From an uncultured Flavobacteriaceae bacterium (GTDB taxonomy: Bacteria; Bacteroidota; Bacteroidia; Flavobacteriales; Flavobacteriaceae): 64,000 nt of DNA. Below the pieces are notes generated by a model that did not search any database, was not told where the DNA came from, and was given only the letters and a program-made list of their open reading frames with translations. The stretch covers positions 186,001 to 250,000 of the forward strand of contig CANKYF010000004.1 in the NCBI GenBank assembly GCA_947487895.1, read 5' to 3'. Made by a program: the position numbers and the translations under genes. Of the stretch, positions 1-64,000 are shown piece by piece (the first letter of the stretch is position 1; each line of letters begins with the position of its first letter).

Positions 1-696
1 TTGGTTATATTCTAACGAGCTTTTAAAATATTTAAGGGATTGTTCTATATTACCTTTTTCTATATACAATGTGCCAATGTTATTAAGAAGCGTTCCTAAA
101 ACATTCAAAATACGCAAGTCTGTTGTTCGATCTGATATCTCTAATCCTTTTTTAGCGTATTCAATAGCTAGATTATTATCTTTATAATAAATACCATATA
201 AATTAGAGATATTAAGTAATTTTAGAAACTGTCCGTACTCATTATTATTCGCTTTATCATATTCATAGCCTTCTAGATACAACTCTAATGCACTTTCAAA
301 ATCACCTTCTCGTTTGTGTAAAACTCCTAGGTTAGTATAAAAAGCGGATTTACTTAAACCAATAGCTTCAGATTGTTTCATAGCCACCGTATAATAGTAT
401 CTTGCTGAATCGTATTGATTAGAAACTAAGTAGGCTGTTCCTTTATATTTATTTGCTAAAATCTTGAATCTTTTTGATTCTATCTTATCTGAAAGTTTAT
501 GAAGCTTTGAAGCATATGATAATGAAGAGTCGGTATTTTGACTTGAGTAGTAGTAGGCTAACTCACCAAATAATTCTCCTTTTATAGAATCTTGAGGTTT
601 TTTTCTCAATTCAACCTTTAAACTATCAATAATTTTGTTTTGCGCAATAACGATTGCGCTAAAACAGAAAAGACATATGGTGATAAAAACTTTCAA
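1..696 (-). CDS. TPR-repeat protein, C-terminus outside the window
   Basis: An open frame of 232 codons runs off the left edge. It begins with a signal peptide (MKVFITICLFCFSAIVIAQ) and continues as helix-turn-helix repeats of TPR type, with phrases such as FYTNLGVLHKREGDFESALE and LNNIGTLYIEKGNIEQSLKY. No in-frame ATG lies near the signal peptide, so the start is placed at a TTG (694-696). In flavobacteria such secreted TPR domains often head sensor kinases or LuxR-type regulators; the part that would decide this is not in the window. Function is therefore unknown beyond protein-protein interaction. Confidence 0.75.
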   Translation of the reverse strand, partial: MKVFITICLFCFSAIVIAQNKIIDSLKVELRKKPQDSIKGELFGELAYYYSSQNTDSSLSYASKLHKLSDKIESKRFKILANKYKGTAYLVSNQYDSARYYYTVAMKQSEAIGLSKSAFYTNLGVLHKREGDFESALELYLEGYEYDKANNNEYGQFLKLLNISNLYGIYYKDNNLAIEYAKKGLEISDRTTDLRILNVLGTLLNNIGTLYIEKGNIEQSLKYFKSSLEYNQ

Positions 697-740
697 ATAA
701 TTTGATTTATAGTATTTTAAATATAGTCTTTTTTAATCTT

Positions 741-1220
741 CTAGTTATTGGAAGGTTCTATTTTTGTTAAATGTAAAATCTCGGGTGCATTGTTACTGTA
801 AAGCTCTTCAAATTTAATAACCGTCCCGTTTTTATTTACGTCGGTGACAATCCAATCCTCAACTAAATCATTCAAATCAGCATCTCCAGGATTTTCGATA
901 TTATCAAAATCAGTATAAACAACCCACATATCTTCACCAAGATCATCCTCTATAAAAACTTCGATTGAAGCATTCTCAGAAGCACCATTATAAGTTATAA
1001 CTGCACTCTCTTCTTCTGTATTGAATAAAAATTCGTAGCCATTAAATTCTGTTGTACGAGTTTCGTTTTCATCTGAAAAGAAACTAATACGCCATTTGCC
1101 ATTTAATAGTTCTGGTGAAAATTGTTGACTTGAATCTCCAGAATTATCATCATTACTGCTGCAGTTTAAAAACAAATTAGCAACTAAAACCAAACATAAA
1201 ATTTTCATAAAAGCTTTCAT
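741..1220 (-). CDS. Small lipoprotein, lipocalin-like
   Basis: A 159-residue protein with a lipoprotein signal: hydrophobic stretch, then LNCSSNDDN, where the lipidated Cys is followed by Ser, Asn and acidic residues, as in surface-exported lipoproteins of Bacteroidota. The mature part starts with a typical PELLNGKWRIS motif seen in small lipocalin-like flavobacterial lipoproteins and is predicted all-beta and acidic. A second in-frame ATG four codons later is an equally good start. It stands alone between the TPR gene and tpiA, separated from tpiA by hairpins and a repeat. Specific function is not known. Confidence 0.7.
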   Translation of the reverse strand: MKAFMKILCLVLVANLFLNCSSNDDNSGDSSQQFSPELLNGKWRISFFSDENETRTTEFNGYEFLFNTEEESAVITYNGASENASIEVFIEDDLGEDMWVVYTDFDNIENPGDADLNDLVEDWIVTDVNKNGTVIKFEELYSNNAPEILHLTKIEPSNN

Positions 1221-1278
1221 ATTGATTGTATTTAAATATTAATACACGCAAACTACTACCTACCAATAGAAAATAATT

Positions 1279-1319
1279 AAGGGCATTCCTCGATTTATAA
1301 AAAATCAGGGAATACCCTT
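1279..1319. other. Imperfect stem-loop in the tpiA / lipoprotein gap
   Basis: AAGGGCATTCC pairs with GGAATACCCTT around an A/T-rich loop, with a partly paired inner segment. It lies upstream of the lipoprotein gene and beyond the stronger tpiA terminator. The T tract on the minus strand is weak, so it may be a back-up terminator or a repeat remnant. Confidence 0.45.
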
Positions 1320-1345
1320 AGTTATGTCTTACTTATGATTTAAAT

Positions 1346-1382
1346 AAAAAACCTGCCACATGTAAAACGAGACAGGTTTTTG
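1346..1382 (-). terminator. Rho-independent terminator of tpiA
   Basis: Read on the minus strand, a stem (AAAACCTGTC with GGCAGGTTTT) is followed by TTTTTTATT. It lies about 155 bases downstream of tpiA, after a repeat element. Confidence 0.7.
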
Positions 1383-1400
1383 GTATATGTTATACTATTA

Positions 1401-1523
1401 GCAAGTATACACTTGCGTTAGCGATTGCAGTGGAAAGCCTAAAGTGAGGCACGAACGAGGACTTGCAACCCTTCGACTTCGCTCTGGATAAATTACAAGC
1501 GCGACCCCTTTGGGTAACGCTAA
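1401..1523. repeat. GC-richer intergenic repeat element
   Basis: The segment is richer in G and C than its surroundings. It starts with the palindrome GCAAGTATACACTTGC, contains GCGTTAGCGATTGCAGTGG and CCTTCGACTTCGCTC, and ends in CCCCTTTGGGTAACGC, which can pair with the GCGTTAGC near its start. No reading frame is convincing. From experience, GCGTTAGCGATTG-type elements are dispersed in flavobacterial intergenic DNA. It sits between tpiA and its terminator and so is probably transcribed. Confidence 0.5.
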
Positions 1524-1537
1524 TTATTATTTATATT

Positions 1538-2287
1538 TTAAAATGCATTTACAATCGCAAAGAAATCTGCTGCTTTTAATGAAGCGCCACCAATAAGGCC
1601 TCCATCTACATCTGGCTTTCCAAAAATTTCTTGAGCATTTGCTGGTTTAACACTCCCTCCGTAAAGAATAGAAACGCTATCTGCTACTTCTGCGCCATAT
1701 TTATTAGCTAATGTTTTTCTAATAAATGCATGCATATCTTGTGCTTGCTCTGGAGTAGCTGTCTCTCCTGTGCCAATAGCCCAAACTGGCTCATACGCTA
1801 ATATTATATTTTTAAATGCCAAAGCTTCTAAATGAAACAACGCATTTTTAATTTGGCTTTCTACAACAGCTTCTTCATTACCTGCTTTTCTATCTGCTAA
1901 TTCTTCACCAAAACAGAAAATCACAGACATGTTATTTGCTAAAGCTGCATCTACCTTTTTAGCTAGAAGCTCATCTGTTTCATTGAAATATTCTCTACGT
2001 TCACTATGACCTAAAATAACGATTTCTACACCAATACTTTTTAACATGCTTGCACTAACCTCTCCAGTATACGCTCCTTTTTCTGCAAAATGCATGTTTT
2101 GAGCAGAAACACTAATATCTGAAGATTTTAGAGCTTCATTAGCTTTATATAAATTTACTGATGTTGGAGCAACTATAACTTCAGCATTAGAAGTTTTGGT
2201 CTGTTTTAATAAGTCTGCTAATAACGCTTCAGTTTGTGATAAATCGTTATTCATTTTCCAGTTTCCTGCAACGATATTTTTTCTCAT
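1538..2287 (-). CDS. tpiA: Triose-phosphate isomerase
   Basis: A cytosolic TIM-barrel enzyme interconverting dihydroxyacetone phosphate and glyceraldehyde 3-phosphate in glycolysis. All hallmarks are visible: N-terminal RKNIVAGNWKMN with the catalytic Lys, ILGHSERREYF with the catalytic His, AYEPVWAIGTG with the catalytic Glu, then YGGSVKP and GGLIGGASL for phosphate binding. The start is taken at the ATG before RKNIVAGNWK, giving 249 residues, the usual length; an upstream in-frame start would add 14 residues foreign to the family. The TlpA-like gene lies about 80 bases upstream in the same direction. Confidence 0.97.
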   Translation of the reverse strand: MRKNIVAGNWKMNNDLSQTEALLADLLKQTKTSNAEVIVAPTSVNLYKANEALKSSDISVSAQNMHFAEKGAYTGEVSASMLKSIGVEIVILGHSERREYFNETDELLAKKVDAALANNMSVIFCFGEELADRKAGNEEAVVESQIKNALFHLEALAFKNIILAYEPVWAIGTGETATPEQAQDMHAFIRKTLANKYGAEVADSVSILYGGSVKPANAQEIFGKPDVDGGLIGGASLKAADFFAIVNAF

Positions 2288-2370
2288 GAAATGATGTATT
2301 TTATTGTTATTTAAGTTAAAGAATACCATTTATCAATTCAAATAACTGGTATAAAACGACGCTAAAATAC

Positions 2371-2859
2371 TTATTTTTTGATAGCTTCTATAAGTTTTTC
2401 ATCATCAGCTTCAATAACATCAAATACAACGATTTCGTTGGCTTTATTTATAGCCATATATCTGGGAATCCAACTAATATTTACAAAATCTGCAAAGTCA
2501 CAATCTTTAGCATTAGGCATGTAATAATGATCCCCTACCACATTGTATTTTTCTATACCTTTCTTCCATGCTTTTTGTCCTCTGTCTAATGATAAGAATA
2601 CATAAACCACATCTTTGTAGTTTTCTTGCAACGCTTTTACTTTTGGCATTCCGCGTAAGCAATCTGAGCACCAAGAAGCCCAAATATCTATAACAATAGT
2701 TTTATCCTTATGTTTTTCTAAAATAGATTTAAATGTTACTTCTTCTCCTTCTAAAGAAACAAATGTGTCATTTAAAGCTGCTTCACTAAATTGTATTGGG
2801 TCTTCTGCACAACTTAAAAATGAGACTAAAACTGTAAGTATTAAATATTTTTTTTTCAC
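2371..2859 (-). CDS. TlpA-like thioredoxin-fold lipoprotein
   Basis: 162 residues with a lipoprotein signal (MKKKYLILTVLVSFLSC) and a periplasm-facing thioredoxin fold. The active site reads WASWCSDCLRGMP, a CxxC of the TlpA/ResA kind, preceded by TIVIDIWASW and followed later by a conserved cis-Pro region (NISWIPRY). Family members reduce or oxidise cysteines of envelope proteins or of cytochrome c. It precedes tpiA in the same orientation; the permease gene upstream is separated by a short palindromic repeat copy (2894-2919). Confidence 0.85.
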   Translation of the reverse strand: MKKKYLILTVLVSFLSCAEDPIQFSEAALNDTFVSLEGEEVTFKSILEKHKDKTIVIDIWASWCSDCLRGMPKVKALQENYKDVVYVFLSLDRGQKAWKKGIEKYNVVGDHYYMPNAKDCDFADFVNISWIPRYMAINKANEIVVFDVIEADDEKLIEAIKK

Positions 2860-2893
2860 TAATTTGAATTGTTTTATTTGAGATTTCGGTTTT

Positions 2894-2919
2894 CACTTCG
2901 ACAAAGCTCAGTATGACAT
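2894..2919. repeat. Copy of the CACTTCGAC/GCTCAGT palindromic repeat
   Basis: CACTTCGAC-AAA-GCTCAGTATGACA is one copy of the short intergenic repeat that recurs near 31.2, 31.6, 57.7 and 61.6 kb. Here it lies between the permease gene and the TlpA-like gene. Confidence 0.6.
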
Positions 2920-2935
2920 ACGAAAATGTAAAAAA

Positions 2936-4012
2936 TTATTTTAGCTTGACTTTTGGATCTAACCAAGCATAAATTAAGTCGACAAAAATATTAATCATTA
3001 CAAACAGAGTTGCAATGACTAATACAGAACCCATGATAACTGGTAAGTCTAGTGTATTTAAGGCATTCACTATTTCTTTACCTAGTCCGTTCCACCCAAA
3101 AATATACTCTACAAAAACGGCTCCTGCTAACATAGATGCGAACCATCCTGAAATTGCTGTTACTACAGGATTCATGGCATTTTTAATAGCATGCTTTTTT
3201 ATAATTTGAAATTCACTCAGCCCTTTAGCTCTGGCCGTTCTTATATAATCTTGATTAAATACTTCTAATAGCGAATTTCGCATAAGCTGAATAACCACAG
3301 CTAACGGACGAATACCTAACACCACAGCTGGTAATATTAGGTTCTTCCATTTGATATGCATTGCTTCGCCAAAATCATCTAATTCATAAAGGCTACCTGT
3401 CATTTCTAAATTGGTATAGTCATGTAATACAAAACCAAATAACCATGCAAATAATATAGCACTAAAAAACGATGGTACACTCATACCTAAAGTACTTACT
3501 ACTTGAATTAATTTATCTAACCATTGATCTTTAAACAATGCCGAAACTATCCCCAAAACAATCCCCAAAAGAATGGCTATTAAAATTGCCGAAACTGCCA
3601 ACACAAAAGTATTTGGTAATGTTTCACTTAAAACTTCTGTAACACGTTTGCCTTGTTTTGTAAACGATTCTCTTAAATAAGGGAATTTTAAAACTGTTGA
3701 TGTATTATTTATAGAAAATAGTTTAAATGCTGAATATTTTCCACTTTGTAATGATGTATAATCTCCTTTAGTATTTGAATGAAATGATAACGGGGATAAG
3801 TCATTCAAATAATATAAGTATTGTGTTGAAATAGGTTTATCAAATCCGTATTTCTGTTTTACCAATTTAAGCTGCTCCGTGTCTTCATTTTGACCTAACA
3901 TCATTTGAGCAGGATCTCCAGGCAACACATTAAATAAAAAGAATATCACTGTTACTACCCCAAATAAGGTGAGTAATGCGTAAGTGATTTTATTTAGTAA
4001 ATAGGTTATCAG
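2936..4012 (-). CDS. ABC transporter permease, DppB/OppB type
   Basis: Inner-membrane subunit of a peptide/nickel-type importer. The frame encodes YLLNKITYALLTLFGVVTV followed by NVLPGDPAQMMLGQ, the standard N-terminus of DppB-like permeases, then several membrane segments and the coupling loop TARAKGLSEFQIIKKHAIKN. No ATG exists for the full first membrane helix. The first sense codons after the last in-frame TGA are ACA CTG ATA ACC, so the likely start is CTG at 4010-4012; the next option, GTG at 3949, would cut helix 1. The start touches a 7-bp tandem repeat. No DppC, ATPase or binding-protein gene is adjacent. Confidence 0.8.
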   Translation of the reverse strand: MITYLLNKITYALLTLFGVVTVIFFLFNVLPGDPAQMMLGQNEDTEQLKLVKQKYGFDKPISTQYLYYLNDLSPLSFHSNTKGDYTSLQSGKYSAFKLFSINNTSTVLKFPYLRESFTKQGKRVTEVLSETLPNTFVLAVSAILIAILLGIVLGIVSALFKDQWLDKLIQVVSTLGMSVPSFFSAILFAWLFGFVLHDYTNLEMTGSLYELDDFGEAMHIKWKNLILPAVVLGIRPLAVVIQLMRNSLLEVFNQDYIRTARAKGLSEFQIIKKHAIKNAMNPVVTAISGWFASMLAGAVFVEYIFGWNGLGKEIVNALNTLDLPVIMGSVLVIATLFVMINIFVDLIYAWLDPKVKLK

Positions 4013-4083
4013 TGTTCAGTGTTCAGTGTTCAGTGTTCAGTGTTCAGTGTTCAGTGTTCAGTGTTCAGTGTTCAGTGTTCAGT
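4009..4083. repeat. Heptanucleotide tandem repeat (TCAGTGT)n
   Basis: About 10.7 perfect copies of TCAGTGT (ACACTGA on the coding strand of the flanking genes). Period 7 is not divisible by 3 and the unit contains TGA, so all three frames are closed through the array. It abuts the predicted start of the permease gene on one side and the stop of the four-helix-bundle gene on the other. Confidence 0.97.
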
Positions 4084-4094
4084 AAGATACTAAT

Positions 4095-4463
4095 TTACAT
4101 TTTACATCCAAATTTCCTAGGATTATTAATCATATAATTTATCAATTTACCTACTTCCTCACTCTTCATAAAAAGGATTTCATAATGTTCCTCTGATAAA
4201 TATTCACAAGCTAAAGCAAATTTAAGCCAAGTCTGAGTTTCAGCATTTTCAGCATCACTATCTGTTAATTTACTAATGAAATGTTTTGGATATAATCTTT
4301 TTCTATAAGCTTCAGACATATTTGCACATACGCTTCTAGACGATCTCCTGATCTGATCTGTTAATGAATACTTCTCTTCTTTAGGAAACTTTTTTGACTC
4401 ATTAAAAATTTTCATTGCTAAATCAAATCCTTTCTGATAAGCCAATAAATCTTCAAACTTCAT
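4095..4463 (-). CDS. Four-helix-bundle (S23/IVP family) protein
   Basis: 122 residues matching the family first seen in intervening sequences of 23S rRNA genes: starts KFEDLLAYQKGFDLAMKIF, then LTDQIRRSSRSVCANMSEAY and a C-terminal helix ending NYMINNPRKFG. The fold is a four-helix bundle that forms pentamers in solved relatives; biochemical function is unknown. Such genes are scattered singly in Bacteroidota genomes. Here it separates the permease from the DoxX gene and ends next to the heptamer array, suggesting a past insertion at this point. Confidence 0.88.
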   Translation of the reverse strand: MKFEDLLAYQKGFDLAMKIFNESKKFPKEEKYSLTDQIRRSSRSVCANMSEAYRKRLYPKHFISKLTDSDAENAETQTWLKFALACEYLSEEHYEILFMKSEEVGKLINYMINNPRKFGCKM

Positions 4464-4513
4464 ATTAATCTTAACTATTTATAATACTGCTTACTGCCAC
4501 TGCATACTGAATA

Positions 4514-5605
4514 CTATAACTCAAAATCTTCTAAATCATTCCAATGCACTTTTTGCATTACAGTACCTTGATCTAACTCTAAAATTCCAGGATTAGAACG
4601 TACCACAGTTTTAAGTGCTTTTTCATCACATAAATACCAAGTAATATCTAATTCATAAGCATTATTAATACGTTGTTTACTATCTTCTCCTGACGCTGTT
4701 AATCCAATGACTTGATATCCGTTTTTTGAAGCTCTAGCTGTAAAAGCTTTTAACTTTTTTCCTCCTTCAGACTCTATCTTATCTAAATTATAAGAGACAA
4801 TCATAATTACGTTATCCTGACTTAAAAAGTATTCCGTCAAATCTTCTTCACCTTCAATAGAAAAGTCATAGATTGGTGGCTCATAGCCCTTTTCAAGTTC
4901 TTTAGTGTCTACACTCACAAAATCACCTTCAACTGTTGGATATGGTCCCATAGTTTTAATGATTTGCTCCTCGCCATTTACGTTAAACTTCCATGAATAT
5001 TCTATGACTGGTTTTGGTGCATCATCAGGGATGGTCATACCCTCAGTTATATTTTTCCCAATGGCATATCCTCTAAAATCCCATGTAGGCAAATGCATTA
5101 GTACATGATATCCAAACCATAGACTTCCTACAAAACCTAATAAGGCTATTATTGTTGTTTGTAGTTTTCCAAAAACTGGCTTAATATGTTTTATTCCAAA
5201 GAAAAGAATAAGAATTAAAACCAATAAAACCACGTCTTTCATGAAACTTTGAAACGGAGTTAATTTTAAGAAATCTCCAAAGCATCCGCAGTCTTTTACT
5301 TTATCAAAATACCAAGCATAGAATGTTAAAAAAGTAAAAAAGACAATAAGAGCTAGCAAACTCCAAATAGTAAATTTAGGTTTATAGCCTACTAACAAAA
5401 ACACGCCTAAAACAACTTCTAATACAACCACTATAATAGCAATCATTAAAGCATACGGTTCAAAAACTGGTATATTTAACACATCTGGACTAAAATATTC
5501 CTGTAATTTATAAGACATCCCAATTGGATCATTGAGCTTAATGAGTCCTGAAAAAATGAATAGTCCTCCAACTAATATTCTTGATATGTTTACTAATGGT
5601 TTCAT
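4514..5605 (-). CDS. DoxX-family membrane protein, BT_3928-like
   Basis: 363 residues. The N-terminal third has four membrane helices of DoxX/MauE type (ISRILVGGLFIFSGLIKLND at the start, then DCGCFGDFLKLTPFQSFMKD). A further helix is followed by a soluble C-terminal half that resembles a thioredoxin-like envelope domain without a CxxC. Members occur throughout Bacteroidota close to DUF1599 and tpiA genes, as here. The MauE-like CGCFG loop hints at a redox role, but the function is not established. Confidence 0.8.
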   Translation of the reverse strand: MKPLVNISRILVGGLFIFSGLIKLNDPIGMSYKLQEYFSPDVLNIPVFEPYALMIAIIVVVLEVVLGVFLLVGYKPKFTIWSLLALIVFFTFLTFYAWYFDKVKDCGCFGDFLKLTPFQSFMKDVVLLVLILILFFGIKHIKPVFGKLQTTIIALLGFVGSLWFGYHVLMHLPTWDFRGYAIGKNITEGMTIPDDAPKPVIEYSWKFNVNGEEQIIKTMGPYPTVEGDFVSVDTKELEKGYEPPIYDFSIEGEEDLTEYFLSQDNVIMIVSYNLDKIESEGGKKLKAFTARASKNGYQVIGLTASGEDSKQRINNAYELDITWYLCDEKALKTVVRSNPGILELDQGTVMQKVHWNDLEDFEL

Positions 5606-5626
5606 GATTTTTATGATCTGAAATAT

Positions 5627-5693
5627 TTGGTGACTGAGGTTCTCGAAGTCACCTTTATTTACTTATTGTCACTTCGAGAACCTCAGTGACCAA
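5627..5693. repeat. Inverted repeat, 23-bp arms
   Basis: The left arm (5627-5649, with GACTGAGGTTCTCGAAGT) and the right arm (5671-5693, with ACTTCGAGAACCTCAGT) are complementary at 22 of 23 positions around a 21-base loop. It fills the gap between the DUF1599 and DoxX genes and could fold as a large hairpin in their common transcript. Confidence 0.85.
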
Positions 5694-5697
5694 AAAA

Positions 5698-6237
5698 TTA
5701 GCCTTCATTCAAATGAATCAATGCAAACACAGAATAATTAATCATATCTTGATAATTAGCATCAATACCTTCACTAACTAAAGTTTTACCTGCGTTATCC
5801 TCTATCTGTTTTACTCTCAATAATTTTTGTAAAATCAAGTCTGTTAAACTACTCACCCTCATATCTCTCCATGCTTCACCGTAATCATGGTTTTTATCTT
5901 CCATCAATTTTTTGGTAATAGATACATGTTTTTCATACAATTTAACCGCTTCATCTGTATTTAAATCGGGCTGTTCAACAATCCCTTTTTCAATTTGAAT
6001 TAGCGCCATGATACAGTAGTTTATAATACCTATGAATTCACTTTCTTGACCTTCATCTACTTTTCTAACATCATTTTCCTGTAAACCTCTAATACGTTGT
6101 GCCTTTATAAAAATTTGATCGGTTAAAGAAGGCAATCTTAGTATTCTCCAAGCACTCCCATAATCGGTCATTTTCTTTTTAAATAAACTTTTACAGGTAT
6201 CAATTACATCATTGTATTGTTTTGAAGTATCTTGCAT
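5698..6237 (-). CDS. Tandem DUF1599 protein
   Basis: 179 residues made of two copies of the same roughly 70-residue helical domain: KKKMTDYGSAWRILRLPSLT in the first and DKNHDYGEAWRDMRVSSLTD in the second. The paired DYGxAWR signature defines DUF1599, a domain classed among nucleotide-modification-associated domains. The start is placed at the ATG before QDTSKQYNDV because the 17 upstream residues are not family-like. It is divergent from folP and upstream of the DoxX gene. The actual substrate or partner is unknown. Confidence 0.85.
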   Translation of the reverse strand: MQDTSKQYNDVIDTCKSLFKKKMTDYGSAWRILRLPSLTDQIFIKAQRIRGLQENDVRKVDEGQESEFIGIINYCIMALIQIEKGIVEQPDLNTDEAVKLYEKHVSITKKLMEDKNHDYGEAWRDMRVSSLTDLILQKLLRVKQIEDNAGKTLVSEGIDANYQDMINYSVFALIHLNEG

Positions 6238-6367
6238 GAAATTAAAATGTATTTTGCGTAAATTTCGCTTAAATAGTTCAGAGTTCAAAGTTCTTAGTTC
6301 CGAATTCCAAATATTTACGAATTTAATGAAACTTTAAACCCTAAATTTTAAATTTTGAACCTTTAAT

Positions 6368-7192
6368 ATGACCATTAATTGCAAAGGAAAACTCATAAAT
6401 CTATCATCTCCTAAAGTGATGGGGGTTTTAAATATTACTCCCGACTCTTTCTTTGATGGCGGAAAATATAATGATGAAAAAGGCATTTTAAATCAAGTTG
6501 AAAAAATACTTTCTGAAGGAGCAACTTTTGTTGATGTTGGTGCTTATAGTTCAAGACCTGGTGCTGATTTTGTGAGTGAAGATGAAGAATTAAAACGCAT
6601 TCTTCCCATAGTTCAATTAATTTTGAAACATTTCCCTGAAACTTTAATTTCTGTTGACACATTTAGAGGGGAAGTTGCTAAACAATGTATTAAATATGGG
6701 GCTGCTCTAGTTAATGACATTTCTGCAGGAAAGTTAGATGAAAACATGCTACAAACGATAGCTGATTTAAAAGTACCTTACATTATGATGCATATGCGTG
6801 GAAATCCGCAAACCATGCAACAACAAACAGATTATAATGACTTAGTGAAAGATATTATTTATTACTTCTCTGAACGTATTGCTACAGCCAGAACATTAGG
6901 TATCATTGACACAATTATTGACCCTGGTTTTGGGTTTGCTAAAACTTTAGAGCAGAATTATGAACTCTTAAGTAAACTAGAATTGTTTAAAATAATTGAA
7001 AAACCAATGTTAGTTGGTGTTTCAAGAAAATCTATGATTTATAAACTTTTAGAAACTTCACCAGATAAAGCCTTAAACGGTACTACTGTATTAAATACAG
7101 TTGCATTGCAAAAAGGTGCTTCTATTTTAAGGGTTCACGACGTTAAGGAGGCTATGGAGTGTGTGAAATTGGTTGGTACCTTATCTAGTTAA
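6368..7192 (+). CDS. folP: Dihydropteroate synthase
   Basis: Joins 4-aminobenzoate to 6-hydroxymethyl-dihydropterin diphosphate in folate synthesis; the cytosolic target of sulfonamides. The 274-residue TIM barrel shows GVLNITPDSFFDGG, VDVGAYSSRPGA, SVDTFRGEVA, NDISAG, MHMRGNPQTMQ, DPGFGFAKT and GVSRKSM in family order. It is divergent from DUF1599, and the c-di-AMP cyclase gene follows after one lipoprotein gene, a grouping common in Bacteroidota. Confidence 0.97.
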   Translation: MTINCKGKLINLSSPKVMGVLNITPDSFFDGGKYNDEKGILNQVEKILSEGATFVDVGAYSSRPGADFVSEDEELKRILPIVQLILKHFPETLISVDTFRGEVAKQCIKYGAALVNDISAGKLDENMLQTIADLKVPYIMMHMRGNPQTMQQQTDYNDLVKDIIYYFSERIATARTLGIIDTIIDPGFGFAKTLEQNYELLSKLELFKIIEKPMLVGVSRKSMIYKLLETSPDKALNGTTVLNTVALQKGASILRVHDVKEAMECVKLVGTLSS

Positions 7193-7276
7193 CACCTCCC
7201 TTACTTCCTCCTTATTAGGAGGGAAGCTCATTCTCTTAAATTCAAAATTGAACAGATATTTTACAGACGTACAAAG

Positions 7277-7312
7277 TCCCCTCTATTAAGAGTGGATTTA
7301 GGGGTGTGTTTC
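7277..7312. repeat. Dispersed intergenic repeat, copy 1
   Basis: CCCCTCTATTAAGAGTGGAT continuing into TTAGGGGTGTGTTTC closely matches 14433-14468. A small hairpin (CTTCCTCCT/AGGAGGGAAG, 7206-7229) lies between it and the folP stop and may end folP transcription. Confidence 0.55.
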
Positions 7313-7347
7313 ATTATATTTGAATTATATTCTAAGTATCAACAATC

Positions 7348-8031
7348 GTGAAAAATCTATTTGTATTATTTACAATACTCTTTTTTATTTCCTGTGGAAA
7401 ACAAAAAGTAGTTGAATTACCAGAGATTAGTCATGCAGATATTACGGAAATTCAAGACGTATCAGCAGCCTATTTATTCTATGATGAAACCCAACCTGAT
7501 AGCGTTTTGCTTAATAGAAAAAACTTGATAAGTACTACCAATTGGTTGATAAATGTAGATAAGCAACTAACTTTAAAACAAGTGATTCCGCATATTAAAT
7601 TTCTACAAGAAAAAAAGACAAACGCAGGGCATAAAAACGAAAATGCTAAAAACTATTTTACCTGTCATGATACTAGTAGAAATAATTTGGGGTTTATTGA
7701 GTTTACAGATGTAAATTATACAAAACAACTTTCCTTCGTTAAACAGACTTCTATCTCTAGTTTAAGAAATTTAAAAAATCAAGTAAGAATAAATTTTAAT
7801 TCTTCTAATATTGCTCGTATAATCAATATTAATTCTGATTCTATTTCAAAAAAAATAGTTAAAACCGAATTGATTGAAAATTTAAAAGAATTGGATTCCT
7901 CTATAAATATAATTCACCTTGATTTTAATTCAAATTTACTTTTTCAAGATTACATTTCATTTAAATCAATAATCTCTGAAGCTAGTTTGAGTAAAGCTAA
8001 AATATCAAATAAGGAATATATTTATAATTAA
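7348..8031 (+). CDS. Lipoprotein of unknown function
   Basis: 227 residues starting at a GTG. A short lipoprotein signal (MKNLFVLFTILFFISCGKQK) precedes a polar, Lys/Asn-rich mature part. No recognised motif. It has no transmembrane helix after the signal. It lies between folP and cdaA in the same direction, 35 bases ahead of cdaA, so it may share a transcript with the cyclase. Its codon use is AT-rich like its neighbours. Confidence 0.6.
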   Translation: MKNLFVLFTILFFISCGKQKVVELPEISHADITEIQDVSAAYLFYDETQPDSVLLNRKNLISTTNWLINVDKQLTLKQVIPHIKFLQEKKTNAGHKNENAKNYFTCHDTSRNNLGFIEFTDVNYTKQLSFVKQTSISSLRNLKNQVRINFNSSNIARIININSDSISKKIVKTELIENLKELDSSINIIHLDFNSNLLFQDYISFKSIISEASLSKAKISNKEYIYN

Positions 8032-8066
8032 ACGTAATTTCTTAAATTTACCAAAACCATTAACCA

Positions 8067-8852
8067 TTGGACATCTTTAAAGACATTTTAAATCTTCGTT
8101 TTATAGATTACTTAGATGTTGTAGTGGTGGCTCTCCTACTCTATTACCTTTATAAGTTAGTTAAAGGCACTGTAGCCATTAATATTTTTCTGGGCATCAT
8201 TATTATTTATGGTGCTTATAAGTTGACTAGTTTCTTAGACATGCAACTTCTAAATGGTTTATTAAGAGGTTTTATAGAAGTAGGTATTATTGCATTAATT
8301 GTGGTGTTTCAACCAGAAATCAGGAAATTTCTACTCATGGTAGGGTCTACCAATTTTGGTAATAGATTTAAGTTTTTACAACGTGTAAATTTCTTAAAAA
8401 CAGATGCTGCAAATAGTACAGATGTTGAAGCTGTTATTTCTGCTTGCAGTAAAATGTCTATGTCTAAAACAGGCGCATTAATTGTATTTGAACGCAATAA
8501 CAACCTAGATTTTTTGACTTCTTCAGGTGATGAAATGAATATACAAGTTACCCAACCAATTATTGAAAGCATTTTTTTTAAGAACAGTCCATTACATGAT
8601 GGAGCTATTATAGTGAGTGATAATATTGTAAAAGCCACTCGTGTTATTCTTCCTGTGAATAATGAAAAAAATATTCCGCAGCGTTTTGGTTTACGACATA
8701 GAGCTGCTATTGGTGTTACTGAAAAGACAGATGCTTTAGCTATAGCTGTTAGTGAGGAGACAGGGCATATTTCTTATTTTAAAAATGGCGAATTTGTTGC
8801 CTTTACAGATACCAATCAACTTACAGCATTAATTAAAAAAGATTTAGTTTAA
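8067..8852 (+). CDS. cdaA: Diadenylate cyclase
   Basis: Makes cyclic di-AMP from two ATP at the inner membrane. The 261-residue protein starts at TTG with family-typical LDIFKDILNLRFIDYLDVVV, has three N-terminal membrane helices, then the DisA_N domain with GALIVFER, SPLHDGAIIV (the DGA catalytic motif) and RFGLRHRAAIGV (the RHR motif). It ends at 8852 and the zinc-ribbon gene starts at the next base, so translation is probably coupled. Confidence 0.93.
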   Translation: MDIFKDILNLRFIDYLDVVVVALLLYYLYKLVKGTVAINIFLGIIIIYGAYKLTSFLDMQLLNGLLRGFIEVGIIALIVVFQPEIRKFLLMVGSTNFGNRFKFLQRVNFLKTDAANSTDVEAVISACSKMSMSKTGALIVFERNNNLDFLTSSGDEMNIQVTQPIIESIFFKNSPLHDGAIIVSDNIVKATRVILPVNNEKNIPQRFGLRHRAAIGVTEKTDALAIAVSEETGHISYFKNGEFVAFTDTNQLTALIKKDLV

Positions 8853-9638
8853 ATGAATTGTAAAAATTGTGGTAATACTCTACGAACAGATTATAGTTTT
8901 TGCCCTGATTGTGGTGCTAAAGTGATTAGAAACAGAATTACAGTTAAAAGTTTGTTCTATGATTTTTTTGAGCGTTACTTTAATTTAGACAATACCTTTT
9001 TTAAAACCCTTTCGCACATGATTATAAAACCGCAAGAGGTTTGTGGTGGTTATATTTCCGGTTTACGTAAAAAATATTTAAACCCAGTAAGTATGTTGGC
9101 TATAGCTTTAACAGCCTCAGGCTTTATTTTATTTTTAATGAAAAAGGTAGCTTGGGATAGTATAGATTTTTCTAGTATTAGCTATGCACGAACAAGTGCT
9201 GACGGTGGCACAGAAAAAATCATGTCTTCTACAATGGAATATAGCTCCTTAATATATTTCTTTTATATACCAATAATTGCGTTTGCTAGTTTTGTAACAT
9301 TCAATAAAAAAGGTTATAACTTTCCTGAACATATAGTATCCGCAATTTATTCACTTACAAGTTTTAGTATTATTTCTACATTATATGCTGTAATACTGCT
9401 GTTAGTAAGTCCACAAATGTATATTAATACAGCATTACTTTATGTTCTAGTAATGATTGTATTTTGTATGTATGTTGCTTACAAAAATTCTAAAGACAAC
9501 AAAGCGTCACTATTTTGGAGAATCCCTCTATTTTTGTTTATAGTATTAATAGGTTACATTGGAATTTCATTAATATCTTTTGCTATATTATTTATTATAG
9601 GAGATATTTCTGTTCAAGATTTTATTCCTAAGAAATAA
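8853..9638 (+). CDS. Zinc-ribbon membrane protein, DUF3667 type
   Basis: 261 residues. An N-terminal zinc ribbon has two Cys pairs (CKNCGNTLRTDYSFCPDCG); after a short basic linker with FFKTLSHMIIKPQEVCGGYI, about four membrane helices follow. This matches the DUF3667 group of Bacteroidota. It directly follows cdaA, without a gap. Function is not known; membrane location and adjacency make a link to c-di-AMP biology possible but unproven. Confidence 0.75.
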   Translation: MNCKNCGNTLRTDYSFCPDCGAKVIRNRITVKSLFYDFFERYFNLDNTFFKTLSHMIIKPQEVCGGYISGLRKKYLNPVSMLAIALTASGFILFLMKKVAWDSIDFSSISYARTSADGGTEKIMSSTMEYSSLIYFFYIPIIAFASFVTFNKKGYNFPEHIVSAIYSLTSFSIISTLYAVILLLVSPQMYINTALLYVLVMIVFCMYVAYKNSKDNKASLFWRIPLFLFIVLIGYIGISLISFAILFIIGDISVQDFIPKK

Positions 9639-9641
9639 TAA

Positions 9642-11405
9642 CTAAGCAACCTCTTCTTCTAAAAACTGAACTTCATATAGATTTTTATAGTAACCGTTCT
9701 CTTTTTTAAGCAGTTCATCATGTGAGCCTTGTTCAACAATATTACCAGCATCCATCACTATTATTTTGTCTGCTTTTTTAACTGTTGCTAATCGGTGTGC
9801 AATTACTATTGAGGTTCTTCCTTTAGTAATTTTATCGGTAGCATTTTGAATCAATTGTTCAGAATACGAATCTACAGATGATGTTGCTTCATCTAACACT
9901 AAAATACTTGGGTTAGTCACATAAGCTCTTAAAAAAGAAATTAATTGTCTTTGACCAGACGATAACATTACGCCTCGTTCCTTTACGTTATAATGATACC
10001 CATTTGGCAAGCTTAAAATAAAATCGTGAATACCAATATCTTTAGCTGCTTGATGTACTTGTTCTTCTGTAATATCAGGATTATTTAAAGTAATATTATT
10101 CAATATCGTATCAGCAAACAAAAATACATCTTGAAGCACAACGGCAATTTGTGTTCTTAATGATGCCAGTGTAACATCTTTAATGTTTATACCATCAACT
10201 AAAATATTGCCATCCTTAATTTCATAAAACCTATTTAATAAGTTAATAATGGTTGATTTCCCTGCACCTGTAGCACCAACAATAGCTACTGTTTCTCCAG
10301 TATTTACATTAAACGAAATACCTTTTAATACATCTTCGTCTTCAACATAATTAAAATAAACATCTTTAAACGTAATATTTCCTTTAAAGTTTTCCGCAAC
10401 CGTAGTTCCTTTATCATCAATTTGAGAGGTAGTATCTAATACCTTAAACACACGATTTGCTGCTACCATTCCCATTTGTAACGTATTAAATTTATCCGCT
10501 ATTTGACGCAAAGGTCTAAATAGCATAGGAATGTACATAATAAACTCTACCAAAGTACCTTGAGTTACAGTACCAACTAGTACATTTAATCCGCCATACC
10601 AAGCTACCAATCCTATGGTTATAGAAGATGCTAAATCTGCAATAGGAAAGAAAAATGAATTATACCAAACCGTTTTTAACCAGCCTTTTTTATGGCGGGC
10701 ATTTATGTCTTTAAATTTTTTGTACTCAACATCTTCGCGAGAAAATAGCTGAAGTATCTTCATACCTGTAATACGTTCTTGTACAAAGGAATTGAGATTA
10801 GATACTTCTGTTCTCACTTCTTCAAAAGCACTTTTCATATACTTTTGAAATACTTTAGTAGCGTATAATAAAATAGGGAGCATTACTAGTACAATTAATG
10901 CCAACCTCCAGTTAGAAACGGCCATGAAGCCGAATACGACTGTCATGGTTAATATGTCTCTAAAAATCATAAAAAGCCCTTGCCCAAAAATATCGGCAAT
11001 ACGCTCCATATCTGTTACAGATCTAGTGATTAGAACTCCAACTGACGAGTTATCATAGTACTTCATTTTAAAACGAAGCAAATGATTAAACAGCTTTACA
11101 CGCACATCTTTCACTAAACTTTGCCCCAACCAAGCTGCATAATATATAAAGGTTAGTTGAAAAAATGTTTGCCCCATTAGTACACCAAACATAATCATGA
11201 CATAATTCAAGAAGATACTTGGTTCATTAACCGACACACCATTATCTATAGCAGATCTAGTTAAATAAGGCATAATTGCACTTAAAAGCGATAACAGAAT
11301 AACTAAAACACATAAACCTGTAAACACAAACTTATAAGGTTTTATATACTGAAACAAACGCTTAAACAGCACAAAATCAAATATATTTTCTTTCTTTTTA
11401 GTCAT
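9642..11405 (-). CDS. ABC exporter, fused permease and ATPase, MsbA-like
   Basis: 587 residues: six membrane helices (about 20-310) and a C-terminal ATPase. Walker A is VGATGAGKSTI, the signature is LSSGQRQL (a common LSGGQ variant), Walker B is ILVLDEATSSVD and the switch His is in AHRLATV. Works as a dimer in the inner membrane exporting lipids or drugs; the substrate cannot be told. The start overlaps the end of truA by 8 bases, so both are in one operon. It converges with the DUF3667 gene with a 3-base gap. Confidence 0.93.
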   Translation of the reverse strand: MTKKKENIFDFVLFKRLFQYIKPYKFVFTGLCVLVILLSLLSAIMPYLTRSAIDNGVSVNEPSIFLNYVMIMFGVLMGQTFFQLTFIYYAAWLGQSLVKDVRVKLFNHLLRFKMKYYDNSSVGVLITRSVTDMERIADIFGQGLFMIFRDILTMTVVFGFMAVSNWRLALIVLVMLPILLYATKVFQKYMKSAFEEVRTEVSNLNSFVQERITGMKILQLFSREDVEYKKFKDINARHKKGWLKTVWYNSFFFPIADLASSITIGLVAWYGGLNVLVGTVTQGTLVEFIMYIPMLFRPLRQIADKFNTLQMGMVAANRVFKVLDTTSQIDDKGTTVAENFKGNITFKDVYFNYVEDEDVLKGISFNVNTGETVAIVGATGAGKSTIINLLNRFYEIKDGNILVDGINIKDVTLASLRTQIAVVLQDVFLFADTILNNITLNNPDITEEQVHQAAKDIGIHDFILSLPNGYHYNVKERGVMLSSGQRQLISFLRAYVTNPSILVLDEATSSVDSYSEQLIQNATDKITKGRTSIVIAHRLATVKKADKIIVMDAGNIVEQGSHDELLKKENGYYKNLYEVQFLEEEVA

Positions 11406-12147
11406 TTAGTTTTATACTATCTGGGTATTCAACATTGGTTAAATATAAGGCATGAGCTGGTACAGAATAGCCTGCTTCGCTCCTATTTTTAGATTTTATA
11501 ATGGTGTGTAAATCATCAACCGACATTTTTCCTAAACCTATATTAATCATGGTACCAACTATGGCTCTCACCATATTTCTTAAAAAACGATCTGCCTTCA
11601 CTACAAATTGAAGTTCATCATCTTTAAAAAACCATTGAGCTTTCATGATATCACAATGATACGTTTTTACATCTGTATTTGTTTTAGAAAAGCATTGAAA
11701 ATCTTTATACTCAAATAAAATTTTTGAAGCTTCTTTCATTTTATCAATATCAAGATTCTGCTTCATGTATAACGCATTATTAAATGAAAATACGCTTTTT
11801 TTTAATGTAATTCTATACAAATACGTTCTGCTTAATGCATCAAAACGTGCATGTACTTCTGGCTTTACTTTAAAAATAGCATGAATGGCAATATCTTTTG
11901 GTAAAAAAGAATTCAGTTTATAAGCTAACTGCTCTTCATTAAACACAACTTGTGTATCAAAATGTGCAAACATTTGTGAAGCATGTACACCAGTATCTGT
12001 ACGTCCTGCTCCTACAATGCTTATCGCTTCTTTTAATAAAGTAGATAGGGCACTTTCTAAAACTTCTTGTACCGAAATATCAGTAGGCTGAATTTGCCAA
12101 CCGTGGTAAGCACTACCATTATAAGACAATTCTATAAAATATCTCAA
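11398..12147 (-). CDS. truA: tRNA pseudouridine(38-40) synthase
   Basis: Isomerises uridines 38-40 in the anticodon arm. The sequence has RYFIELSYNGSAYHGWQIQP, the catalytic GRTDTGVHASQMFAHFD with its Asp, then DKDELQ-like and RNMVRAIVGTMINIG regions. The start is set at the TTG directly before RYFIEL, giving 249 residues as is usual; a TTG 12 codons earlier (12183) would draw its codons from an intergenic repeat. A promoter element lies at 12282-12289, with the repeat between it and the start. Confidence 0.93.
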   Translation of the reverse strand: MRYFIELSYNGSAYHGWQIQPTDISVQEVLESALSTLLKEAISIVGAGRTDTGVHASQMFAHFDTQVVFNEEQLAYKLNSFLPKDIAIHAIFKVKPEVHARFDALSRTYLYRITLKKSVFSFNNALYMKQNLDIDKMKEASKILFEYKDFQCFSKTNTDVKTYHCDIMKAQWFFKDDELQFVVKADRFLRNMVRAIVGTMINIGLGKMSVDDLHTIIKSKNRSEAGYSVPAHALYLTNVEYPDSIKLND

Positions 12148-12177
12148 AAACTTACTATTGAATTTAAAGAAATTCTC

Positions 12178-12259
12178 TGTCAAACTGAACTCGTTTCAGT
12201 TTCTCATAAAGATTCTGAAATATACTTCAACTATGTTCAGCACAAGAATTCAGAATGAC
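12178..12259. repeat. Intergenic repeat in the truA leader
   Basis: ACTGAACTCGTTTCAGTTTC, followed by a second half ending AATTCAGAATGACA, resembles the dispersed flavobacterial element that begins or ends with TGTCATTCTGAA. It separates the truA promoter from the gene. Confidence 0.45.
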
Positions 12260-12281
12260 AAAAGACATTAATTTTAAAAAG

Positions 12282-12289
12282 CAAAGATA
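12282..12289 (-). promoter_or_regulatory. -7 promoter element for truA operon
   Basis: TATCTTTG on the minus strand fits the Bacteroidota -7 consensus TAnnTTTG. It faces truA and the ABC exporter. Confidence 0.55.
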
Positions 12290-12342
12290 GATAGTTTTAG
12301 CGTTCTACCGACAGCTTAATTCTTAATTAAATATTAAAAAGT

Positions 12343-12804
12343 TTATAGTTTATCGTTCCAGTTCCACAAACCAAAATTAACAGATTTACTAATGGGCATT
12401 CCATTTCTTGCTACATTAGTCATTATCTGTCCACGATGATGAGATTCATGGGCTATCATTTGAGAAAAAAAAGCTATTGGATGTGGTTTGTAACCTTTAA
12501 TTTTTTCTTGATCAAATATAGTTTCTAACGTCTCTCTCATTTTTATTGATGAGAGGTTTATTGCATTTAATAATTCTTCCTTATTATTAGCGTATTTCTT
12601 ATCTATTTTTAAATCTTGTTTTTCACCTACCTTGCCTATCCAAAATGAGCGAATATTATTTATATGCATAAACTGTTCGCCAATACTTCTCCCTTTCCCT
12701 TGTATTTTAGTTGACAACCATTCTGGATCGATATTCTCAAGTAAATAAACTGTTACTTTATTATTGCGGTTCCACGAATCAATTAAGTCCATTTTAAAAT
12801 CCAT
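12343..12804 (-). CDS. DinB/YfiT-like four-helix metal-binding protein
   Basis: 153 residues with the DinB-superfamily layout: a His in GEQFMHINNIRSFWIG and the C-terminal pair in IAHESHHRGQIMTNVARNG, which together form the usual three-His metal site. Members include thiol transferases and stress-induced proteins. It is the third gene of a TetR/NTF2/DinB unit and starts 3 bases after the NTF2-like stop, so it is probably repressed with them. Substrate unknown. Confidence 0.85.
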   Translation of the reverse strand: MDFKMDLIDSWNRNNKVTVYLLENIDPEWLSTKIQGKGRSIGEQFMHINNIRSFWIGKVGEKQDLKIDKKYANNKEELLNAINLSSIKMRETLETIFDQEKIKGYKPHPIAFFSQMIAHESHHRGQIMTNVARNGMPISKSVNFGLWNWNDKL

Positions 12805-12807
12805 AAA

Positions 12808-13158
12808 CTAGTTCTCTTTGAAAAATCCTGTAATGTGCTTTAATTTCCCGTTTTCAAATTGAGCAAAATCAACACCATTACCAACTACATCTTTTTGTTC
12901 ATTTAGCATATCCCAATTAGCCATAACTCTATCATGATGTATATTGAAATCTGTAATTGTAAATGATGCTAATTTGAATTCATTTTGAAATTGCCCCATA
13001 TACTCTGATAACTGTTCATAGCCCTTAAGCTCAACGTTGGGATCTCTGTATTCAAAATCATCTGTAACTACCTCTCTTAAATTTGTTTCACGGTTTTCAG
13101 AATCATTATTACTCCAGCTACTTCTATAAGTTTCCCATATTTCATTAATTGATCTCAT
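12808..13158 (-). CDS. NTF2/SnoaL-like small protein
   Basis: 116 residues with the cone-shaped NTF2 fold pattern: N-terminal helix IWETYRSSWSN, then DFEYRDPNVELKGYEQLSEY and a C-terminal strand ending GKLKHITGFFKEN. Such proteins bind or isomerise small hydrophobic molecules. Its start overlaps the TetR gene by 14 bases, which couples it to the repressor. Exact role unknown. Confidence 0.8.
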   Translation of the reverse strand: MRSINEIWETYRSSWSNNDSENRETNLREVVTDDFEYRDPNVELKGYEQLSEYMGQFQNEFKLASFTITDFNIHHDRVMANWDMLNEQKDVVGNGVDFAQFENGKLKHITGFFKEN

Positions 13159-13735
13159 AATCTCTTGTATTTAATGTTTTTAAAAATAAAGTCATGTGTT
13201 TGTCCATAGATACTTTTGTGTTTTTTGCTCTAGTTAGAAAACCAAAAAAAGTTGTGTGAATAATTTCAGATAGCACTTTTGAATCTATACTTCTATCAAA
13301 ATCACCATCTTTTTGCGCCTGATACACAATAGGTTGCAACACATCAAGAAATCTTTCAAATTGACTTGATGCTATTTCAGCTACAGATATATTCAATGCT
13401 CCCAATTCAGACATCATATTATTCACTAAGCAACCTTTGTAGTTAACATCTTTTTGAGCTGTTAGCATTTCTTTATAAAGAACAGTTAATTTATTAAAAG
13501 CAGTTCCCTTGGTAGTATTCAGTTGATTTTCTAAGTGAGTAACAATTAAATCTCCATAAGCTTTTAAAGTAGTTAGCAAAAATTGTTCTTTACTTTTAAA
13601 AGCATTGTAAAAAGCGCCCTTAGTCATTCCTGTATCTTTACATATCTGATCTACCCCAAGATTATGAAACCCTCTATTCCAAAAAAGGTCAACACCTTTT
13701 AAAACAACTTCCTCTCTATTATGCTTATAATTCAT
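13145..13735 (-). CDS. TetR/AcrR-family repressor
   Basis: 196 residues. The N-terminal helix-turn-helix is typical: VVLKGVDLFWNRGFHNLGVD, then ICKDTGMTKGAFYNAFKSKE. The C-terminal ligand-binding half resembles the TetR_C group with a Cys in KGCLVNNMMSE. It heads the unit with the NTF2-like and DinB genes, and an imperfect operator-like site lies 21 bases upstream (13756-13767), so autoregulation by a small ligand is likely. Confidence 0.92.
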   Translation of the reverse strand: MNYKHNREEVVLKGVDLFWNRGFHNLGVDQICKDTGMTKGAFYNAFKSKEQFLLTTLKAYGDLIVTHLENQLNTTKGTAFNKLTVLYKEMLTAQKDVNYKGCLVNNMMSELGALNISVAEIASSQFERFLDVLQPIVYQAQKDGDFDRSIDSKVLSEIIHTTFFGFLTRAKNTKVSMDKHMTLFLKTLNTRDYEIN

Positions 13736-13755
13736 ATGGCAAATTTAAATAAACA

Positions 13756-13767
13756 GACCATTCGGTA
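13756..13767. promoter_or_regulatory. Possible TetR operator
   Basis: GACC-ATTC-GGTA is an imperfect inverted repeat with ACC/GGT half sites of the kind bound by many TetR proteins. It lies between the TetR gene and the divergent phosphodiesterase. Confidence 0.35.
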
Positions 13768-13812
13768 CAAATAAAATATTTATTTATTTTTCTTAAATGA
13801 AATCTTAATACA

Positions 13813-13820
13813 TAATTTTG
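13813..13820 (+). promoter_or_regulatory. -7 promoter element for the phosphodiesterase
   Basis: TAATTTTG fits TAnnTTTG and lies 22 bases before the ATG of the downstream gene. Confidence 0.45.
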
Positions 13821-13841
13821 ACATCCATTAAGTAATTATAC

Positions 13842-14336
13842 ATGACCAAAATCCTCCTACTTTCAGACACCCATGGTTATATTGATAATGATATATTAAA
13901 ATATGTAAAACAAACTGATGAAGTTTGGCATGCAGGTGATATAGGTAATTTAGAAGTTACCGATGCTATTAAAGTCTTAAAACCACTAAGAGGAGTGTAT
14001 GGCAATATTGATGATGCCAAGGTAAGAGTAGAATTCCCTGAACATAATCGTTTTATGTGTGAAGATGTAGATGTATGGATCACCCATATTGGTGGTTACC
14101 CTGGAGCTTACAATATGAGAGTAAGAGAAAGTATCAAAGAAAATCCACCACGTTTATTTATCTGTGGACATTCACATATTTTAAAAGTAATGCCCGATAA
14201 AAAACTTAATTTACTTCACATGAATCCAGGTGCTGTGGGAAAACATGGTTTTCATAAGACTAGAACCATGCTTCGTTTTACTATTGATGGCAAAAAAATT
14301 GATAACCTAGAGGTTATTGAGTTTAATAAAAGGTAG
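13842..14336 (+). CDS. YfcE/MJ0936-type metallophosphoesterase
   Basis: 164 residues with the calcineurin-like metal site complete: LLSDTHGYID, WHAGDIGN, GNIDD, and the His clusters ITHIGGYPG and ICGHSHILKV. Members hydrolyse phosphodiesters in the cytosol and need Mn or Ni; natural substrates are mostly unknown. It is divergent from the TetR unit and monocistronic, followed by repeats. Confidence 0.9.
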   Translation: MTKILLLSDTHGYIDNDILKYVKQTDEVWHAGDIGNLEVTDAIKVLKPLRGVYGNIDDAKVRVEFPEHNRFMCEDVDVWITHIGGYPGAYNMRVRESIKENPPRLFICGHSHILKVMPDKKLNLLHMNPGAVGKHGFHKTRTMLRFTIDGKKIDNLEVIEFNKR

Positions 14337-14586
14337 TCTGTCATTCAGAGCGAAGCGAAGAATCTATTTCTTATTTATATGAGATTCTTCATGTTTTACA
14401 GAATATTAAATAAATACTTTTACGTTTGAGTTTCCCCTCTAAAAAGAGGGGATTAAGGGGTGTGTTTCTTTTATTACGAATTGTACTAGTTGTAGAGCTC
14501 ATTATGAGATCCCGCTATCCAGCGGGATTAGTTCAACTAACTATTTTGAATTCATTACTTCGTTATTCTTCAAAACAGAGTTTCAC
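14337..14586. repeat. Gene-free stretch with dispersed repeats
   Basis: The stretch holds TGTCATTCAGAGCGAAGCGA with AAGAATCT, mirrored by AGATTCTTC (14339-14391, related to 25421-25500), then a second copy of the CCCCTCT...AGGGGTGTGTTTC repeat (14433-14468), then a short AT-rich stretch with a GATCCCGC...GCGGGATT hairpin near 14508-14529. No credible reading frame. Confidence 0.6.
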
Positions 14587-14618
14587 TAAAAAAGCCCAAA
14601 GTCTTCACCTTGGGCTTA
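14587..14618 (-). terminator. Terminator of the DUF4293 gene
   Basis: On the minus strand AAGCCCAAGG pairs with CTTTGGGCTT, followed by TTTTTTAG. It lies 30 bases past the stop codon. Confidence 0.8.
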
Positions 14619-14647
14619 CGCACTAATACTACTAAGATATTAGGTTT

Positions 14648-15061
14648 TTATCGTAATCGATCTACAGATTTTACAAGGTCTTCATCCTTTTTAATGGCTT
14701 TATTAGCTAAAGCTAAAAATACGATAGAAATAATAGGAATGAATACCCCAACACCCTTCTCAGAATCGTCAATAGGTTCTCCAGGTGCAATTAGTAATTG
14801 ATATACAAAAAATCCTAGTAAAATAAAGTTTAATATTATATTGAGTCGTCCCAACATAAATTGAGACTTCCTGTTTTTATATCTAAATATTGCTACCAAA
14901 GAAAAGAAAGCAGAAGTTATAAAACCTGCAAATACATAACTTATATCTTTAGCAAACACTTTAATGCCTTCTGGGGTTTCCCATAAATTTAAAACAAAAA
15001 TGAGTCCGCCAGAAACAACGGCTGCTAATAAAAGATATACGGTTTGAATTCTTTGTAACAT
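14648..15061 (-). CDS. DUF4293 membrane protein
   Basis: 137 residues beginning MLQRIQTVYLLLAAVVSGGL with four membrane helices spaced over the whole length and a basic C-terminus (KSVDRLR). This matches DUF4293, a Bacteroidota family usually found divergent from rho, as here. Function not known. It ends at a clear terminator. Confidence 0.85.
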   Translation of the reverse strand: MLQRIQTVYLLLAAVVSGGLIFVLNLWETPEGIKVFAKDISYVFAGFITSAFFSLVAIFRYKNRKSQFMLGRLNIILNFILLGFFVYQLLIAPGEPIDDSEKGVGVFIPIISIVFLALANKAIKKDEDLVKSVDRLR

Positions 15062-15261
15062 GTGAAATTCTTAATCTGGACAGCAAAAATAACAGTTTCT
15101 TCAAGAAATTAGTGCTAAAAATTAAAATAAAGTTGTATAATTGCAGTATTAATTCTCAACAATCGCTGTTACAAGCGGTTAATTCTCCAGAAAAAAATAT
15201 TATTTCTTAGAATTACTCAAATTTTTATATCCAGAAAAAATATATTCAATTATAAACATCA

Positions 15262-16911
15262 ATGTTTGAAATTTCACAATTAAAAGCTAAAAAACTCTCT
15301 GAACTTCAAGAGATAGCTAAAGAATTAAGTATCCCAAAATACCGTTCTTTAAAAAAATTAGATTTAGTATATCAAATACTAGATTATCAGGCAGCAAATC
15401 CTAAAGCTGTTTCTGAATCTAAACCTACTGCTGCTGAAGACAATAAACCTAAGCCAAAAAGACAGAGACAACGTATTCAAAAAAATACTAATGATTCTGA
15501 TAAACCTAATACACAACAGGCAAAAGAAGAAAAGCCTGCTGAAAAAGTAGAATCTAAACCTGCACCGGCTCCAACTCCAGTTCCAGCTCCCGCTCAAAAA
15601 CCTAAACAAGAAAATCAGGAAAAAAAGCAGGAGAAAAAACAGGATAACAATCAACAAAAGCAAAATAATCAGCCGAAGCATCACCAGCATAAAAACCAAC
15701 ACAACAAAAATCAGCATAATAAAAATCAAAAAAATAATCACGGAAATAACGGTAACAAAGACAATAGAAACCGTTATCGTGAGCCAGATTTTGAATTTGA
15801 TGCGATTATAGAAAGTGAGGGTGTATTAGACATCATGCAAGATGGTTATGGTTTTTTAAGGTCTTCAGATTACAACTATTTATCATCACCAGATGATATT
15901 TATGTATCTCAATCTCAAATTCGTTTATTCGGATTGAAAAAAGGAGATACTGTTCTTGGTAATGTAAGACCTCCTAAAGAAGGTGAAAAATATTTCCCTT
16001 TAATCAAGGTTAATAAAATAAACGGACAAAAACCAGAAGTGGTTAGAGACCGTGTATCATTTGAGCATTTAACACCGCTATTCCCTAAAGAAAAGTTTAA
16101 CCTAGCTGAAAAGCAAAGTACTATTTCTACTCGAATAATGGATTTATTTGCACCTATAGGTAAAGGGCAACGTGGTATGATTGTATCACAACCAAAAACT
16201 GGTAAAACCATGTTACTTAAAGATGTTGCAAACGCTATAGCAGCTAATCACCCAGAAGTTTATCAAATGATTTTATTAATTGATGAACGTCCTGAAGAGG
16301 TAACAGATATGCAACGTAACGTACGTGGAGAAGTAATTGCTTCTACTTTTGATAAAGAAGCTCACGAACACGTAAAAATTGCCGATATTGTTTTAGAAAA
16401 AGCAAAACGTTTAGTAGAATGTGGTCATGATGTTGTGATTCTTTTAGATTCTATTACTCGTTTAGCAAGAGCATATAATACCGTTCAACCGGCCTCTGGT
16501 AAAATATTAAGTGGTGGTGTAGATGCCAACGCTTTACACAGACCAAAGCGTTTCTTTGGTGCTGCAAGAAATATTGAAAACGGTGGTTCTTTAACAATTA
16601 TTGCTACGGCGCTTACTGAAACAGGTTCTAAAATGGACGAAGTAATTTTTGAAGAATTTAAAGGAACTGGTAACATGGAACTACAATTAGATAGAAAAAT
16701 ATCTAACCGTAGAATATTCCCTGCTATAGACCTTACTTCTTCAAGTACACGTAGAGATGATCTATTATTAGACGAAAATACGATTCAACGTATGTGGGTA
16801 ATGCGCAAATACCTTGCAGATATGAACCCAGTTGAAGCTATGGAATTTATAAACGATCGCTTTAAGCAAACAAGAAATAACGAAGAATTTTTGATATCCA
16901 TGAATGGATAA
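15262..16911 (+). CDS. rho: Transcription termination factor Rho
   Basis: Hexameric RNA helicase that ends transcription. Of 549 residues, about 1-40 form the Rho N-terminal helix domain, and 45-165 a low-complexity insertion rich in Lys, Gln, Asn, Pro and His. The RNA-binding domain ([15 protein letters not shown]) and the ATPase follow, with Walker [12 protein letters not shown], Walker [17 protein letters not shown] and Q-loop SGGVDANAL. The insertion explains a length greater than the E. coli protein and is typical of Bacteroidota Rho. A Rho-independent terminator follows. Confidence 0.97.
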
Positions 16912-16938
16912 TTTTTACTAACTAGACTAACTAAGCAA

Positions 16939-16971
16939 AAGGCCTTAACAGAAATGTTGAGGCTTTTTTTA
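16939..16971 (+). terminator. Terminator of rho
   Basis: GCCTTAACA pairs with TGTTGAGGC around GAAA, followed by seven T. It is 28 bases after the rho stop. Confidence 0.85.
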
Positions 16972-17072
16972 TTTTGAATATTGTTCTTTTGATAGATGTC
17001 TTAAATGGCGATTTAAAATTGTAAGTTTTTATCTATATTTACAAAAATCAATATAATTAAACTATCTATAAT

Positions 17073-17237
17073 ATGAAATTGACTTTGAAACTAAAACACT
17101 TACTAATTCTAACCTCATTAATTATTATGTCTTGCACAAAAAATGAAGAAGGTTGTGAAACCGAAACAGTTTGTTTTGGAGAAGGAAATTGTATAGAAAG
17201 ACCTATACCTGGAACTTGTTTTAATGACGATTTTTAA
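17073..17237 (+). CDS. Small cysteine-rich lipoprotein (54 residues)
   Basis: A short frame with a clean start: MKLTLKLKHLLILTSLIIMS then the lipid Cys (residue 21). The mature 34 residues are acidic and hold four more Cys (28, 34, 40, 49) in TVCFGEGNCIERPIPGTCF, suggesting two disulfides or a metal-binding knot outside the inner membrane. An 8-mer TATATTTA lies upstream near the position of a -7 element. It lies 21 bases ahead of the 138-residue orphan gene, so the two are probably an operon. Unknown function. Confidence 0.7.
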   Translation: MKLTLKLKHLLILTSLIIMSCTKNEEGCETETVCFGEGNCIERPIPGTCFNDDF

Positions 17238-17258
17238 ACAAAAAGTTTATAAACAACT

Positions 17259-17675
17259 ATGCAATTAAAATGTCCTCCTTCACCACAGAATAAAAAAGAA
17301 TACATAACTGATATTGGAAAAATTCTTGTAAAAGAACATGGTAAGAAAAAATATTACAAACCTGAAGAAGTTAAAAAAGCTTCTAAAAAATCTAAATATT
17401 ATGATTATAGTGAAATTGATTGGCATTGTTGGGCAATGAGTATTTTTTCATCTCATTCGGATTTTGATGCTTATCATGAAATCACAGGTGAAGTTTGCGA
17501 TTATATGATAATGAAGACTGAAATGCTTAGTGGACTTTCAAAAAGTGTAGCTACTGATTGGTTAACTATTCCCGATTTAGATTTTGATGCTTCTTGGTTA
17601 GATTTTGGAGATATTTTTGACGGAATACTAGAAGGTATCGGAGATTTAATAAGTGGTATCTTTGACGGATTATAA
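17259..17675 (+). CDS. Orphan 138-residue protein with amphipathic Gly/Asp tail
   Basis: No signal peptide. The N-terminal half is Lys-rich (KEHGKKKYYKPEEVKKASKK); the middle has the motif SEIDWHCWAMSIFSSHSDFD; the C-terminal 30 residues are Phe/Ile/Leu alternating with Gly and Asp (FGDIFDGILEGIGDLISG), which could form an amphipathic, membrane-active helix. I do not recognise the family. Its genetic partner is the small Cys-rich lipoprotein upstream. It could be an immunity-like, toxin-like or regulatory protein, but none of these can be shown. Confidence 0.7.
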   Translation: MQLKCPPSPQNKKEYITDIGKILVKEHGKKKYYKPEEVKKASKKSKYYDYSEIDWHCWAMSIFSSHSDFDAYHEITGEVCDYMIMKTEMLSGLSKSVATDWLTIPDLDFDASWLDFGDIFDGILEGIGDLISGIFDGL

Positions 17676-17710
17676 AACTTAAATTTAGAGAACTATCAAA
17701 GTTATAAAAC

Positions 17711-17742
17711 AAAAAAAGCCTTTCTTTTCAGAAAGGCTTTTT
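17711..17742. terminator. Bidirectional terminator
   Basis: AAAGCCTTTC and GAAAGGCTTT form a 10-bp perfect stem with A and T runs on both sides. It serves the orphan gene on the plus strand and rpsT on the minus strand. Confidence 0.9.
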
Positions 17743-17761
17743 AAATTCTTTTAAGCTTATA

Positions 17762-18013
17762 TTATAAAGCAGCAACATGTTTAGCTAAACCAGACTTAAG
17801 GTTAGCAGCTTTGTTAGCATGAATAACATTTTTCTTAGCTAACTTATCTAACATAGAAACAACTTGAGGAAATAAAGCCTCAGCTTCTTTCTTGTTAGTA
17901 AGCTCACGTAACTTCTTAATAGCATTACGCGTTGTTTTGTGTTGATACTTATTTAACACACGTTTAGCTTCGTTACTTCTAATTCTTTTTAATGCTGACT
18001 TATGATTTGCCAT
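17762..18013 (-). CDS. rpsT: 30S ribosomal protein S20
   Basis: 83 residues, basic and helical: [20 protein letters not shown] at the start, then [20 protein letters not shown], the 16S rRNA binding protein of the small subunit. Length is standard. The tRNA-Glu gene lies 26 bases upstream in the same direction, so both may be cut from one transcript. A bidirectional terminator follows. Confidence 0.96.
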
Positions 18014-18039
18014 TTTGTTTTTTCTTTTGTAAAAAATTG

Positions 18040-18111
18040 TAGCCCGTAGGGGAATCGAACCCCTCTTACCAGGATGAAAACCTGGCGTCCTAGCCGATAG
18101 ACGAACGGGCC
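18040..18111 (-). tRNA. tRNA-Glu (anticodon TTC)
   Basis: A 72-base cloverleaf read on the minus strand. Acceptor GGCCCGT pairs with ACGGGCT (first pair G-T). D arm GTCTATCGGCTAGGAC; anticodon stem CCAGG/CCTGG with loop TTTTCAT, so the anticodon is TTC; T arm GGGGTTCGATTCCCC. CCA is not encoded. A promoter element lies at 18164-18171. Confidence 0.97.
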
Positions 18112-18163
18112 ATTTAGGTTACTTCATTCTTTTAATGAACTGAGCAATTCGTGATTGCGGATG

Positions 18164-18171
18164 CAAATATA
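18164..18171 (-). promoter_or_regulatory. -7 promoter element for tRNA-Glu / rpsT
   Basis: TATATTTG on the minus strand fits TAnnTTTG, 53 bases ahead of the mature tRNA 5' end. Confidence 0.55.
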
Positions 18172-18225
18172 CTACTAATTTTGAATGCTGCAACACTTAT
18201 TGAATTTTTTTTAAAAAAAATTCAA

Positions 18226-19704
18226 TTAATATGCTTTTGCAAATAATACTCTACCTTCTGAAGGTTTTCCAGAATACACACAAACGCCTTTTTCTTCCTT
18301 CATTTCTAAAGGAATACATCTAATAGTTGCCTTAGTAAGTTCTTTTATTTTTTCTTCAGTTTCATTAGTTCTATCCCAATGCGCAGAAATAAATCCGCCT
18401 TTACTTTCTAAAACATCTTTAAATTCATCAAAAGTATCTACTTCTGTAATATGACTGTTTCTATAATCTAAAGCCTTCTTAAATAAGCTTTCTTGTATCT
18501 CTTCTAATAAATCTTCAACAACAACAGAGATACGATCTAAAATAACTGTTTCTTTACTAAAAGTATCTCTACGAGCCAATTCAACCGTTTCATTCTCTAA
18601 ATCTTTAGGTCCAATAGCAATTCGTAATGGCACACCTTGTAATTCATGTTGCGCGAACTTAGCTCCTGGTCTTAATGTGTCTCTCTTATCAAATTTCACA
18701 GAAATATTACGATCTCTAAGGTCGCCCATAATATCTTCTGCTACTTTACTAATGGCTTCAAATTGTTCGTCATTCTTATATATAGGAACAATGACTACTT
18801 GGTAAGGTGCTAAATTTGGAGGTAAAACCAATCCACTATCATCACTATGTGTCATGATTAGAGCCCCCATTAATCTGGTAGACACACCCCATGATGTTGC
18901 CCATACATAATCTTGCTTACCTTCTTTATTAGCAAACTTCACATCAAATGCTTTGGCGAAATTTTGACCTAAGAAATGAGATGTTCCTGCCTGTAATGCC
19001 TTACCATCTTGCATTAAAGCCTCAATACAATAGGTATCTTCTGCTCCTGCAAAACGCTCACTTTCTGTCTTAACGCCTTGTATCACTGGGATAGCCATGA
19101 AGTTTTCAACAAAAGTAGCATATACATTATTCATTTGTTTGGTTTCATCTATAGCTTCAGCTTTTGTAGCATGAGCTGTATGGCCTTCTTGCCATAAAAA
19201 TTCTGCCGTACGTAAAAATAAACGTGTACGCATTTCCCAACGCACAACATTTGCCCATTGGTTCACTAATATTGGTAAATCTCTGTAAGACTGTATCCAA
19301 TTTCTATAGGTATTCCATATAATAGCCTCACTAGTTGGTCTTACAACCAACTCTTCTTCTAATTTTGCTTCTGGGTCTACTCTTAACTTACCTGGTTTAT
19401 CAGGATCATTTTGTAATCTGTAATGTGTTACAACCGCACATTCTTTGGCAAAACCTTCGGCATTTTTTTCTTCGGCTTCAAACAAACTTTTAGGCACAAA
19501 AAGTGGAAAATAGGCGTTTTGATGTCCTGTTTCTTTAAACATTCTATCTAATTCTGCTTGCATTTTTTCCCAAATAGCATACCCATAAGGTTTAATGACC
19601 ATACACCCTCTAACTGCCGAATTCTCCGCTAGGTCTGCTCTAACAACCAGTTCGTTATACCATTTTGAATAATCTTCTGCTCTACTAGTAAGTTTTTTAC
19701 CCAT
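18226..19704 (-). CDS. proS: Prolyl-tRNA synthetase, archaeal/eukaryotic-type
   Basis: Charges tRNA-Pro in the cytosol. 492 residues beginning [20 protein letters not shown], with class II motif 2 ([20 protein letters not shown]) and motif 3 region ([14 protein letters not shown]), an anticodon-binding domain ([11 protein letters not shown]) and the C-terminal zinc-like tail of the short type ([13 protein letters not shown]). There is no editing insertion as in E. coli ProS. The start is the ATG before GKKLTS; an upstream in-frame start adds six foreign residues. Confidence 0.96.
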
Positions 19705-19767
19705 ATTAATGTTTTGGCACAAATATTGTGACTATGTTAAATAAAAAAATAGTTCAGCAAAACTAAC

Positions 19768-19775
19768 TATTTTTG
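19768..19775 (+). promoter_or_regulatory. -7 promoter element for the low-complexity lipoprotein
   Basis: TATTTTTG fits TAnnTTTG, 28 bases before the start codon. Confidence 0.5.
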
Positions 19776-19803
19776 TTATGTTCAACAATAAAATTATAGA
19801 GAT

Positions 19804-21054
19804 ATGCACTTTTACAAACACTCAAAGAGAAAAGTGTCATTCGTTACCCTAATAGGTTTAATGTTTGGCGTTATGTCTTGTGGCTCTTACCAATATGTTG
19901 GCGGTGATGACGATGGCATTTATGGAACAACTGGGGTTCAAGTTACAAATACACCTACTCAAACAGTAGTTGATGTACCTAATAACTCTAATAGTACTTA
20001 CTATAAAAATTACTTTAAGAATAAATCTCAGGAATACGACTTTCTATTGAAAAACGATTCCATTTTTACAGATATAGACTCTTATCAGTCTGACAATTAT
20101 GCTGTGAATGATACCATATATAACGATTATCAAGGTCATGCTGGTTGGGGACAAAGCCCTAATAATGTAACCATTAACGTAAACGCTGGCTGGGGTAACG
20201 GTTGGAACAACTGGGGTTGGGGTTGGAACAGACCTTGGTCTAGATGGGGTTGGAATAATGGTTGGAACAACTGGGGCTGGGGTAACGGCTGGAACAACTG
20301 GGGTTGGAATGATCCTTTTTGGTGTCCTCCTTATTATGGTGGTGGCTTTTATGGCGGTGGCTTCTACGGTGGAGGTTTCGCCTATAACCGTTGGGGATAC
20401 AGACCTTACAATAGATTTTACAATCGTGGATATTACGGTAATAGAAATTACAACAGAGGTTTAGCTTATAATACTAGCAGAAGAGGTAGTTATTACTCAA
20501 GAAGAAGCTCTGGAAATCTTGCTACTAACAGAAACTATACAAGTAGACGAAGCTCTGGTGTATCTAGAGTAGCAAACTCTAAATACAATACAGCTAGAAG
20601 AAGCAGTATTTCAAGTACGTCTAATAGAGCTACTCGATACAATGGCGCAAACCGTAGTTCGTCTTCAAGAATTAGTAATATCAACAGAAATTCTACAAAT
20701 ACCTATAGTACTCAAAGGCGCTATTCTGGTAATTCAAGAACCTACTCTGGTTCTCAAAGAAGAAATACAACAGTTAATAGAACACCTACGTCAAATTCTA
20801 GAGTAAGATCATCTACACCTACAGCAAGACGAAATTCTAATAGTACTTATAGTAGACAACCTTCAAGAAGTTATAGTAGTGGTAGTACTAGCAGAAATTC
20901 TAACTCATCTTATGGAAGGTCTTCTTCAAGCAGAAGTTCTAATTATGGATCTTCAAGTAGAAGTTCTAGGTCTAGTGGTTCAATGTCTAGATCCTCAGGT
21001 GGAAGTAGAAGTTCTGGTGGTTCAAGATCTTCAGGTGGAGGAAGAAGACGTTAA
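19804..21054 (+). CDS. Low-complexity surface lipoprotein (Trp/Gly and Ser/Arg rich)
   Basis: 416 residues. A lipoprotein signal ends in LMFGVMSCGSYQYVGG. Residues of about 110-185 repeat NGWNNWGWG-like units with extreme Trp, Gly and Asn content, followed by GGGFYGG repeats. Residues 200-416 are Tyr/Ser/Arg/Asn rich and end in RSSGGSRSSGGGRRR. Flavobacterial homologues are sometimes labelled vitellogenin II precursor, by compositional similarity only. Placement after proS and before the FadL-like porin (31-base gap) suggests an envelope role in one operon. Strong charge and aromatic content suggest polymer or nucleic-acid binding, but this is inference. Confidence 0.75.
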   Translation: MHFYKHSKRKVSFVTLIGLMFGVMSCGSYQYVGGDDDGIYGTTGVQVTNTPTQTVVDVPNNSNSTYYKNYFKNKSQEYDFLLKNDSIFTDIDSYQSDNYAVNDTIYNDYQGHAGWGQSPNNVTINVNAGWGNGWNNWGWGWNRPWSRWGWNNGWNNWGWGNGWNNWGWNDPFWCPPYYGGGFYGGGFYGGGFAYNRWGYRPYNRFYNRGYYGNRNYNRGLAYNTSRRGSYYSRRSSGNLATNRNYTSRRSSGVSRVANSKYNTARRSSISSTSNRATRYNGANRSSSSRISNINRNSTNTYSTQRRYSGNSRTYSGSQRRNTTVNRTPTSNSRVRSSTPTARRNSNSTYSRQPSRSYSSGSTSRNSNSSYGRSSSSRSSNYGSSSRSSRSSGSMSRSSGGSRSSGGSRSSGGGRRR

Positions 21055-21085
21055 TTTCTAATATTAAATAAACAAAAATCTACAT

Positions 21086-22621
21086 ATGAAAAAGTTACAT
21101 TTACTATTCATAGGCTTGCTAACTATGTCCTCAATTTACGGTCAAGATATATCTGACGCCTTAAGGTATTCGCAAAGTGAAATACAAGGAACAGCACGTT
21201 TTAGAGCTTTAAGTGGAGCCTTTGGAGCCTTAGGAGGTGATATGAGTGCGGTAAGTATAAATCCCGCGAGTTCTGCGGTATTTAGTAGAAGCCATGCCTC
21301 TATTTCTGGAGTAAATATAGACGCAGATAATACTTCTACCTATTTTGGAAATTCGAATATAAGAGAAAACTCTACTTTTGATTTAAACCAAGCTGGTGCA
21401 GCATTTGTATTTGCTAGTAACACAAACTCTTCTTGGAGAAAGTTTTCTTTGGCGGTTGCTTATGAAAGAACAGGAAATTATGATGACCAATGGTTTAGTT
21501 CTGGTACAAATACAAGAGACGATGTTTATGTAGATGATAATGACTTATTTTTAGCACCAGCAAATTCAATATCTAGTTATTTTGCACTTTACGCTCAAGG
21601 AGCTCGATTAGAAGATATTTCTACCAATGGTAGATTTCTTGAAGATGCATATTCGCAAATAGGTCAAAATTTTGGTTTTGCTCATCAACAAGCCTTTTTA
21701 GGGTTTCAATCTTTTGTTATAGATCCAGATGTTGATGATAATGATAATACAAGCTACTTCTCTACCCTAGATGCTGGAGATTATACTCATAGATATCAAT
21801 ATTTTTCTACTGGTTATAATGGCAAGGTATCTTTTAATGTTTCTGGTCAATATGAAGATAATTTATACTTAGGTTTGAATGTGAATTCTCATTTTATTGA
21901 TTACGAAAGATCTACTTTTTTAGAAGAAGACAATACTCATTCTAATGTTAGTTTTATTGATTTTGGAAACTCTCTAATTACTAGAGGTAATGGGTTTTCT
22001 TTTCAATTAGGAGGTATTATGAAATTGAGTAACGAATTTAGAGTTGGCTTGACATATGATTCCCCAATTTGGTATACCATTGAAGAAGAAACTACACAAT
22101 CTATAGATTCTAATTTAGCTGAATCTGATATTTCTTTTATTGCGGATATTGTGAATATATATCCTGAATACAAACTACAAACACCAGCCAAATTAACTGG
22201 TAGTTTAGCTTATGTATTTGGAAAAGAAGGGTTAATTAGTTTTGACTATTCTAGAAAAAATTATGGCAATATAAAGCTTAAACCAGAAGTGGATTATGCT
22301 GATTTAAATACAGATATTGGTAATATTTTAACAGAAGCTTCAACCTATAGAATTGGTGGTGAATACAAGCATGAACAATTTAGCTTTAGAGGTGGTTACC
22401 GTTTTGAAGAAAGCCCTTATGCAGATGGTGTTACTATTGGAGATCTTACAGGGTATTCTGTTGGTTTAGGTTATAATTTTGGAAATACAAAACTAGATGT
22501 TACATACGATAGATGGGAAAGAACAGATGAAACCCCACTTTACAATGTTGGTTTAACAGATGTTACAAACATTGATAGAAAAAATGCAAACGTAACGGTA
22601 TCATTAAGTTTTAACATATAG
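21086..22621 (+). CDS. OmpP1/FadL-family outer membrane protein
   Basis: 511 residues with a cleavable signal (MKKLHLLFIGLLTMSSIYGQ) and a beta-barrel pattern of alternating aromatic residues ending VSLSFNI, with the expected terminal hydrophobic strand. The N-terminal SALRYSQ-like stretch followed by RFRALSGAFGALGGDMSAVS and NPASSAVF is diagnostic of the FadL/OmpP1 group, which carries hydrophobic molecules such as fatty acids or aromatics across the outer membrane. It follows the low-complexity lipoprotein and ends at a terminator. Confidence 0.88.
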   Translation: MKKLHLLFIGLLTMSSIYGQDISDALRYSQSEIQGTARFRALSGAFGALGGDMSAVSINPASSAVFSRSHASISGVNIDADNTSTYFGNSNIRENSTFDLNQAGAAFVFASNTNSSWRKFSLAVAYERTGNYDDQWFSSGTNTRDDVYVDDNDLFLAPANSISSYFALYAQGARLEDISTNGRFLEDAYSQIGQNFGFAHQQAFLGFQSFVIDPDVDDNDNTSYFSTLDAGDYTHRYQYFSTGYNGKVSFNVSGQYEDNLYLGLNVNSHFIDYERSTFLEEDNTHSNVSFIDFGNSLITRGNGFSFQLGGIMKLSNEFRVGLTYDSPIWYTIEEETTQSIDSNLAESDISFIADIVNIYPEYKLQTPAKLTGSLAYVFGKEGLISFDYSRKNYGNIKLKPEVDYADLNTDIGNILTEASTYRIGGEYKHEQFSFRGGYRFEESPYADGVTIGDLTGYSVGLGYNFGNTKLDVTYDRWERTDETPLYNVGLTDVTNIDRKNANVTVSLSFNI

Positions 22622-22643
22622 CCACTTAATAACTTTTTATTTT

Positions 22644-22676
22644 AAAGCTTGAATTTCATTAAGAATTCAAGCTTTT
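22644..22676 (+). terminator. Terminator after the FadL-like gene
   Basis: AAAGCTTGAATT pairs with AATTCAAGCTTT (12 bp) and runs into TTTTGCTTTTTT, 22 bases past the stop. Confidence 0.88.
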
Positions 22677-22890
22677 GCTTTTTTATGTAATGAAAACCTA
22701 ATACAACAGACCAAGCGTTAGGATTTCGATAGTTATTGAAAGAAGTAACATGCTTTTTAGTCAGTTCGAGTATTTTGTGAATATGATAAGCAAAATGTAT
22801 CGAAAATACTTATAAAGCTTTAAGAGAAAGCGCCAAAACACATAAATAACAATTAATTGTTAATACTCATACTAAAATAAGTGAATTACG
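22677..22890. other. Gene-free stretch upstream of the folE promoter
   Basis: No credible frame. It contains an imperfect inverted element near 22759-22812 (CAGTTCGAGTATTTTG and CAAAATGTATCGAAAATA), resembling a dispersed intergenic repeat, then AT-rich DNA leading to the folE promoter. Confidence 0.45.
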
Positions 22891-22898
22891 TATCTTTG
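22891..22898 (+). promoter_or_regulatory. -7 promoter element for folE
   Basis: TATCTTTG fits TAnnTTTG and would start a leader of about 140 bases before the folE ATG. Confidence 0.6.
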
Positions 22899-22917
22899 CA
22901 GATCAAAGTTAAATTTT

Positions 22918-23032
22918 ACTTATTTATAGTAAATAAGCCTTAGGAGCAGTCCAAAAAGGCACCAGTAGAAAACTAATTTTTTGATTTCGAGGCAAGCCTC
23001 GGAGCATTTTAATCTCGATGATCGAGTAAAAT
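22918..23032 (+). promoter_or_regulatory. Structured 5' leader of folE
   Basis: Three short perfect stems follow one another: CTTATTTA/TAAATAAG (about 22918-22938), CGAGGC/GCCTCG (about 22987-23001) and CTCGAT/ATCGAG (about 23013-23025). They lie between the promoter and the start codon. It does not match the known tetrahydrofolate or preQ1 riboswitches by eye. It could be a repeat insertion or a cis-regulator of folE. Confidence 0.4.
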
Positions 23033-23045
23033 AATGTTTTAGATA

Positions 23046-23723
23046 ATGAAATTTGATAAAGACTTAGAAGATTTTGATGCTTTAGGAGACGAGCACATTG
23101 GTACATCGCAAGACACTCCTATGCGTAGTGATGCGTTTAAATTAACTAATGAAGAAAAAATAGACATCATTAAAGATGATGTTCGCCATATAATGGAAAC
23201 TCTTGGTTTGGACCTTACAGATGATAGTTTAAAAGGCACTCCAAACCGTGTGGCAAAAATGTTTGTTAAAGAAATTTTTGGTGGTTTAAATCCAGATAAA
23301 AAGCCAAACGCTTCTACGTTTGATAACAAGTACAAATATGGAGAAATGTTGGTTGAAAAAAACATAACGGTATATTCTACCTGTGAGCACCATTTACTTC
23401 CAATTGTTGGTAGAGCACATGTGGCTTATATTTCTAACGGTACTGTTGTTGGCTTATCTAAAATGAACAGAATTGTTGATTACTATGCTAAGAGACCACA
23501 GGTACAAGAACGTTTAACTATTCAAATTGTTAAAGAATTACAAGAAGTTTTAGGAACTAAAGACGTTGCTTGCGTTATTGATGCTAAACATCTTTGTGTA
23601 AATTCTAGAGGTATAAGAGATATTGAAAGTAGTACCGTCACTTCTGAGTTTGGTGGTAAATTTAAGGATATGGCTACCAAAAGAGAATTTCTAGATTATA
23701 TAAAATTAGATACCACTTTTTAG
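23046..23723 (+). CDS. folE: GTP cyclohydrolase I
   Basis: First enzyme of tetrahydrofolate (and pterin) synthesis, turning GTP into 7,8-dihydroneopterin triphosphate. 225 residues with STCEHHLLPIVGRAHVAYI (zinc Cys and His), SKMNRIVDYYAKRPQVQERL, and AKHLCVNSRGIRD carrying the second zinc Cys. The N-terminal 30 residues are acidic and variable. A structured leader precedes it. The folate gene folP lies 16 kb away. Confidence 0.96.
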   Translation: MKFDKDLEDFDALGDEHIGTSQDTPMRSDAFKLTNEEKIDIIKDDVRHIMETLGLDLTDDSLKGTPNRVAKMFVKEIFGGLNPDKKPNASTFDNKYKYGEMLVEKNITVYSTCEHHLLPIVGRAHVAYISNGTVVGLSKMNRIVDYYAKRPQVQERLTIQIVKELQEVLGTKDVACVIDAKHLCVNSRGIRDIESSTVTSEFGGKFKDMATKREFLDYIKLDTTF

Positions 23724-23834
23724 TAAAGTTGTTTTTATTAAGCTGTTAAAGTAACTTTTACACTTATAGATTCAAAAACGTTAATTTTTTCAAAAAGATT
23801 TTAGATTTATTTCTAAAGAACTTAAGAAAAGTAT

Positions 23835-23842
23835 TAGTTTTG
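23835..23842 (+). promoter_or_regulatory. Possible -7 element for cysS
   Basis: TAGTTTTG fits TAnnTTTG, 85 bases ahead of the cysS start in a 204-base gap. Confidence 0.35.
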
Positions 23843-23927
23843 AAACCTAATCTAATACTGATACATCTGTCGTATTATAAACTACTTTATTAATCACTCT
23901 TAAGACTATCAATCTTTCATTAATAAC

Positions 23928-25409
23928 ATGCAACTTTATAAAGACCAAGAATTAAAAATTTACAATTCGCTTACAGGACAAAAAGAAGTTTTTAAACCTA
24001 TTAATGACGGACACATAGGCATGTATGTTTGTGGGCCTACTGTTTATAGTAACGTGCATTTAGGTAACGTAAGAACCTTTATGTCTTTTGATGTTATTTT
24101 TAGATACCTGAGACATTTAGGTTATAAAGTACGTTATGTTAGAAATATTACTGATGCTGGTCATTTGGAAAATGATGCTGATGTTGGTGAAGATAAAATC
24201 ACTAAAAAGGCACGATTAGAACAAATTGAACCTATGGAAGTGGTGCAACGTTATACGGTAGACTTTCATAACATTCTAAATACTCTAAATTTTTTACCAC
24301 CAAGTATTGAACCAACAGCTACAGGACATATTATTGAGCAAATTGAGTTGATCAACAATATCATTGATAACGGTTTTGCTTATGAAGTAAATGGTTCTGT
24401 ATACTTTGATGTACATAAGTTTGATGAAACCAATGAGTACGGAAAATTAAGCAAGCGTAAACTTGAAGATTTAATTCATAATACTCGTGAACTTGATGGA
24501 CAAAGTGATAAAAAGAATCCTCAAGATTTTGCACTTTGGAAAAAAGCAGAACCACAACATATCATGCGTTGGCCTTCACCGTGGGGTGATGGTTTCCCAG
24601 GTTGGCACTTAGAGTGTACAGCTATGAGCACTAAATATTTAGGTGAAACATTTGATATTCATGGTGGTGGTATGGATTTAAAATTTCCACATCATGAGTG
24701 TGAGATTGCCCAAAATGAAGCTGCTATTGGTAAATCGCCTGTAAACTATTGGATGCATGCTAATATGTTAGAGTTAAACGGACAACGTATGTCTAAATCT
24801 ACAGGCAATACTATTAATCCGCATGAATTATTATCTGGCGATAATGATAAAATGAGTAAGGCCTACTCTCCTAGCGTGATTCGTTTCTTTATGGCGCAAT
24901 CGTCTTACAGAAGTGTTTTAGATTTAACAGATGCTGGTTTATTAGCAAGCGAAAAAGGCTATAATAGGTTAATGGAAGCCATGGGGTTAATCTCTAATTT
25001 AAAAGCTTCTGGTTCATCTTCAATCAATATAAATGAATGGCTTCTAAAATGTTATGATGCCATGAATGACGATTTTAATACACCTATTTTAATTGCTAAT
25101 TTGTTTGAAGGAGCCAAATATATCAACCAAGTAAAAGAAGGAAGCGAAATGTTAACTTCTGATGATATTACATTATTAGAAAGCAGTTTAAACACTTTTG
25201 CTTTTGATGTTTTGGGGCTTTTAAAAGATGCCGAAGTACAATCTGGAGGTGATAAATTAGCTGGAGCTGTTGATGTTTTAATAAAACTAAGACAAGAAGC
25301 AAGAGCTAATAAAGATTTTGCATTATCTGATCAAATTAGAGATGAATTAGCAGAAGTTGGTATTGTTTTAAAAGACGGGAAAGACGGAACAACGTTTACT
25401 GTTAATTAA
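23928..25409 (+). CDS. cysS: Cysteinyl-tRNA synthetase
   Basis: Class I synthetase of 493 residues. The HIGH-like motif is [13 protein letters not shown], with the zinc Cys in MYVCGPTVY; further zinc ligands are in HLECTAMS and [10 protein letters not shown]; the KMSKS loop is QRMSKSTGN. The C-terminal DALR-like helical bundle ends [17 protein letters not shown]. Full length. A repeat element separates it from yidD. Confidence 0.97.
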
Positions 25410-25420
25410 GGAGAATAATT

Positions 25421-25500
25421 TGTCATTCAGAAGGAGGCACGACTGAAGAATCTTTTATTTTATGAGATTCTTCGCTTCATTTCATTCACTCTGAATGACA
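25421..25500. repeat. Intergenic inverted repeat with 11-bp perfect ends
   Basis: The element begins TGTCATTCAGA and ends TCTGAATGACA, with inner arms AAGAATCT/AGATTCTT. It is related to 14339-14391 and sits between cysS and yidD. Confidence 0.75.
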
Positions 25501-25532
25501 TAAGTGATACATATCAACAATCCTAATGTGAA

Positions 25533-25754
25533 ATGAAAAAACTACTCATAGCACCCTTTCTATTTTTGATAAAAGTGTATCAAACACTTATATCTCCTTT
25601 AACACCCGCTACATGTAGATACCACCCAACTTGCTCACATTACAGTAAAGAAGCACTAAAAAAACATGGACTTTTTAAAGGTGGTTGGTTAGCTATAAAA
25701 CGTATTTTTAGTTGTCACCCATGGGGCGGTTCTGGTCATGATCCTGTGCCTTAA
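25533..25754 (+). CDS. yidD: Membrane protein insertion efficiency factor YidD
   Basis: 73 residues with the complete YidD signature: [35 protein letters not shown], and [17 protein letters not shown]. It is a small membrane-associated helper of YidC-dependent insertion. The start is the ATG before [10 protein letters not shown]. Here it is separated from yidC or rnpA, as is common in Bacteroidota. Confidence 0.95.
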
Positions 25755-25785
25755 ATCCAAAATAAATCTTAAATTTCAAACATAA

Positions 25786-25801
25786 AGTTGCTTAGCTAAC
25801 T
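25786..25801. promoter_or_regulatory. Operator-like palindrome upstream of marR
   Basis: AGTTGCTTAGCTAACT is a near-perfect palindrome (arms AGTT.GCT/AGC.AACT) closely matching 26261-26276. It covers the expected -33 region (TTG at 25788-25790), 19 bases before the -7 element, so a bound MarR protein would block RNA polymerase. Confidence 0.6.
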
Positions 25802-25809
25802 ATTTTAAG

Positions 25810-25817
25810 TATATTTG
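25810..25817 (+). promoter_or_regulatory. -7 promoter element of marR
   Basis: TATATTTG fits TAnnTTTG and ends four bases before the ATG, so the transcript should be leaderless or nearly so. Confidence 0.6.
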
Positions 25818-25821
25818 TATT

Positions 25822-26244
25822 ATGTCTGAAATGAATTTATACTACCAAATAGAGCTCACTGCTAGAAAAATTAGGCACTATGGTCAAAGTATTCTAAACG
25901 ATCATAATCTTAATTTAACTATAGAGCAATGGCTAGTCTTAAAAACAGTTTTAGAAAATGAAGGCATAAACCAAATAAAAATTGGTGAAATATTAATTAA
26001 AGATAAGCCTACTATATCACGTATGGTTAAACATCTGTTTAATTCCGGATATATTGAAAAAAGAAATGATAAAGTAGATATGAGACAATTTTCAATTTAT
26101 CTCACCAAAAAAGGGAAAAAACTATTAGACGAATTATTACCTATAATTGAAGACATACGATTACAAGGCTTGCAAAACCTTTCAAAAAATGAACAAAAAA
26201 GCCTCAATGACATTCTTATAAAAATTCAAAAAAATCTAATCTAA
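25822..26244 (+). CDS. MarR-family transcriptional regulator
   Basis: 140 residues with the winged helix: LTIEQWLVLKTVLENEGINQ, IKIGEILIKDKPTISRMVKH for the recognition helix, and a wing DMRQFSIYLTKKGKKLLDEL. MarR proteins are dimeric repressors released by small ligands. Two near-identical palindromes, one before this gene and one before the next, mark it as a local autoregulator controlling itself and the NTF2-like gene. Confidence 0.92.
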   Translation: MSEMNLYYQIELTARKIRHYGQSILNDHNLNLTIEQWLVLKTVLENEGINQIKIGEILIKDKPTISRMVKHLFNSGYIEKRNDKVDMRQFSIYLTKKGKKLLDELLPIIEDIRLQGLQNLSKNEQKSLNDILIKIQKNLI

Positions 26245-26260
26245 AATTTTTTACACAATT

Positions 26261-26276
26261 AGTTGTCTAGCTAATT
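26261..26276. promoter_or_regulatory. Second MarR-type operator
   Basis: AGTTGTCTAGCTAATT matches 25786-25801 at 13 of 16 positions. It lies 29 bases ahead of the secreted NTF2-like gene. Confidence 0.55.
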
Positions 26277-26304
26277 AATTTACAAACCTTAAAATTATTT
26301 AAAC

Positions 26305-26736
26305 ATGAAAAAGTTAATCTTAATTCTAACAATTACAACATTTACTTCAACACACCTAGTTGCTCAAAGTAACGATGAAACAAAAACAATAAAGGCAGCT
26401 TTATTAAGCTATATTGAATCTGGCGATAAAAACGATGCTCAAGCTCTAGAAAAATTACTGCATACAGAATTTAGAGTATCTCTATATGATTCTAAAAAAG
26501 ATGCTGTTAGTATATTAAACCGAAAAACCTACGTATCGTTTATTGAAACCAAAAAATTTGGTGGCTATCCTAGAACACCAAAGTTCCATGATATTCTTTT
26601 CATAGGTAAAAACATGTGTACAGCAAAAGTAACTCTAACTAGCCCTGGAAAACCAACCTTAAAAAACTTTTATTCATTAGTAAAATTACATGGTAAATGG
26701 TTGGTAATACAAGATTATGTAACACTTATAAAATAG
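26305..26736 (+). CDS. Secreted NTF2-like (lumazine-binding-like) protein
   Basis: 143 residues: a signal peptide (MKKLILILTITTFTSTHLVA), then the NTF2 fold starting ETKTIKAALLSYIESGDKND and ending FYSLVKLHGKWLVIQDYVTL. It fits the group of putative lumazine-binding, SnoaL-like proteins in the periplasm. The ligand is unknown. It is controlled by the adjacent MarR, judging from the paired operators, and closed by a strong terminator. Confidence 0.8.
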   Translation: MKKLILILTITTFTSTHLVAQSNDETKTIKAALLSYIESGDKNDAQALEKLLHTEFRVSLYDSKKDAVSILNRKTYVSFIETKKFGGYPRTPKFHDILFIGKNMCTAKVTLTSPGKPTLKNFYSLVKLHGKWLVIQDYVTLIK

Positions 26737-26744
26737 CATTGAAA

Positions 26745-26780
26745 TTCACCAAGTATAAAAGAATTTTTATACTTGGTGAA
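26745..26780. terminator. Perfect 16-bp hairpin terminator
   Basis: TTCACCAAGTATAAAA and its exact complement flank a 4-base loop. The T-rich inner stem and AATTATACTTTT after it fit a terminator for the NTF2-like gene. Confidence 0.85.
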
Positions 26781-26870
26781 AATTATACTTTTAGCCTGAT
26801 GCCAAACCTATATTTATAAGCAAATAGGATGAGATTCCCACATAGTTTGACTCCAAGTAATGACTAATTT

Positions 26871-28331
26871 CTATTGCTCAGGAATATGCTTCAAAATCTC
26901 TAATACAAATTTCCAATATTTTTGTACTGAAGAAATTTGGGCTCGTTCATCTGGCGAATGCGCTCCTTTAATATTTGGTCCAAAACTAATCATATCCATT
27001 TCTGGATAATTAGTTCCTAAAATACCACATTCTAAGCCTGCATGACAAGCCGCTACATGAGGTTTTTCACCATTTAAATCTTCATAAAGTTTCGTCATCA
27101 CTTTTAAAATGGCAGAATCTATATTAGGGCTCCAACCCGGGTAATCACCAGAAAACGCTACTTCACAACCTGTTAATTCAAAAGTTGCTCTTAAAGTGTT
27201 TGCCAAATCTATTTTAGCACTTTCTACAGAAGATCTCGTTAAACAAGCTATTTTAATATTACCTTCTTTAATAAGTACGCGTGCCAAATTATTAGAAGTC
27301 TCTACCAAATCAGGAATATCTGCACTCATTCTATATACACCATTTTGCGATGCATACAATGCTCTTGTAACTCCTTCTTGAATGCCTAAATCCATTATCG
27401 TTTTAGGTGCTTCACATTTTGTAACTGTAATATCTAAATCAGGTTCAGTAGTTTTTAATTCCATTTTAATACTGTTAGATATTTGAGCCATTTCTAGCAA
27501 AAATGCATTTTCATGCATAGCATCAATAGCAACAATAGCTTTACTTTCTCTTGGAATAGCATTTCGTAAGCCTCCTCCATCAATTTCTGAAATTCTTAAC
27601 CCAAAGTTTTCAAAACCATCAAATAATAAACGATTCATAATTTTGTTAGCATTACCTAAACCTTCATGAATCTGCATCCCAGAATGCCCACCTTGAAGAC
27701 CTATAACTTCAATGGTAAAACCAATTTTAAACTCTGGCGTTTCTTCTTCTGTATATTTCCTAGTTGCAGTAACATCAATACCTCCGGCACAACCTACTCC
27801 TATTTCATCATCTTCTTCAGTATCTAAGTTTAATAGAATACCACCTTCCAAAAGTCCGCCTTTTAAGCCCATAGCGCCAGTCATTCCAGTTTCTTCATCA
27901 ATCGTAAACAGCGCTTCTAAAGCAGGATGAGGAATATCTGTACTTTCTAAAATAGCCATTATGGTTGCAACACCTAACCCATTATCTGCTCCTAGCGTGG
28001 TGCCTTTAGCTTTTACCCAATCACCTTCAATATACATTTCAATACCTTGTGTATCAAAATCAAAAACAGTATCATTATTTTTTTGGTGTACCATATCTAA
28101 ATGAGACTGCATAACAACCGTTGTTCTATTTTCCATTCCAGCAGTTGCAGGCTTTTTAATAATGACATTTCCAACCTCATCAACAAATGTTTCTAAGCCT
28201 AAATTTTCACCAAAAGCTTTCATAAATGCTATAACACGTTCTTCTTTTTTTGACGCTCTTGGCACTGCGTTTAAATCTGCAAATTTATTCCAAAGTTGAG
28301 TTGGCTGTAATTGTCTTATTTCTTTACTCAT
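26871..28331 (-). CDS. pepD: Aminoacyl-histidine dipeptidase (M20)
   Basis: Cytosolic dinuclear zinc dipeptidase. 486 residues starting SKEIRQLQPTQLWNKFADLN. Metal and catalytic motifs are in order: MQSHLDMVHQ, TTLGADNGLGVA, FTIDEETGMTGA, EEDDEIGVGCAGG and ACHAGLECGILG. The start codon is the ATG before SKEIRQ, 15 bases after the expected transcription start of the promoter at 28353-28360. It is divergent from the DUF3810 gene. Confidence 0.95.
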   Translation of the reverse strand: MSKEIRQLQPTQLWNKFADLNAVPRASKKEERVIAFMKAFGENLGLETFVDEVGNVIIKKPATAGMENRTTVVMQSHLDMVHQKNNDTVFDFDTQGIEMYIEGDWVKAKGTTLGADNGLGVATIMAILESTDIPHPALEALFTIDEETGMTGAMGLKGGLLEGGILLNLDTEEDDEIGVGCAGGIDVTATRKYTEEETPEFKIGFTIEVIGLQGGHSGMQIHEGLGNANKIMNRLLFDGFENFGLRISEIDGGGLRNAIPRESKAIVAIDAMHENAFLLEMAQISNSIKMELKTTEPDLDITVTKCEAPKTIMDLGIQEGVTRALYASQNGVYRMSADIPDLVETSNNLARVLIKEGNIKIACLTRSSVESAKIDLANTLRATFELTGCEVAFSGDYPGWSPNIDSAILKVMTKLYEDLNGEKPHVAACHAGLECGILGTNYPEMDMISFGPNIKGAHSPDERAQISSVQKYWKFVLEILKHIPEQ

Positions 28332-28352
28332 AATTAGTATATTGAAGTTTTG

Positions 28353-28360
28353 CAAAGATA
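28353..28360 (-). promoter_or_regulatory. -7 promoter element of pepD
   Basis: TATCTTTG on the minus strand fits TAnnTTTG, 22 bases before the pepD ATG. Confidence 0.6.
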
Positions 28361-28392
28361 CATTTTACTTACAATGATTAATAACATTTGCT

Positions 28393-28400
28393 TATTTTTG
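28393..28400 (+). promoter_or_regulatory. -7 promoter element of the DUF3810 gene
   Basis: TATTTTTG fits TAnnTTTG and ends four bases before the ATG, again predicting a leaderless message. Confidence 0.5.
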
Positions 28401-28404
28401 AAAT

Positions 28405-29475
28405 ATGCTAAAAAACAAAAAACTGATTCTGGCACTTAGTTTAATTCCGCAGTATTTACTGGTAACTTTACTTTCTAAAAATCCAGATTTTGTTGAAGCT
28501 TATTATAGTAATGGGATATATCTTTATATTTCTAAATTATTCCGATACATATTAGGTTGGCTTCCCTTTTCATTTGGCGATTTAATTTATGGTTTAGGCA
28601 TCATATATATGTTAAGATGGGTATTTAAAAACCGAAAGCGTATTATTAAAGACACTAAAAATTGGTGTATTGATGTGGCTTCTGCTTTAGCTGTTTTATA
28701 TTTTGCTTTCCATATGTTTTGGGGGTTGAATTACTATAGGTTGCCATTGCATAAAAACCTAAATTTAAATTACGAGTATTCAACTGAACAATTAATCTCT
28801 GTCACCAAGAAGCTCATAAAAAAATCGAATACTTTACACTTTGAAATTACCAAGAACGATACTCTAAAAGTCGATTTGCCGTATTCTAAAAGTGATATAT
28901 TCAAAATAACTACTGAAGGGTACAATAATTTAAAAACTGTTTTTCCAAATTTAGAATATGCTCCAAAAAGCATAAAAAAATCGTTATTTAGTTATCCTTT
29001 AACCTACATGGGGTTTAGTGGCTACTTGAATCCGTTGACTAATGAAGCTCAAGTTGATGGTATTATGCCAATCATTAAATTTCCAACAACATCTGCTCAT
29101 GAAATGGCGCATCAGTTGGGATATGCTGCGGAAAACGAAGCTAATTTTATTGGATGCTTAGCCTCTATTCATAATGATAATATTTATTTTAAATACTGTG
29201 GTTACACTTTTGGCTTACGCTATTGTTTAAACGAAATTTACAGACGTGATGAAGCCTTATTTGAAGAAATTCTTAAAACAGTCAATAAAGGTATTCTTAA
29301 AAATTATGAAGAAGTCCGCTTATTCTGGGAAGCTCATGAAAACCCCATAGAACCCTTTTTCAAATTATTTTACGGGAGCTATTTAAAAGCCAATAACCAA
29401 AGTAAAGGCATGAAAAGCTATAGCTATGTTGTGGCTTTATTAGCAAACTATTTTGAGACTAAAACTATTGAATAA
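28405..29475 (+). CDS. DUF3810 membrane protein with HExxH motif
   Basis: 356 residues. About three N-terminal membrane helices (one around FRYILGWLPFSFGDLIYGLG) precede a soluble domain with TSAHEMAHQLGYAAENEANF, a zinc-metallopeptidase-like HExxH with a downstream Glu. This is the DUF3810 architecture of Bacteroidota. Proteolysis is likely but not shown for the family. It is divergent from pepD, and its stop is 5 bases from the end of the converging DUF6503 gene. Confidence 0.85.
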   Translation: MLKNKKLILALSLIPQYLLVTLLSKNPDFVEAYYSNGIYLYISKLFRYILGWLPFSFGDLIYGLGIIYMLRWVFKNRKRIIKDTKNWCIDVASALAVLYFAFHMFWGLNYYRLPLHKNLNLNYEYSTEQLISVTKKLIKKSNTLHFEITKNDTLKVDLPYSKSDIFKITTEGYNNLKTVFPNLEYAPKSIKKSLFSYPLTYMGFSGYLNPLTNEAQVDGIMPIIKFPTTSAHEMAHQLGYAAENEANFIGCLASIHNDNIYFKYCGYTFGLRYCLNEIYRRDEALFEEILKTVNKGILKNYEEVRLFWEAHENPIEPFFKLFYGSYLKANNQSKGMKSYSYVVALLANYFETKTIE

Positions 29476-29480
29476 TTAAC

Positions 29481-30275
29481 TTATTCAGCAACCTTTGCTC
29501 CTTCTGGTTTTTCAAATAACGATACTTCTGGAGCCCCTGTAGATAAAACAATATTTGTAAATTTCAAATCACTTCTTTTGGTTGTAGGCATATTATTTTC
29601 AACATTATACCATGTTAATATTTCTGGTACTAATAACTCTTCAACTGTTTGCCAATTACTATAATTTATAAAATGAAATTCTTGGCTCTTTTCTTTAGAA
29701 AAATAAGTCACGGTATACCCTAACCATGCCATTTTATAAGTTTCTGCATCATAATATAAAATGTATTCATCTTCTGGAGATTCTCCTACTCCATCAGTAT
29801 ATGAAATTTTAATTCCAGGGTACTTCTTACCATCATAAACTAAGGGATCTACATCTTTATATACAATTCCTTCATCTGCCAATACAAAAGGCATGGCATA
29901 GAAATAAAACATTAAATTATAATAAAAACGCGGTTTACCTTTGTATGCTGTAGTATCTTTGTGTTTTAACCACACCTCTTTTCCATTATATCCAATAGTA
30001 TGTTTAGGCATCTCAATATGAGATTTTCTGTTTTTTAAATGTGTAGTGGTGACTTCATCACCGTTAGGTTTAAGCATTGTAAACACTAAATTTTGCATTT
30101 CGTTCCACGCATCTAAACCACCATGTGCATCAAAAACCTTATTTAAATTTTCTGGATATATTCTGGTATTAACATTGACCTCTAGAGTATTATTTTTTAT
30201 AGTTATATCTTCTTTTGTACTATTTTTACAAGAAGCTACCAAAATTAGAGCCGCTAAAACGAATATCTTTTTCAT
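29481..30275 (-). CDS. DUF6503 lipoprotein
   Basis: 264 residues with a lipoprotein signal (MKKIFVLAALILVASCKNST). The mature protein has the family pattern: FDAHGGLDAWNEMQNLVFTM near the start, IGYNGKEVWLKHKD, then GIKISYTDGVGESPEDEYIL and a C-terminal LSTGAPEVSLFEKPEGA. The fold resembles LolA/outer-membrane lipoprotein-sorting-like half barrels. Function unknown; probably periplasmic or outer-membrane bound. Confidence 0.8.
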   Translation of the reverse strand: MKKIFVLAALILVASCKNSTKEDITIKNNTLEVNVNTRIYPENLNKVFDAHGGLDAWNEMQNLVFTMLKPNGDEVTTTHLKNRKSHIEMPKHTIGYNGKEVWLKHKDTTAYKGKPRFYYNLMFYFYAMPFVLADEGIVYKDVDPLVYDGKKYPGIKISYTDGVGESPEDEYILYYDAETYKMAWLGYTVTYFSKEKSQEFHFINYSNWQTVEELLVPEILTWYNVENNMPTTKRSDLKFTNIVLSTGAPEVSLFEKPEGAKVAE

Positions 30276-30337
30276 TAGAGAATGGTTTTGTTATTTTCGT
30301 CTAAAATATTTAAAATAATGCCTTTCTGTTATTAAAT

Positions 30338-31132
30338 ATGAAGAAAATAACAAGTATTCAAAATTCTTTTATTAAACATCTTACGCAACTGAAAGACAAG
30401 TCTCGCGAACGCAGAAAAAATGAACTATTTTTAATAGAAGGGCTCCGTGAAATTTCTTTAGCATTAAAAGGCGGTTATGAAATAGATACAGTTCTCTTCT
30501 ATCCTGAATTAATATCTCTTGAAGAAATCAACAATTTAACAAATCAACAACTCAATACTATAGAAATCTCCAAAGAAGTATACCAAAAACTTGCTTATAG
30601 AGATACAACTGAAGGTATATTAGCTGTGGCTAAATCTAAAACAAATACTTTAAACGATTTAAATTTTAAAACGAAAAATCCTTTAATATTAGTAGCTGAA
30701 GCCCCTGAAAAACCTGGTAATATTGGTGCTCTTTTAAGAACTGCTGATGCCGCTAATGCTGATGCTGTTATAATTGCCAATCCTAAAACCGATTTATACA
30801 ACCCTAATATCATTAGATCTAGTGTGGGTTGCGTATTTACCAATCAGGTAGCTACTGGTTCAACTTCTGAAATCATTTCATTTCTAAAAGAAAATAACAT
30901 CAATATCTATTCTGCTATTTTACAGGAATCTGTTGAATATCATACTCAGGACTTAACTAAGCCAACTGCTATTGTGGTTGGTACTGAAGCTACTGGATTA
31001 AGTGAAGAATGGCGCATCAACGCAACACAAAATATTATTATACCTATGCAAGGCGAAATAGATTCAATGAATGTCTCTGTTGCTGCTGGAATTCTTATTT
31101 TTGAAGCGAAAAGACAGCGAAATTTTGAATAG
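30338..31132 (+). CDS. SpoU/TrmH-family RNA 2'-O-methyltransferase
   Basis: 264 residues. N-terminal substrate-binding domain (HLTQLKDKSRERRKNELFLI with EGLREISLA) of the RlmB/TsnR kind, then the knotted SPOUT domain: EAPEKPGNIGALLRTADAAN, VVGTEATGLSEEWR and IPMQGEIDSMNVSVAAGILI. Uses S-adenosylmethionine to methylate a ribose in rRNA or tRNA; the target base is not predictable. A different SpoU enzyme is at 39503-40159. Confidence 0.92.
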   Translation: MKKITSIQNSFIKHLTQLKDKSRERRKNELFLIEGLREISLALKGGYEIDTVLFYPELISLEEINNLTNQQLNTIEISKEVYQKLAYRDTTEGILAVAKSKTNTLNDLNFKTKNPLILVAEAPEKPGNIGALLRTADAANADAVIIANPKTDLYNPNIIRSSVGCVFTNQVATGSTSEIISFLKENNINIYSAILQESVEYHTQDLTKPTAIVVGTEATGLSEEWRINATQNIIIPMQGEIDSMNVSVAAGILIFEAKRQRNFE

Positions 31133-31157
31133 TTTTGTATTAATGTAAGTTTAATAA

Positions 31158-31185
31158 TGTCACACTGAGCGCAGTCGAAGTGCTT
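31158..31185. repeat. Left 28-bp inverted repeat flanking the GIY-YIG pseudogene
   Basis: TGTCACACTGAGCGCAGTCG followed by AAGTGCTT is an exact reverse complement of 31632-31659. Confidence 0.9.
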
Positions 31186-31202
31186 TAAACCTTCAAAATT
31201 AA

Positions 31203-31516
31203 ATGTATTCCTATTTTGTATATATCTTGCAATGCTCTGACGATTCTTATTATACAGGAATCACAAATGATATAAATAGAAGAATAGATGAACATAAACT
31301 AGGAAAAACAGAGACTGTTACACGTATAAAAGAAGACCTGTAGAATTAAAGTTTCATGAAACTTTTAATGACGTTTTACAAGCTATTTATTTTGAAAAGA
31401 AAATAAAAAAATGGACTAGAGCAAAAAAAGCAGCTTTAATAAATGGTAATTTTAATATGCTTCTAATTTTAGCTGAATGCAGAAATGCTACACATTATAA
31501 ATATTCTGGTGAATAA
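31203..31516 (+). pseudogene. GIY-YIG nuclease gene broken by a frameshift
   Basis: The first part reads YFVYILQCSDDSYYTGITND (the GIY-YIG motif as VYI and YTG) and NRRIDEHKLGK, then slips into a stop at about 31340. The +1/-1 frame continues as YTYKRRPVELKFHETFNDVL, FEKKIKKWTRAKKAALING, to a stop at 31516. The total length of 314 bases is one short of a multiple of three, so a single-base deletion near 31318-31322 would explain the break. Intact relatives are about 100-residue UPF0213-type single-domain nucleases. It is bracketed by perfect inverted repeats. Confidence 0.85.
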
Positions 31517-31590
31517 GAATATCTTTTGAAATGAAATTCACATATTTTTGTTATTCAATTTTAATTTAGAAAGTAAAAAAATACTATCAT

Positions 31591-31615
31591 TTCATGTTGA
31601 GCGCAGTCGAAACAC
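31591..31615. repeat. Internal partial repeat copy
   Basis: TTCATGTTGAGCGCAGTCGA resembles the left end repeat and lies just inside the right end repeat. Confidence 0.6.
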
Positions 31616-31631
31616 AATAATAGCACCATTT

Positions 31632-31659
31632 AAGCACTTCGACTGCGCTCAGTGTGACA
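31632..31659. repeat. Right 28-bp inverted repeat flanking the GIY-YIG pseudogene
   Basis: AAGCACTTCGACTGCGCTCA followed by GTGTGACA is the exact reverse complement of 31158-31185. Confidence 0.9.
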
Positions 31660-31694
31660 CAGAAAATAAATTACAACTTAGAACAAAATAATAA

Positions 31695-32927
31695 ATGACC
31701 GCAACAACCCTATTCTACATCATAATAGCAATTATCATCATCAATTTTATTATTGATAAAGTACTCGATGCTTTAAACGCCAAACATTTTAATGATCAAT
31801 TGCCAGAGGACTTACAAGATGTTTATGATGATACTGAATACAAAAAATCGCAAAATTACAAGTCTACAAAATATAAGTTTGGTGTTTTAACATCCACATT
31901 TTCAATTATTCTAACCCTAGCATTTTTGCTTCTTGATGGTTTTGAATTTGTAGACAATATTGCAAGAAGTTACAGTACAAATCCAATAATTATTGCATTA
32001 ATTTTCTTTGGAATCATTATGATTGCTAGTGATATTTTAACCACTCCATTTTCATATTATAGCACGTTTGTGATTGAAGAAAAATTTGGGTTTAACAAAA
32101 CCACAAAAAAAACCTTTGTTTTAGATAAAATAAAAGGTTGGCTAATGTCTATCATTTTAGGTGGAGGTATTTTAGCGTTAATCATTTGGTTTTATAATGC
32201 TACTGGAAAACACTTTTGGTTGTATGCATGGGGCTTAGTGGCCTTTTTTAGCATTTTTATGAATATGTTCTATTCTAAACTTATTGTACCTCTGTTTAAC
32301 AAGCAAACACCATTAGAAGAAGGCGATTTACGTGATAAAATTTCTGCATATGCTAAAACCGTTGGTTTTAAACTCGACAAAATTTTTGTGATAGATGGTT
32401 CTAAACGCAGTACCAAAGCCAATGCTTACTTCTCTGGTTTTGGTAGTGAAAAACGTGTAACACTATATGATACTCTAATAAACGATTTAGAAGATGAAGA
32501 AATAGTAGCCGTATTAGCCCATGAGGTGGGACACTATAAAAAGAAACATATCATTTTTAATTTAGTGACTTCTATTTTATTAACAGGCTTGACACTTTAT
32601 ATTTTGTCTTTATTTATTTCAAATCCAATGTTATCACAAGCTTTAGGCGTTGAAACAGCTAGTTTTCATGTAGGACTTATTGCCTTTATGTTGCTTTACT
32701 CTCCCATTTCTGAAGTAACTGGTTTAATAATGAATGTATTCTCTAGAAAGTTTGAATATCAAGCTGATAATTATGCTAAAAACACCTATAAAGGAGAGCC
32801 ATTAATTACAAGCTTAAAAAAGCTTTCAAAAAACAGCTTAAGTAATTTGACACCACACCCCGCTTATGTGTTTATGCATTATTCTCATCCTACATTATTA
32901 GAGCGGATTAAGAATTTGAAGAGGTAA
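31695..32927 (+). CDS. M48 (Ste24/CAAX-protease-1-like) membrane metallopeptidase
   Basis: 410 residues with several membrane helices. The zinc site is VLAHEVGHYKKKH, with the third ligand in FEYQADNYAKN. The N-terminal region FSYYSTFVIEEKFGFNKTTK is characteristic of Ste24-like enzymes. It probably degrades damaged or misfolded membrane proteins in the inner membrane. The start is ATG. A gene-free stretch follows. Confidence 0.92.
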   Translation: MTATTLFYIIIAIIIINFIIDKVLDALNAKHFNDQLPEDLQDVYDDTEYKKSQNYKSTKYKFGVLTSTFSIILTLAFLLLDGFEFVDNIARSYSTNPIIIALIFFGIIMIASDILTTPFSYYSTFVIEEKFGFNKTTKKTFVLDKIKGWLMSIILGGGILALIIWFYNATGKHFWLYAWGLVAFFSIFMNMFYSKLIVPLFNKQTPLEEGDLRDKISAYAKTVGFKLDKIFVIDGSKRSTKANAYFSGFGSEKRVTLYDTLINDLEDEEIVAVLAHEVGHYKKKHIIFNLVTSILLTGLTLYILSLFISNPMLSQALGVETASFHVGLIAFMLLYSPISEVTGLIMNVFSRKFEYQADNYAKNTYKGEPLITSLKKLSKNSLSNLTPHPAYVFMHYSHPTLLERIKNLKR

Positions 32928-33266
32928 TTTATGATGTAATATTTTGGTACAACACCTGCTTTGTAAAACCTTTCAGTACATTCTTTTATACTTTAAAACT
33001 AGATAGCCCAAAATGCATTACAGATATCACTAAATGATATTTGGATGAAAGCAGATATTAGTAAAACTATAATTTCCTTCATCATAAAACCTATACTTAA
33101 ACACTTGATTATATTGTATTCAATACCACAACTCATTGATCAGTATTTGATTACAAATACATAATTATACTCATAATAGAGTACTTTTCTGTTAAAATTA
33201 TTAACCTTTAACCATTTAGTTTGAGGTAATTTTACTTATTGTGATAATGTAATCGTATGTATATGA
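32928..33266. other. Gene-free stretch before the GH16 gene
   Basis: About 340 AT-rich bases without a credible frame or RNA structure. It ends next to a short palindrome ahead of the GH16 gene. Confidence 0.5.
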
Positions 33267-33278
33267 AACGATTTCGTT
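33267..33278. promoter_or_regulatory. Possible operator of the GH16 gene
   Basis: AACGA-TT-TCGTT is a palindrome with perfect 5-bp arms, 13 bases before the start codon. LacI-type and other sugar regulators use such sites, but no regulator gene is adjacent. Confidence 0.3.
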
Positions 33279-33290
33279 AAATTTTTGCTT

Positions 33291-34529
33291 ATGAAAATAT
33301 TAGAAAAAGGAAAATTATTTTTTTTATGTATATCATTACTAGCATTGTTCTCATGTAGTAGTGATAATAACGGAAACAATGATGATAGTGATGACGAAAT
33401 TATTATTGATGACCCAAAAGAAGAACCACCTGTAGAAATCACCTATGATGAAAATGTATCATATGATCAGCTTCCTGTTCCAGCAACCATAGAATCAGGA
33501 AAAACTTGGGTATTTCAGCCCGAACCATCAGATGATTTTAATTACACATTTGAAGAAACTGACGGTCGAGTAGATTTTGGACCGGATGATAAATGGTATA
33601 ATTACTATCATGATTTATGGGATGGTCCAGGTACTACATATTGGAAATATGATCATGTATCTGTAGATGGAAGTGATTTAATTATAAGGTCCTCAAGAAG
33701 GGTTATAGGAAATGAATCGGAACCCCGTTTTGGTTTCCCCCCTAAAATGAACCTGCCAGATCAGGGAGTAAGTACAGGGAGTATTACAGGCAATAATAAA
33801 GTACAATGGCCTGTATATGTAGAAGCAAAAGTAAGCGTTGCTGATATAGCATTAGCATCTGATGTCTGGTTATTAAGTCCAGATAATACGGAAGAAATAG
33901 ATATCATAGAATGCTGGGGAGGAGACGAAAATGGAAATCATTTATTCTCAGATATCATTCACTTAGCGCATCACTCTTTTATTAGAGATCCTTTTACAGA
34001 TTATCAACCTAGAGATATAGGTATTTTTTACAGACAAGAAGGTATAAGTAGTTGGGGAGATTATCATTATAATGGAGGTGAACGTATATATACCTATATT
34101 GGTGTTAACTGGATTAGTCCATTTCATATAGAATATTATATAGATGCAAAAATAGTTAGAGTTTTATATGATAAAGCTGTAGCAACCAAAAAAGGGGATT
34201 CATGGACATATGGATACCCAACTTTCACTAATGGTATATTAACTGAGGATACATCAACTGGGTTTCAAGCTTTAGTAGAACATTCAACTTCTAAATACTA
34301 CTCTTTTGATAATTTGAAAGCTGCTAGTGATGCTTCGGAAGTAAGTATCATAGATCCATACGATTACCAAAATGGAGCAGGTATGGGCAAGGAAAAGGAT
34401 ATTATTATTAATGTAGAAGCTCAAACTTGGCAAGCAGCCGCAGGAAGAATACCAACGGATGCAGAGTTAGAAAATCCAGCAAAAAATACTATGAAGGTAG
34501 ATTGGATTAGAGTATTGAAACCTGAGTAA
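33291..34529 (+). CDS. GH16-family glycoside hydrolase lipoprotein
   Basis: 412 residues. Lipoprotein signal ends LALFSCSSDNNGNNDD, with acidic and Asn residues as in surface export. The catalytic signature is NTEEIDIIECWGGDENGN, with the ExDxxE of agarase/porphyranase-like GH16 enzymes (nucleophile and acid/base Glu). KWYNYYHDLWDGPGTTYW matches agarase-type N-termini, and MKVDWIRVLKPE is the usual final strand. It probably cuts red-algal galactans outside the cell; which one cannot be told. The ATG at 33291 is preferred to a TTG two codons earlier. Confidence 0.88.
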   Translation: MKILEKGKLFFLCISLLALFSCSSDNNGNNDDSDDEIIIDDPKEEPPVEITYDENVSYDQLPVPATIESGKTWVFQPEPSDDFNYTFEETDGRVDFGPDDKWYNYYHDLWDGPGTTYWKYDHVSVDGSDLIIRSSRRVIGNESEPRFGFPPKMNLPDQGVSTGSITGNNKVQWPVYVEAKVSVADIALASDVWLLSPDNTEEIDIIECWGGDENGNHLFSDIIHLAHHSFIRDPFTDYQPRDIGIFYRQEGISSWGDYHYNGGERIYTYIGVNWISPFHIEYYIDAKIVRVLYDKAVATKKGDSWTYGYPTFTNGILTEDTSTGFQALVEHSTSKYYSFDNLKAASDASEVSIIDPYDYQNGAGMGKEKDIIINVEAQTWQAAAGRIPTDAELENPAKNTMKVDWIRVLKPE

Positions 34530-34560
34530 AATAGTATTTAAAACTTAAACTTTTATAGGA

Positions 34561-34588
34561 GAGAAACATTATTGTTTCTCTTTTTTTT
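34561..34588 (+). terminator. Terminator of the GH16 gene
   Basis: GAGAAACA/TGTTTCTC with a TTAT loop followed by eight T. Confidence 0.9.
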
Positions 34589-34597
34589 AATATAACA

Positions 34598-35713
34598 TTA
34601 ATCAGTTATAACAGAATTAGTAACACTAATAGGCGTATCTGCATGTGCAGAAATATCAGGATAGTTAGGATACCAAGAGCCTCCAATATTATTTTGAATG
34701 GTAGATTCGTTTATCACTACATTACCTGTATGGTCATTTGATACAAAAATTATGGCAGCTCCAAAATCATTCACTTCATTTAATTCAATTAAAGACCCCA
34801 AAACACTTAAAGTCATGGTATTGCCATCATTATAAATAGCACCTCCACTACCGCCTCCAGGTGCACCTGCTCTACTAGGGTTTCCGCCATTTCCAATAGC
34901 AGTATTATAAGAAAACAAACTATTAATAATAGTCCATGATACACCTATACTACTAATAGCACCTCCATTTGATCCCGAATTACCAAAACCTTCTTTACCT
35001 CCAAACGTACTATTTACAATATAAACGGGTTGATCGTTATACTGACTAAATACACGTATAGCTCCGCCTCCAACATCTGGTCCAGTCTCTGCACATACGT
35101 TATTAAAAAATCTACAATTTACAGCTTTAAACCTGCCACCTCTCACCCAAATAGCACCTCCCCCATCATATTCAGTTTCATTTTTAGAGTTTCCGTTAAC
35201 AAATGTTATGTTTTGCACCGTCAATCTTGGATGATCTTGATTTTGGCAATGTGATGTGGTCCATACTTGGTTTTGATCACAAGTATTCATATATAGAATT
35301 CTTGTGCTGTTATTTCCACTTAATGTTATGAGTCCGCCACCATCAATAATCACTTCTTCATTAGCATTATTAAATACTTTTGCAGGTTCATTTAATGTTA
35401 TTGTAATAGGATCTTGTCCGCAATTAAACACAATTTTACCGCCTTTTGATACTGCATCAATTACAAGTTCTCCTGTACAACTCCCTGGTGTTCCATCACC
35501 AATAACAATATCTGGATTAGACACATCTTCTAAACCCGCCTCTTCAGGAATCGGATAATTACCATTGGGATTTCCAGCGGGTATACCATCAAAAGGATTT
35601 TCTAATGGGTTTTCAACATCTGTTGTATTAACATCTTCTTTATCACAACTATTTAATAAAGAAATGGTTAGCAAAAAAAAGAAATACTTTACTAATAGTA
35701 GATTTGGTTTCAT
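34598..35713 (-). CDS. Beta-helix lipoprotein (parallel beta-helix, pectate-lyase-like)
   Basis: 371 residues. Lipoprotein signal ends LTISLLNSCDKEDVN. After a Pro/Asn-rich linker (NPFDGIPAGNPNGNYPIPEE), repeated coils follow: VIIDGGGLITLSGNNSTRIL, LTVQNITFVNGNSKNETEYD, GGAIWVRGGRFKAVNCRFFN and GGAISSIGVSWTIINSLFSY. These are polymorphic-outer-membrane-protein-like rungs with GGAI motifs. Five Cys suggest disulfides. It could bind or cut polysaccharide, or act as an adhesin. It converges with the GH16 gene and is not in an obvious sugar locus. Confidence 0.78.
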   Translation of the reverse strand: MKPNLLLVKYFFFLLTISLLNSCDKEDVNTTDVENPLENPFDGIPAGNPNGNYPIPEEAGLEDVSNPDIVIGDGTPGSCTGELVIDAVSKGGKIVFNCGQDPITITLNEPAKVFNNANEEVIIDGGGLITLSGNNSTRILYMNTCDQNQVWTTSHCQNQDHPRLTVQNITFVNGNSKNETEYDGGGAIWVRGGRFKAVNCRFFNNVCAETGPDVGGGAIRVFSQYNDQPVYIVNSTFGGKEGFGNSGSNGGAISSIGVSWTIINSLFSYNTAIGNGGNPSRAGAPGGGSGGAIYNDGNTMTLSVLGSLIELNEVNDFGAAIIFVSNDHTGNVVINESTIQNNIGGSWYPNYPDISAHADTPISVTNSVITD

Positions 35714-35939
35714 GATATAGTAGGTTATTAAGGCAAATTTATAACGAACTTATTAAAATTTTATTGCTTCATGCTTTTATAGATGAGATACGCTAAATGT
35801 TAACGATTAAACAGTTTATCTAAAAATTCTTTTTGCATGAAGCAAAAAAATTGAGTCGTGATATATAATCAATAATTTACTTTAACAGAGCATTAGTAAA
35901 GCGTGTTAAAACCAAAAAAAGCTGTTAAAAATAAAAGTG
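35714..35939. other. Gene-free stretch between the beta-helix and DEAD-box genes
   Basis: About 225 AT-rich bases divergently flanking two genes. No frame or repeat stands out. It ends at the helicase promoter. Confidence 0.5.
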
Positions 35940-35947
35940 TATCTTTG
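35940..35947 (+). promoter_or_regulatory. -7 promoter element of the DEAD-box gene
   Basis: TATCTTTG fits TAnnTTTG and would start a leader of about 110 bases that contains a GCCTC/GAGGC hairpin (35958-35972). Confidence 0.6.
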
Positions 35948-36061
35948 CAGCTTCAAATGCCTCAGGGAGAGGCTGTGTTGCGGGAAGGTTTAGGTTTAAG
36001 TATGTCGGTTCACTTCTTTATGTAACACTACATAATATAACTGATTACTTATTACTCAAAA

Positions 36062-37804
36062 ATGAGCACATTCCAAGACTTAGGTTTGCAGGATAACCTT
36101 TTGCAAGCTATAACAGATTTAGGCTTTGAAAAACCAAGTGAGGTTCAAGAAAAAGCAATTCCAATTTTATTAGAAGAAGAAACAGATTTAGTGGCATTAG
36201 CCCAAACAGGAACTGGTAAAACAGCTGCTTTTGGTTTCCCAATGCTTCAAAAGATTAATGTAGATAGTAGAACTACCCAAGGTCTAATTTTATCTCCAAC
36301 TCGTGAACTTTGTTTACAAATTGCTAACGAATTAAAACTTTATGGTAAATACTGTAAAGGTTTAAATGTTACGGCAATTTATGGTGGCGCAAGCATTACA
36401 GATCAAGCCAAACAAGTTAAAAGAGGCGCACAAATAATTGTGGCTACTCCTGGTAGGATGAAAGATATGATTAACCGTAGATTGGTTGATATTTCTAAAA
36501 TTGAATATAGCGTTCTAGATGAAGCCGATGAAATGTTAAACATGGGTTTCAAAGAAGATATCACAGCAATTTTATCTCATACACCAGATGAAAAGAATAC
36601 ATGGTTGTTTTCTGCTACAATGCCCAAAGAAGTGGCAACCATTGCAAAAAAGTTCATGTACAATCCAAAAGAAATTACGGTTGGGCATAAAAATGAAGGT
36701 AGTAAAAACGTATCTCATGAATATTACACCGTTAACTCACGTGATAGATACCAAGCTTTAAAACGATTAGCTGATGCTAACCCTCAAATATTTTCAGTGG
36801 TCTTTTGTAGAACTAAACGTGATACACAAAAAGTGGCTGAACAACTTATTGAAGATGGTTATAATGCTGGTGCTTTACATGGTGATTTAAGTCAGAATCA
36901 ACGAGACTTAGTCATGAAAGCTTTTAGAAATAAGCAAATTCAAATGCTAGTTGCCACCGATGTTGCGGCGCGAGGCATTGATGTTGATGATGTTACACAC
37001 GTTATTAATTACCAATTACCAGACGAAATTGAAACCTACACACACCGTTCCGGACGTACAGGGCGTGCAGGAAAAACTGGGGTTTCTATGGTTATTGTTT
37101 CTAAAAGTGAAGTTAGAAAAATAAAAAGTATTGAGCGTATTATTAAAAAACAGTTTGAAAAGAAAGATATTCCTGATGGCTCAATAATTTGCGAGATTCA
37201 ATTAATGGCCTTAGCCAATAAAATTCATAATACTGAGGTAAATCATGAAATTGATAAACATCTTGATAGTATTAATGAAATGTTTGAAGATACTAGTAAA
37301 GAAGAATTAATTAAAAAATTCTTCTCTGTAGAGTTCACTCGTTTTTATAATTACTACCAAAAAGCCAAAGATTTAAATGTCTCTGGAGGAGATAGAGCTG
37401 GTGGTAGCGGAGAATCTACACGCTACTTTATTAATGTTGGACGAAAAGATGGCTTTGACTGGACATCACTGAAAGACTTTTTAAAAGAAGTTCTTGAGCT
37501 TGGCAGAGATGATGTATTTAAAGTAGAAACCAAAGACACTTTTTCATTTTTTAACACCGAAAGTGAGCATCAACAAAAAGTTTTAGACTTTTTTACCGAC
37601 TATACATACAACGGACGCTTTGTTAATGTTGAAATAAGTGAAAACAGAAGAGGAAAAAGACGTGATGGTAGAAAAGGTGGTAAACGTGACGGAAAAAGAA
37701 ATTTTTCAGGCAATAGAAATGACGGAAAACGTTCTGATAGAAAATCTAAGCGCTCTAACTCAGGAGGGTTTGGTGATTCTAGACCAAGACGTTCTAGAAG
37801 GTAA
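36062..37804 (+). CDS. DEAD-box RNA helicase with DbpA-type RNA-binding tail
   Basis: 580 residues. Q motif (TFQDLGLQDNLLQAITDLGF), Walker A AQTGTGKTAA, PTRELCLQI, DEADEMLNMGF, SATMP, and HRSGRTGRAGKTG are all intact. After the two helicase lobes, YFINVGRKDGFDWTSLKDFL begins a DbpA-like RNA-binding domain, followed by a basic tail of Arg, Lys, Gly and Ser. DeaD/CshA-like enzymes assist ribosome assembly and mRNA turnover, often at low temperature. The long leader fits cold-shock-type control, but that is inference. Confidence 0.95.
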   Translation: MSTFQDLGLQDNLLQAITDLGFEKPSEVQEKAIPILLEEETDLVALAQTGTGKTAAFGFPMLQKINVDSRTTQGLILSPTRELCLQIANELKLYGKYCKGLNVTAIYGGASITDQAKQVKRGAQIIVATPGRMKDMINRRLVDISKIEYSVLDEADEMLNMGFKEDITAILSHTPDEKNTWLFSATMPKEVATIAKKFMYNPKEITVGHKNEGSKNVSHEYYTVNSRDRYQALKRLADANPQIFSVVFCRTKRDTQKVAEQLIEDGYNAGALHGDLSQNQRDLVMKAFRNKQIQMLVATDVAARGIDVDDVTHVINYQLPDEIETYTHRSGRTGRAGKTGVSMVIVSKSEVRKIKSIERIIKKQFEKKDIPDGSIICEIQLMALANKIHNTEVNHEIDKHLDSINEMFEDTSKEELIKKFFSVEFTRFYNYYQKAKDLNVSGGDRAGGSGESTRYFINVGRKDGFDWTSLKDFLKEVLELGRDDVFKVETKDTFSFFNTESEHQQKVLDFFTDYTYNGRFVNVEISENRRGKRRDGRKGGKRDGKRNFSGNRNDGKRSDRKSKRSNSGGFGDSRPRRSRR

Positions 37805-37833
37805 AATTCTATTATTCTAATAATATAAAACAA

Positions 37834-37878
37834 AGAGAAGTTTCCTTAGTACAAATTTAAAGGTTCTTCTCTTTTTTT
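37834..37878 (+). terminator. Terminator of the DEAD-box gene
   Basis: AGAGAAG and CTTCTCT close a longer imperfect stem (CTT/AAG inside) followed by TTTTTTT. Confidence 0.75.
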
Positions 37879-38030
37879 AGCTATACAAGGAAAGTCCGTT
37901 AAAGTGATAGTATTTAATTTATCTTTCAACTAAACTTTTTTGTTAATTTTTAGTCAAAAAGCAAAACAAAACAATCTGTTACTATTTAGTTTATTAACTT
38001 TATACTTAAATTAGGTTATATTTAAAACAT

Positions 38031-38804
38031 ATGAAACATTATCTGCTCCTTATTTGTGTAGTTTTATCATCTTTGGCTCTAAGTGCACAAGATGGAAAAT
38101 CGGCTATTGGGGTAGTTCTAAATTCTAAAGACGGTAAGCCATTAGAAAGTGTAAACATTGTTAACCTAAATAAAGTTATTGGTACTATTACTAATACTAA
38201 AGGTGAGTTTAATATTGCTGCAGAAGTAAATGATACGCTTCACTTTTCTTATTTAGGGTTTAAATCTATAAAAGTTAGAGTGACTAATGACTGGTTAAAA
38301 TTTGGAAGTTCTGAAATTACATTAACCGAATTGGCAGAAGCTTTAGAAGAAGTTGTTGTAAATCAATTAAAGCTTACAGGATATTTAGAAGTAGACATTG
38401 CTCAAGTTCCAGAACCTAATTACAACTACCGCTACCAAATTTCAGGTTTATCAACTGGTTATGAAGCTTCAAAAGCTTCTGGAATTAATAAAATAATTGG
38501 TTCTATTTTTAATCCAGCTGATTTTTTACACAGAATGTTTGGTAAAAAACCAAATGAACTTAAGAAGTTAAAAAAGATGAAGCAAGATGATGAAATTAGA
38601 AATCTTTTAGCTTCTAAATTTGATAGAGAGATGCTTACCGCATTACTAAATGTTGAAAAAGTAGATCTTGATGAAATTGTAAGTCAGTGTAACTACTCAC
38701 AAGGGTTTATCAAAACTGCTAATGACCTTCAAATTCTTGATGCTATTAGCGAATGTTATGAAGAGTACAAAGTACTTAGTAGAGGTAGAAATAAAAGATT
38801 GTAA
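38031..38804 (+). CDS. Carboxypeptidase-regulatory-like domain protein
   Basis: 257 residues. Signal peptide (MKHYLLLICVVLSSLALSAQ) then one CarboxypepD_reg-like beta-sandwich: GVVLNSKDGKPLESVNIVNL, GTITNTKGEFNIAAEVND, LHFSYLGFKSIKVRV. The C-terminal part is helical and Lys-rich (KPNELKKLKKMKQDDEIRNL). Such proteins are periplasmic and related to N-termini of TonB receptors. Stands alone; function unknown. Confidence 0.8.
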   Translation: MKHYLLLICVVLSSLALSAQDGKSAIGVVLNSKDGKPLESVNIVNLNKVIGTITNTKGEFNIAAEVNDTLHFSYLGFKSIKVRVTNDWLKFGSSEITLTELAEALEEVVVNQLKLTGYLEVDIAQVPEPNYNYRYQISGLSTGYEASKASGINKIIGSIFNPADFLHRMFGKKPNELKKLKKMKQDDEIRNLLASKFDREMLTALLNVEKVDLDEIVSQCNYSQGFIKTANDLQILDAISECYEEYKVLSRGRNKRL

Positions 38805-38865
38805 TAATAATTAACTACTACCTCTTCTAATCGACAGTTTATAGAAGTATTCTATAATACATATT

Positions 38866-39393
38866 CTACTTTTCTATGATATGTTTTAATGAAGCTAGAC
38901 CTTCTTCAAAGTCTTTACCAACAGCTTTATCCATATTAAAGAATAACATGAAAATGCTAAATGGGAATTTATTTTTACCCGAAAATCCCCAAGTCACTTT
39001 AGATTTATCGTCGCCTAAGTATTCCGTTCTTAAATAAGCATCAGATTTAGATTTCCAAGGTTTAAAAAAACGCAATTCAGATTCTATTACTTCATCTTTA
39101 ACAATACGTAGAATTTCTTGTTCACCAGAACCAACATCTTTATTACCACTCCATCTTGAAATAAAACCCACTTCTCCATCTCTTCCAGAAAACACATGTT
39201 TCATATCTGGGTCTTTTTTCTTCCATGGAGACCATTCGTTTTGATTTTTAATACGTTTTAAATAACTAAATACTTCAGACAGGGGTTTATCAATTTCAAC
39301 ACTACGATACACATGGTAACGTTTTGGAGCTAAAACCAGTAGAATAATAAAAACTGCTATTAAACCTAATAATATATAAAGGAGAATATACAT
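38866..39393 (-). CDS. SRPBCC-fold (polyketide-cyclase-like) protein with N-terminal anchor
   Basis: 175 residues. An N-terminal membrane helix (LLYILLGLIAVFIILLVLAP) is followed by a START/SRPBCC domain: YRSVEIDKPLSEVFSYLKRI, NEWSPWKKKDPDMK, VGFISRWSGNKDVGSGEQEI. Members bind lipids or hydrophobic ligands. It is followed by no partner gene. Ligand unknown. Confidence 0.85.
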   Translation of the reverse strand: MYILLYILLGLIAVFIILLVLAPKRYHVYRSVEIDKPLSEVFSYLKRIKNQNEWSPWKKKDPDMKHVFSGRDGEVGFISRWSGNKDVGSGEQEILRIVKDEVIESELRFFKPWKSKSDAYLRTEYLGDDKSKVTWGFSGKNKFPFSIFMLFFNMDKAVGKDFEEGLASLKHIIEK

Positions 39394-39502
39394 AGTAATG
39401 GTTGTTTTAGTTAGGATATTAAATTTACGAAAAATTATTCACTCCATAGTCGAGACTTAAATACACCAAAAACCTATCCCAAAACCAACTTCTAAACTTG
39501 CC

Positions 39503-40159
39503 TCATGAATTATCATAAAAACGAGCTACTATATCATCATAACTTTTAATAGTCTTAGAAATCCAATCTAACTTTTTTTCTAGTATTTCTTCATTAGTTA
39601 GTTTCCAATCTATATTCGTTTTTCTAAGTTTAGTTGTAACATGTTGCAATATAATTGCTGCAGATACTGATATATTTAAACTTTCTGTAAAACCTACCAT
39701 TGGTATTTTTAAATAACAATCTGCCGCTTCTATAACTTCTTCAGATAATCCTTCGGTCTCTCTTCCAAAGAAAAAGCAGGACTTCTTAGTAACATCAAAA
39801 TCATGTAATTCACAATCCTTTGTATGTGGCGTTGTTGCCACTATTTGGTAGCCTTTGTTTTTTAAATCTAATATGCAATCTTTTACTGAATGAAACCTAT
39901 TTAAATCTACCCACTTTTGAGCTCCCATTGCTATTTCTCTATCTATCCGCTTTGTATTTTGTTCTTCAACAATATTTACTTCCTGAATACCAAACACATC
40001 ACAACTTCTAATAACTGCACTAGTATTGTGTAATTGATATACATCTTCTGTAGCTACTGTAAAATGTTTGGTGCGTTGTGGTAATACATCATTAAACCTT
40101 TTTCTTCGGTTTTCTGTTAAATAGGTTTCTAGATGTTGTAATAAATTTACGTCTATCAT
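39503..40159 (-). CDS. TrmH-type tRNA 2'-O-methyltransferase
   Basis: 218 residues. Family-typical LETYLTENRRKRFNDVLPQR at the start, the SAM-binding region FFGRETEGLSEEVIEAADC, and IPMVGFTESLNISVSAAIIL near the end. This combination matches TrmH, which methylates the ribose of G18 in tRNA. The ATG at 40159 is chosen over a TTG one codon earlier. It differs clearly from the RlmB-like paralogue at 30338-31132. Confidence 0.9.
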   Translation of the reverse strand: MIDVNLLQHLETYLTENRRKRFNDVLPQRTKHFTVATEDVYQLHNTSAVIRSCDVFGIQEVNIVEEQNTKRIDREIAMGAQKWVDLNRFHSVKDCILDLKNKGYQIVATTPHTKDCELHDFDVTKKSCFFFGRETEGLSEEVIEAADCYLKIPMVGFTESLNISVSAAIILQHVTTKLRKTNIDWKLTNEEILEKKLDWISKTIKSYDDIVARFYDNS

Positions 40160-40194
40160 CAAAATAAAATTATATTTACTATAAATATACTAAC

Positions 40195-41421
40195 ATGAAC
40201 ATACAAAGCCTACCTAAATTAGTTACCCTATCAATTATCATCTTATTTATTTCTTATTCCTGTTCTCAAAATAAACGCAATAAAGGGAAAGAAGAAATAA
40301 ATTCAACATTACAAATTCCTTGTTCTAAAAAAAATGATTCTCTTGTTGTTGAACTTGGAGATAGTATTCAAAATACTATTCTAAATGGTGACGTAGACAA
40401 ATATTTAAGTTATTATGACCTTGATTCTTTTAGCTCTTTTATAACCAAAGATACTCCATTAGATAATAAATCGGCCCAATATAAAGATGGGTTTTTAAAA
40501 GGGGTAAAAAGTGGTTTAAAATCTATACCACAAAAAATAATTGATGAAGTTAGTCTTGAGGGCTATTACGATTTTGTAAATTATTTTTATGATGAATCTA
40601 CGCAAACATATTACATATTATTTAGACTCTATTCTTCTCTATCGGGTATAAATTATCATCAGTATCGTGTTTCTAAACAAGATGACAAACTTACTTTTAG
40701 TGACATTTACATTTATTTAACGGGAGAAAATCTTAGTGAAACATTTAAAAGATTATTTATTTATAGCCTCCCTAAAAAAAGTCTATTTGATTTTTTTGGT
40801 GAAAATAATTCTTCCGAATTCTTAAAAATTGCTGAAGCCACAAAACTTTATAATCAAGGCAAGTTTCAAATGGCTTACCATAAATTTAATGAGATTAAAG
40901 GCGATCTAAAAAATGATAAATTTATATTGATTTTGAAGTCTACGTGTGCTTCACAAATAAATGACAGAGAGTATTCTAAAACTATGCAACAAATTGTTAG
41001 CCATTACCCAGATGACCCCACTTTATATCTTAGTCAAATTGACTATTATATAATTACTAAAAATTACGAAAAGACCATTGAATTACTTAATAGACTGGAA
41101 AACGAAACCTCTGATGATTTTTTGAATTTTTTAAAAGGAAATCTTGAACTAGAAAAATCTAATTATTCTAAAGCAATAGAACACTTTAAATATATCACTG
41201 ATAATTACCCCGATTTTTCAGAAGGCTACACGACATATTTGTATGCTTTAAATTTAAATGGTGATTTTGATAAATGCATAGATCTACTATCGTTTTTAAC
41301 TAATAATGACTATTTGAAGCCTGATTTAATAAAATTTGTTGAAGAAGAAGATGAATATGGGCAAAATGAATTCAAAGCTTTAATTAATTCTAAACAATAT
41401 AAAAATTGGAAAAAATCTTAA
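40195..41421 (+). CDS. TPR lipoprotein
   Basis: 408 residues. Signal with lipobox ILFISYSCSQNKRN. Residues 30-190 are unlike known domains. Residues 200-400 form TPR-like repeats: ATKLYNQGKFQMAYHKFNEI, FLKGNLELEKSNYSKAIEHF and LYALNLNGDFDKCIDLLSFL. It is divergent from the methyltransferase gene and followed by degraded DNA. Function unknown; probably periplasmic scaffold. Confidence 0.75.
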   Translation: MNIQSLPKLVTLSIIILFISYSCSQNKRNKGKEEINSTLQIPCSKKNDSLVVELGDSIQNTILNGDVDKYLSYYDLDSFSSFITKDTPLDNKSAQYKDGFLKGVKSGLKSIPQKIIDEVSLEGYYDFVNYFYDESTQTYYILFRLYSSLSGINYHQYRVSKQDDKLTFSDIYIYLTGENLSETFKRLFIYSLPKKSLFDFFGENNSSEFLKIAEATKLYNQGKFQMAYHKFNEIKGDLKNDKFILILKSTCASQINDREYSKTMQQIVSHYPDDPTLYLSQIDYYIITKNYEKTIELLNRLENETSDDFLNFLKGNLELEKSNYSKAIEHFKYITDNYPDFSEGYTTYLYALNLNGDFDKCIDLLSFLTNNDYLKPDLIKFVEEEDEYGQNEFKALINSKQYKNWKKS

Positions 41422-41686
41422 TGAAAAATACATAGCGCCACAAAAAACTAAATTAGATATGTTATCGCAGCCTATCAAACATTTTATAGTAATTCCCTAA
41501 GATTTATTTCAATTATACCAGACAATCACAAAAAACATTCAAACACCTGATATAAAGAAAATTGTATTGAAAATAAATTTTCATCTAAATATGTTTATAT
41601 TAAATCTTTAAAGCCTAATTAAAAAGACACGTTGATTACTAAATATTATTCACAGAGATAATAAAGCTATACTTAATAGAATCAAA
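41422..41686. other. Gene-free AT-rich stretch
   Basis: Stops occur in all frames. No repeat or RNA signal is visible. Given the pseudogene beside it, this may be further decayed coding DNA. Confidence 0.5.
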
Positions 41687-42235
41687 TTATAATTTTATAA
41701 TGCGTTTAATTACTGTAGTATTTTTTGTTTCCAGATATAGTAAGTATGTACCTGATTTTAAATTACTGATATCTATTTTTGAAGTTTCAGATTGTAGTTT
41801 TTTATTTAAAATCAATCGTCCATTGATGTCATATAAAGTAGCATTTCCTTTGTTTTTAAGTTTAACATTAAGTATTTCTTTACTTAGATTAGGAAATACA
41901 TAAAAGTTTTCATTTAATTAACTATCAGATATACTTAAAGCTTTTTGTGAAGATGCCTTAATTTGGTATGAGCCAGTTTCAGACGTTCCTGAAATTATAA
42001 AATAATAACTTCCTGTAGTAAGTTCTATACCATTAGCGGTTACGGTTTTTGAAGTCGTATTACTACCATCATGAACTAATGTTAATAATTCGATACCATT
42101 ATTACTATACAACTTTAATGTGACATTAATTGTAATATACTCATATTACCATATCTAAATTGATTTACCTTTAGGTTCATGACCTACATGTAAGGTTAAA
42201 CTACCATGAAATAAACTTCATCATCAATATGTAAT
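41687..42235 (-). pseudogene. Decayed 3' end of a T9SS-secreted protein
   Basis: On the minus strand, the last part encodes FYVFPNLSKEILNVKLKNKG, LYDINGRLILNKKLQ, ISNLKSGTYLLYLETKN and a final KRIIKL: a type A T9SS sorting domain. The segment before it, in the same frame, reads YEYITINVTLKLYSNNGIEL and SYYFIISGTSETGSYQIKAS, but a TAA (about 41918-41920) cuts the frame between the two. Further upstream, fragments such as HGSLTLHVGHEPKGKS appear in other frames. So it is the relic of a secreted, probably carbohydrate-active or adhesive protein. Confidence 0.8.
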
Positions 42236-42297
42236 TATTATTTTAAATATTCTACTTTCACACTTAATTTGTAGTTTTCTAAAAATCATCTTTAATC

Positions 42298-42975
42298 ATG
42301 AAACATATAGTTGTACTTACTGGAGCTGGTATAAGTGCCGAAAGCGGTGTGAAAACGTTTAGAGATTCTGGTGGACTTTGGGAAGGTCATGATGTTATGG
42401 AAGTTGCTTCTCCACAAGGTTACGCTGCTAACCCTGAATTGGTTTTAAATTTCTACAATGAAAGAAGGAGACAATTGTTTGAAGTTGAACCTAATAGTGC
42501 CCATATAGATTTAGCAAACCTTGAAACAAACTATAAAGTTACTATTGTTACCCAAAATGTGGATGATTTACATGAACGTGGTGGAAGTACAAACGTTTTA
42601 CATTTACATGGTGAATTATTAAAAGTGAGAAGTACTTTTGATGAAAATGATATACAAGAATGGGAAACTGATTTGGTTTTAGGTGATTTATGTAAAAAAG
42701 GACATCAATTAAGACCACATATAGTTTGGTTTGGAGAAGATGTGCCTATGATTACCAAAGCAATAGAAGTCTGTGAAACTGCTGATATTTTAGTAATTAT
42801 TGGTACTTCAATGCAGGTATATCCAGCTGCTGGATTAATGAATTATGTAAAAAATGACACGCCAGTTTATTTAATAGATCCAAATCCTGCTTTATCTAAT
42901 AATCAAAATGTTACAGTTATTGCTAAACCTGCTACTGAAGGGGTTAAAGAATTTCTCGAGCTACTTAAATCTTAA
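42298..42975 (+). CDS. cobB: NAD-dependent deacylase (sirtuin)
   Basis: 225 residues. Rossmann core motifs: VLTGAGISAESGVKTFRDSG, TQNVDDLHERGGS with the catalytic HLHGEL, and RPHIVWFGEDVP. FYNERRR carries the Tyr and Arg that select succinyl or malonyl lysine in SIRT5/CobB-type enzymes. The small domain has only one Cys (DLCKKGHQ) instead of the four-Cys zinc site. It removes acyl groups from lysine in the cytosol. It converges with the AlkB gene and overlaps its end by 11 bases. Confidence 0.92.
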   Translation: MKHIVVLTGAGISAESGVKTFRDSGGLWEGHDVMEVASPQGYAANPELVLNFYNERRRQLFEVEPNSAHIDLANLETNYKVTIVTQNVDDLHERGGSTNVLHLHGELLKVRSTFDENDIQEWETDLVLGDLCKKGHQLRPHIVWFGEDVPMITKAIEVCETADILVIIGTSMQVYPAAGLMNYVKNDTPVYLIDPNPALSNNQNVTVIAKPATEGVKEFLELLKS

Positions 42976-43588
42976 TAACCCTAAAAGTAAGATTAATTCT
43001 TTCACTTATATTTCTAGTGGTTTTTGGTATTTTATGTTTCCAGAAATGTTGTGTGGTACCTTTCATGAGTAAAAAACTACCATGAGTTAATGGAATATCT
43101 ATCTTTTTTAAATCGGTTCTAGACATATGTTTTAATTGAAATGAACGAGTTTCCCCAAAAGATACTGAAGCTATTATGGGGTTTACTCCTAGTTCTTTTT
43201 CATTATCCTGATGCCAGTCATTACTATCTTTTCCGTCTCTATAATAGTTAAGTAAACAGGTTGAAAACGCTACATTTGCTACTTTTTCTATCTGTTTTTT
43301 TATAAATAATAAATCTTGATTCCATTCATGAGGATGCATTTGTATACCTGAATATGAATAGCTTTTATTTTTATCACCGTACAATGCTGTTAGCCTTGGC
43401 ACATTAAACTCTTTACCATAAAACTTAATTTGATCTTGTTTCCATTGAATAGTGTCTTTTAAACTTTGAAATAATCTATCTGAAGTTTCAGTTGAAAAGA
43501 ACCTATTATAAAGAATAATATCTGCCTCAGGTAAATCAAAAACATGTTTTTCATTAACATCTTCAAACAACTGTTTTTGACCATTCAT
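42965..43588 (-). CDS. AlkB-type 2-oxoglutarate/Fe(II) dioxygenase
   Basis: 207 residues. The iron site is NDWHQDNEKELG (HxD) with the distal His in QHFWKHKIPKT, and the 2-oxoglutarate Arg is in RINLTFR. PRLTALYGDKNKSYSYSG is the nucleotide-recognition lid of the AlkB2/3-like group. It repairs alkylated bases in DNA or RNA by oxidative demethylation. It ends within the sirtuin gene on the opposite strand. Confidence 0.93.
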   Translation of the reverse strand: MNGQKQLFEDVNEKHVFDLPEADIILYNRFFSTETSDRLFQSLKDTIQWKQDQIKFYGKEFNVPRLTALYGDKNKSYSYSGIQMHPHEWNQDLLFIKKQIEKVANVAFSTCLLNYYRDGKDSNDWHQDNEKELGVNPIIASVSFGETRSFQLKHMSRTDLKKIDIPLTHGSFLLMKGTTQHFWKHKIPKTTRNISERINLTFRVIKI

Positions 43589-43615
43589 AAATTAAATTTT
43601 AATACTATAAATGTA

Positions 43616-45793
43616 CTATCTTATTAAACTAAAATGCCCTCTAAAGACTTTTATATTTCCTGAAATATCAATAAGATTAGCGACAAACCAATAATCTGAA
43701 TTTTCAAGAATTTGTCCATTAAAAGTACCATCCCATCCATCAACTCCTGGTATTAAATGCTTAATTAGCTTTCCATATCTATCATAAATAAACACGTTAG
43801 AACGTGCACTATATTCAGTTCCTAAACCATTAATATTCCAAGTAGGATTTGAAGCATCTCCATTAGGTGTAAAAAATTTAGGAAACCCTAAAACAAATAC
43901 TGGAAACGCTATTATTCCGCAACCAAATTTGTCTCTTATATATAGCATATGATCCCCAGAATATACGTTTTCAAAAAGAGGTTCATTCTTAAACGGACCG
44001 AATTCATTATCTAAAGAAAACTCATAATCTTCAATGTTTATACTTGAAGTATCAACACTAATCATATTGTTATTAGACAAATCTTTAACAATAATATCTT
44101 CGTCTGTAATATTTGGATTTCCAACTACTTTAAAAGAGACCGGATTAGATTCACAACCAAGAGAATTAGTTGCTACAACTGAGTAAACACCATCTTCATT
44201 AACAGTTGCTATTGAAACACTACTAATTACATCTCCACTTTCGTCAAACCATTCATATGTATAATTCCCATTAGGGTTATAAGTTTCTAATATTACTTGC
44301 CCTCCTCCGTTTATACAATAAATAGCATCATTATCTACTTCAAACTCTGGTGTAGGATTAACAATTACTGCTACTGGTGTTCTATTAGCTGTTGTACAGC
44401 CATTATGAGTTGCATCAACATAATATGTTGTGGTTATACTTAGAACTGGTGTTGTAAATGAATTCCCTGTTTCTAATAATGTACCACCTACTAGTGCATC
44501 ATACCAATTTACAACTCCAGCAGAAGCATTTGCTAATAATGTTCCTTCTCCTTCTCCACATATAGCATCTCCATTAGTTGAAGTAATGGTTGGTATTGTA
44601 TTAACAGTAGCTGTAACTTCCGTTCTCTCACCATCTAAACAGCCATTAACAGAGGCTAATACATAATAATTTGTAGTAGAAGTTAAGACAGGGGTTGTAT
44701 ATAAAGATCCTATATCTAATTGATTTCCTCCTGTTTGAGCATCAAACCAAACGATAGTTCCCTCAGTTGCAGTAGCCTCTAAAGTAATACTACCTGGACC
44801 ACAAATCTCATTATCAACCACATTTGAAATAGAAGGAACTCTAATTCTAGTACTTGCGGATATATTAACAGGAGGATCTCCGGGCATACCACCATACTCA
44901 ACGACATAGCCTTGAGGATGAAAATTACTTGAAGGGTTTGTATCTCCTGCATTAGGTAAATCATTCCAAGATCCTCTAGTGCCTACATTTGGGCTTGTAA
45001 CATGTGCATAATTTTCATCCCCATCAGATCCACTACAACAATCATTAGGTTCATTTGTATTCCAATTAGCATAATTAGGTGTTGAACCATTTATACCTCC
45101 ATTCCAAAAAACAGTTCCCGCTTCAGGTCCTGTTACCCATTGCCAAACACCTTCAGTTGTTGCATCACTACCACCTATCCAACCAACACCAGAAGCTTGT
45201 TCTCCCGTTAATTGAGCTTCTTCGGGTGACATTATGGTTGCCAAATATCCTTGTAAACCAAAATATCTTCTTGCTGCTGCTGCATCTCTGGCTGTAGTCC
45301 ATGTAATTCCAGGGCTCGATATATATTCATAATAATGATCTGTTGAAGGTAAATAATTAGCATCTCCAATTGTAAAAGAAAAATATTTCTCGCCCGATAC
45401 ACTTGCTGAATTACTTTCAAAAACTACATCATTTACTGCATCAATTAAATCTTGTAAAACCAGATTAACTGCTCCTCCTGAACTTGTAAATGACAATTTT
45501 CCTTCTGTCGGATTCCAATTATCATTAATATAGGGATGATTACCTGTTAAAGTTAATTGATCTTGTCCTTGTACATACCCCGTAGAGATTTGTATATGAA
45601 AAGCTTCAATATCAACATTGTCATCATTAGTCATATTAAAAGCCGTTACGATATTTATTTGACTTAATGGGCAATATACCTGATCTCCTGTAGCGGTTAT
45701 TACAGGAGGATCTTTATCATCAGCTTGAGACCAACAATTAAAAAAAATAAAAAAACAAAAAGGTGCAATGAAAAATTTAGTTAAATGTTTCAA
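43616..45793 (-). CDS. T9SS type B secreted protein with C-type lectin and Ig-like domains
   Basis: 725 residues with a signal peptide (FFIAPFCFFIFFNCWSQ). About residues 155-300 form a C-type lectin domain (GYLATIMSPEEAQLTGEQAS, NEPNDCCSGSDGDENYA, SWNDLP). Ig-like repeats follow, each with VWYD- or TTYYV-like elements (TPVLSTTTNYYVLAS style). The C-terminal CHU_C domain (FPKFFTPNGDASNPTWNING, VFIYDRYGKLIKHL, DGWDGTFNGQ) is the type B sorting signal. It is a large surface or secreted sugar-binding adhesin. Confidence 0.9.
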   Translation of the reverse strand: MKHLTKFFIAPFCFFIFFNCWSQADDKDPPVITATGDQVYCPLSQINIVTAFNMTNDDNVDIEAFHIQISTGYVQGQDQLTLTGNHPYINDNWNPTEGKLSFTSSGGAVNLVLQDLIDAVNDVVFESNSASVSGEKYFSFTIGDANYLPSTDHYYEYISSPGITWTTARDAAAARRYFGLQGYLATIMSPEEAQLTGEQASGVGWIGGSDATTEGVWQWVTGPEAGTVFWNGGINGSTPNYANWNTNEPNDCCSGSDGDENYAHVTSPNVGTRGSWNDLPNAGDTNPSSNFHPQGYVVEYGGMPGDPPVNISASTRIRVPSISNVVDNEICGPGSITLEATATEGTIVWFDAQTGGNQLDIGSLYTTPVLTSTTNYYVLASVNGCLDGERTEVTATVNTIPTITSTNGDAICGEGEGTLLANASAGVVNWYDALVGGTLLETGNSFTTPVLSITTTYYVDATHNGCTTANRTPVAVIVNPTPEFEVDNDAIYCINGGGQVILETYNPNGNYTYEWFDESGDVISSVSIATVNEDGVYSVVATNSLGCESNPVSFKVVGNPNITDEDIIVKDLSNNNMISVDTSSINIEDYEFSLDNEFGPFKNEPLFENVYSGDHMLYIRDKFGCGIIAFPVFVLGFPKFFTPNGDASNPTWNINGLGTEYSARSNVFIYDRYGKLIKHLIPGVDGWDGTFNGQILENSDYWFVANLIDISGNIKVFRGHFSLIR

Positions 45794-45863
45794 AGTTTAG
45801 TTGTATTTAGTTTATAGTGTTCTAAAAATAAAACATTTAACTAATAAAAAGATCTAAGATAGA

Positions 45864-47105
45864 TTAAAGGTTCATTTTATTCTTTGTCTCGATCCATTTA
45901 CTCATATACTTAGTACTTTGCAACTTATGGTATTGAAGTATTTGACCTGTAAAGTTCTTTAAACGATGTTCTTTTAACTCATTAATAGTTTCTTCTATTT
46001 TAGTTATGAAAGCTTTTTGAAAATCATTTTTATTAAATCTCTTATTTATTACATCAAAACCGTTTTGTTGTTTTTCAGCCCAAAGAGTTTCTTCTTTGTA
46101 TAATTGAATTGATTTTTTTGCAAACTCCTCGGGATTATCTTCTACAAATCCGTTCGGTTCTAAATTACCCAACATTCCTTCTCCTCCTATTGACGTAGTA
46201 ATACTTGGAGTTCCATTTTGCATAGCGTCTACTAATTTGCCTTTTAAACCTGCTCCAAAACGTACAGGGACTAAACATACCTTTGCTTGCTGCATCACTT
46301 CATTAACATCTTGAATAAATCCCTTTATTAAAAAACCTTCTTTTTCATTATGCAATTGATTTACTTTTTGACTAACATAAGCACCATAAATATGAATTTC
46401 AGCTTCTGGTAATTGCTTTCTAATTAAAGGCCATATAGTTTCTTTTAAATATAAAACTCCATTATAGTTAGGTTCGTGTAAAAAATTACCAATGGTTACA
46501 AAATGTGCTCGTTCGTTAAACTTAGGGAATGATTCTATATTACTACTAGAAATTTCATTTAATAAGAAAGGTAAATACACTAAAAGTAATTCATCAACCT
46601 TAAAGTCTGATTTAAGAATCTGTATTTCAACTTCAGAAATCATTAAACTTAAATCACATCTGTAAATACTAGCTATTTCACGTTTTGCTATATCATTGAA
46701 TAAATATGTTTTATTAAACGCTACTTTATCTTTAAAAGCTTGTTGCCTACCTTTTCTTAAACAATGTAAATCTTCGGTATCTAAAATTTTCAATGTATTT
46801 GGACACTGTTCCGTAACTCGCCACCCAAACTGTTCTTCTATCATAAACCTATCAAACAGTACTATATCTGGATTAAGTTCTTTTATAAAGCCATCAAAAC
46901 TTGAGTTGTTTAATTCTATAGAAACTTGAGAAACTCCTATAGTTTCTAAATTGAAAGCATTATCCGTTTTTGCACAGGTACTTACAAATGTAATTTCATA
47001 ATTTGCTAGTAAAAATGTTTCTATAAGTTGTAGCATTCTACTTCCCGCAGCAGAACTTTTGGGTTCAGGCCATACAAAACCTATAACTAATAATTTTTTA
47101 TTCAT
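45864..47105 (-). CDS. Glycosyltransferase (GT4-like, GT-B fold)
   Basis: 413 residues, no signal. N-terminal VIGFVWPEPKSSAAGSRMLQ, middle FVTIGNFLHEPNYNGVLYLK, EAEIHIYGAYVSQKVNQLHN, and PVRFGAGLKGKLVDAMQNGT near the nucleotide-sugar site with the later ExxE-like EEF. It probably adds a sugar to a surface glycan or protein. It lies 70 bases upstream of the T9SS lectin gene in the same direction, so it may glycosylate that adhesin; this is inference. Confidence 0.88.
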   Translation of the reverse strand: MNKKLLVIGFVWPEPKSSAAGSRMLQLIETFLLANYEITFVSTCAKTDNAFNLETIGVSQVSIELNNSSFDGFIKELNPDIVLFDRFMIEEQFGWRVTEQCPNTLKILDTEDLHCLRKGRQQAFKDKVAFNKTYLFNDIAKREIASIYRCDLSLMISEVEIQILKSDFKVDELLLVYLPFLLNEISSSNIESFPKFNERAHFVTIGNFLHEPNYNGVLYLKETIWPLIRKQLPEAEIHIYGAYVSQKVNQLHNEKEGFLIKGFIQDVNEVMQQAKVCLVPVRFGAGLKGKLVDAMQNGTPSITTSIGGEGMLGNLEPNGFVEDNPEEFAKKSIQLYKEETLWAEKQQNGFDVINKRFNKNDFQKAFITKIEETINELKEHRLKNFTGQILQYHKLQSTKYMSKWIETKNKMNL

Positions 47106-47200
47106 AAAGTTCTAAAACCGCAATAAACAAAATCTAAATTTCAAAACGAAAAAACATATACAAATTAGAATTTGGGGTTTAGATATTGGAATTTCTAAAA

Positions 47201-47674
47201 TTATTCAGGTTTTGGTTTAAAGTCATACGACAATCGTACTTCTTCAGCCCAATCTACTATAGCTTTTATCTGTGCTTCAGTTAATTCAGCATCCTTATGC
47301 ATCCAAGTATAAGAGTTTAGAGGCATTTTTTTATCTGTAACCATTTCTATAAGTTCTTCAAATTTATGGTCTTTTCTTTTTATAGAATTGCCTACCCAAT
47401 TAGACATATTAAAATGCTCTTTACCTTCTTCAATATGACTATTTAACCAATAATTCACAGGTGTTATCACATTATACCAAGGGTATTTGGTTAGATTAGT
47501 ATGGCAGTCAAAACAAGCATTTTTTAAAATTATCTTTACATCATCTGGCGGATTAGTTTCTTTAAAAAAAGAACCTACAGATGCAATGTCTCCATCATTT
47601 TTTTGGGGTCTAAAAAGCTGTGCAACAACAAAAATTATTAATAGAAGCACAAGCGTTTTTTTTATAATTTTCAT
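47201..47674 (-). CDS. Haem-binding domain protein (mono-haem CxxCH)
   Basis: 157 residues. An N-terminal signal-anchor (TLVLLLIIFVVAQLF) is followed by NACFDCHTNLTKYPWYNVIT, a single CxxCH c-type haem site, and EEGKEHFNMSNW. This is the Bacteroidota haem-binding domain family found with cytochrome oxidases and peroxidases. It faces the periplasm. Neighbours give no further role. Confidence 0.88.
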   Translation of the reverse strand: MKIIKKTLVLLLIIFVVAQLFRPQKNDGDIASVGSFFKETNPPDDVKIILKNACFDCHTNLTKYPWYNVITPVNYWLNSHIEEGKEHFNMSNWVGNSIKRKDHKFEELIEMVTDKKMPLNSYTWMHKDAELTEAQIKAIVDWAEEVRLSYDFKPKPE

Positions 47675-47719
47675 TGGTTTAATTTTTATACTTTTATTCT
47701 ATAAAAATACGAAAACGAT

Positions 47720-48292
47720 TTGACTATTACTGAGCTTTACAACGAATTAAATTACGTAAACCATTCCAGAGAGAAGCGTACATACTATGCCAATTTGGTT
47801 ATTAACAATCCAGATTTGGTTGCCAAACTTTTAGAAATTCTTTTTAAAGTTGATGATAAAATTTCACCCCGAGCCGCTTGGGTTTTTGAATTTATATGCA
47901 GTAAAAATATTGAGTCTGTAATTCCTCATTTAGATTATTTTACAGAACATATTCATAAAGTACATTTAGACTCTTCTGTTAGACCAGTAGCTAAGGTTTG
48001 CGAACTTATCGCTAAAGCATATAATGATAAAAACAATACTAAAATTAAAACAGCCTTGACTGAAGCTCACAAGGAAAGAATTATTGAAACTTGTTTTGAT
48101 TATATGATCAAAGACGAAAAAGTTGCGCCTAAAGCTTATAGTATGTCTACACTGTTTATTTTTGGGAAAGAATATGATTGGATTTACCCTGAGTTAGTTA
48201 CCATTTTAGAAAGAGACTTTTCAATACAAAGTGCTGCATTTAAAGCCAGAGCTAAACAAATTCTAAAAAAGATTAAAAAAGTTAGAAAATAG
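47720..48292 (+). CDS. HEAT-like helical protein preceding purB
   Basis: 190 residues, all helical. KLLEILFKVDDKISPRAAWV and KPYSM-like APKAYSMSTLFIFGKEYDWI are typical of a Bacteroidota family that sits just upstream of purB and is sometimes mislabelled adenylosuccinate lyase. It has no lyase motifs. The start is TTG at 47720. Its own function is unknown; conserved placement suggests a purine link. Confidence 0.75.
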   Translation: MTITELYNELNYVNHSREKRTYYANLVINNPDLVAKLLEILFKVDDKISPRAAWVFEFICSKNIESVIPHLDYFTEHIHKVHLDSSVRPVAKVCELIAKAYNDKNNTKIKTALTEAHKERIIETCFDYMIKDEKVAPKAYSMSTLFIFGKEYDWIYPELVTILERDFSIQSAAFKARAKQILKKIKKVRK

Positions 48293-48340
48293 AGACTTAA
48301 AACTTCGGTCATCAAGCTTCTAGCTTCCGTCTAAAAATCC

Positions 48341-48348
48341 TATCTTTG
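48341..48348 (+). promoter_or_regulatory. -7 promoter element of purB
   Basis: TATCTTTG fits TAnnTTTG, 25 bases before the purB ATG. Confidence 0.6.
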
Positions 48349-48373
48349 CAACTTCTTAAAAATCATATAAAAA

Positions 48374-49717
48374 ATGTCATTATCTGCATTAAATGCCATC
48401 TCTCCAATTGATGGACGTTATAGAAGTAAAGCCAATGAATTAGCTCCTTTCTTTTCTGAAGAAGCACTTATAAAATATCGAGTTTTAGTAGAAGTAGAAT
48501 ATTTTATAGCATTGTGTGAACTACCATTGCCTCAGCTTAAAGATGTTGATACTTCATTATTTGATAATTTAAGAGCTATTTATAAAGACTTTTCTACTGA
48601 AGATGCTTTGGCAATAAAAAAGATAGAAAGTGTTACTAATCATGATGTTAAAGCCGTTGAATATTTTATTAAAGAAAAATTTGATGCTTTAAATTTATCG
48701 CAATACAAAGAGTTTATCCACTTTGGATTAACTTCTCAAGATATTAACAATACAGCTATCCCGTTGAGTATTAAGGAAGCTATGAACGATGTTTATGTGC
48801 CTGAATACTTTAATGTTTTAAAGAAATTAAAGGAGCTTGTTGAAGAATGGAATGATATACCAATGTTGGCAAGAACACATGGTCAACCTGCTTCTCCTAC
48901 TCGTTTAGGAAAAGAGATTAATGTATTTGTAACACGTTTAGAAGAACAATTCAATTTGCTAAACGATATACCAAGTGCAGCTAAATTTGGTGGTGCTACT
49001 GGTAATTTTAATGCGCATCATGTAGCATACCCAGACATAGACTGGAAAGCTTTTGGGGATACTTTTGTGCAAGAAAAATTAGGATTACACCATTCCTTTC
49101 CAACCACTCAAATTGAGCATTATGATCATATGGCGGCTTTATTTGATTGTATAAAACGTATTAATACAATTCTTATTGATTTAGATAGAGATGTTTGGAC
49201 ATACGTTTCTATGGATTACTTTAAACAAAAAATAAAAAAAGGTGAAGTTGGTAGCTCTGCTATGCCTCATAAAGTAAACCCTATAGATTTTGAAAACAGT
49301 GAAGGGAATTTGGGTATTGCAAATGCTATTTTTGAACACCTTTCGGCTAAATTACCTATTTCAAGATTACAACGCGATTTAACAGACAGTACTGTATTAC
49401 GTAATGTTGGTGTACCATTTGGACATACCATTATTGGTTTTAAAGCTACTTTAAAAGGATTGAATAAATTACTTTTAAATGAAGCTAAATTTGCTTTAGA
49501 TTTAGAAAATAATTGGGCAGTAGTTGCTGAGGCTATTCAAACCATATTACGTAGAGAAGGCTACCCTAATCCTTATGAAGCCTTAAAAGGTTTAACTAGA
49601 ACTAATGAAACTATAAATCAGGCTTCTATTTCAAACTTTATTGATACACTAGAGGTATCTAATACAATAAAAGAAGAATTAAAACGTATTACACCTAGTA
49701 ACTATACAGGTATATAA
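48374..49717 (+). CDS. purB: Adenylosuccinate lyase
   Basis: Acts twice in purine synthesis, on SAICAR and on adenylosuccinate, releasing fumarate. 447 residues: LSALNAISPIDGRYRSKANE at the start, FGLTSQDINNTA, the catalytic His region ARTHGQPASPTRLG, and the signature GSSAMPHKVNPIDFENSEGN. It matches the E. coli-like PurB subgroup. A short membrane-protein gene begins four bases after the stop. Confidence 0.97.
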   Translation: MSLSALNAISPIDGRYRSKANELAPFFSEEALIKYRVLVEVEYFIALCELPLPQLKDVDTSLFDNLRAIYKDFSTEDALAIKKIESVTNHDVKAVEYFIKEKFDALNLSQYKEFIHFGLTSQDINNTAIPLSIKEAMNDVYVPEYFNVLKKLKELVEEWNDIPMLARTHGQPASPTRLGKEINVFVTRLEEQFNLLNDIPSAAKFGGATGNFNAHHVAYPDIDWKAFGDTFVQEKLGLHHSFPTTQIEHYDHMAALFDCIKRINTILIDLDRDVWTYVSMDYFKQKIKKGEVGSSAMPHKVNPIDFENSEGNLGIANAIFEHLSAKLPISRLQRDLTDSTVLRNVGVPFGHTIIGFKATLKGLNKLLLNEAKFALDLENNWAVVAEAIQTILRREGYPNPYEALKGLTRTNETINQASISNFIDTLEVSNTIKEELKRITPSNYTGI

Positions 49718-49721
49718 TTTT

Positions 49722-49919
49722 ATGTTAACCGATAAACAATCTTTATTACTTTGCGCATTTTTAGTCGTTGGTTTTTTTATTGGTGGTATATTAGATATAC
49801 TAAACAATTTTGTTGTACTTACTATACTCACCATTTCCTTTTTAGCTATAATGGTTAACCTTATATCTGCTAAATCTTTTGTAAAGAATAACGAAGAAGA
49901 TTCTAAAAATTCAAAATAA
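49722..49919 (+). CDS. Small two-helix membrane protein
   Basis: 65 residues, starting ATG 4 bases after purB, with two membrane helices (LLCAFLVVGFFIGGILDILN and VLTILTISFLAIMVNLISA) and an acidic-polar tail. Spacing suggests translational coupling with purB. Function unknown. A strong terminator follows directly. Confidence 0.6.
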   Translation: MLTDKQSLLLCAFLVVGFFIGGILDILNNFVVLTILTISFLAIMVNLISAKSFVKNNEEDSKNSK

Positions 49920-49920
49920 G

Positions 49921-49946
49921 AAAAGGTTCGCAAATGCGAACCTTTT
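49921..49946 (+). terminator. Terminator of the purB operon
   Basis: AAAAGGTTCGCA and TGCGAACCTTTT form a perfect 12-bp stem with an AA loop. A short repeat-like ATTCCCG/CGGGAAT hairpin follows at about 49951-49968. Confidence 0.88.
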
Positions 49947-50042
49947 AGATTCCCGTTTCCACGGGAATGACAATTTTAATTGAAACTTTTAAGTTCACTT
50001 AAAAGAGTCTTGTTTTAATTAACATTTAAATTATTATGAGTT

Positions 50043-50585
50043 TTATTTAAAAAAATTCATAATATCTTGTACTTGACCCTCGTCAATATTGGCTTTTTGT
50101 AAACTGTGTACTAAAACCCCCATTTTTTCTGGGTTCATATCATCTCCCAACACACGAACAATTCCAAAACCCGTGTCTTTTCTATATCCAAAGAGAATAA
50201 CTTCATCTGCAGAATCATCAGTACCAATATATTTCACAAATAATCTGTTTCCTTTGTCACTAACTTCCATTAAGTCATTGTACTTATCGGCACTTAAAAT
50301 TGTTTTTACTTTTTCTAATTCAACTTTATAAGATTCAGCATTTGTATCCTCTGTTTGGTATCCTAAAAAGTTAAGGCGCTTTACAGAATTAAAAGCTTCA
50401 TTCTCTTCTTCAGAAAAATTACTTTTATCAAGCTTCACCATTGAAATTGGAATGTCTTGAGTGATAAAGTGTTTTGATTCCTGATTATCTACATAATAAC
50501 GCTGAAGGCTTACACCATCACCACAGCTTACTAATAATACTGTGGTTAATATGGTGCATAATATATATTGAATTGTTCGTTTCAT
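50043..50585 (-). CDS. DUF4252 lipoprotein
   Basis: 180 residues, lipoprotein signal ending LLVSCGDGVS. The mature part holds KVKTILSADKYNDLMEVSDK and VILFGYRKDTGFGIVRVLGD, and a C-terminal DEGQVQDIMNFFK: the DUF4252 pattern. It is the last gene of the ECF-sigma operon and is a distant paralogue of the gene before it. Function unknown. Confidence 0.82.
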   Translation of the reverse strand: MKRTIQYILCTILTTVLLVSCGDGVSLQRYYVDNQESKHFITQDIPISMVKLDKSNFSEEENEAFNSVKRLNFLGYQTEDTNAESYKVELEKVKTILSADKYNDLMEVSDKGNRLFVKYIGTDDSADEVILFGYRKDTGFGIVRVLGDDMNPEKMGVLVHSLQKANIDEGQVQDIMNFFK

Positions 50586-50609
50586 GATTGATGATTAGTT
50601 GTTTATTTT

Positions 50610-51167
50610 TTAGTTTTTCCCTAAGTGCTGTCCTGCAGGAATATTCATTTTCTGTGTTAATTTTGAAATTTCGTTCAAATCAATATCTCCAGTGAATGAA
50701 ACAATTACAGTTTCTATTTTTCTCTGTTCACCGTTAATTTCAATTTTCTCTTTGATATGTTTATCTATGCCATTTACAAAGATTAGAAGTTCTTTTACAT
50801 GATCTGCATCTTTACCTTCTTTCACATAAAATTTCACTTCAGTACCATCATCTTTAACCTCCATTAATTCTTCTAAAGAACCAGATCGAGATTTAACCCA
50901 TTTTGCAATATCTGCAGTTATGGCTTTATTATCTGTTACAATGGTTTTAAAACTGGTGATACTTTTTACCATATCTATAAACGCTTTTGCTTCTGGATCA
51001 CTTGTGTCTACACCTACTTTAGCAATCATTTGAAACATTTTAGGCTTAATGTTTACATAGGTTACATCTGGGCTATCACTGTATTTCTCAAAAATACTTT
51101 TTTGAGCCATTCCTGTTAACGGCACTAACATAATTGCCATTATAAATACTATTAATTTCTTATTCAT
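50610..51167 (-). CDS. DUF4252 secreted protein
   Basis: 185 residues with a cleavable signal (MNKKLIVFIMAIMLVPLTGM), so periplasmic rather than lipidated. SPDVTYVNIKPKMFQMIAKV and SGSLEELMEVKDDGTEVKFY are DUF4252 features, and DLNEISKLTQKMNIPAGQHL ends it. The ATG at 51167 is used because 10 upstream residues are not signal-like. Third gene of the sigma operon. Confidence 0.82.
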   Translation of the reverse strand: MNKKLIVFIMAIMLVPLTGMAQKSIFEKYSDSPDVTYVNIKPKMFQMIAKVGVDTSDPEAKAFIDMVKSITSFKTIVTDNKAITADIAKWVKSRSGSLEELMEVKDDGTEVKFYVKEGKDADHVKELLIFVNGIDKHIKEKIEINGEQRKIETVIVSFTGDIDLNEISKLTQKMNIPAGQHLGKN

Positions 51168-51216
51168 TTTTGCTTTATTTAAATTTATTGATATCATTTT
51201 ACTTGTTCTTTAATTA

Positions 51217-51705
51217 TTAATTCTTAAAAATAATACTAGTTGTATTTTCTATTTCGTTTAAGTATCCCAAAGTAGCTGTTCCTTCATCTACTTTTCCTAA
51301 ATAACCCACTGCTTGTGTGCCTTTATTAAAATGACTAGAAATCATTGCTAATTGTTTTGATACTTCATTTAACGCGTCTTCGGGTTTATCATAAGTACCA
51401 TAAGCATACTCATTATATGAGTCCACTATTGGCTCTTTAGTTAAATAAATCCCAATCATAAGAACTGCTACGGCTGCGACAGAAATCCATTTGTAATTAA
51501 ATGTTCTTTTAGTTTTTAATGGAACGTCTTTAGTAAACTGCTCTTGTTTATTTACCAAAAAATAGTTGAACATGGGTTTGTACATTTCTAAATGTGGCGC
51601 TACAGTTTCTTGCGAAAAATAGTCTTTTAACTGTTGCTCTTCATTTAAAGTAGTTTCTCCGTTCTCGTACTTTTCTAGTAATTCTTCTATTCTAGCTAAC
51701 ACCAT
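51217..51705 (-). CDS. Anti-sigma-like single-pass membrane protein
   Basis: 162 residues. The cytosolic N-terminus (ARIEELLEKYENGETTLNEE followed by QQLKDYFSQ) resembles short anti-sigma regions in Bacteroidota ECF operons. One membrane helix (WISVAAVAVLMIGIYL) and a periplasmic tail follow. Its start overlaps the sigma gene by 14 bases. It most likely holds the sigma factor inactive at the membrane. Confidence 0.75.
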   Translation of the reverse strand: MVLARIEELLEKYENGETTLNEEQQLKDYFSQETVAPHLEMYKPMFNYFLVNKQEQFTKDVPLKTKRTFNYKWISVAAVAVLMIGIYLTKEPIVDSYNEYAYGTYDKPEDALNEVSKQLAMISSHFNKGTQAVGYLGKVDEGTATLGYLNEIENTTSIIFKN

Positions 51706-52201
51706 AATTATGTGTTTTTGTTAATTTTTCTCTAATTGTTTTTCTTGCTCTAGATAAAGCCACACGCACTGCTGTGTTATTCATATCTAGCATTTTTGCT
51801 ATTTCATCAAAATCGTATTCTTCAATATCTCTTAATTGAACTATCATACGCTGTTGTTCTGGCAACTCTTCTATAATTTTTGACACCCAATTTACACTGT
51901 CGTTTAATTCAACTTGCTTTTGCAAGGGTGTGTTCTTTTCTTCATAATTACTATGAACAATCTTTAGGTTTTGCGCCTGCTTAGATTTTAGTTTATCAAA
52001 ACAAAAATTCTTTGTCATGGTCATAGAAAAAGCTTCTACGTTCTTATACTCATGAATTTTAGTTTTGTTTCTCCATAATTTTAACAGAACCTCTTGAGTT
52101 GCATCTTCAGCCTCTTCTGTAGATACCAGTAATCGTTTTGCCAAACGAAACACCTTATCTTTAAAGGGCATTACAATATTTAAAAACTCTGTTTGAGTCA
52201 T
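51692..52201 (-). CDS. ECF-type RNA polymerase sigma factor
   Basis: 169 residues: region 2 (FRLAKRLLVSTEEAEDATQE, then VLLKLWRN and EAFSMTMTKNFCFDKLKSKQ) and region 4 (ELPEQQRMIVQLRDIEEYDF, then MLDMNNTAVRVALSRARKTI). It directs RNA polymerase to a small regulon, usually of envelope functions. The operon continues with the anti-sigma-like gene and two DUF4252 genes, which are likely members of that regulon. Confidence 0.95.
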   Translation of the reverse strand: MTQTEFLNIVMPFKDKVFRLAKRLLVSTEEAEDATQEVLLKLWRNKTKIHEYKNVEAFSMTMTKNFCFDKLKSKQAQNLKIVHSNYEEKNTPLQKQVELNDSVNWVSKIIEELPEQQRMIVQLRDIEEYDFDEIAKMLDMNNTAVRVALSRARKTIREKLTKTHNYGVS

Positions 52202-52352
52202 TTTTAAGTTGGTTTAGTTTATAGCTTTTCTTGCTATTTAAAATTACGACGACCTATATTTCTTTTTGTTACAAAAAATTTTTAATTATATACTATTGTA
52301 AGTAAATTTATGTTTTTATAGACTATTATATATAGTACTAAAAAATTGCATC

Positions 52353-53792
52353 ATGAAAAAAATAAAATCTATACTCGTTCTATTTATTACTTTTAGCTTT
52401 ATTGGCTGTTTTGATGATGGTGATGATAATTTCTCTCCTAACGAAATAAATGATTTTGTTTATAAGGGTATGAGTATTTTTTATCTATATAAAGATAATG
52501 TGCCAGTATTAGCCAATGATAGGTTTTCAAATGATACAGAATATTTTAATTATATAAATGAGTTTTCAGACCCATTTGATTTATTCGAAAGTTTAAAATA
52601 TCAATCTGGAGTTGTTGACAGATTTAGTTGGATAGTAGATGATTATTTTGAACTAGAACGTCAATTTCAAGGTACTACAGGCACTAATGGAATGGAATTT
52701 TCTTTATTTAATGAACCTAATTCTAATAATGGTGTTTATGGTGTTGTTAGATTAGTTTTACCTAATAGTGATGCTGATACTAAAGGTATTAAACGAGGGG
52801 ATATTTTCTATGCTATAGATGGAGTGGACTTATTTTACAATTCAGAGTCTGATAATAATTTCAATTTATTTAATTCTGAAACATACACTGTAAATTTTGC
52901 TACTTATGATACAAAAGGCACGCAAGATACTTCAGATGATACAGTAGACGCGAATAATGAAAGCACGTCTCTTACAAAAGCTCAATATACCGAAAACCCT
53001 GTTTTTGCATCTCATATACATGAAGTTAATGGTGAAAAAGTAGGTTATGTAATGTACAATGGTTTTACTAGAGGTTTTGAAGACGAATTAAATGAGGTTT
53101 TTGGTAATTTCAAATCTAATAACGTACAGCATTTAGTTTTAGATTTACGCTATAACCCTGGCGGTAGTGTTGCTGTTGAAACTTATTTAGCAAGTATGAT
53201 AACTGGACAATTTACAAATGAATTATTCACACAATTAGTATATAACAGTAATTTTAATACTACAGATTATAATTTCACAAATGAGATATCTGATGATGGT
53301 GGTGCAATTAACAGTCTAGGACTTAATAAAGTTTATGTATTAGCAACAAGCCGTTCAGCTTCAGCAAGTGAAGGTTTAATTAATGGTTTAGAATCATACA
53401 TTGATGTGGTGCATTTAGGTTCTAATACAACTGGAAAAACCCAAGCCTCCAGAACATTATATGATTCGCCAAATAACAACTATCAAAGAGAAGGTGCTAA
53501 TCAAAATCATACCTATGCAATGCAACCCTTAATAGCAGATGGTGTAAATAAAGAGGGTATAAAAGTACCTAGCACTGGTTTAATACCAGATATAGAGTTT
53601 AGAGAAAGTGCTTTAAATTATGGTACTATAGGAGACATAAACGAACCTTTTTTAGCCGCTGCGCTAGCACAAATTGGAAACAACACCACAAAATTGAATA
53701 TTTTAAAAGCGCAATCTGATGCTTTTAATAAAGATATTTTAAAAGACAGTAACGACTTTATAAATCATAAAGGCGGAATGATAATAGATTAA
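52353..53792 (+). CDS. S41-family (Ctp/Tsp-like) peptidase lipoprotein
   Basis: 479 residues. Signal with lipobox FSFIGCFDDGDD. An N-terminal helical cap (GMSIFYLYKDNVPVLANDR), a PDZ-like region (VLPNSDADTKGIKRGDIFYA) and the S41 core: LVLDLRYNPGGSVAVETYLA, the Ser in TSRSASASEGLINGL and the Lys in NTTGKTQASR. Probably a surface or periplasmic serine peptidase. Followed after 10 bases by the ATP-pyrophosphatase gene. Confidence 0.9.
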   Translation: MKKIKSILVLFITFSFIGCFDDGDDNFSPNEINDFVYKGMSIFYLYKDNVPVLANDRFSNDTEYFNYINEFSDPFDLFESLKYQSGVVDRFSWIVDDYFELERQFQGTTGTNGMEFSLFNEPNSNNGVYGVVRLVLPNSDADTKGIKRGDIFYAIDGVDLFYNSESDNNFNLFNSETYTVNFATYDTKGTQDTSDDTVDANNESTSLTKAQYTENPVFASHIHEVNGEKVGYVMYNGFTRGFEDELNEVFGNFKSNNVQHLVLDLRYNPGGSVAVETYLASMITGQFTNELFTQLVYNSNFNTTDYNFTNEISDDGGAINSLGLNKVYVLATSRSASASEGLINGLESYIDVVHLGSNTTGKTQASRTLYDSPNNNYQREGANQNHTYAMQPLIADGVNKEGIKVPSTGLIPDIEFRESALNYGTIGDINEPFLAAALAQIGNNTTKLNILKAQSDAFNKDILKDSNDFINHKGGMIID

Positions 53793-53802
53793 ATATTTCC
53801 TT

Positions 53803-54525
53803 TTGAACAAACACAAAACCTATTTTAACTGGAGTTCTGGTAAAGATTCTGCATTAGCTCTCTATCATTTATTGCAAGATGAAAACTATTCTGTAGATGA
53901 ATTAATCACTACTGTAAATAGTCATTACAATAGAGTCTCTATGCATGGGTTAAGAAATGAATTGCTAAAAGCACAAACCGAAGCTATAGGTATCACATCG
54001 CGTTTTATTGAATTACCCGAAATGCCTGATATGGAAACCTATGAAGTTAAAATGAATGAAACCGTTTCTAGACTAAAATCTGAAGGGTTTACTCATACTG
54101 CTTTTGGAGATATCTTTTTAGAAGACTTACGTAAATATCGTGAAGACCAATTAGCTAAAAAAGGCTTTAAAGCTGTATTCCCTATTTGGAAAAGAGATAC
54201 CAAAGAACTTTTAAATGAATTTTTAGATTTAGGTTTTAAAACCATTATAGTTTGCGCCAATTCTAAATATTTTAATGAAGATTTTGTTGGTACTGTAATT
54301 GATAAACATTTTATTGACAACCTTCCTGAAGGTGTTGATCCTTGTGGTGAAAACGGCGAGTTTCATACCTTTTGTTTTGACGGACCAATTTTTAAAACTC
54401 CTGTCAACTTTAGCATAGGGGAAAAAGTATACAGAGAATATAACAACCCAAATACAGACAACTCTATTTGTGATAGCAACAAATATGGTGTTTGGTATTG
54501 TGATTTGGTTCCTGAAAATACCTGA
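53803..54525 (+). CDS. Diphthine-ammonia-ligase-like ATP pyrophosphatase
   Basis: 240 residues starting at TTG. The PP-loop is FNWSSGKDSALALYHLLQ; NRVSMHGLRNELLKAQTEAI and AFGDIFLEDLRKYREDQLA match the adenine-nucleotide alpha-hydrolase group related to archaeal and eukaryotic Dph6. Bacteria lack diphthamide, so the bacterial substrate is unknown. GVDPCGENGEFHTFCFDGPI is diagnostic. It lies 10 bases after the S41 gene. Confidence 0.9.
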   Translation: MNKHKTYFNWSSGKDSALALYHLLQDENYSVDELITTVNSHYNRVSMHGLRNELLKAQTEAIGITSRFIELPEMPDMETYEVKMNETVSRLKSEGFTHTAFGDIFLEDLRKYREDQLAKKGFKAVFPIWKRDTKELLNEFLDLGFKTIIVCANSKYFNEDFVGTVIDKHFIDNLPEGVDPCGENGEFHTFCFDGPIFKTPVNFSIGEKVYREYNNPNTDNSICDSNKYGVWYCDLVPENT

Positions 54526-54548
54526 AACTTAAGAAATAGAAAAATATA

Positions 54549-54578
54549 AAAAATGCCGTTAAAATTAACGGCATTTTT
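54549..54578. terminator. Bidirectional terminator
   Basis: ATGCCGTTAA and TTAACGGCAT form a perfect stem flanked by A and T runs, between the converging ATP-pyrophosphatase and propeller-lipoprotein genes. Confidence 0.9.
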
Positions 54579-54600
54579 AAAATTGTGTGATAAGTATGTA

Positions 54601-55668
54601 TTAGTTAAAATAAATCTTTGAAGCTCCTAAAGCTACAGATTTAGTTTGTGTTTTTTCCTTAGAAGCTAACCCATAAACATTTAATGTACTTACATCTGAG
54701 AAACTAGCATCTAACGTATAGATGTTATTATTCTTAATTGCCATGCCATATAAGAATCCTTCAGCAGTTAAAATAGATGTAGATGGTAATGCAGAAGCTG
54801 TATCAGCCATTTCGTAAATAGCTCCATTTAACTCATAATAAATAGTACTTCCGTCAATTACCATTAATGATGGATGCTCTCCTTCAGCAAAAATTAATTC
54901 TGAAGACACCGTTAAATTACTTGGGTTAATAGTAGAAATACTTCCTAAGGTATTGCCAATAACATTCCAGTCCATATCAAAAAGAGTTCTTCCTTCAGAT
55001 AAAACAACTAAGTCTCCCGAGCTATTAAAAAATAATTCATCTGGCTTATCTTTTAAAGTTACTTCTTGTACGTTTTTAGTAGCTATATCTATTACAGAAA
55101 CCACATCATTATTTGTAAACGCACCTTTGTGAGACACATATAATTTGCCATTGCTTGCTATAATTCTCTCTGGACCATTACCAACACTTATAGTGCTTTC
55201 AACAGACAATGAATTTAAATCAACAATTGCTATAAAATCGTCTGTTTCATCAGCAGTAGATCCCCAGTTAGTTACGTACCCCTTGTCTCCAACAATAGCC
55301 ATATATCTTGGTGTACTTAAATCTGTAGTAACTGTTCCTTTTTCTTCAAAAGTAAGTCTATCAACCACTGTTACAGTATTTGCATTATCTACAATTATGT
55401 ATGCTTCGTCACCATCAAAAGCTAACGATTGTAAAAAAGTACCCAACTCAGTGTTGTTCACTTTTTTATAAATAAGGTTTTCCGTTGTCATAAAATCGTT
55501 TGACACAAAAGACACAGAACCTGTACTTGCACCACTTCCTTCTCCACTAATTAAAATACCATCCTCATAATCTCCTTTTGGTTCTGAAGTAGAGTCATCA
55601 TCTGAACACGATGATAAAAACAATACACTTAAAACAAAGAGTCTCGCCATTAATTTATTAATTGTCAT
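54601..55668 (-). CDS. BtuG-like beta-propeller lipoprotein (YncE/DUF5074 type)
   Basis: 355 residues. Lipoprotein signal ends LSVLFLSSCSDDDSTSE; Ser followed by three Asp is like the export signal for surface lipoproteins. The rest is a repeat of propeller blades: DNANTVTVVDRLTFEEKGTV, GYVTNWGSTADETDDFIAIV, SVGNGPERIIASNGKLYVSH. In Bacteroides, BtuG is a surface propeller encoded next to BtuB that captures cobalamin. This gene follows the BtuB-like receptor by three bases and shares its riboswitch, so a similar role is likely. Confidence 0.85.
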   Translation of the reverse strand: MTINKLMARLFVLSVLFLSSCSDDDSTSEPKGDYEDGILISGEGSGASTGSVSFVSNDFMTTENLIYKKVNNTELGTFLQSLAFDGDEAYIIVDNANTVTVVDRLTFEEKGTVTTDLSTPRYMAIVGDKGYVTNWGSTADETDDFIAIVDLNSLSVESTISVGNGPERIIASNGKLYVSHKGAFTNNDVVSVIDIATKNVQEVTLKDKPDELFFNSSGDLVVLSEGRTLFDMDWNVIGNTLGSISTINPSNLTVSSELIFAEGEHPSLMVIDGSTIYYELNGAIYEMADTASALPSTSILTAEGFLYGMAIKNNNIYTLDASFSDVSTLNVYGLASKEKTQTKSVALGASKIYFN

Positions 55669-55671
55669 AGT

Positions 55672-57540
55672 TTAAAATTTATAGTTTATATTAAAGTTAA
55701 AGTTTCTATTAGGCATGGGTCTTCGCGGTTGAATAACATATGTTTCGTCAAGCACATTATTAACCTTTAGCCCCATATTTAATTGATATATATCTGTATT
55801 TAAAAGTCTATAGTTTACACCTATATTGGCAACAAAATTGTGAGGTAATACAAAATCTTCAGAATTACTCTCGGTAGTATAAACTTTACCATTATATAAT
55901 TGCTGGTAGAAGACATCAAATCTCTGGTAGCTATAGCCAAGATTAAAATTTAATAAGTGCTTAGGCACAAAAATGACTTGCTTTTTAGTTGAAGCATCTA
56001 TGGCATCAACATAACTATAGTTTAAGCGAAATTGTAAATCGTGCTTATTGAAGGTTTCTTTATATGTTAAAGCTAATTCTGCACCTTTATTTGTTACCTC
56101 CTGTAAATTTATTGGTACCCATACTCCAGGTCTTGTTGTATCACCATTTGGTGTCCAAACAATTTTATCTTCGGCATAAATATAAAATGTTCCAACATCC
56201 ACAGATAACTGATTATTTTTATACCCTACGCCCACTTCAAACTGTTTAGCCGTTTCTGGAACAAGGTCTAAATTACCTTGCCCTGGCCAGAACAAATCAT
56301 TGTATGTTGGCACTCTGTAATTTACAGAACCGTTTACTCTAAAAAACCAATGGTTAAAAGGTTTATATTTTAAACCTAAAGCATAGGTAAAAGGTACTTT
56401 ATAGTCTGAATTAAAATCTTTTCTAATTTTAGCGTCAAGAAACAGTTTTCCTTTTATAGCCTGATTATAAACGAAGGCTTGAGATAATTGTCTTCTATTT
56501 TTTTCTGAAATTTGATCGGTTTTACCATAAGCCGATTCAAATTCGGAATATGATGTTATACTGGCATTAAGTTTTGGCAGACTATAACTTAAATTATAAT
56601 TGAATAACAACCTTTTAGATTTACCAAAATTGAATGTTTCTAAAGCCTTATCTTCAAAATATCTATACTCTTCAGTTAAAAAAGCAACTTTCGCTTCGTG
56701 GTTTAATCGTTTACTTTCATTGGTATAAATCACTAAATTTCTATGATTGAAATCTTGGTATTTATCATTAGCAGAAAGCGGGTTTGGTAATTCTCCAGAG
56801 AAAAAGCGTTCTCCTCTATAATTGGTGGTGTAAAATTTTAATTTAGAAAATTCATTTATAAAAAAAGCGCCACTTAGATTTAAACCAAAATTTTTAAAGG
56901 CTCCGTTAGTATTTTTAAAATCTGTGCCTAACCACTTATAATCATTTTCAGATTGATTATAAGAAACTCCTGCATTCAATGCCATTTTTGAATTAGACAC
57001 TTTTAGTTTGTACAATCCTTGATAAGTTTCAAAACTACCTATTGAAAAAACTGTTTGATGTTTTACTTCTTTAGTATTTGAAAACTTCAAATTATCGTTT
57101 AAATGAATCGTACCTCCTATAGCACCAGAACCATACTCTATACTTCCTCCACCACTTCTAATATCTATGGCATCAAACAAGCTAACTGTTAAAGAATTAA
57201 ACCCCGTTTGCCCATTGTTTACTGAGTTGATATTTATACCATTCCATATAACTGCTGTATTTGAAGCACTTGTACCTCTAAAACTTGCAGAACTAGTACC
57301 ACCAGAACCATATTCTCTCAAATAAATAGGCGCATTAAAACGCAATAAACTAGTAAAAGATTCAATGTTTTTAACAATCACAGAATCACTTAACGTAGCT
57401 ATCTTATAACCAGCAGAATGTTTTTCTAGTTTTTTATCAGCTTGAACAATAACTTCTTCCAGACGATTAACTATACTATCGTTTTGAGAAAAACAACTGA
57501 TACCAACAACATATACAACTATAATTAGTGTTTTTTTCAT
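55672..57540 (-). CDS. btuB: TonB-dependent receptor, BtuB-like
   Basis: 622 residues, signal peptide MKKTLIIVVYVVGISCFSQ, then a plug domain (SFRGTSASNTAVIWNGININ, SVNNGQTGFNSLTVSLFDAI, GAIGGTIHLND) and a beta-barrel ending FNFNINYKF. It imports a ligand through the outer membrane using TonB energy. The cobalamin riboswitch upstream and the propeller lipoprotein downstream point to corrinoids. It has no CarboxypepD-reg extension. Confidence 0.92.
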   Translation of the reverse strand: MKKTLIIVVYVVGISCFSQNDSIVNRLEEVIVQADKKLEKHSAGYKIATLSDSVIVKNIESFTSLLRFNAPIYLREYGSGGTSSASFRGTSASNTAVIWNGININSVNNGQTGFNSLTVSLFDAIDIRSGGGSIEYGSGAIGGTIHLNDNLKFSNTKEVKHQTVFSIGSFETYQGLYKLKVSNSKMALNAGVSYNQSENDYKWLGTDFKNTNGAFKNFGLNLSGAFFINEFSKLKFYTTNYRGERFFSGELPNPLSANDKYQDFNHRNLVIYTNESKRLNHEAKVAFLTEEYRYFEDKALETFNFGKSKRLLFNYNLSYSLPKLNASITSYSEFESAYGKTDQISEKNRRQLSQAFVYNQAIKGKLFLDAKIRKDFNSDYKVPFTYALGLKYKPFNHWFFRVNGSVNYRVPTYNDLFWPGQGNLDLVPETAKQFEVGVGYKNNQLSVDVGTFYIYAEDKIVWTPNGDTTRPGVWVPINLQEVTNKGAELALTYKETFNKHDLQFRLNYSYVDAIDASTKKQVIFVPKHLLNFNLGYSYQRFDVFYQQLYNGKVYTTESNSEDFVLPHNFVANIGVNYRLLNTDIYQLNMGLKVNNVLDETYVIQPRRPMPNRNFNFNINYKF

Positions 57541-57688
57541 AATAACTAAACTTTTATCCCGAAAGTTTTATTTATTGATTTTGAAATTGGCAGGTCTCCT
57601 GACTTGTTTAAATGTTGCCTTTCCTTCCCAGCTTGATGCCAGTGGTTTTGTAGTAAACAACATCCTCATTTTTGAGGTACTGAAATTG

Positions 57689-57760
57689 CACTTCGACTAG
57701 CTTCACTAGTTACTTTCAAACAAAACATGTTTTGTTTGAAAGTAATGCTCAGTGTGACAT
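57689..57760. repeat. Intergenic repeat inserted in the riboswitch, itself split
   Basis: CACTTCGACTAGC (57689-57701) and GCTCAGTGTGACAT (57747-57760) are the two halves of the dispersed repeat seen at 61624-61647, separated here by 45 bases that include the palindrome 57710-57745. Confidence 0.8.
57710..57745. repeat. 36-bp perfect palindrome
   Basis: TTACTTTCAAACAAAACA followed at once by its exact complement, no loop. It interrupts the dispersed repeat in the riboswitch. Confidence 0.97.
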
Positions 57761-57858
57761 TCAGCATAAACTTACAGTTGCGGGAACAGCTCTGGATTTG
57801 CACCAGATTCCCTTTTAATCAATTCAGTTTGAAAATCAAATTGAACCAAATTTCGCTG

Positions 57859-57866
57859 CAAAGGTA
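57859..57866 (-). promoter_or_regulatory. -7 promoter element of the btuB riboswitch operon
   Basis: TACCTTTG on the minus strand fits TAnnTTTG; transcription would start about 57852, just ahead of the aptamer. It lies between the btuF-like stop and the riboswitch. Confidence 0.65.
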
Positions 57867-57875
57867 GCGTATTTT

Positions 57876-58814
57876 TTATGAATTGGATACTAATAGATCT
57901 TTATAATTGCAAAATTTAGAAGATAAATGTTTGGGGGCATTATAAAATTTTGAATGTATCATTACAGCTAAACATTCTATTCCATCTACTAATGTTCCTG
58001 CGGAAGATTGTGTGAACATATCAAAATCTGCTATGAAAACCTGATTATTTTTTACGGCTTTTAAAGAACTCCATTCTGGCTTTTCTTCTAAAAAAAGCAT
58101 ATCCTGCACAGTGCGTTCAATGCCATAGCCACATGGTGCTATGATGATAACTTCTGGATTATACTTTACAATTTTATCCCAAGAAATCACAATACTATCT
58201 CCAGATGGATGCGATAATAAATCCATCCCTCCAGCATAAGCGATTTGATGCGGAATCCAATGTCCGCAATTAAACAAAGGGTCTATCCATTCTAAAAGCA
58301 ATACACTCTTCGGCTGAATTCTTTTCTCTCTTTGTATATCTATAATTGCATAAATACGCTCTTTAAGTTCTTGCACATAATGTATTCCTACGTCTTCTTT
58401 TCCTAATGCACTAGCTATAGTCAACGCATTTTCAAATACATCTTCTAAAGAGTTAGGTGTTATAGAAATTAGCTTGGGTATTTTAGGCAATTTATAGGCA
58501 GATGTTGCAACACATTCAGTATCAATTTGACATACATCACATACATCTTGCGTAAAAATAATATCTGGAGCAATATTTTCTAAAACAGGCTCATCAACAT
58601 AATATAACGTGCCTCCTTCAGTCTTTGTTTTTGAAAAAATAGTATTTATTTCTTCACTTGTTAAAGTTTGCCCTTCTAATTTATAGCGTACTGCAACTTG
58701 TTTTTCTTCTAATGCAATTGCTGGACATTCAAACGTAACACCATCTAAATAGTCTTGTAAACCCATGTCATAAATCATTTGGGTAACCGCTGGCATAAAG
58801 GAAGAAACAACCAT
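57876..58814 (-). CDS. BtuF-like cobalamin/siderophore-binding protein without signal peptide
   Basis: 312 residues, class III binding-protein fold: VVSSFMPAVTQMIYDMGLQD, IAPDIIFTQDVCDVCQIDTE, LLEWIDPLFNCGHWIPHQIA and GYGIERTVQDMLFLEEKPEW. Many Bacteroidota salvage loci carry this cytosolic-looking form. The start is set at the ATG before VVSSFMP because a -7 element (58837-58844) falls inside the longer frame starting at 58847. It is in the same direction as btuB but has its own promoter and the riboswitch lies between them. Confidence 0.8.
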   Translation of the reverse strand: MVVSSFMPAVTQMIYDMGLQDYLDGVTFECPAIALEEKQVAVRYKLEGQTLTSEEINTIFSKTKTEGGTLYYVDEPVLENIAPDIIFTQDVCDVCQIDTECVATSAYKLPKIPKLISITPNSLEDVFENALTIASALGKEDVGIHYVQELKERIYAIIDIQREKRIQPKSVLLLEWIDPLFNCGHWIPHQIAYAGGMDLLSHPSGDSIVISWDKIVKYNPEVIIIAPCGYGIERTVQDMLFLEEKPEWSSLKAVKNNQVFIADFDMFTQSSAGTLVDGIECLAVMIHSKFYNAPKHLSSKFCNYKDLLVSNS

Positions 58815-58836
58815 AATACTTTGTTTTAACTGTGAA

Positions 58837-58844
58837 CAAAAGTA
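58837..58844 (-). promoter_or_regulatory. -7 promoter element of the BtuF-like gene
   Basis: TACTTTTG on the minus strand fits TAnnTTTG, 22 bases before the ATG at 58814. Confidence 0.5.
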
Positions 58845-58933
58845 CATCTTTCCAATATACCTTTCCTTTTTAAAAAATGTTTTTAACCTTTGTGGCAGAT
58901 TCTAATGATATATGACAGTTAAAAAAATATGAA

Positions 58934-59566
58934 ATGAGCGGAATTGAAAACTATTTAGAATTTTTATTGGCAGGAATTATTATGAATCTGACACCTGGAG
59001 CTGATTCGATTTATATAATTACTCGTAGCATTGCTCAAGGCAAAAAAGCTGGCATATATTCTGTACTAGGAATTGGAAGTGGGGCTATAATTCATATTAT
59101 CCTTGCTGCATTTGGATTATCAGTAATATTGGCTAAATCAATTCTACTTTTTAATATAGTAAAATGGACTGGAGCTGCCTATTTAATTTATTTAGGTATT
59201 AAAATGCTGATTGATAAATCTAACTTATTTGATAATGAAAAAACTGAATTTGAGAAAGTTAATTTGTGGAAAATATATCGCCAAGGGTTTCTAACTAATG
59301 TCCTAAACCCTAAAGTTGCCATCTTTTTTCTATCTCTTTTACCTCTATTCATTAAACCTGAACACGTAAACAGCTCTATTCCTTTTCTAATTCTAGGCGG
59401 AACATTTTTATTTACGGGAACAATTTGGTGTTTATTTTTAGCTTACTCTGCTTCTTTTATGACAAATACACTAAGAAGTAATGACCGAATAGGAAAACTA
59501 ATGAAAAAAGTAAGCGGATATGTATTTATTGGATTAGGGCTTCAACTTTTATTTAAAAGAAACTGA
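58934..59566 (+). CDS. LysE-family exporter
   Basis: 210 residues with six membrane helices and the family signature NLTPGADSIYIITRSIAQGK near the N-terminus, and GFLTNVLNPKVAIFFLSLLP in the middle. Exports amino acids or related small molecules through the inner membrane. It lies inside the cobalamin locus, but there is no reason in the sequence to link it to corrinoids. Divergent from the BtuF-like gene. Confidence 0.92.
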   Translation: MSGIENYLEFLLAGIIMNLTPGADSIYIITRSIAQGKKAGIYSVLGIGSGAIIHIILAAFGLSVILAKSILLFNIVKWTGAAYLIYLGIKMLIDKSNLFDNEKTEFEKVNLWKIYRQGFLTNVLNPKVAIFFLSLLPLFIKPEHVNSSIPFLILGGTFLFTGTIWCLFLAYSASFMTNTLRSNDRIGKLMKKVSGYVFIGLGLQLLFKRN

Positions 59567-59762
59567 CAAAATAAACACACATTACTATAACATAGTAAAT
59601 AGTATAATTAGTGTTTAATCTATAGATTATTGACTATTTGAAAAGTCCCAAATCTTTTGATTTGGTATTAAACAGAAAAATTAAAACATAAAAAATTTTG
59701 ACTTATGGCTAAACCAAAAATAATCACTTGCTTAGTATCTTACTTGCCATATATTTAACGTT

Positions 59763-60266
59763 ATGATTTATTACATTACAGGTGGAGAACGTTCTGGTAA
59801 AAGCAGTTATGCACAAGACCTTGCCTTAACTCTCTCTAACACTCCAAAATATATTGCTACATCACGTGTTTGGGATGCAGATCATAGAAAACGTATAGAC
59901 CGTCATATAGCAGATAGAGATAAACGATGGACTTCTATTGAAGAAGAAAAAGTATTGGCTTCAGTAGTTAATCATAACGATGTCGTTGTTGTTGATTGCG
60001 TTACCCTTTGGCTCACTAATTTTTTTGTAGATACTAAAAATGATGTAGAGCAGTCTTTAGAATTGGCCAAAATTGAATTCAATAAATTATTAGATATTGA
60101 AGCTACCATTATCATTATTTCGAATGAAATAGGCATGGGAGTTCATGCGCAAACCGAAATAGGTCGAAAATTCACTGAACTACAAGGTTGGATGAATCAA
60201 CACATTGCTAAACATGCAGATAAAGCCACAATGATGGTTTCTGGCATACCTTTAACATTAAAATAA
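59763..60266 (+). CDS. cobU: Adenosylcobinamide kinase / guanylyltransferase
   Basis: 167 residues. P-loop ITGGERSGKSSYAQDLALTL, phosphate-binding VVDCVTLWLTNFF and the guanylyl acceptor region ATSRVWDADHRKRIDRH with its His, plus SNEIGMGVHAQ. It phosphorylates adenosylcobinamide and then adds GMP. It ends one base before cobT. No riboswitch is visible in the 196-base gap upstream, which has a short CCAAATC/GATTTGG hairpin. Confidence 0.95.
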   Translation: MIYYITGGERSGKSSYAQDLALTLSNTPKYIATSRVWDADHRKRIDRHIADRDKRWTSIEEEKVLASVVNHNDVVVVDCVTLWLTNFFVDTKNDVEQSLELAKIEFNKLLDIEATIIIISNEIGMGVHAQTEIGRKFTELQGWMNQHIAKHADKATMMVSGIPLTLK

Positions 60267-61289
60267 ATGCGAACAAAAACAGCACTGAAGCAAGCCCTTC
60301 AACATAAAATAGATTTAAAAACGAAACCTATTGGCGCATTGGGTATGCTTGAAGATTTGGCATTACAAATTGGATGCATTCAAAATACTGAAACTCCTAA
60401 AATATCTAAGCCTACCATAGTTGTTTTTGCTGGAGATCATGGTATTTCTAAAAAAGGTGAAGTAAATCCGTTTCCTCAAAAAGTTACGGCTCAAATGGTA
60501 TATAATTTTGTAAATGGTGGCGCTGCCATTAATGTGTTTAGTATTACTAATGGCATTGATTTAAAAATTGTAGATGCTGGCGTTAACCATAGTTTTGATA
60601 AAGACTTAAATATCATTAATGCTAAAATTGCTTTTGGCACTAAGAATTATCAAGATGAGCCTGCAATGACTCAAGAACAATATCAAAAAGCTTTAAAAAA
60701 ATCTGGAGATATTATTTCTAAAATTCACAATGAAGGTTGCAATACTATTGGTTTTGGTGAAATGGGAATTAGTAATACCTCTTCCGCATCGCTTTTAATG
60801 TCTTATTTTACAAATACATCTATTAAAGATTGTGTAGGTTCTGGTACTGGTTTAAAAGATGAAGGAATTAACAAAAAGGCTGAAATCCTTTCGGAAGTGT
60901 TTAATAAATATAACCCCAAAAATGCTCATGAAGCCATAGCTATTTTTGGTGGTTTTGAAATTGCAATGCTTTGCGGTGCTATTTTAAAAGCTACTGAATT
61001 AGAAATGACTATTGTTATAGACGGTTTTATTGTAACTGCTGCACTTTTAGCTGCAAATGCAATAAATTCAGAAGTTTTAAATCATTGCGTTTTTGCTCAT
61101 AATTCTAATGAACAAGGTCATAAAACAATGCTCAATTACATAAATGCAAAACCCCTTTTATCTTTAGGTTTAAGGTTAGGAGAAGGTACAGGCGCAGCAT
61201 TAGCAATCCCATTACTCAAAGCTGCTGTCAACTTTTTAAATGATATGGCAAGTTTTGAAAGTGCTGGTGTGAGTGGAGAATCAAAATGA
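60267..61289 (+). CDS. cobT: Nicotinate-nucleotide-dimethylbenzimidazole phosphoribosyltransferase
   Basis: Makes alpha-ribazole phosphate, the lower ligand of cobalamin. 340 residues: KPIGALGMLEDLALQIGCIQ, VFAGDHGISKKGEVNPFPQK, GFGEMGISNTSSASLL, and LRLGEGTGAALAIPLLKAAV at the end, all CobT signatures, with the general base Glu in the last. It abuts cobU without a gap. Its stop codon (TGA) begins a heptamer tandem array. Confidence 0.96.
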   Translation: MRTKTALKQALQHKIDLKTKPIGALGMLEDLALQIGCIQNTETPKISKPTIVVFAGDHGISKKGEVNPFPQKVTAQMVYNFVNGGAAINVFSITNGIDLKIVDAGVNHSFDKDLNIINAKIAFGTKNYQDEPAMTQEQYQKALKKSGDIISKIHNEGCNTIGFGEMGISNTSSASLLMSYFTNTSIKDCVGSGTGLKDEGINKKAEILSEVFNKYNPKNAHEAIAIFGGFEIAMLCGAILKATELEMTIVIDGFIVTAALLAANAINSEVLNHCVFAHNSNEQGHKTMLNYINAKPLLSLGLRLGEGTGAALAIPLLKAAVNFLNDMASFESAGVSGESK

Positions 61290-61366
61290 TTTTAGATTTT
61301 AGATTTTAGATTTTAGATTTTAGATTTTAGATTTTAGATTTTAGATTTTAGATTTTAGATTTTAGA
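61288..61366. repeat. Heptanucleotide tandem repeat (GATTTTA)n
   Basis: About 11 perfect copies of GATTTTA starting in the last two bases of the cobT stop codon. Confidence 0.97.
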
Positions 61367-61676
61367 AAGTTGAAAAAATAATTATTAACGAAAAAAGGTT
61401 TTAACAGAAAGTCAAGACCCAAATTCCGATGGAATCGGAATCATCAAAAATCAGAAATAATGAACGAAAGAGTGAAGATGCAAAGCAAAGCTTTAAGCAC
61501 GTAACTCTAAAGTGAATGGTGCTTTAGCAATTTCCTATTTTTGATTTGATTTTTTGGTTCGTTTTGTATCAAGACAAAATGAACAGAAAAGAAAAAGGTA
61601 CAATTTAAAACAAATCCTGCCTTCACTTCGACAAGCTCAGTGTGACACTCAGTGACCACGAAGGAAAAACAAAAAA
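61367..61676. other. Gene-free stretch between cobT and cobS
   Basis: It contains a hairpin ATTCCGATGGAATCGGAAT (about 61421-61440), AT-rich spacer DNA, a GTTTTGTATCAAGACAAAAT inverted element (about 61562-61581), and a copy of the CACTTCGAC-AA-GCTCAGTGTGACA repeat (61624-61647). No reading frame or riboswitch. Confidence 0.6.
61624..61647. repeat. Uninterrupted copy of the palindromic repeat
   Basis: CACTTCGACAAGCTCAGTGT followed by GACA; the undisturbed counterpart of the copy split inside the riboswitch. Confidence 0.7.
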
Positions 61677-62438
61677 ATGAAAAAAGAACTCCAAATATTC
61701 CTAACAGCAATTATGTTTTTCACAAGAATCCCATGTCCAAAATGGGTAAACCATGATGCTGAATTTCTAAGACAAAGCTCTAAATATTTTTCACTAGTAG
61801 GCATCATTGTTGGAAGTATTGGTGCTCTTGTGTATTATGGAGCTTCCTTTATATTTTCTACTGAAATAGCAATTTTACTAAGCATGATTTCAACCATTTA
61901 TGTTACTGGGGCTTTTCATGAAGATGGCTTTGCCGATGTTTGTGATGGACTAGGAGGCGGATGGACGAAAGAAAAGATCCTTTTAATCATGAAAGATTCT
62001 CGCTTAGGAACTTATGGTGCAGCTGGATTAGTTTTAATACTAGCTTTAAAATTCACAAGCCTTAGAGAAATTCCATTTCATTTTATTCCATTAGCTTTAA
62101 TCTCAGGGCATAGTTTGAGCAGATTTATTGCTACAACGCTCATATACACACATCCGTATGTACGAGACACAGACGATAGTAAAGCTAAACCCGCAGCAAA
62201 AAATATCACTATAAGCATGCTATTAATTAGTGCTGTTTTTGGAATGCTTCCTCTTTTCTTTTTTAAAAATCCATTAGTTTTTTTAACAATTATTCCGTGT
62301 TACTTGATTAAAATGTATATGGGTGCTAAATTCAAAAAATGGTTAGGTGGTCAAACAGGAGATTGTGCTGGTGCCGTACAACAATTATGCGAAGTTGTTT
62401 TTTATTTAAGCCTATTAGTATTATGGAAATTCATTTAA
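61677..62438 (+). CDS. cobS: Adenosylcobinamide-GDP ribazoletransferase
   Basis: Last assembly step: joins adenosylcobinamide-GDP with alpha-ribazole in the inner membrane. 253 residues with several membrane helices; MFFTRIPCPKWVNHDAEFLR near the start, the key motif GAFHEDGFADVCDGLGGG and MKDSRLGTYGAAGLVLIL, and TGDCAGAVQQLCEV near the end. Its 3' end overlaps cobC by 16 bases. Confidence 0.95.
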   Translation: MKKELQIFLTAIMFFTRIPCPKWVNHDAEFLRQSSKYFSLVGIIVGSIGALVYYGASFIFSTEIAILLSMISTIYVTGAFHEDGFADVCDGLGGGWTKEKILLIMKDSRLGTYGAAGLVLILALKFTSLREIPFHFIPLALISGHSLSRFIATTLIYTHPYVRDTDDSKAKPAAKNITISMLLISAVFGMLPLFFFKNPLVFLTIIPCYLIKMYMGAKFKKWLGGQTGDCAGAVQQLCEVVFYLSLLVLWKFI

Positions 62439-62989
62439 TAAGACATACAACTCCCAAGATAGAAAAAGGTATTTGTTATGGGCAAAGTAATTTAGATTTA
62501 AGCGATTCTTATGATAAAGAATTCAAAACAGTTAAATCAAAAATAAACATTGTACCTCCCTTCAAAGTTATTTCAAGTCCTTTAAAACGTTGTACTCAGT
62601 TAGCAGAATATTTGAATGAAAATGTATCCTATGAGAATCGTTTAAAAGAACTCAACTTCGGAAATTGGGAACTAAAACCTTGGAATGATATCCCCGAAAA
62701 AGAAATAACTCCTTGGATGCAAGATTTTGTAAATGTAAAAGTTCCAAATGGCGAATCTTATACGCAATTAGCCACAAGAGTTAAAAACTTTTTTGATGAT
62801 TTACTAGCTTCAAAAACAACTAATCATTTAATCATTGTATCTCATGCAGGTCCTATTAGAGCTTTTTTGGCAATGATTTTAAATATAGATTTAAAAGACT
62901 CTTTCAATATTAAAATAAATTATGGTGACGTTTTTCACATTAAAAAAGAGAAAAACTCATTTAAACTTATCACAGAAATAGATATTTAA
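62423..62989 (+). CDS. cobC: Alpha-ribazole phosphatase (histidine phosphatase)
   Basis: 188 residues starting EIHLIRHTTPKIEKGICYGQ, where the RH dyad holds the phosphorylated His. SSPLKRCTQLAEYL, ELNFGNWELKPWNDIP and VSHAGPIRAFLAMI complete the site. It dephosphorylates alpha-ribazole 5'-phosphate. The start is the ATG inside the end of cobS (62423), since the longer frame reads cobS in another phase. Operon order cobT-cobS-cobC, after cobU. Confidence 0.92.
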   Translation: MEIHLIRHTTPKIEKGICYGQSNLDLSDSYDKEFKTVKSKINIVPPFKVISSPLKRCTQLAEYLNENVSYENRLKELNFGNWELKPWNDIPEKEITPWMQDFVNVKVPNGESYTQLATRVKNFFDDLLASKTTNHLIIVSHAGPIRAFLAMILNIDLKDSFNIKINYGDVFHIKKEKNSFKLITEIDI

Positions 62990-63049
62990 AAACACACCTT
63001 AACTAAGTATTCAAAAAAATTGAAGACCTTTGACTCATAATTATATAAC

Positions 63050-64000
63050 ATGCGCTTAATAACTCTACTCGTAATTGTAAGCTTCTTTACCATTATTACA
63101 TCCTGTAAAAAGGAGAAAGCCTCTAATGAACTGTCAGTAGCAATAAGTTCAGAAAAAGATGTCTTAAAATATGCTAAAGGCTTTTCAATCGTCAATCACA
63201 AAAATTATAAAGAAATAATTGTCACTTCTCCTTGGCCAAAAAGTGAAGATACTTATCATTATATCTTAGTAGATGAGGGGCAAACCGTTCCTGAGCATAA
63301 GGAATCTGATATTATTATCAAATTACCTATTAACAAAATTGTAGTAATGTCTACTACTAATATTCCAGCCTTAGAATATTTAGGTATAGATGATCAATTA
63401 GTAGGGTTTCCTAATACCAGATTCATTTCATCTGAAAAAACCAGACAACGTATTGATAATGGAGAAATTAAAGACTTAAACAATGACTTAGACATTAACA
63501 TGGAACTACTACTTGACTTGCAACCTGAGCTAGTTATTGGGTTTTCGGTTAATGGTAATGATAAGAAATTAGATCAAATTGAAAAGTTTGGAATTCCAGT
63601 AGTTTTAGATGGTGCTTGGACCGAAGAACACCCATTGGGCAGAGCAGAATGGATAAAATTTATTGGAGCATTTTTTAATAAAGAAAAAGAAGCAGATAGC
63701 ATTTTTAATAGCATAGAAACTAATTATTTAGAAGCTAAAGAAATGGTTCTGAAAGTAGAACAAAAACCTACAGTGTTTTCGGGCTCAATGATTAAAGATG
63801 TTTGGTATGTTCCTGGAGGAAAAAGCTTTGTTGCTAAATTTTTAGAAGACGCCAATACAAATTATCTTTGGAAGGATAGTGACGCTAATGGTAGCCTACA
63901 ATTAAATTTTGAAAACGTTTTGGAAAAAGCTCAAAATGCCGATTTATGGATTAGTGCCGGACTATTTGAAGATAAAGAACAAATGCAAAATCAGCATAAA
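63050..64000 (+). CDS. BtuF-like periplasmic-binding lipoprotein, cut by the window edge
   Basis: An open frame of 317 codons runs to the right edge. Lipoprotein signal ends FFTIITSCKKEKA. The class III binding-protein fold is clear: IVVMSTTNIPALEYLGIDDQ, ELLLDLQPELVIGFSVNGND, GRAEWIKFIGAFFNKEKEAD and VWYVPGGKSFVAKFLEDA. It follows cobC by 60 bases and is likely the binding protein of a corrinoid importer whose BtuCD genes should lie just beyond. It is a second BtuF-type protein besides the one without a signal. Confidence 0.9.
   Translation, partial: MRLITLLVIVSFFTIITSCKKEKASNELSVAISSEKDVLKYAKGFSIVNHKNYKEIIVTSPWPKSEDTYHYILVDEGQTVPEHKESDIIIKLPINKIVVMSTTNIPALEYLGIDDQLVGFPNTRFISSEKTRQRIDNGEIKDLNNDLDINMELLLDLQPELVIGFSVNGNDKKLDQIEKFGIPVVLDGAWTEEHPLGRAEWIKFIGAFFNKEKEADSIFNSIETNYLEAKEMVLKVEQKPTVFSGSMIKDVWYVPGGKSFVAKFLEDANTNYLWKDSDANGSLQLNFENVLEKAQNADLWISAGLFEDKEQMQNQHK

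Follow-up and report, generated by a model that had tools for sequence, protein, structure and literature searches.

The GIY-YIG nuclease gene in the window (the whole stretch of 64,000 nucleotides analysed here, from an uncultured Flavobacteriaceae bacterium) is one of many small bacterial GIY-YIG genes that lie between inverted, subfamily-specific short repeats. Together with the comparisons below, this suggests that small GIY-YIG nucleases are the missing enzyme partners for a large class of bacterial intergenic repeats. The preliminary description of the locus, a frameshifted single-domain GIY-YIG gene inside 28-bp perfect inverted repeats with a partial third copy, is confirmed by the sequence (Table 1). 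The two perfect copies, TGTCACACTGAGCGCAGTCGAAGTGCTT, occupy 31158-31185 and 31632-31659 and agree at 97% when extended to 31 nt, and the third copy (core 31598-31611) pairs in inverted orientation with the right arm over 14 bp. The gene runs from 31203 to its stop codon at 31514-31516. PF01541 matches residues 4-42 of its first half, and the two halves match positions 2-43 and 35-85 of a 98-position family profile in separate frames; the gene therefore encodes a single domain, carries a frameshift and covers most of the profile. On a second profile, the 3' half covers positions 33-91 of 92. Pfam identified GIY-YIG and no transposase domain on the nuclease, and five relatives match PF01541 at E 2e-15 to 1e-19. 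Y10, Y21, G23, R31 and E68 are invariant in all six rows of alignment A1, which does not include the window gene; the conserved Tyr, Tyr, Arg and Glu are presumably the GIY-YIG active-site residues. A PDB sequence search returned the UPF0213 proteins 1zg2 and 1ywl as best matches, followed by UvrC 1yd6. No GIY-YIG subfamily name scored above its cut-off in NCBIfam, and no Rfam match within 30500-32300 of the window reached the gathering threshold.

Table 1 Repeat and nuclease features of the window, in order of position
Feature	Coordinates	Strand	Evidence
Lone variant repeat copy, CTGAGCTTTGTCGAAG	2894..2918	-	Pattern search
Gene-less inverted doublet, class C variant (CTGAGGTTCTCGAAG)	5635..5690	.	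Pattern search
Left cognate repeat copy (class C), TGTCACACTGAGCGCAGTCGAAGTGCTT at 31158-31185	31154..31188	+	Repeat comparison
GIY-YIG nuclease gene, 5' half; frameshift, then premature stop	31203..31343	+	PF01541 E 1.7e-10; ORF
GIY-YIG gene, 3' half, in another frame, up to the stop	31298..31516	+	Profile matches in that frame
Partial third repeat copy; inverted doublet with the right copy	31586..31611	+	Doublet fold z -4.16
Inverted right repeat copy	31629..31659	-	Repeat comparison
Class C copy, core split by a long hairpin	57688..57759	-	Read by eye
Lone variant repeat copy, CTGAGCTTGTCGAAG	61624..61647	-	Pattern search

With up to two mismatches allowed, TGAGCGCAGTCGAA has four matches in the window where 0.12 would be expected, and the genome contains 41 copies of the 13-base core TGAGCGNAGTCGA and none of the reversed control pattern; the dispersal of the core is therefore not due to chance. 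The lone copies described earlier at 2894, 57.7 kb and 61.6 kb do exist, but they are loop variants. The term palindrome suits the inverted pair, which folds strongly as DNA (z -4.16), but not the single window copy, which is a weak hairpin (z 0.55). Single class B and class C repeats, one example each, fold as weak hairpins.

The source genome (G000) contains 13 places matching PF01541, including the two halves of the window gene. Longer proteins, which we take to be UvrC and an exonuclease-UvrC type, are encoded at L018 and L019, and ten genes, namely the nine from L009 to L017 and that of the window, encode the domain only, with L009 exceptional. Exact inverted repeats of at least 15 nt surround four of the ten (L009, L013, L016 and the window gene), imperfect copies were seen by eye on either side of L010, L011, L014 and L015, and L012 and L017 adjoin tRNA genes and are accompanied by a partial copy of a tRNA (by eye). 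Within this genome, the repeat varies with the protein type: the class C repeat CTGAGC..GTCGAAG accompanies the window gene and L010, the class B repeat GTCATTGCGA..AATCT accompanies L011 and L014, and the class A repeats GTCATTCCGCACTTGATGCGGAATCC and GTCATTTCCGCGAAGGCGGAAAT accompany L013, L015 and L016. One class E copy and one class A copy are also present in the window, at 12185 and 49951, respectively. In L009 (1477-2787), a class C GIY-YIG domain reads in frame through the repeat into the downstream ORF, 436 aa in total; Pfam names GIY-YIG alone in this fusion, and the remainder is presumably GHMP-kinase-like. At L010 (1396-1440), the predicted N-terminus of a neighbouring gene appears by eye to be repeat-encoded in G000, with another start in G006 and G002.

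Repeat flanks are found far beyond this genome. Of the best 80 among at least 571 confirmed relatives, which represent many phyla, 39 have the gene spanned by an inverted repeat (score at least 15), compared with 1 of 320 random windows from the same loci. At the 74 loci with sufficient flank for comparison with neighbouring ORFs, the count was 36 (38 being negative in this strict test). The neighbouring ORFs gave 4 of 153, and those bearing spacers of at least 60 bp gave 3 of 103. REP-like hairpins with a GTC head flank 51 of the 77 loci with sufficient flank for this test, compared with 15 of 400 control windows, and lie on both sides with heads outward at 22 of the 77, compared with none of the 400. 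Counted flank by flank, upstream hairpins are in + orientation 38 times and in - orientation 16 times, and downstream hairpins in - orientation 33 times and in + orientation 10 times. Repeat flanks are thus far commoner at GIY-YIG homologues than at other genes (36/74 against 3/103) or in control windows (51/77 against 15/400), and the association is peculiar neither to flavobacteria nor to the repeat of the window gene.

The class of the flanking repeat follows the nuclease clade. Labels for the 80 broad loci and the 39 from congeners came from flank patterns drafted after the flanks had been viewed, with four tRNA labels set by hand, and 97 of 119 received one; for the tree, the partial rows of the window gene and L147 were replaced by L105 (unlabelled by the patterns) and L108 (labelled C), giving 119 rows with 96 labels (A 68, C 10, B 9, tRNA 4, E 4, F 1), and L146, a 43-residue fragment, stayed outside the tree. 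On this tree, which is built from few columns of a short alignment and leaves half of its forks open, the six labels require five changes, the minimum, compared with a shuffled mean of 27.2 (none of 200 shuffles as low), and a tree with 95 labelled rows gave the identical outcome. With 'none' counted as an extra class, 21 changes are needed, compared with 46.0 after shuffling. A pattern-free test within the genomes of five congeners (39 loci, 151 pairs) gave a Spearman correlation of 0.22 between protein and flank similarity, matched by none of 2000 permutations; L105 and L108 were absent from this test, from the initial labelling and from the tree with 95 labelled rows. Of 38 class C genes, comprising 30 of 45 family-wide class C matches and eight congener genes, 36 lie no more than about 250-280 bp from a class C pattern. 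The class C repeat has three subtypes, which require four changes (minimum two), or five with 'none' included, compared with 13.2 after shuffling (none of 200 as low).

Moreover, repeat density is associated with presence of the nuclease. In 80 genomes from 80 genera of the family, a class C nuclease was detected in 32 at a cut-off of E ≤ 1e-20. The median density of GAGCGNAGTCGA cores is 4.1 per Mb in these 32 and 0.37 in the 48 others, an eleven-fold difference (means 5.5 and 0.95), with a Mann-Whitney p of 2.9e-8, or 5.7e-8 minus the window's genome, both values ignoring kinship among genera. At least eight cores are present in 22 of 32 nuclease genomes and six of 48 others, and the reversed-pattern control gives 0.28 per genome with and 0.21 without the nuclease. 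Four of the 32 (G032, G034, G037 and G045) have no more than two cores; in G032, G037 and G045, other repeat subtypes or loops lie next to the nuclease gene. The expectation that repeat number tracks the nuclease thus holds for the medians but not for six of the 48 nuclease-negative genomes (G021, G025, G027, G033, G064 and G069), which have 9-34 cores; repeats can therefore exist without a detectable nuclease. Two of these six are merely 80-84% complete. A weakly matching class C nuclease hidden in the six was considered and not borne out: a looser search gave matches in five of them, and of the 15 loci read none is class C, 12 having a tRNA or a different repeat class as neighbour and three having none that was noticed. 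G025 has 34 class C cores, some in opposite pairs about 44 bp apart, with no class C nuclease found; it also carries three consecutive class A matches (L225, L236 and L237), two of them short.

Empty sites were looked for in congeners and found at the window site, the L010 site and a tRNA-Arg site. Across seven genomes, the window site carries the unit in two (frameshifted in G000, and in G006 an open gene tightly bracketed by class C copies), other gene-less doublets in three (a class E inverted pair in G005 and, decayed, in G004; a class B pair in G002) and nothing in G003, and G001, with a different upstream gene, lacks synteny. In G050, from another genus, a class C gene follows what seems by eye to be the same methyltransferase gene. 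At the L010 site, covered by six genomes with the neighbour gene, G000 has the gene and both repeats between two genes that are adjacent without a repeat in G006 and G002, and other sequence is present in G001, G004 and G005. The one empty allele of the window site and the two of the L010 site are repeat-free, and the repeats therefore arrived or left together with the gene at those sites; the differences at orthologous sites, where the congeners have diverged too far for exact junctions or target duplications to be placed, fit gain and loss alike. Of the seven congeners, three carry inverted doublets with the window-type core: G000 has three (including one within the window), G003 one and G006 four, with none in the control. 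These three genomes have class C genes with the window-type core, and G005 has a class C gene with the core in GAGCGGAGTCGA form and no doublets. In some genomes, near-identical copies stand in tandem (96-99.8% identity at L145, L184, L189, L202, L203, L206 and, in part, L225; 87-95% at L157). At L157 (278-3276), a 182-bp tandem array of repeat-bearing units neighbours two class C genes separated by about 1 kb. By eye, L015, L105 and L110 look like a single GIY-YIG insertion that three of the seven congeners have kept at one position, flanked by what were read as trpB and trpA.

One branch of these nucleases is associated with tRNA genes. Profile A2, built from L012, L017 and L131, found matches at E ≤ 1e-10 in 35 of 80 genera, the weakest of which belong to other clades. 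At nine of the ten best A2 loci and six of 20 weaker ones, the gene has a tRNA no more than 400 bp away, compared with none of 29 class C loci and one of the 80 in the broad set. Read by eye, 12 of 16 printed loci have the order palindrome-bearing tRNA fragment, nuclease gene, intact tRNA; the order is reversed in L190, L202 and L206, and L200 has neither. Some units of this branch recur in tandem every 304-357 bp. GIY-YIG genes at tRNA loci with palindromic tRNA fragments were noted at L181-L185, L187-L190, L194, L196, L202, L203 and L206. At the L017 site, G000 carries a tRNA fragment, the gene and an intact tRNA-Arg, and six of seven congeners have a plain tRNA there. The 5' half of the intact tRNA-Arg of G000 is unlike that of all six, which also differ from one another. 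The L017 unit looks like an insertion into a tRNA gene with the tRNA restored, a direction of change that we infer from the sequence.

Taken together, the nuclease locus in the window is probably a decayed copy of a small mobile unit. Such a unit would consist of a repeat, a single-domain GIY-YIG nuclease gene and an inverted repeat. Each nuclease clade would recognise and cut the short repeat particular to it, probably as single-stranded DNA or as a hairpin, and repair would carry copies to new intergenic places, either of the whole bracketed unit or of an inverted pair of the same repeat that lacks the gene; these gene-less pairs would then be the non-autonomous form of the unit. By analogy, such a unit would work like a RAYT with its REPINs, yet it is neither. 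Similar to that system are the bracketing of the window gene by inverted repeats, the gene-less inverted doublets in its genome and the tie between repeat class and enzyme clade, which is also known for RAYTs. In contrast, the enzyme here is a GIY-YIG nuclease and not an IS200/IS605-type tyrosine transposase, and the repeat heads are GTCA where those of RAYTs are GTAG. The RAYT/REP-like reading put forward earlier is thus supported in its bracketing, clade match, density and empty sites, while dispersal caused by the nuclease is what we infer from them.

The Ssn family, reportedly described in Nat Commun in 2025, offers another comparison. A meningococcal GIY-YIG enzyme of this family is said to cut single-stranded DNA site-specifically at a dispersed repeat present in hundreds of copies and to modulate transformation, and its many homologues reportedly have a sequence of their own each. 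The family shares with the genes studied here a stand-alone GIY-YIG domain and a cognate dispersed repeat. If that work is as reported, cognate recognition already has support, and the nuclease-dependent dispersal that the preliminary description had considered new is perhaps not wholly so, because the Ssn family would already tie single-domain GIY-YIG enzymes to such repeats. The emphasis of that work is reportedly on cleavage and transformation, and it is not known to describe mobile units, gene-less doublets at orthologous sites, co-resident clades each with its own repeat, or a tRNA branch. What would then be new is the evidence for mobile units, the finding that several clade-specific repeats share one genome, the connection with CGTC REPs and the branch at tRNA genes. 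Among titles and abstract openings in the open literature (top-ranked entries for the larger searches), none dealt with GIY-YIG genes in connection with REPs or with insertions into tRNA genes, and the repeat letters as a text query gave no match.

The same reported cleavage of an abundant repeat and effect on transformation, together with the matching anatomy, would fit an enzyme that is no mobiliser but a site-specific single-stranded DNA nuclease, whose repeat modulates DNA uptake and recombination and is kept and spread, together with the gene, by ordinary repeat recombination. This is rather unlikely, considering that whole units and gene-less doublets vary among congeners at orthologous sites, that tandem copies at seven loci are 96-99.8% identical and that one branch resides in tRNA loci. 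Less probable still is homing, in which the nuclease would cut repeats spread by another agent and its gene would be copied in as a parasite of the repeat. Such a gene would be expected inside a pair of its repeat, as here, with gene-less doublets elsewhere, and a small GIY-YIG gene with occupied and empty alleles does recall free-standing homing endonucleases. However, where homing calls for an intact target in the empty allele, the repeat is missing from both empty alleles at the L010 site and the one at the window site; at the tRNA site, in contrast, the six congeners lacking the unit do have the plain tRNA. No intron or intein is involved. Finally, the repeats and nuclease genes, both being intergenic, might merely collect in the same spacers, with the repeats serving as transcription terminators, but the rarity of such flanks at spacer-bearing neighbouring ORFs (3/103) and the clade-specific match, which this would leave unexplained, make it very improbable.

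Beyond the single unit, we tentatively consider it possible that single-domain GIY-YIG nucleases constitute a second REP-enzyme system beside RAYTs, which would mobilise CGTC REPs and further repeat classes clade by clade, with a tRNA-gene branch that would carry a palindromic pseudo-tRNA and restore an intact tRNA. According to Di Nocera 2013 (PMC3733652), CGTC-tagged REPs have a C/TGTC head, a stem of 8-9 bp, a loop of 4-5 nt and a CCA tail, are known from five phyla, seemingly lack a dedicated transposase and are equivalent to dRS3 of Neisseria and RPE-4/6 of Rickettsia; a search of that text gave no occurrence of the term GIY-YIG. Many class A flanks, for example GTCATTCCCGCGCAGGCGGGAATCCA, fit this text description (PMC3733652), and the class C repeat of the window shares the head without a stable stem. 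The clade-by-clade match between small GIY-YIG nucleases and such repeats offers a testable answer to the question of what spreads CGTC REPs, and yields both enzyme-site pairs for biochemistry and a parallel to RAYTs and REPINs based on an unrelated enzyme.
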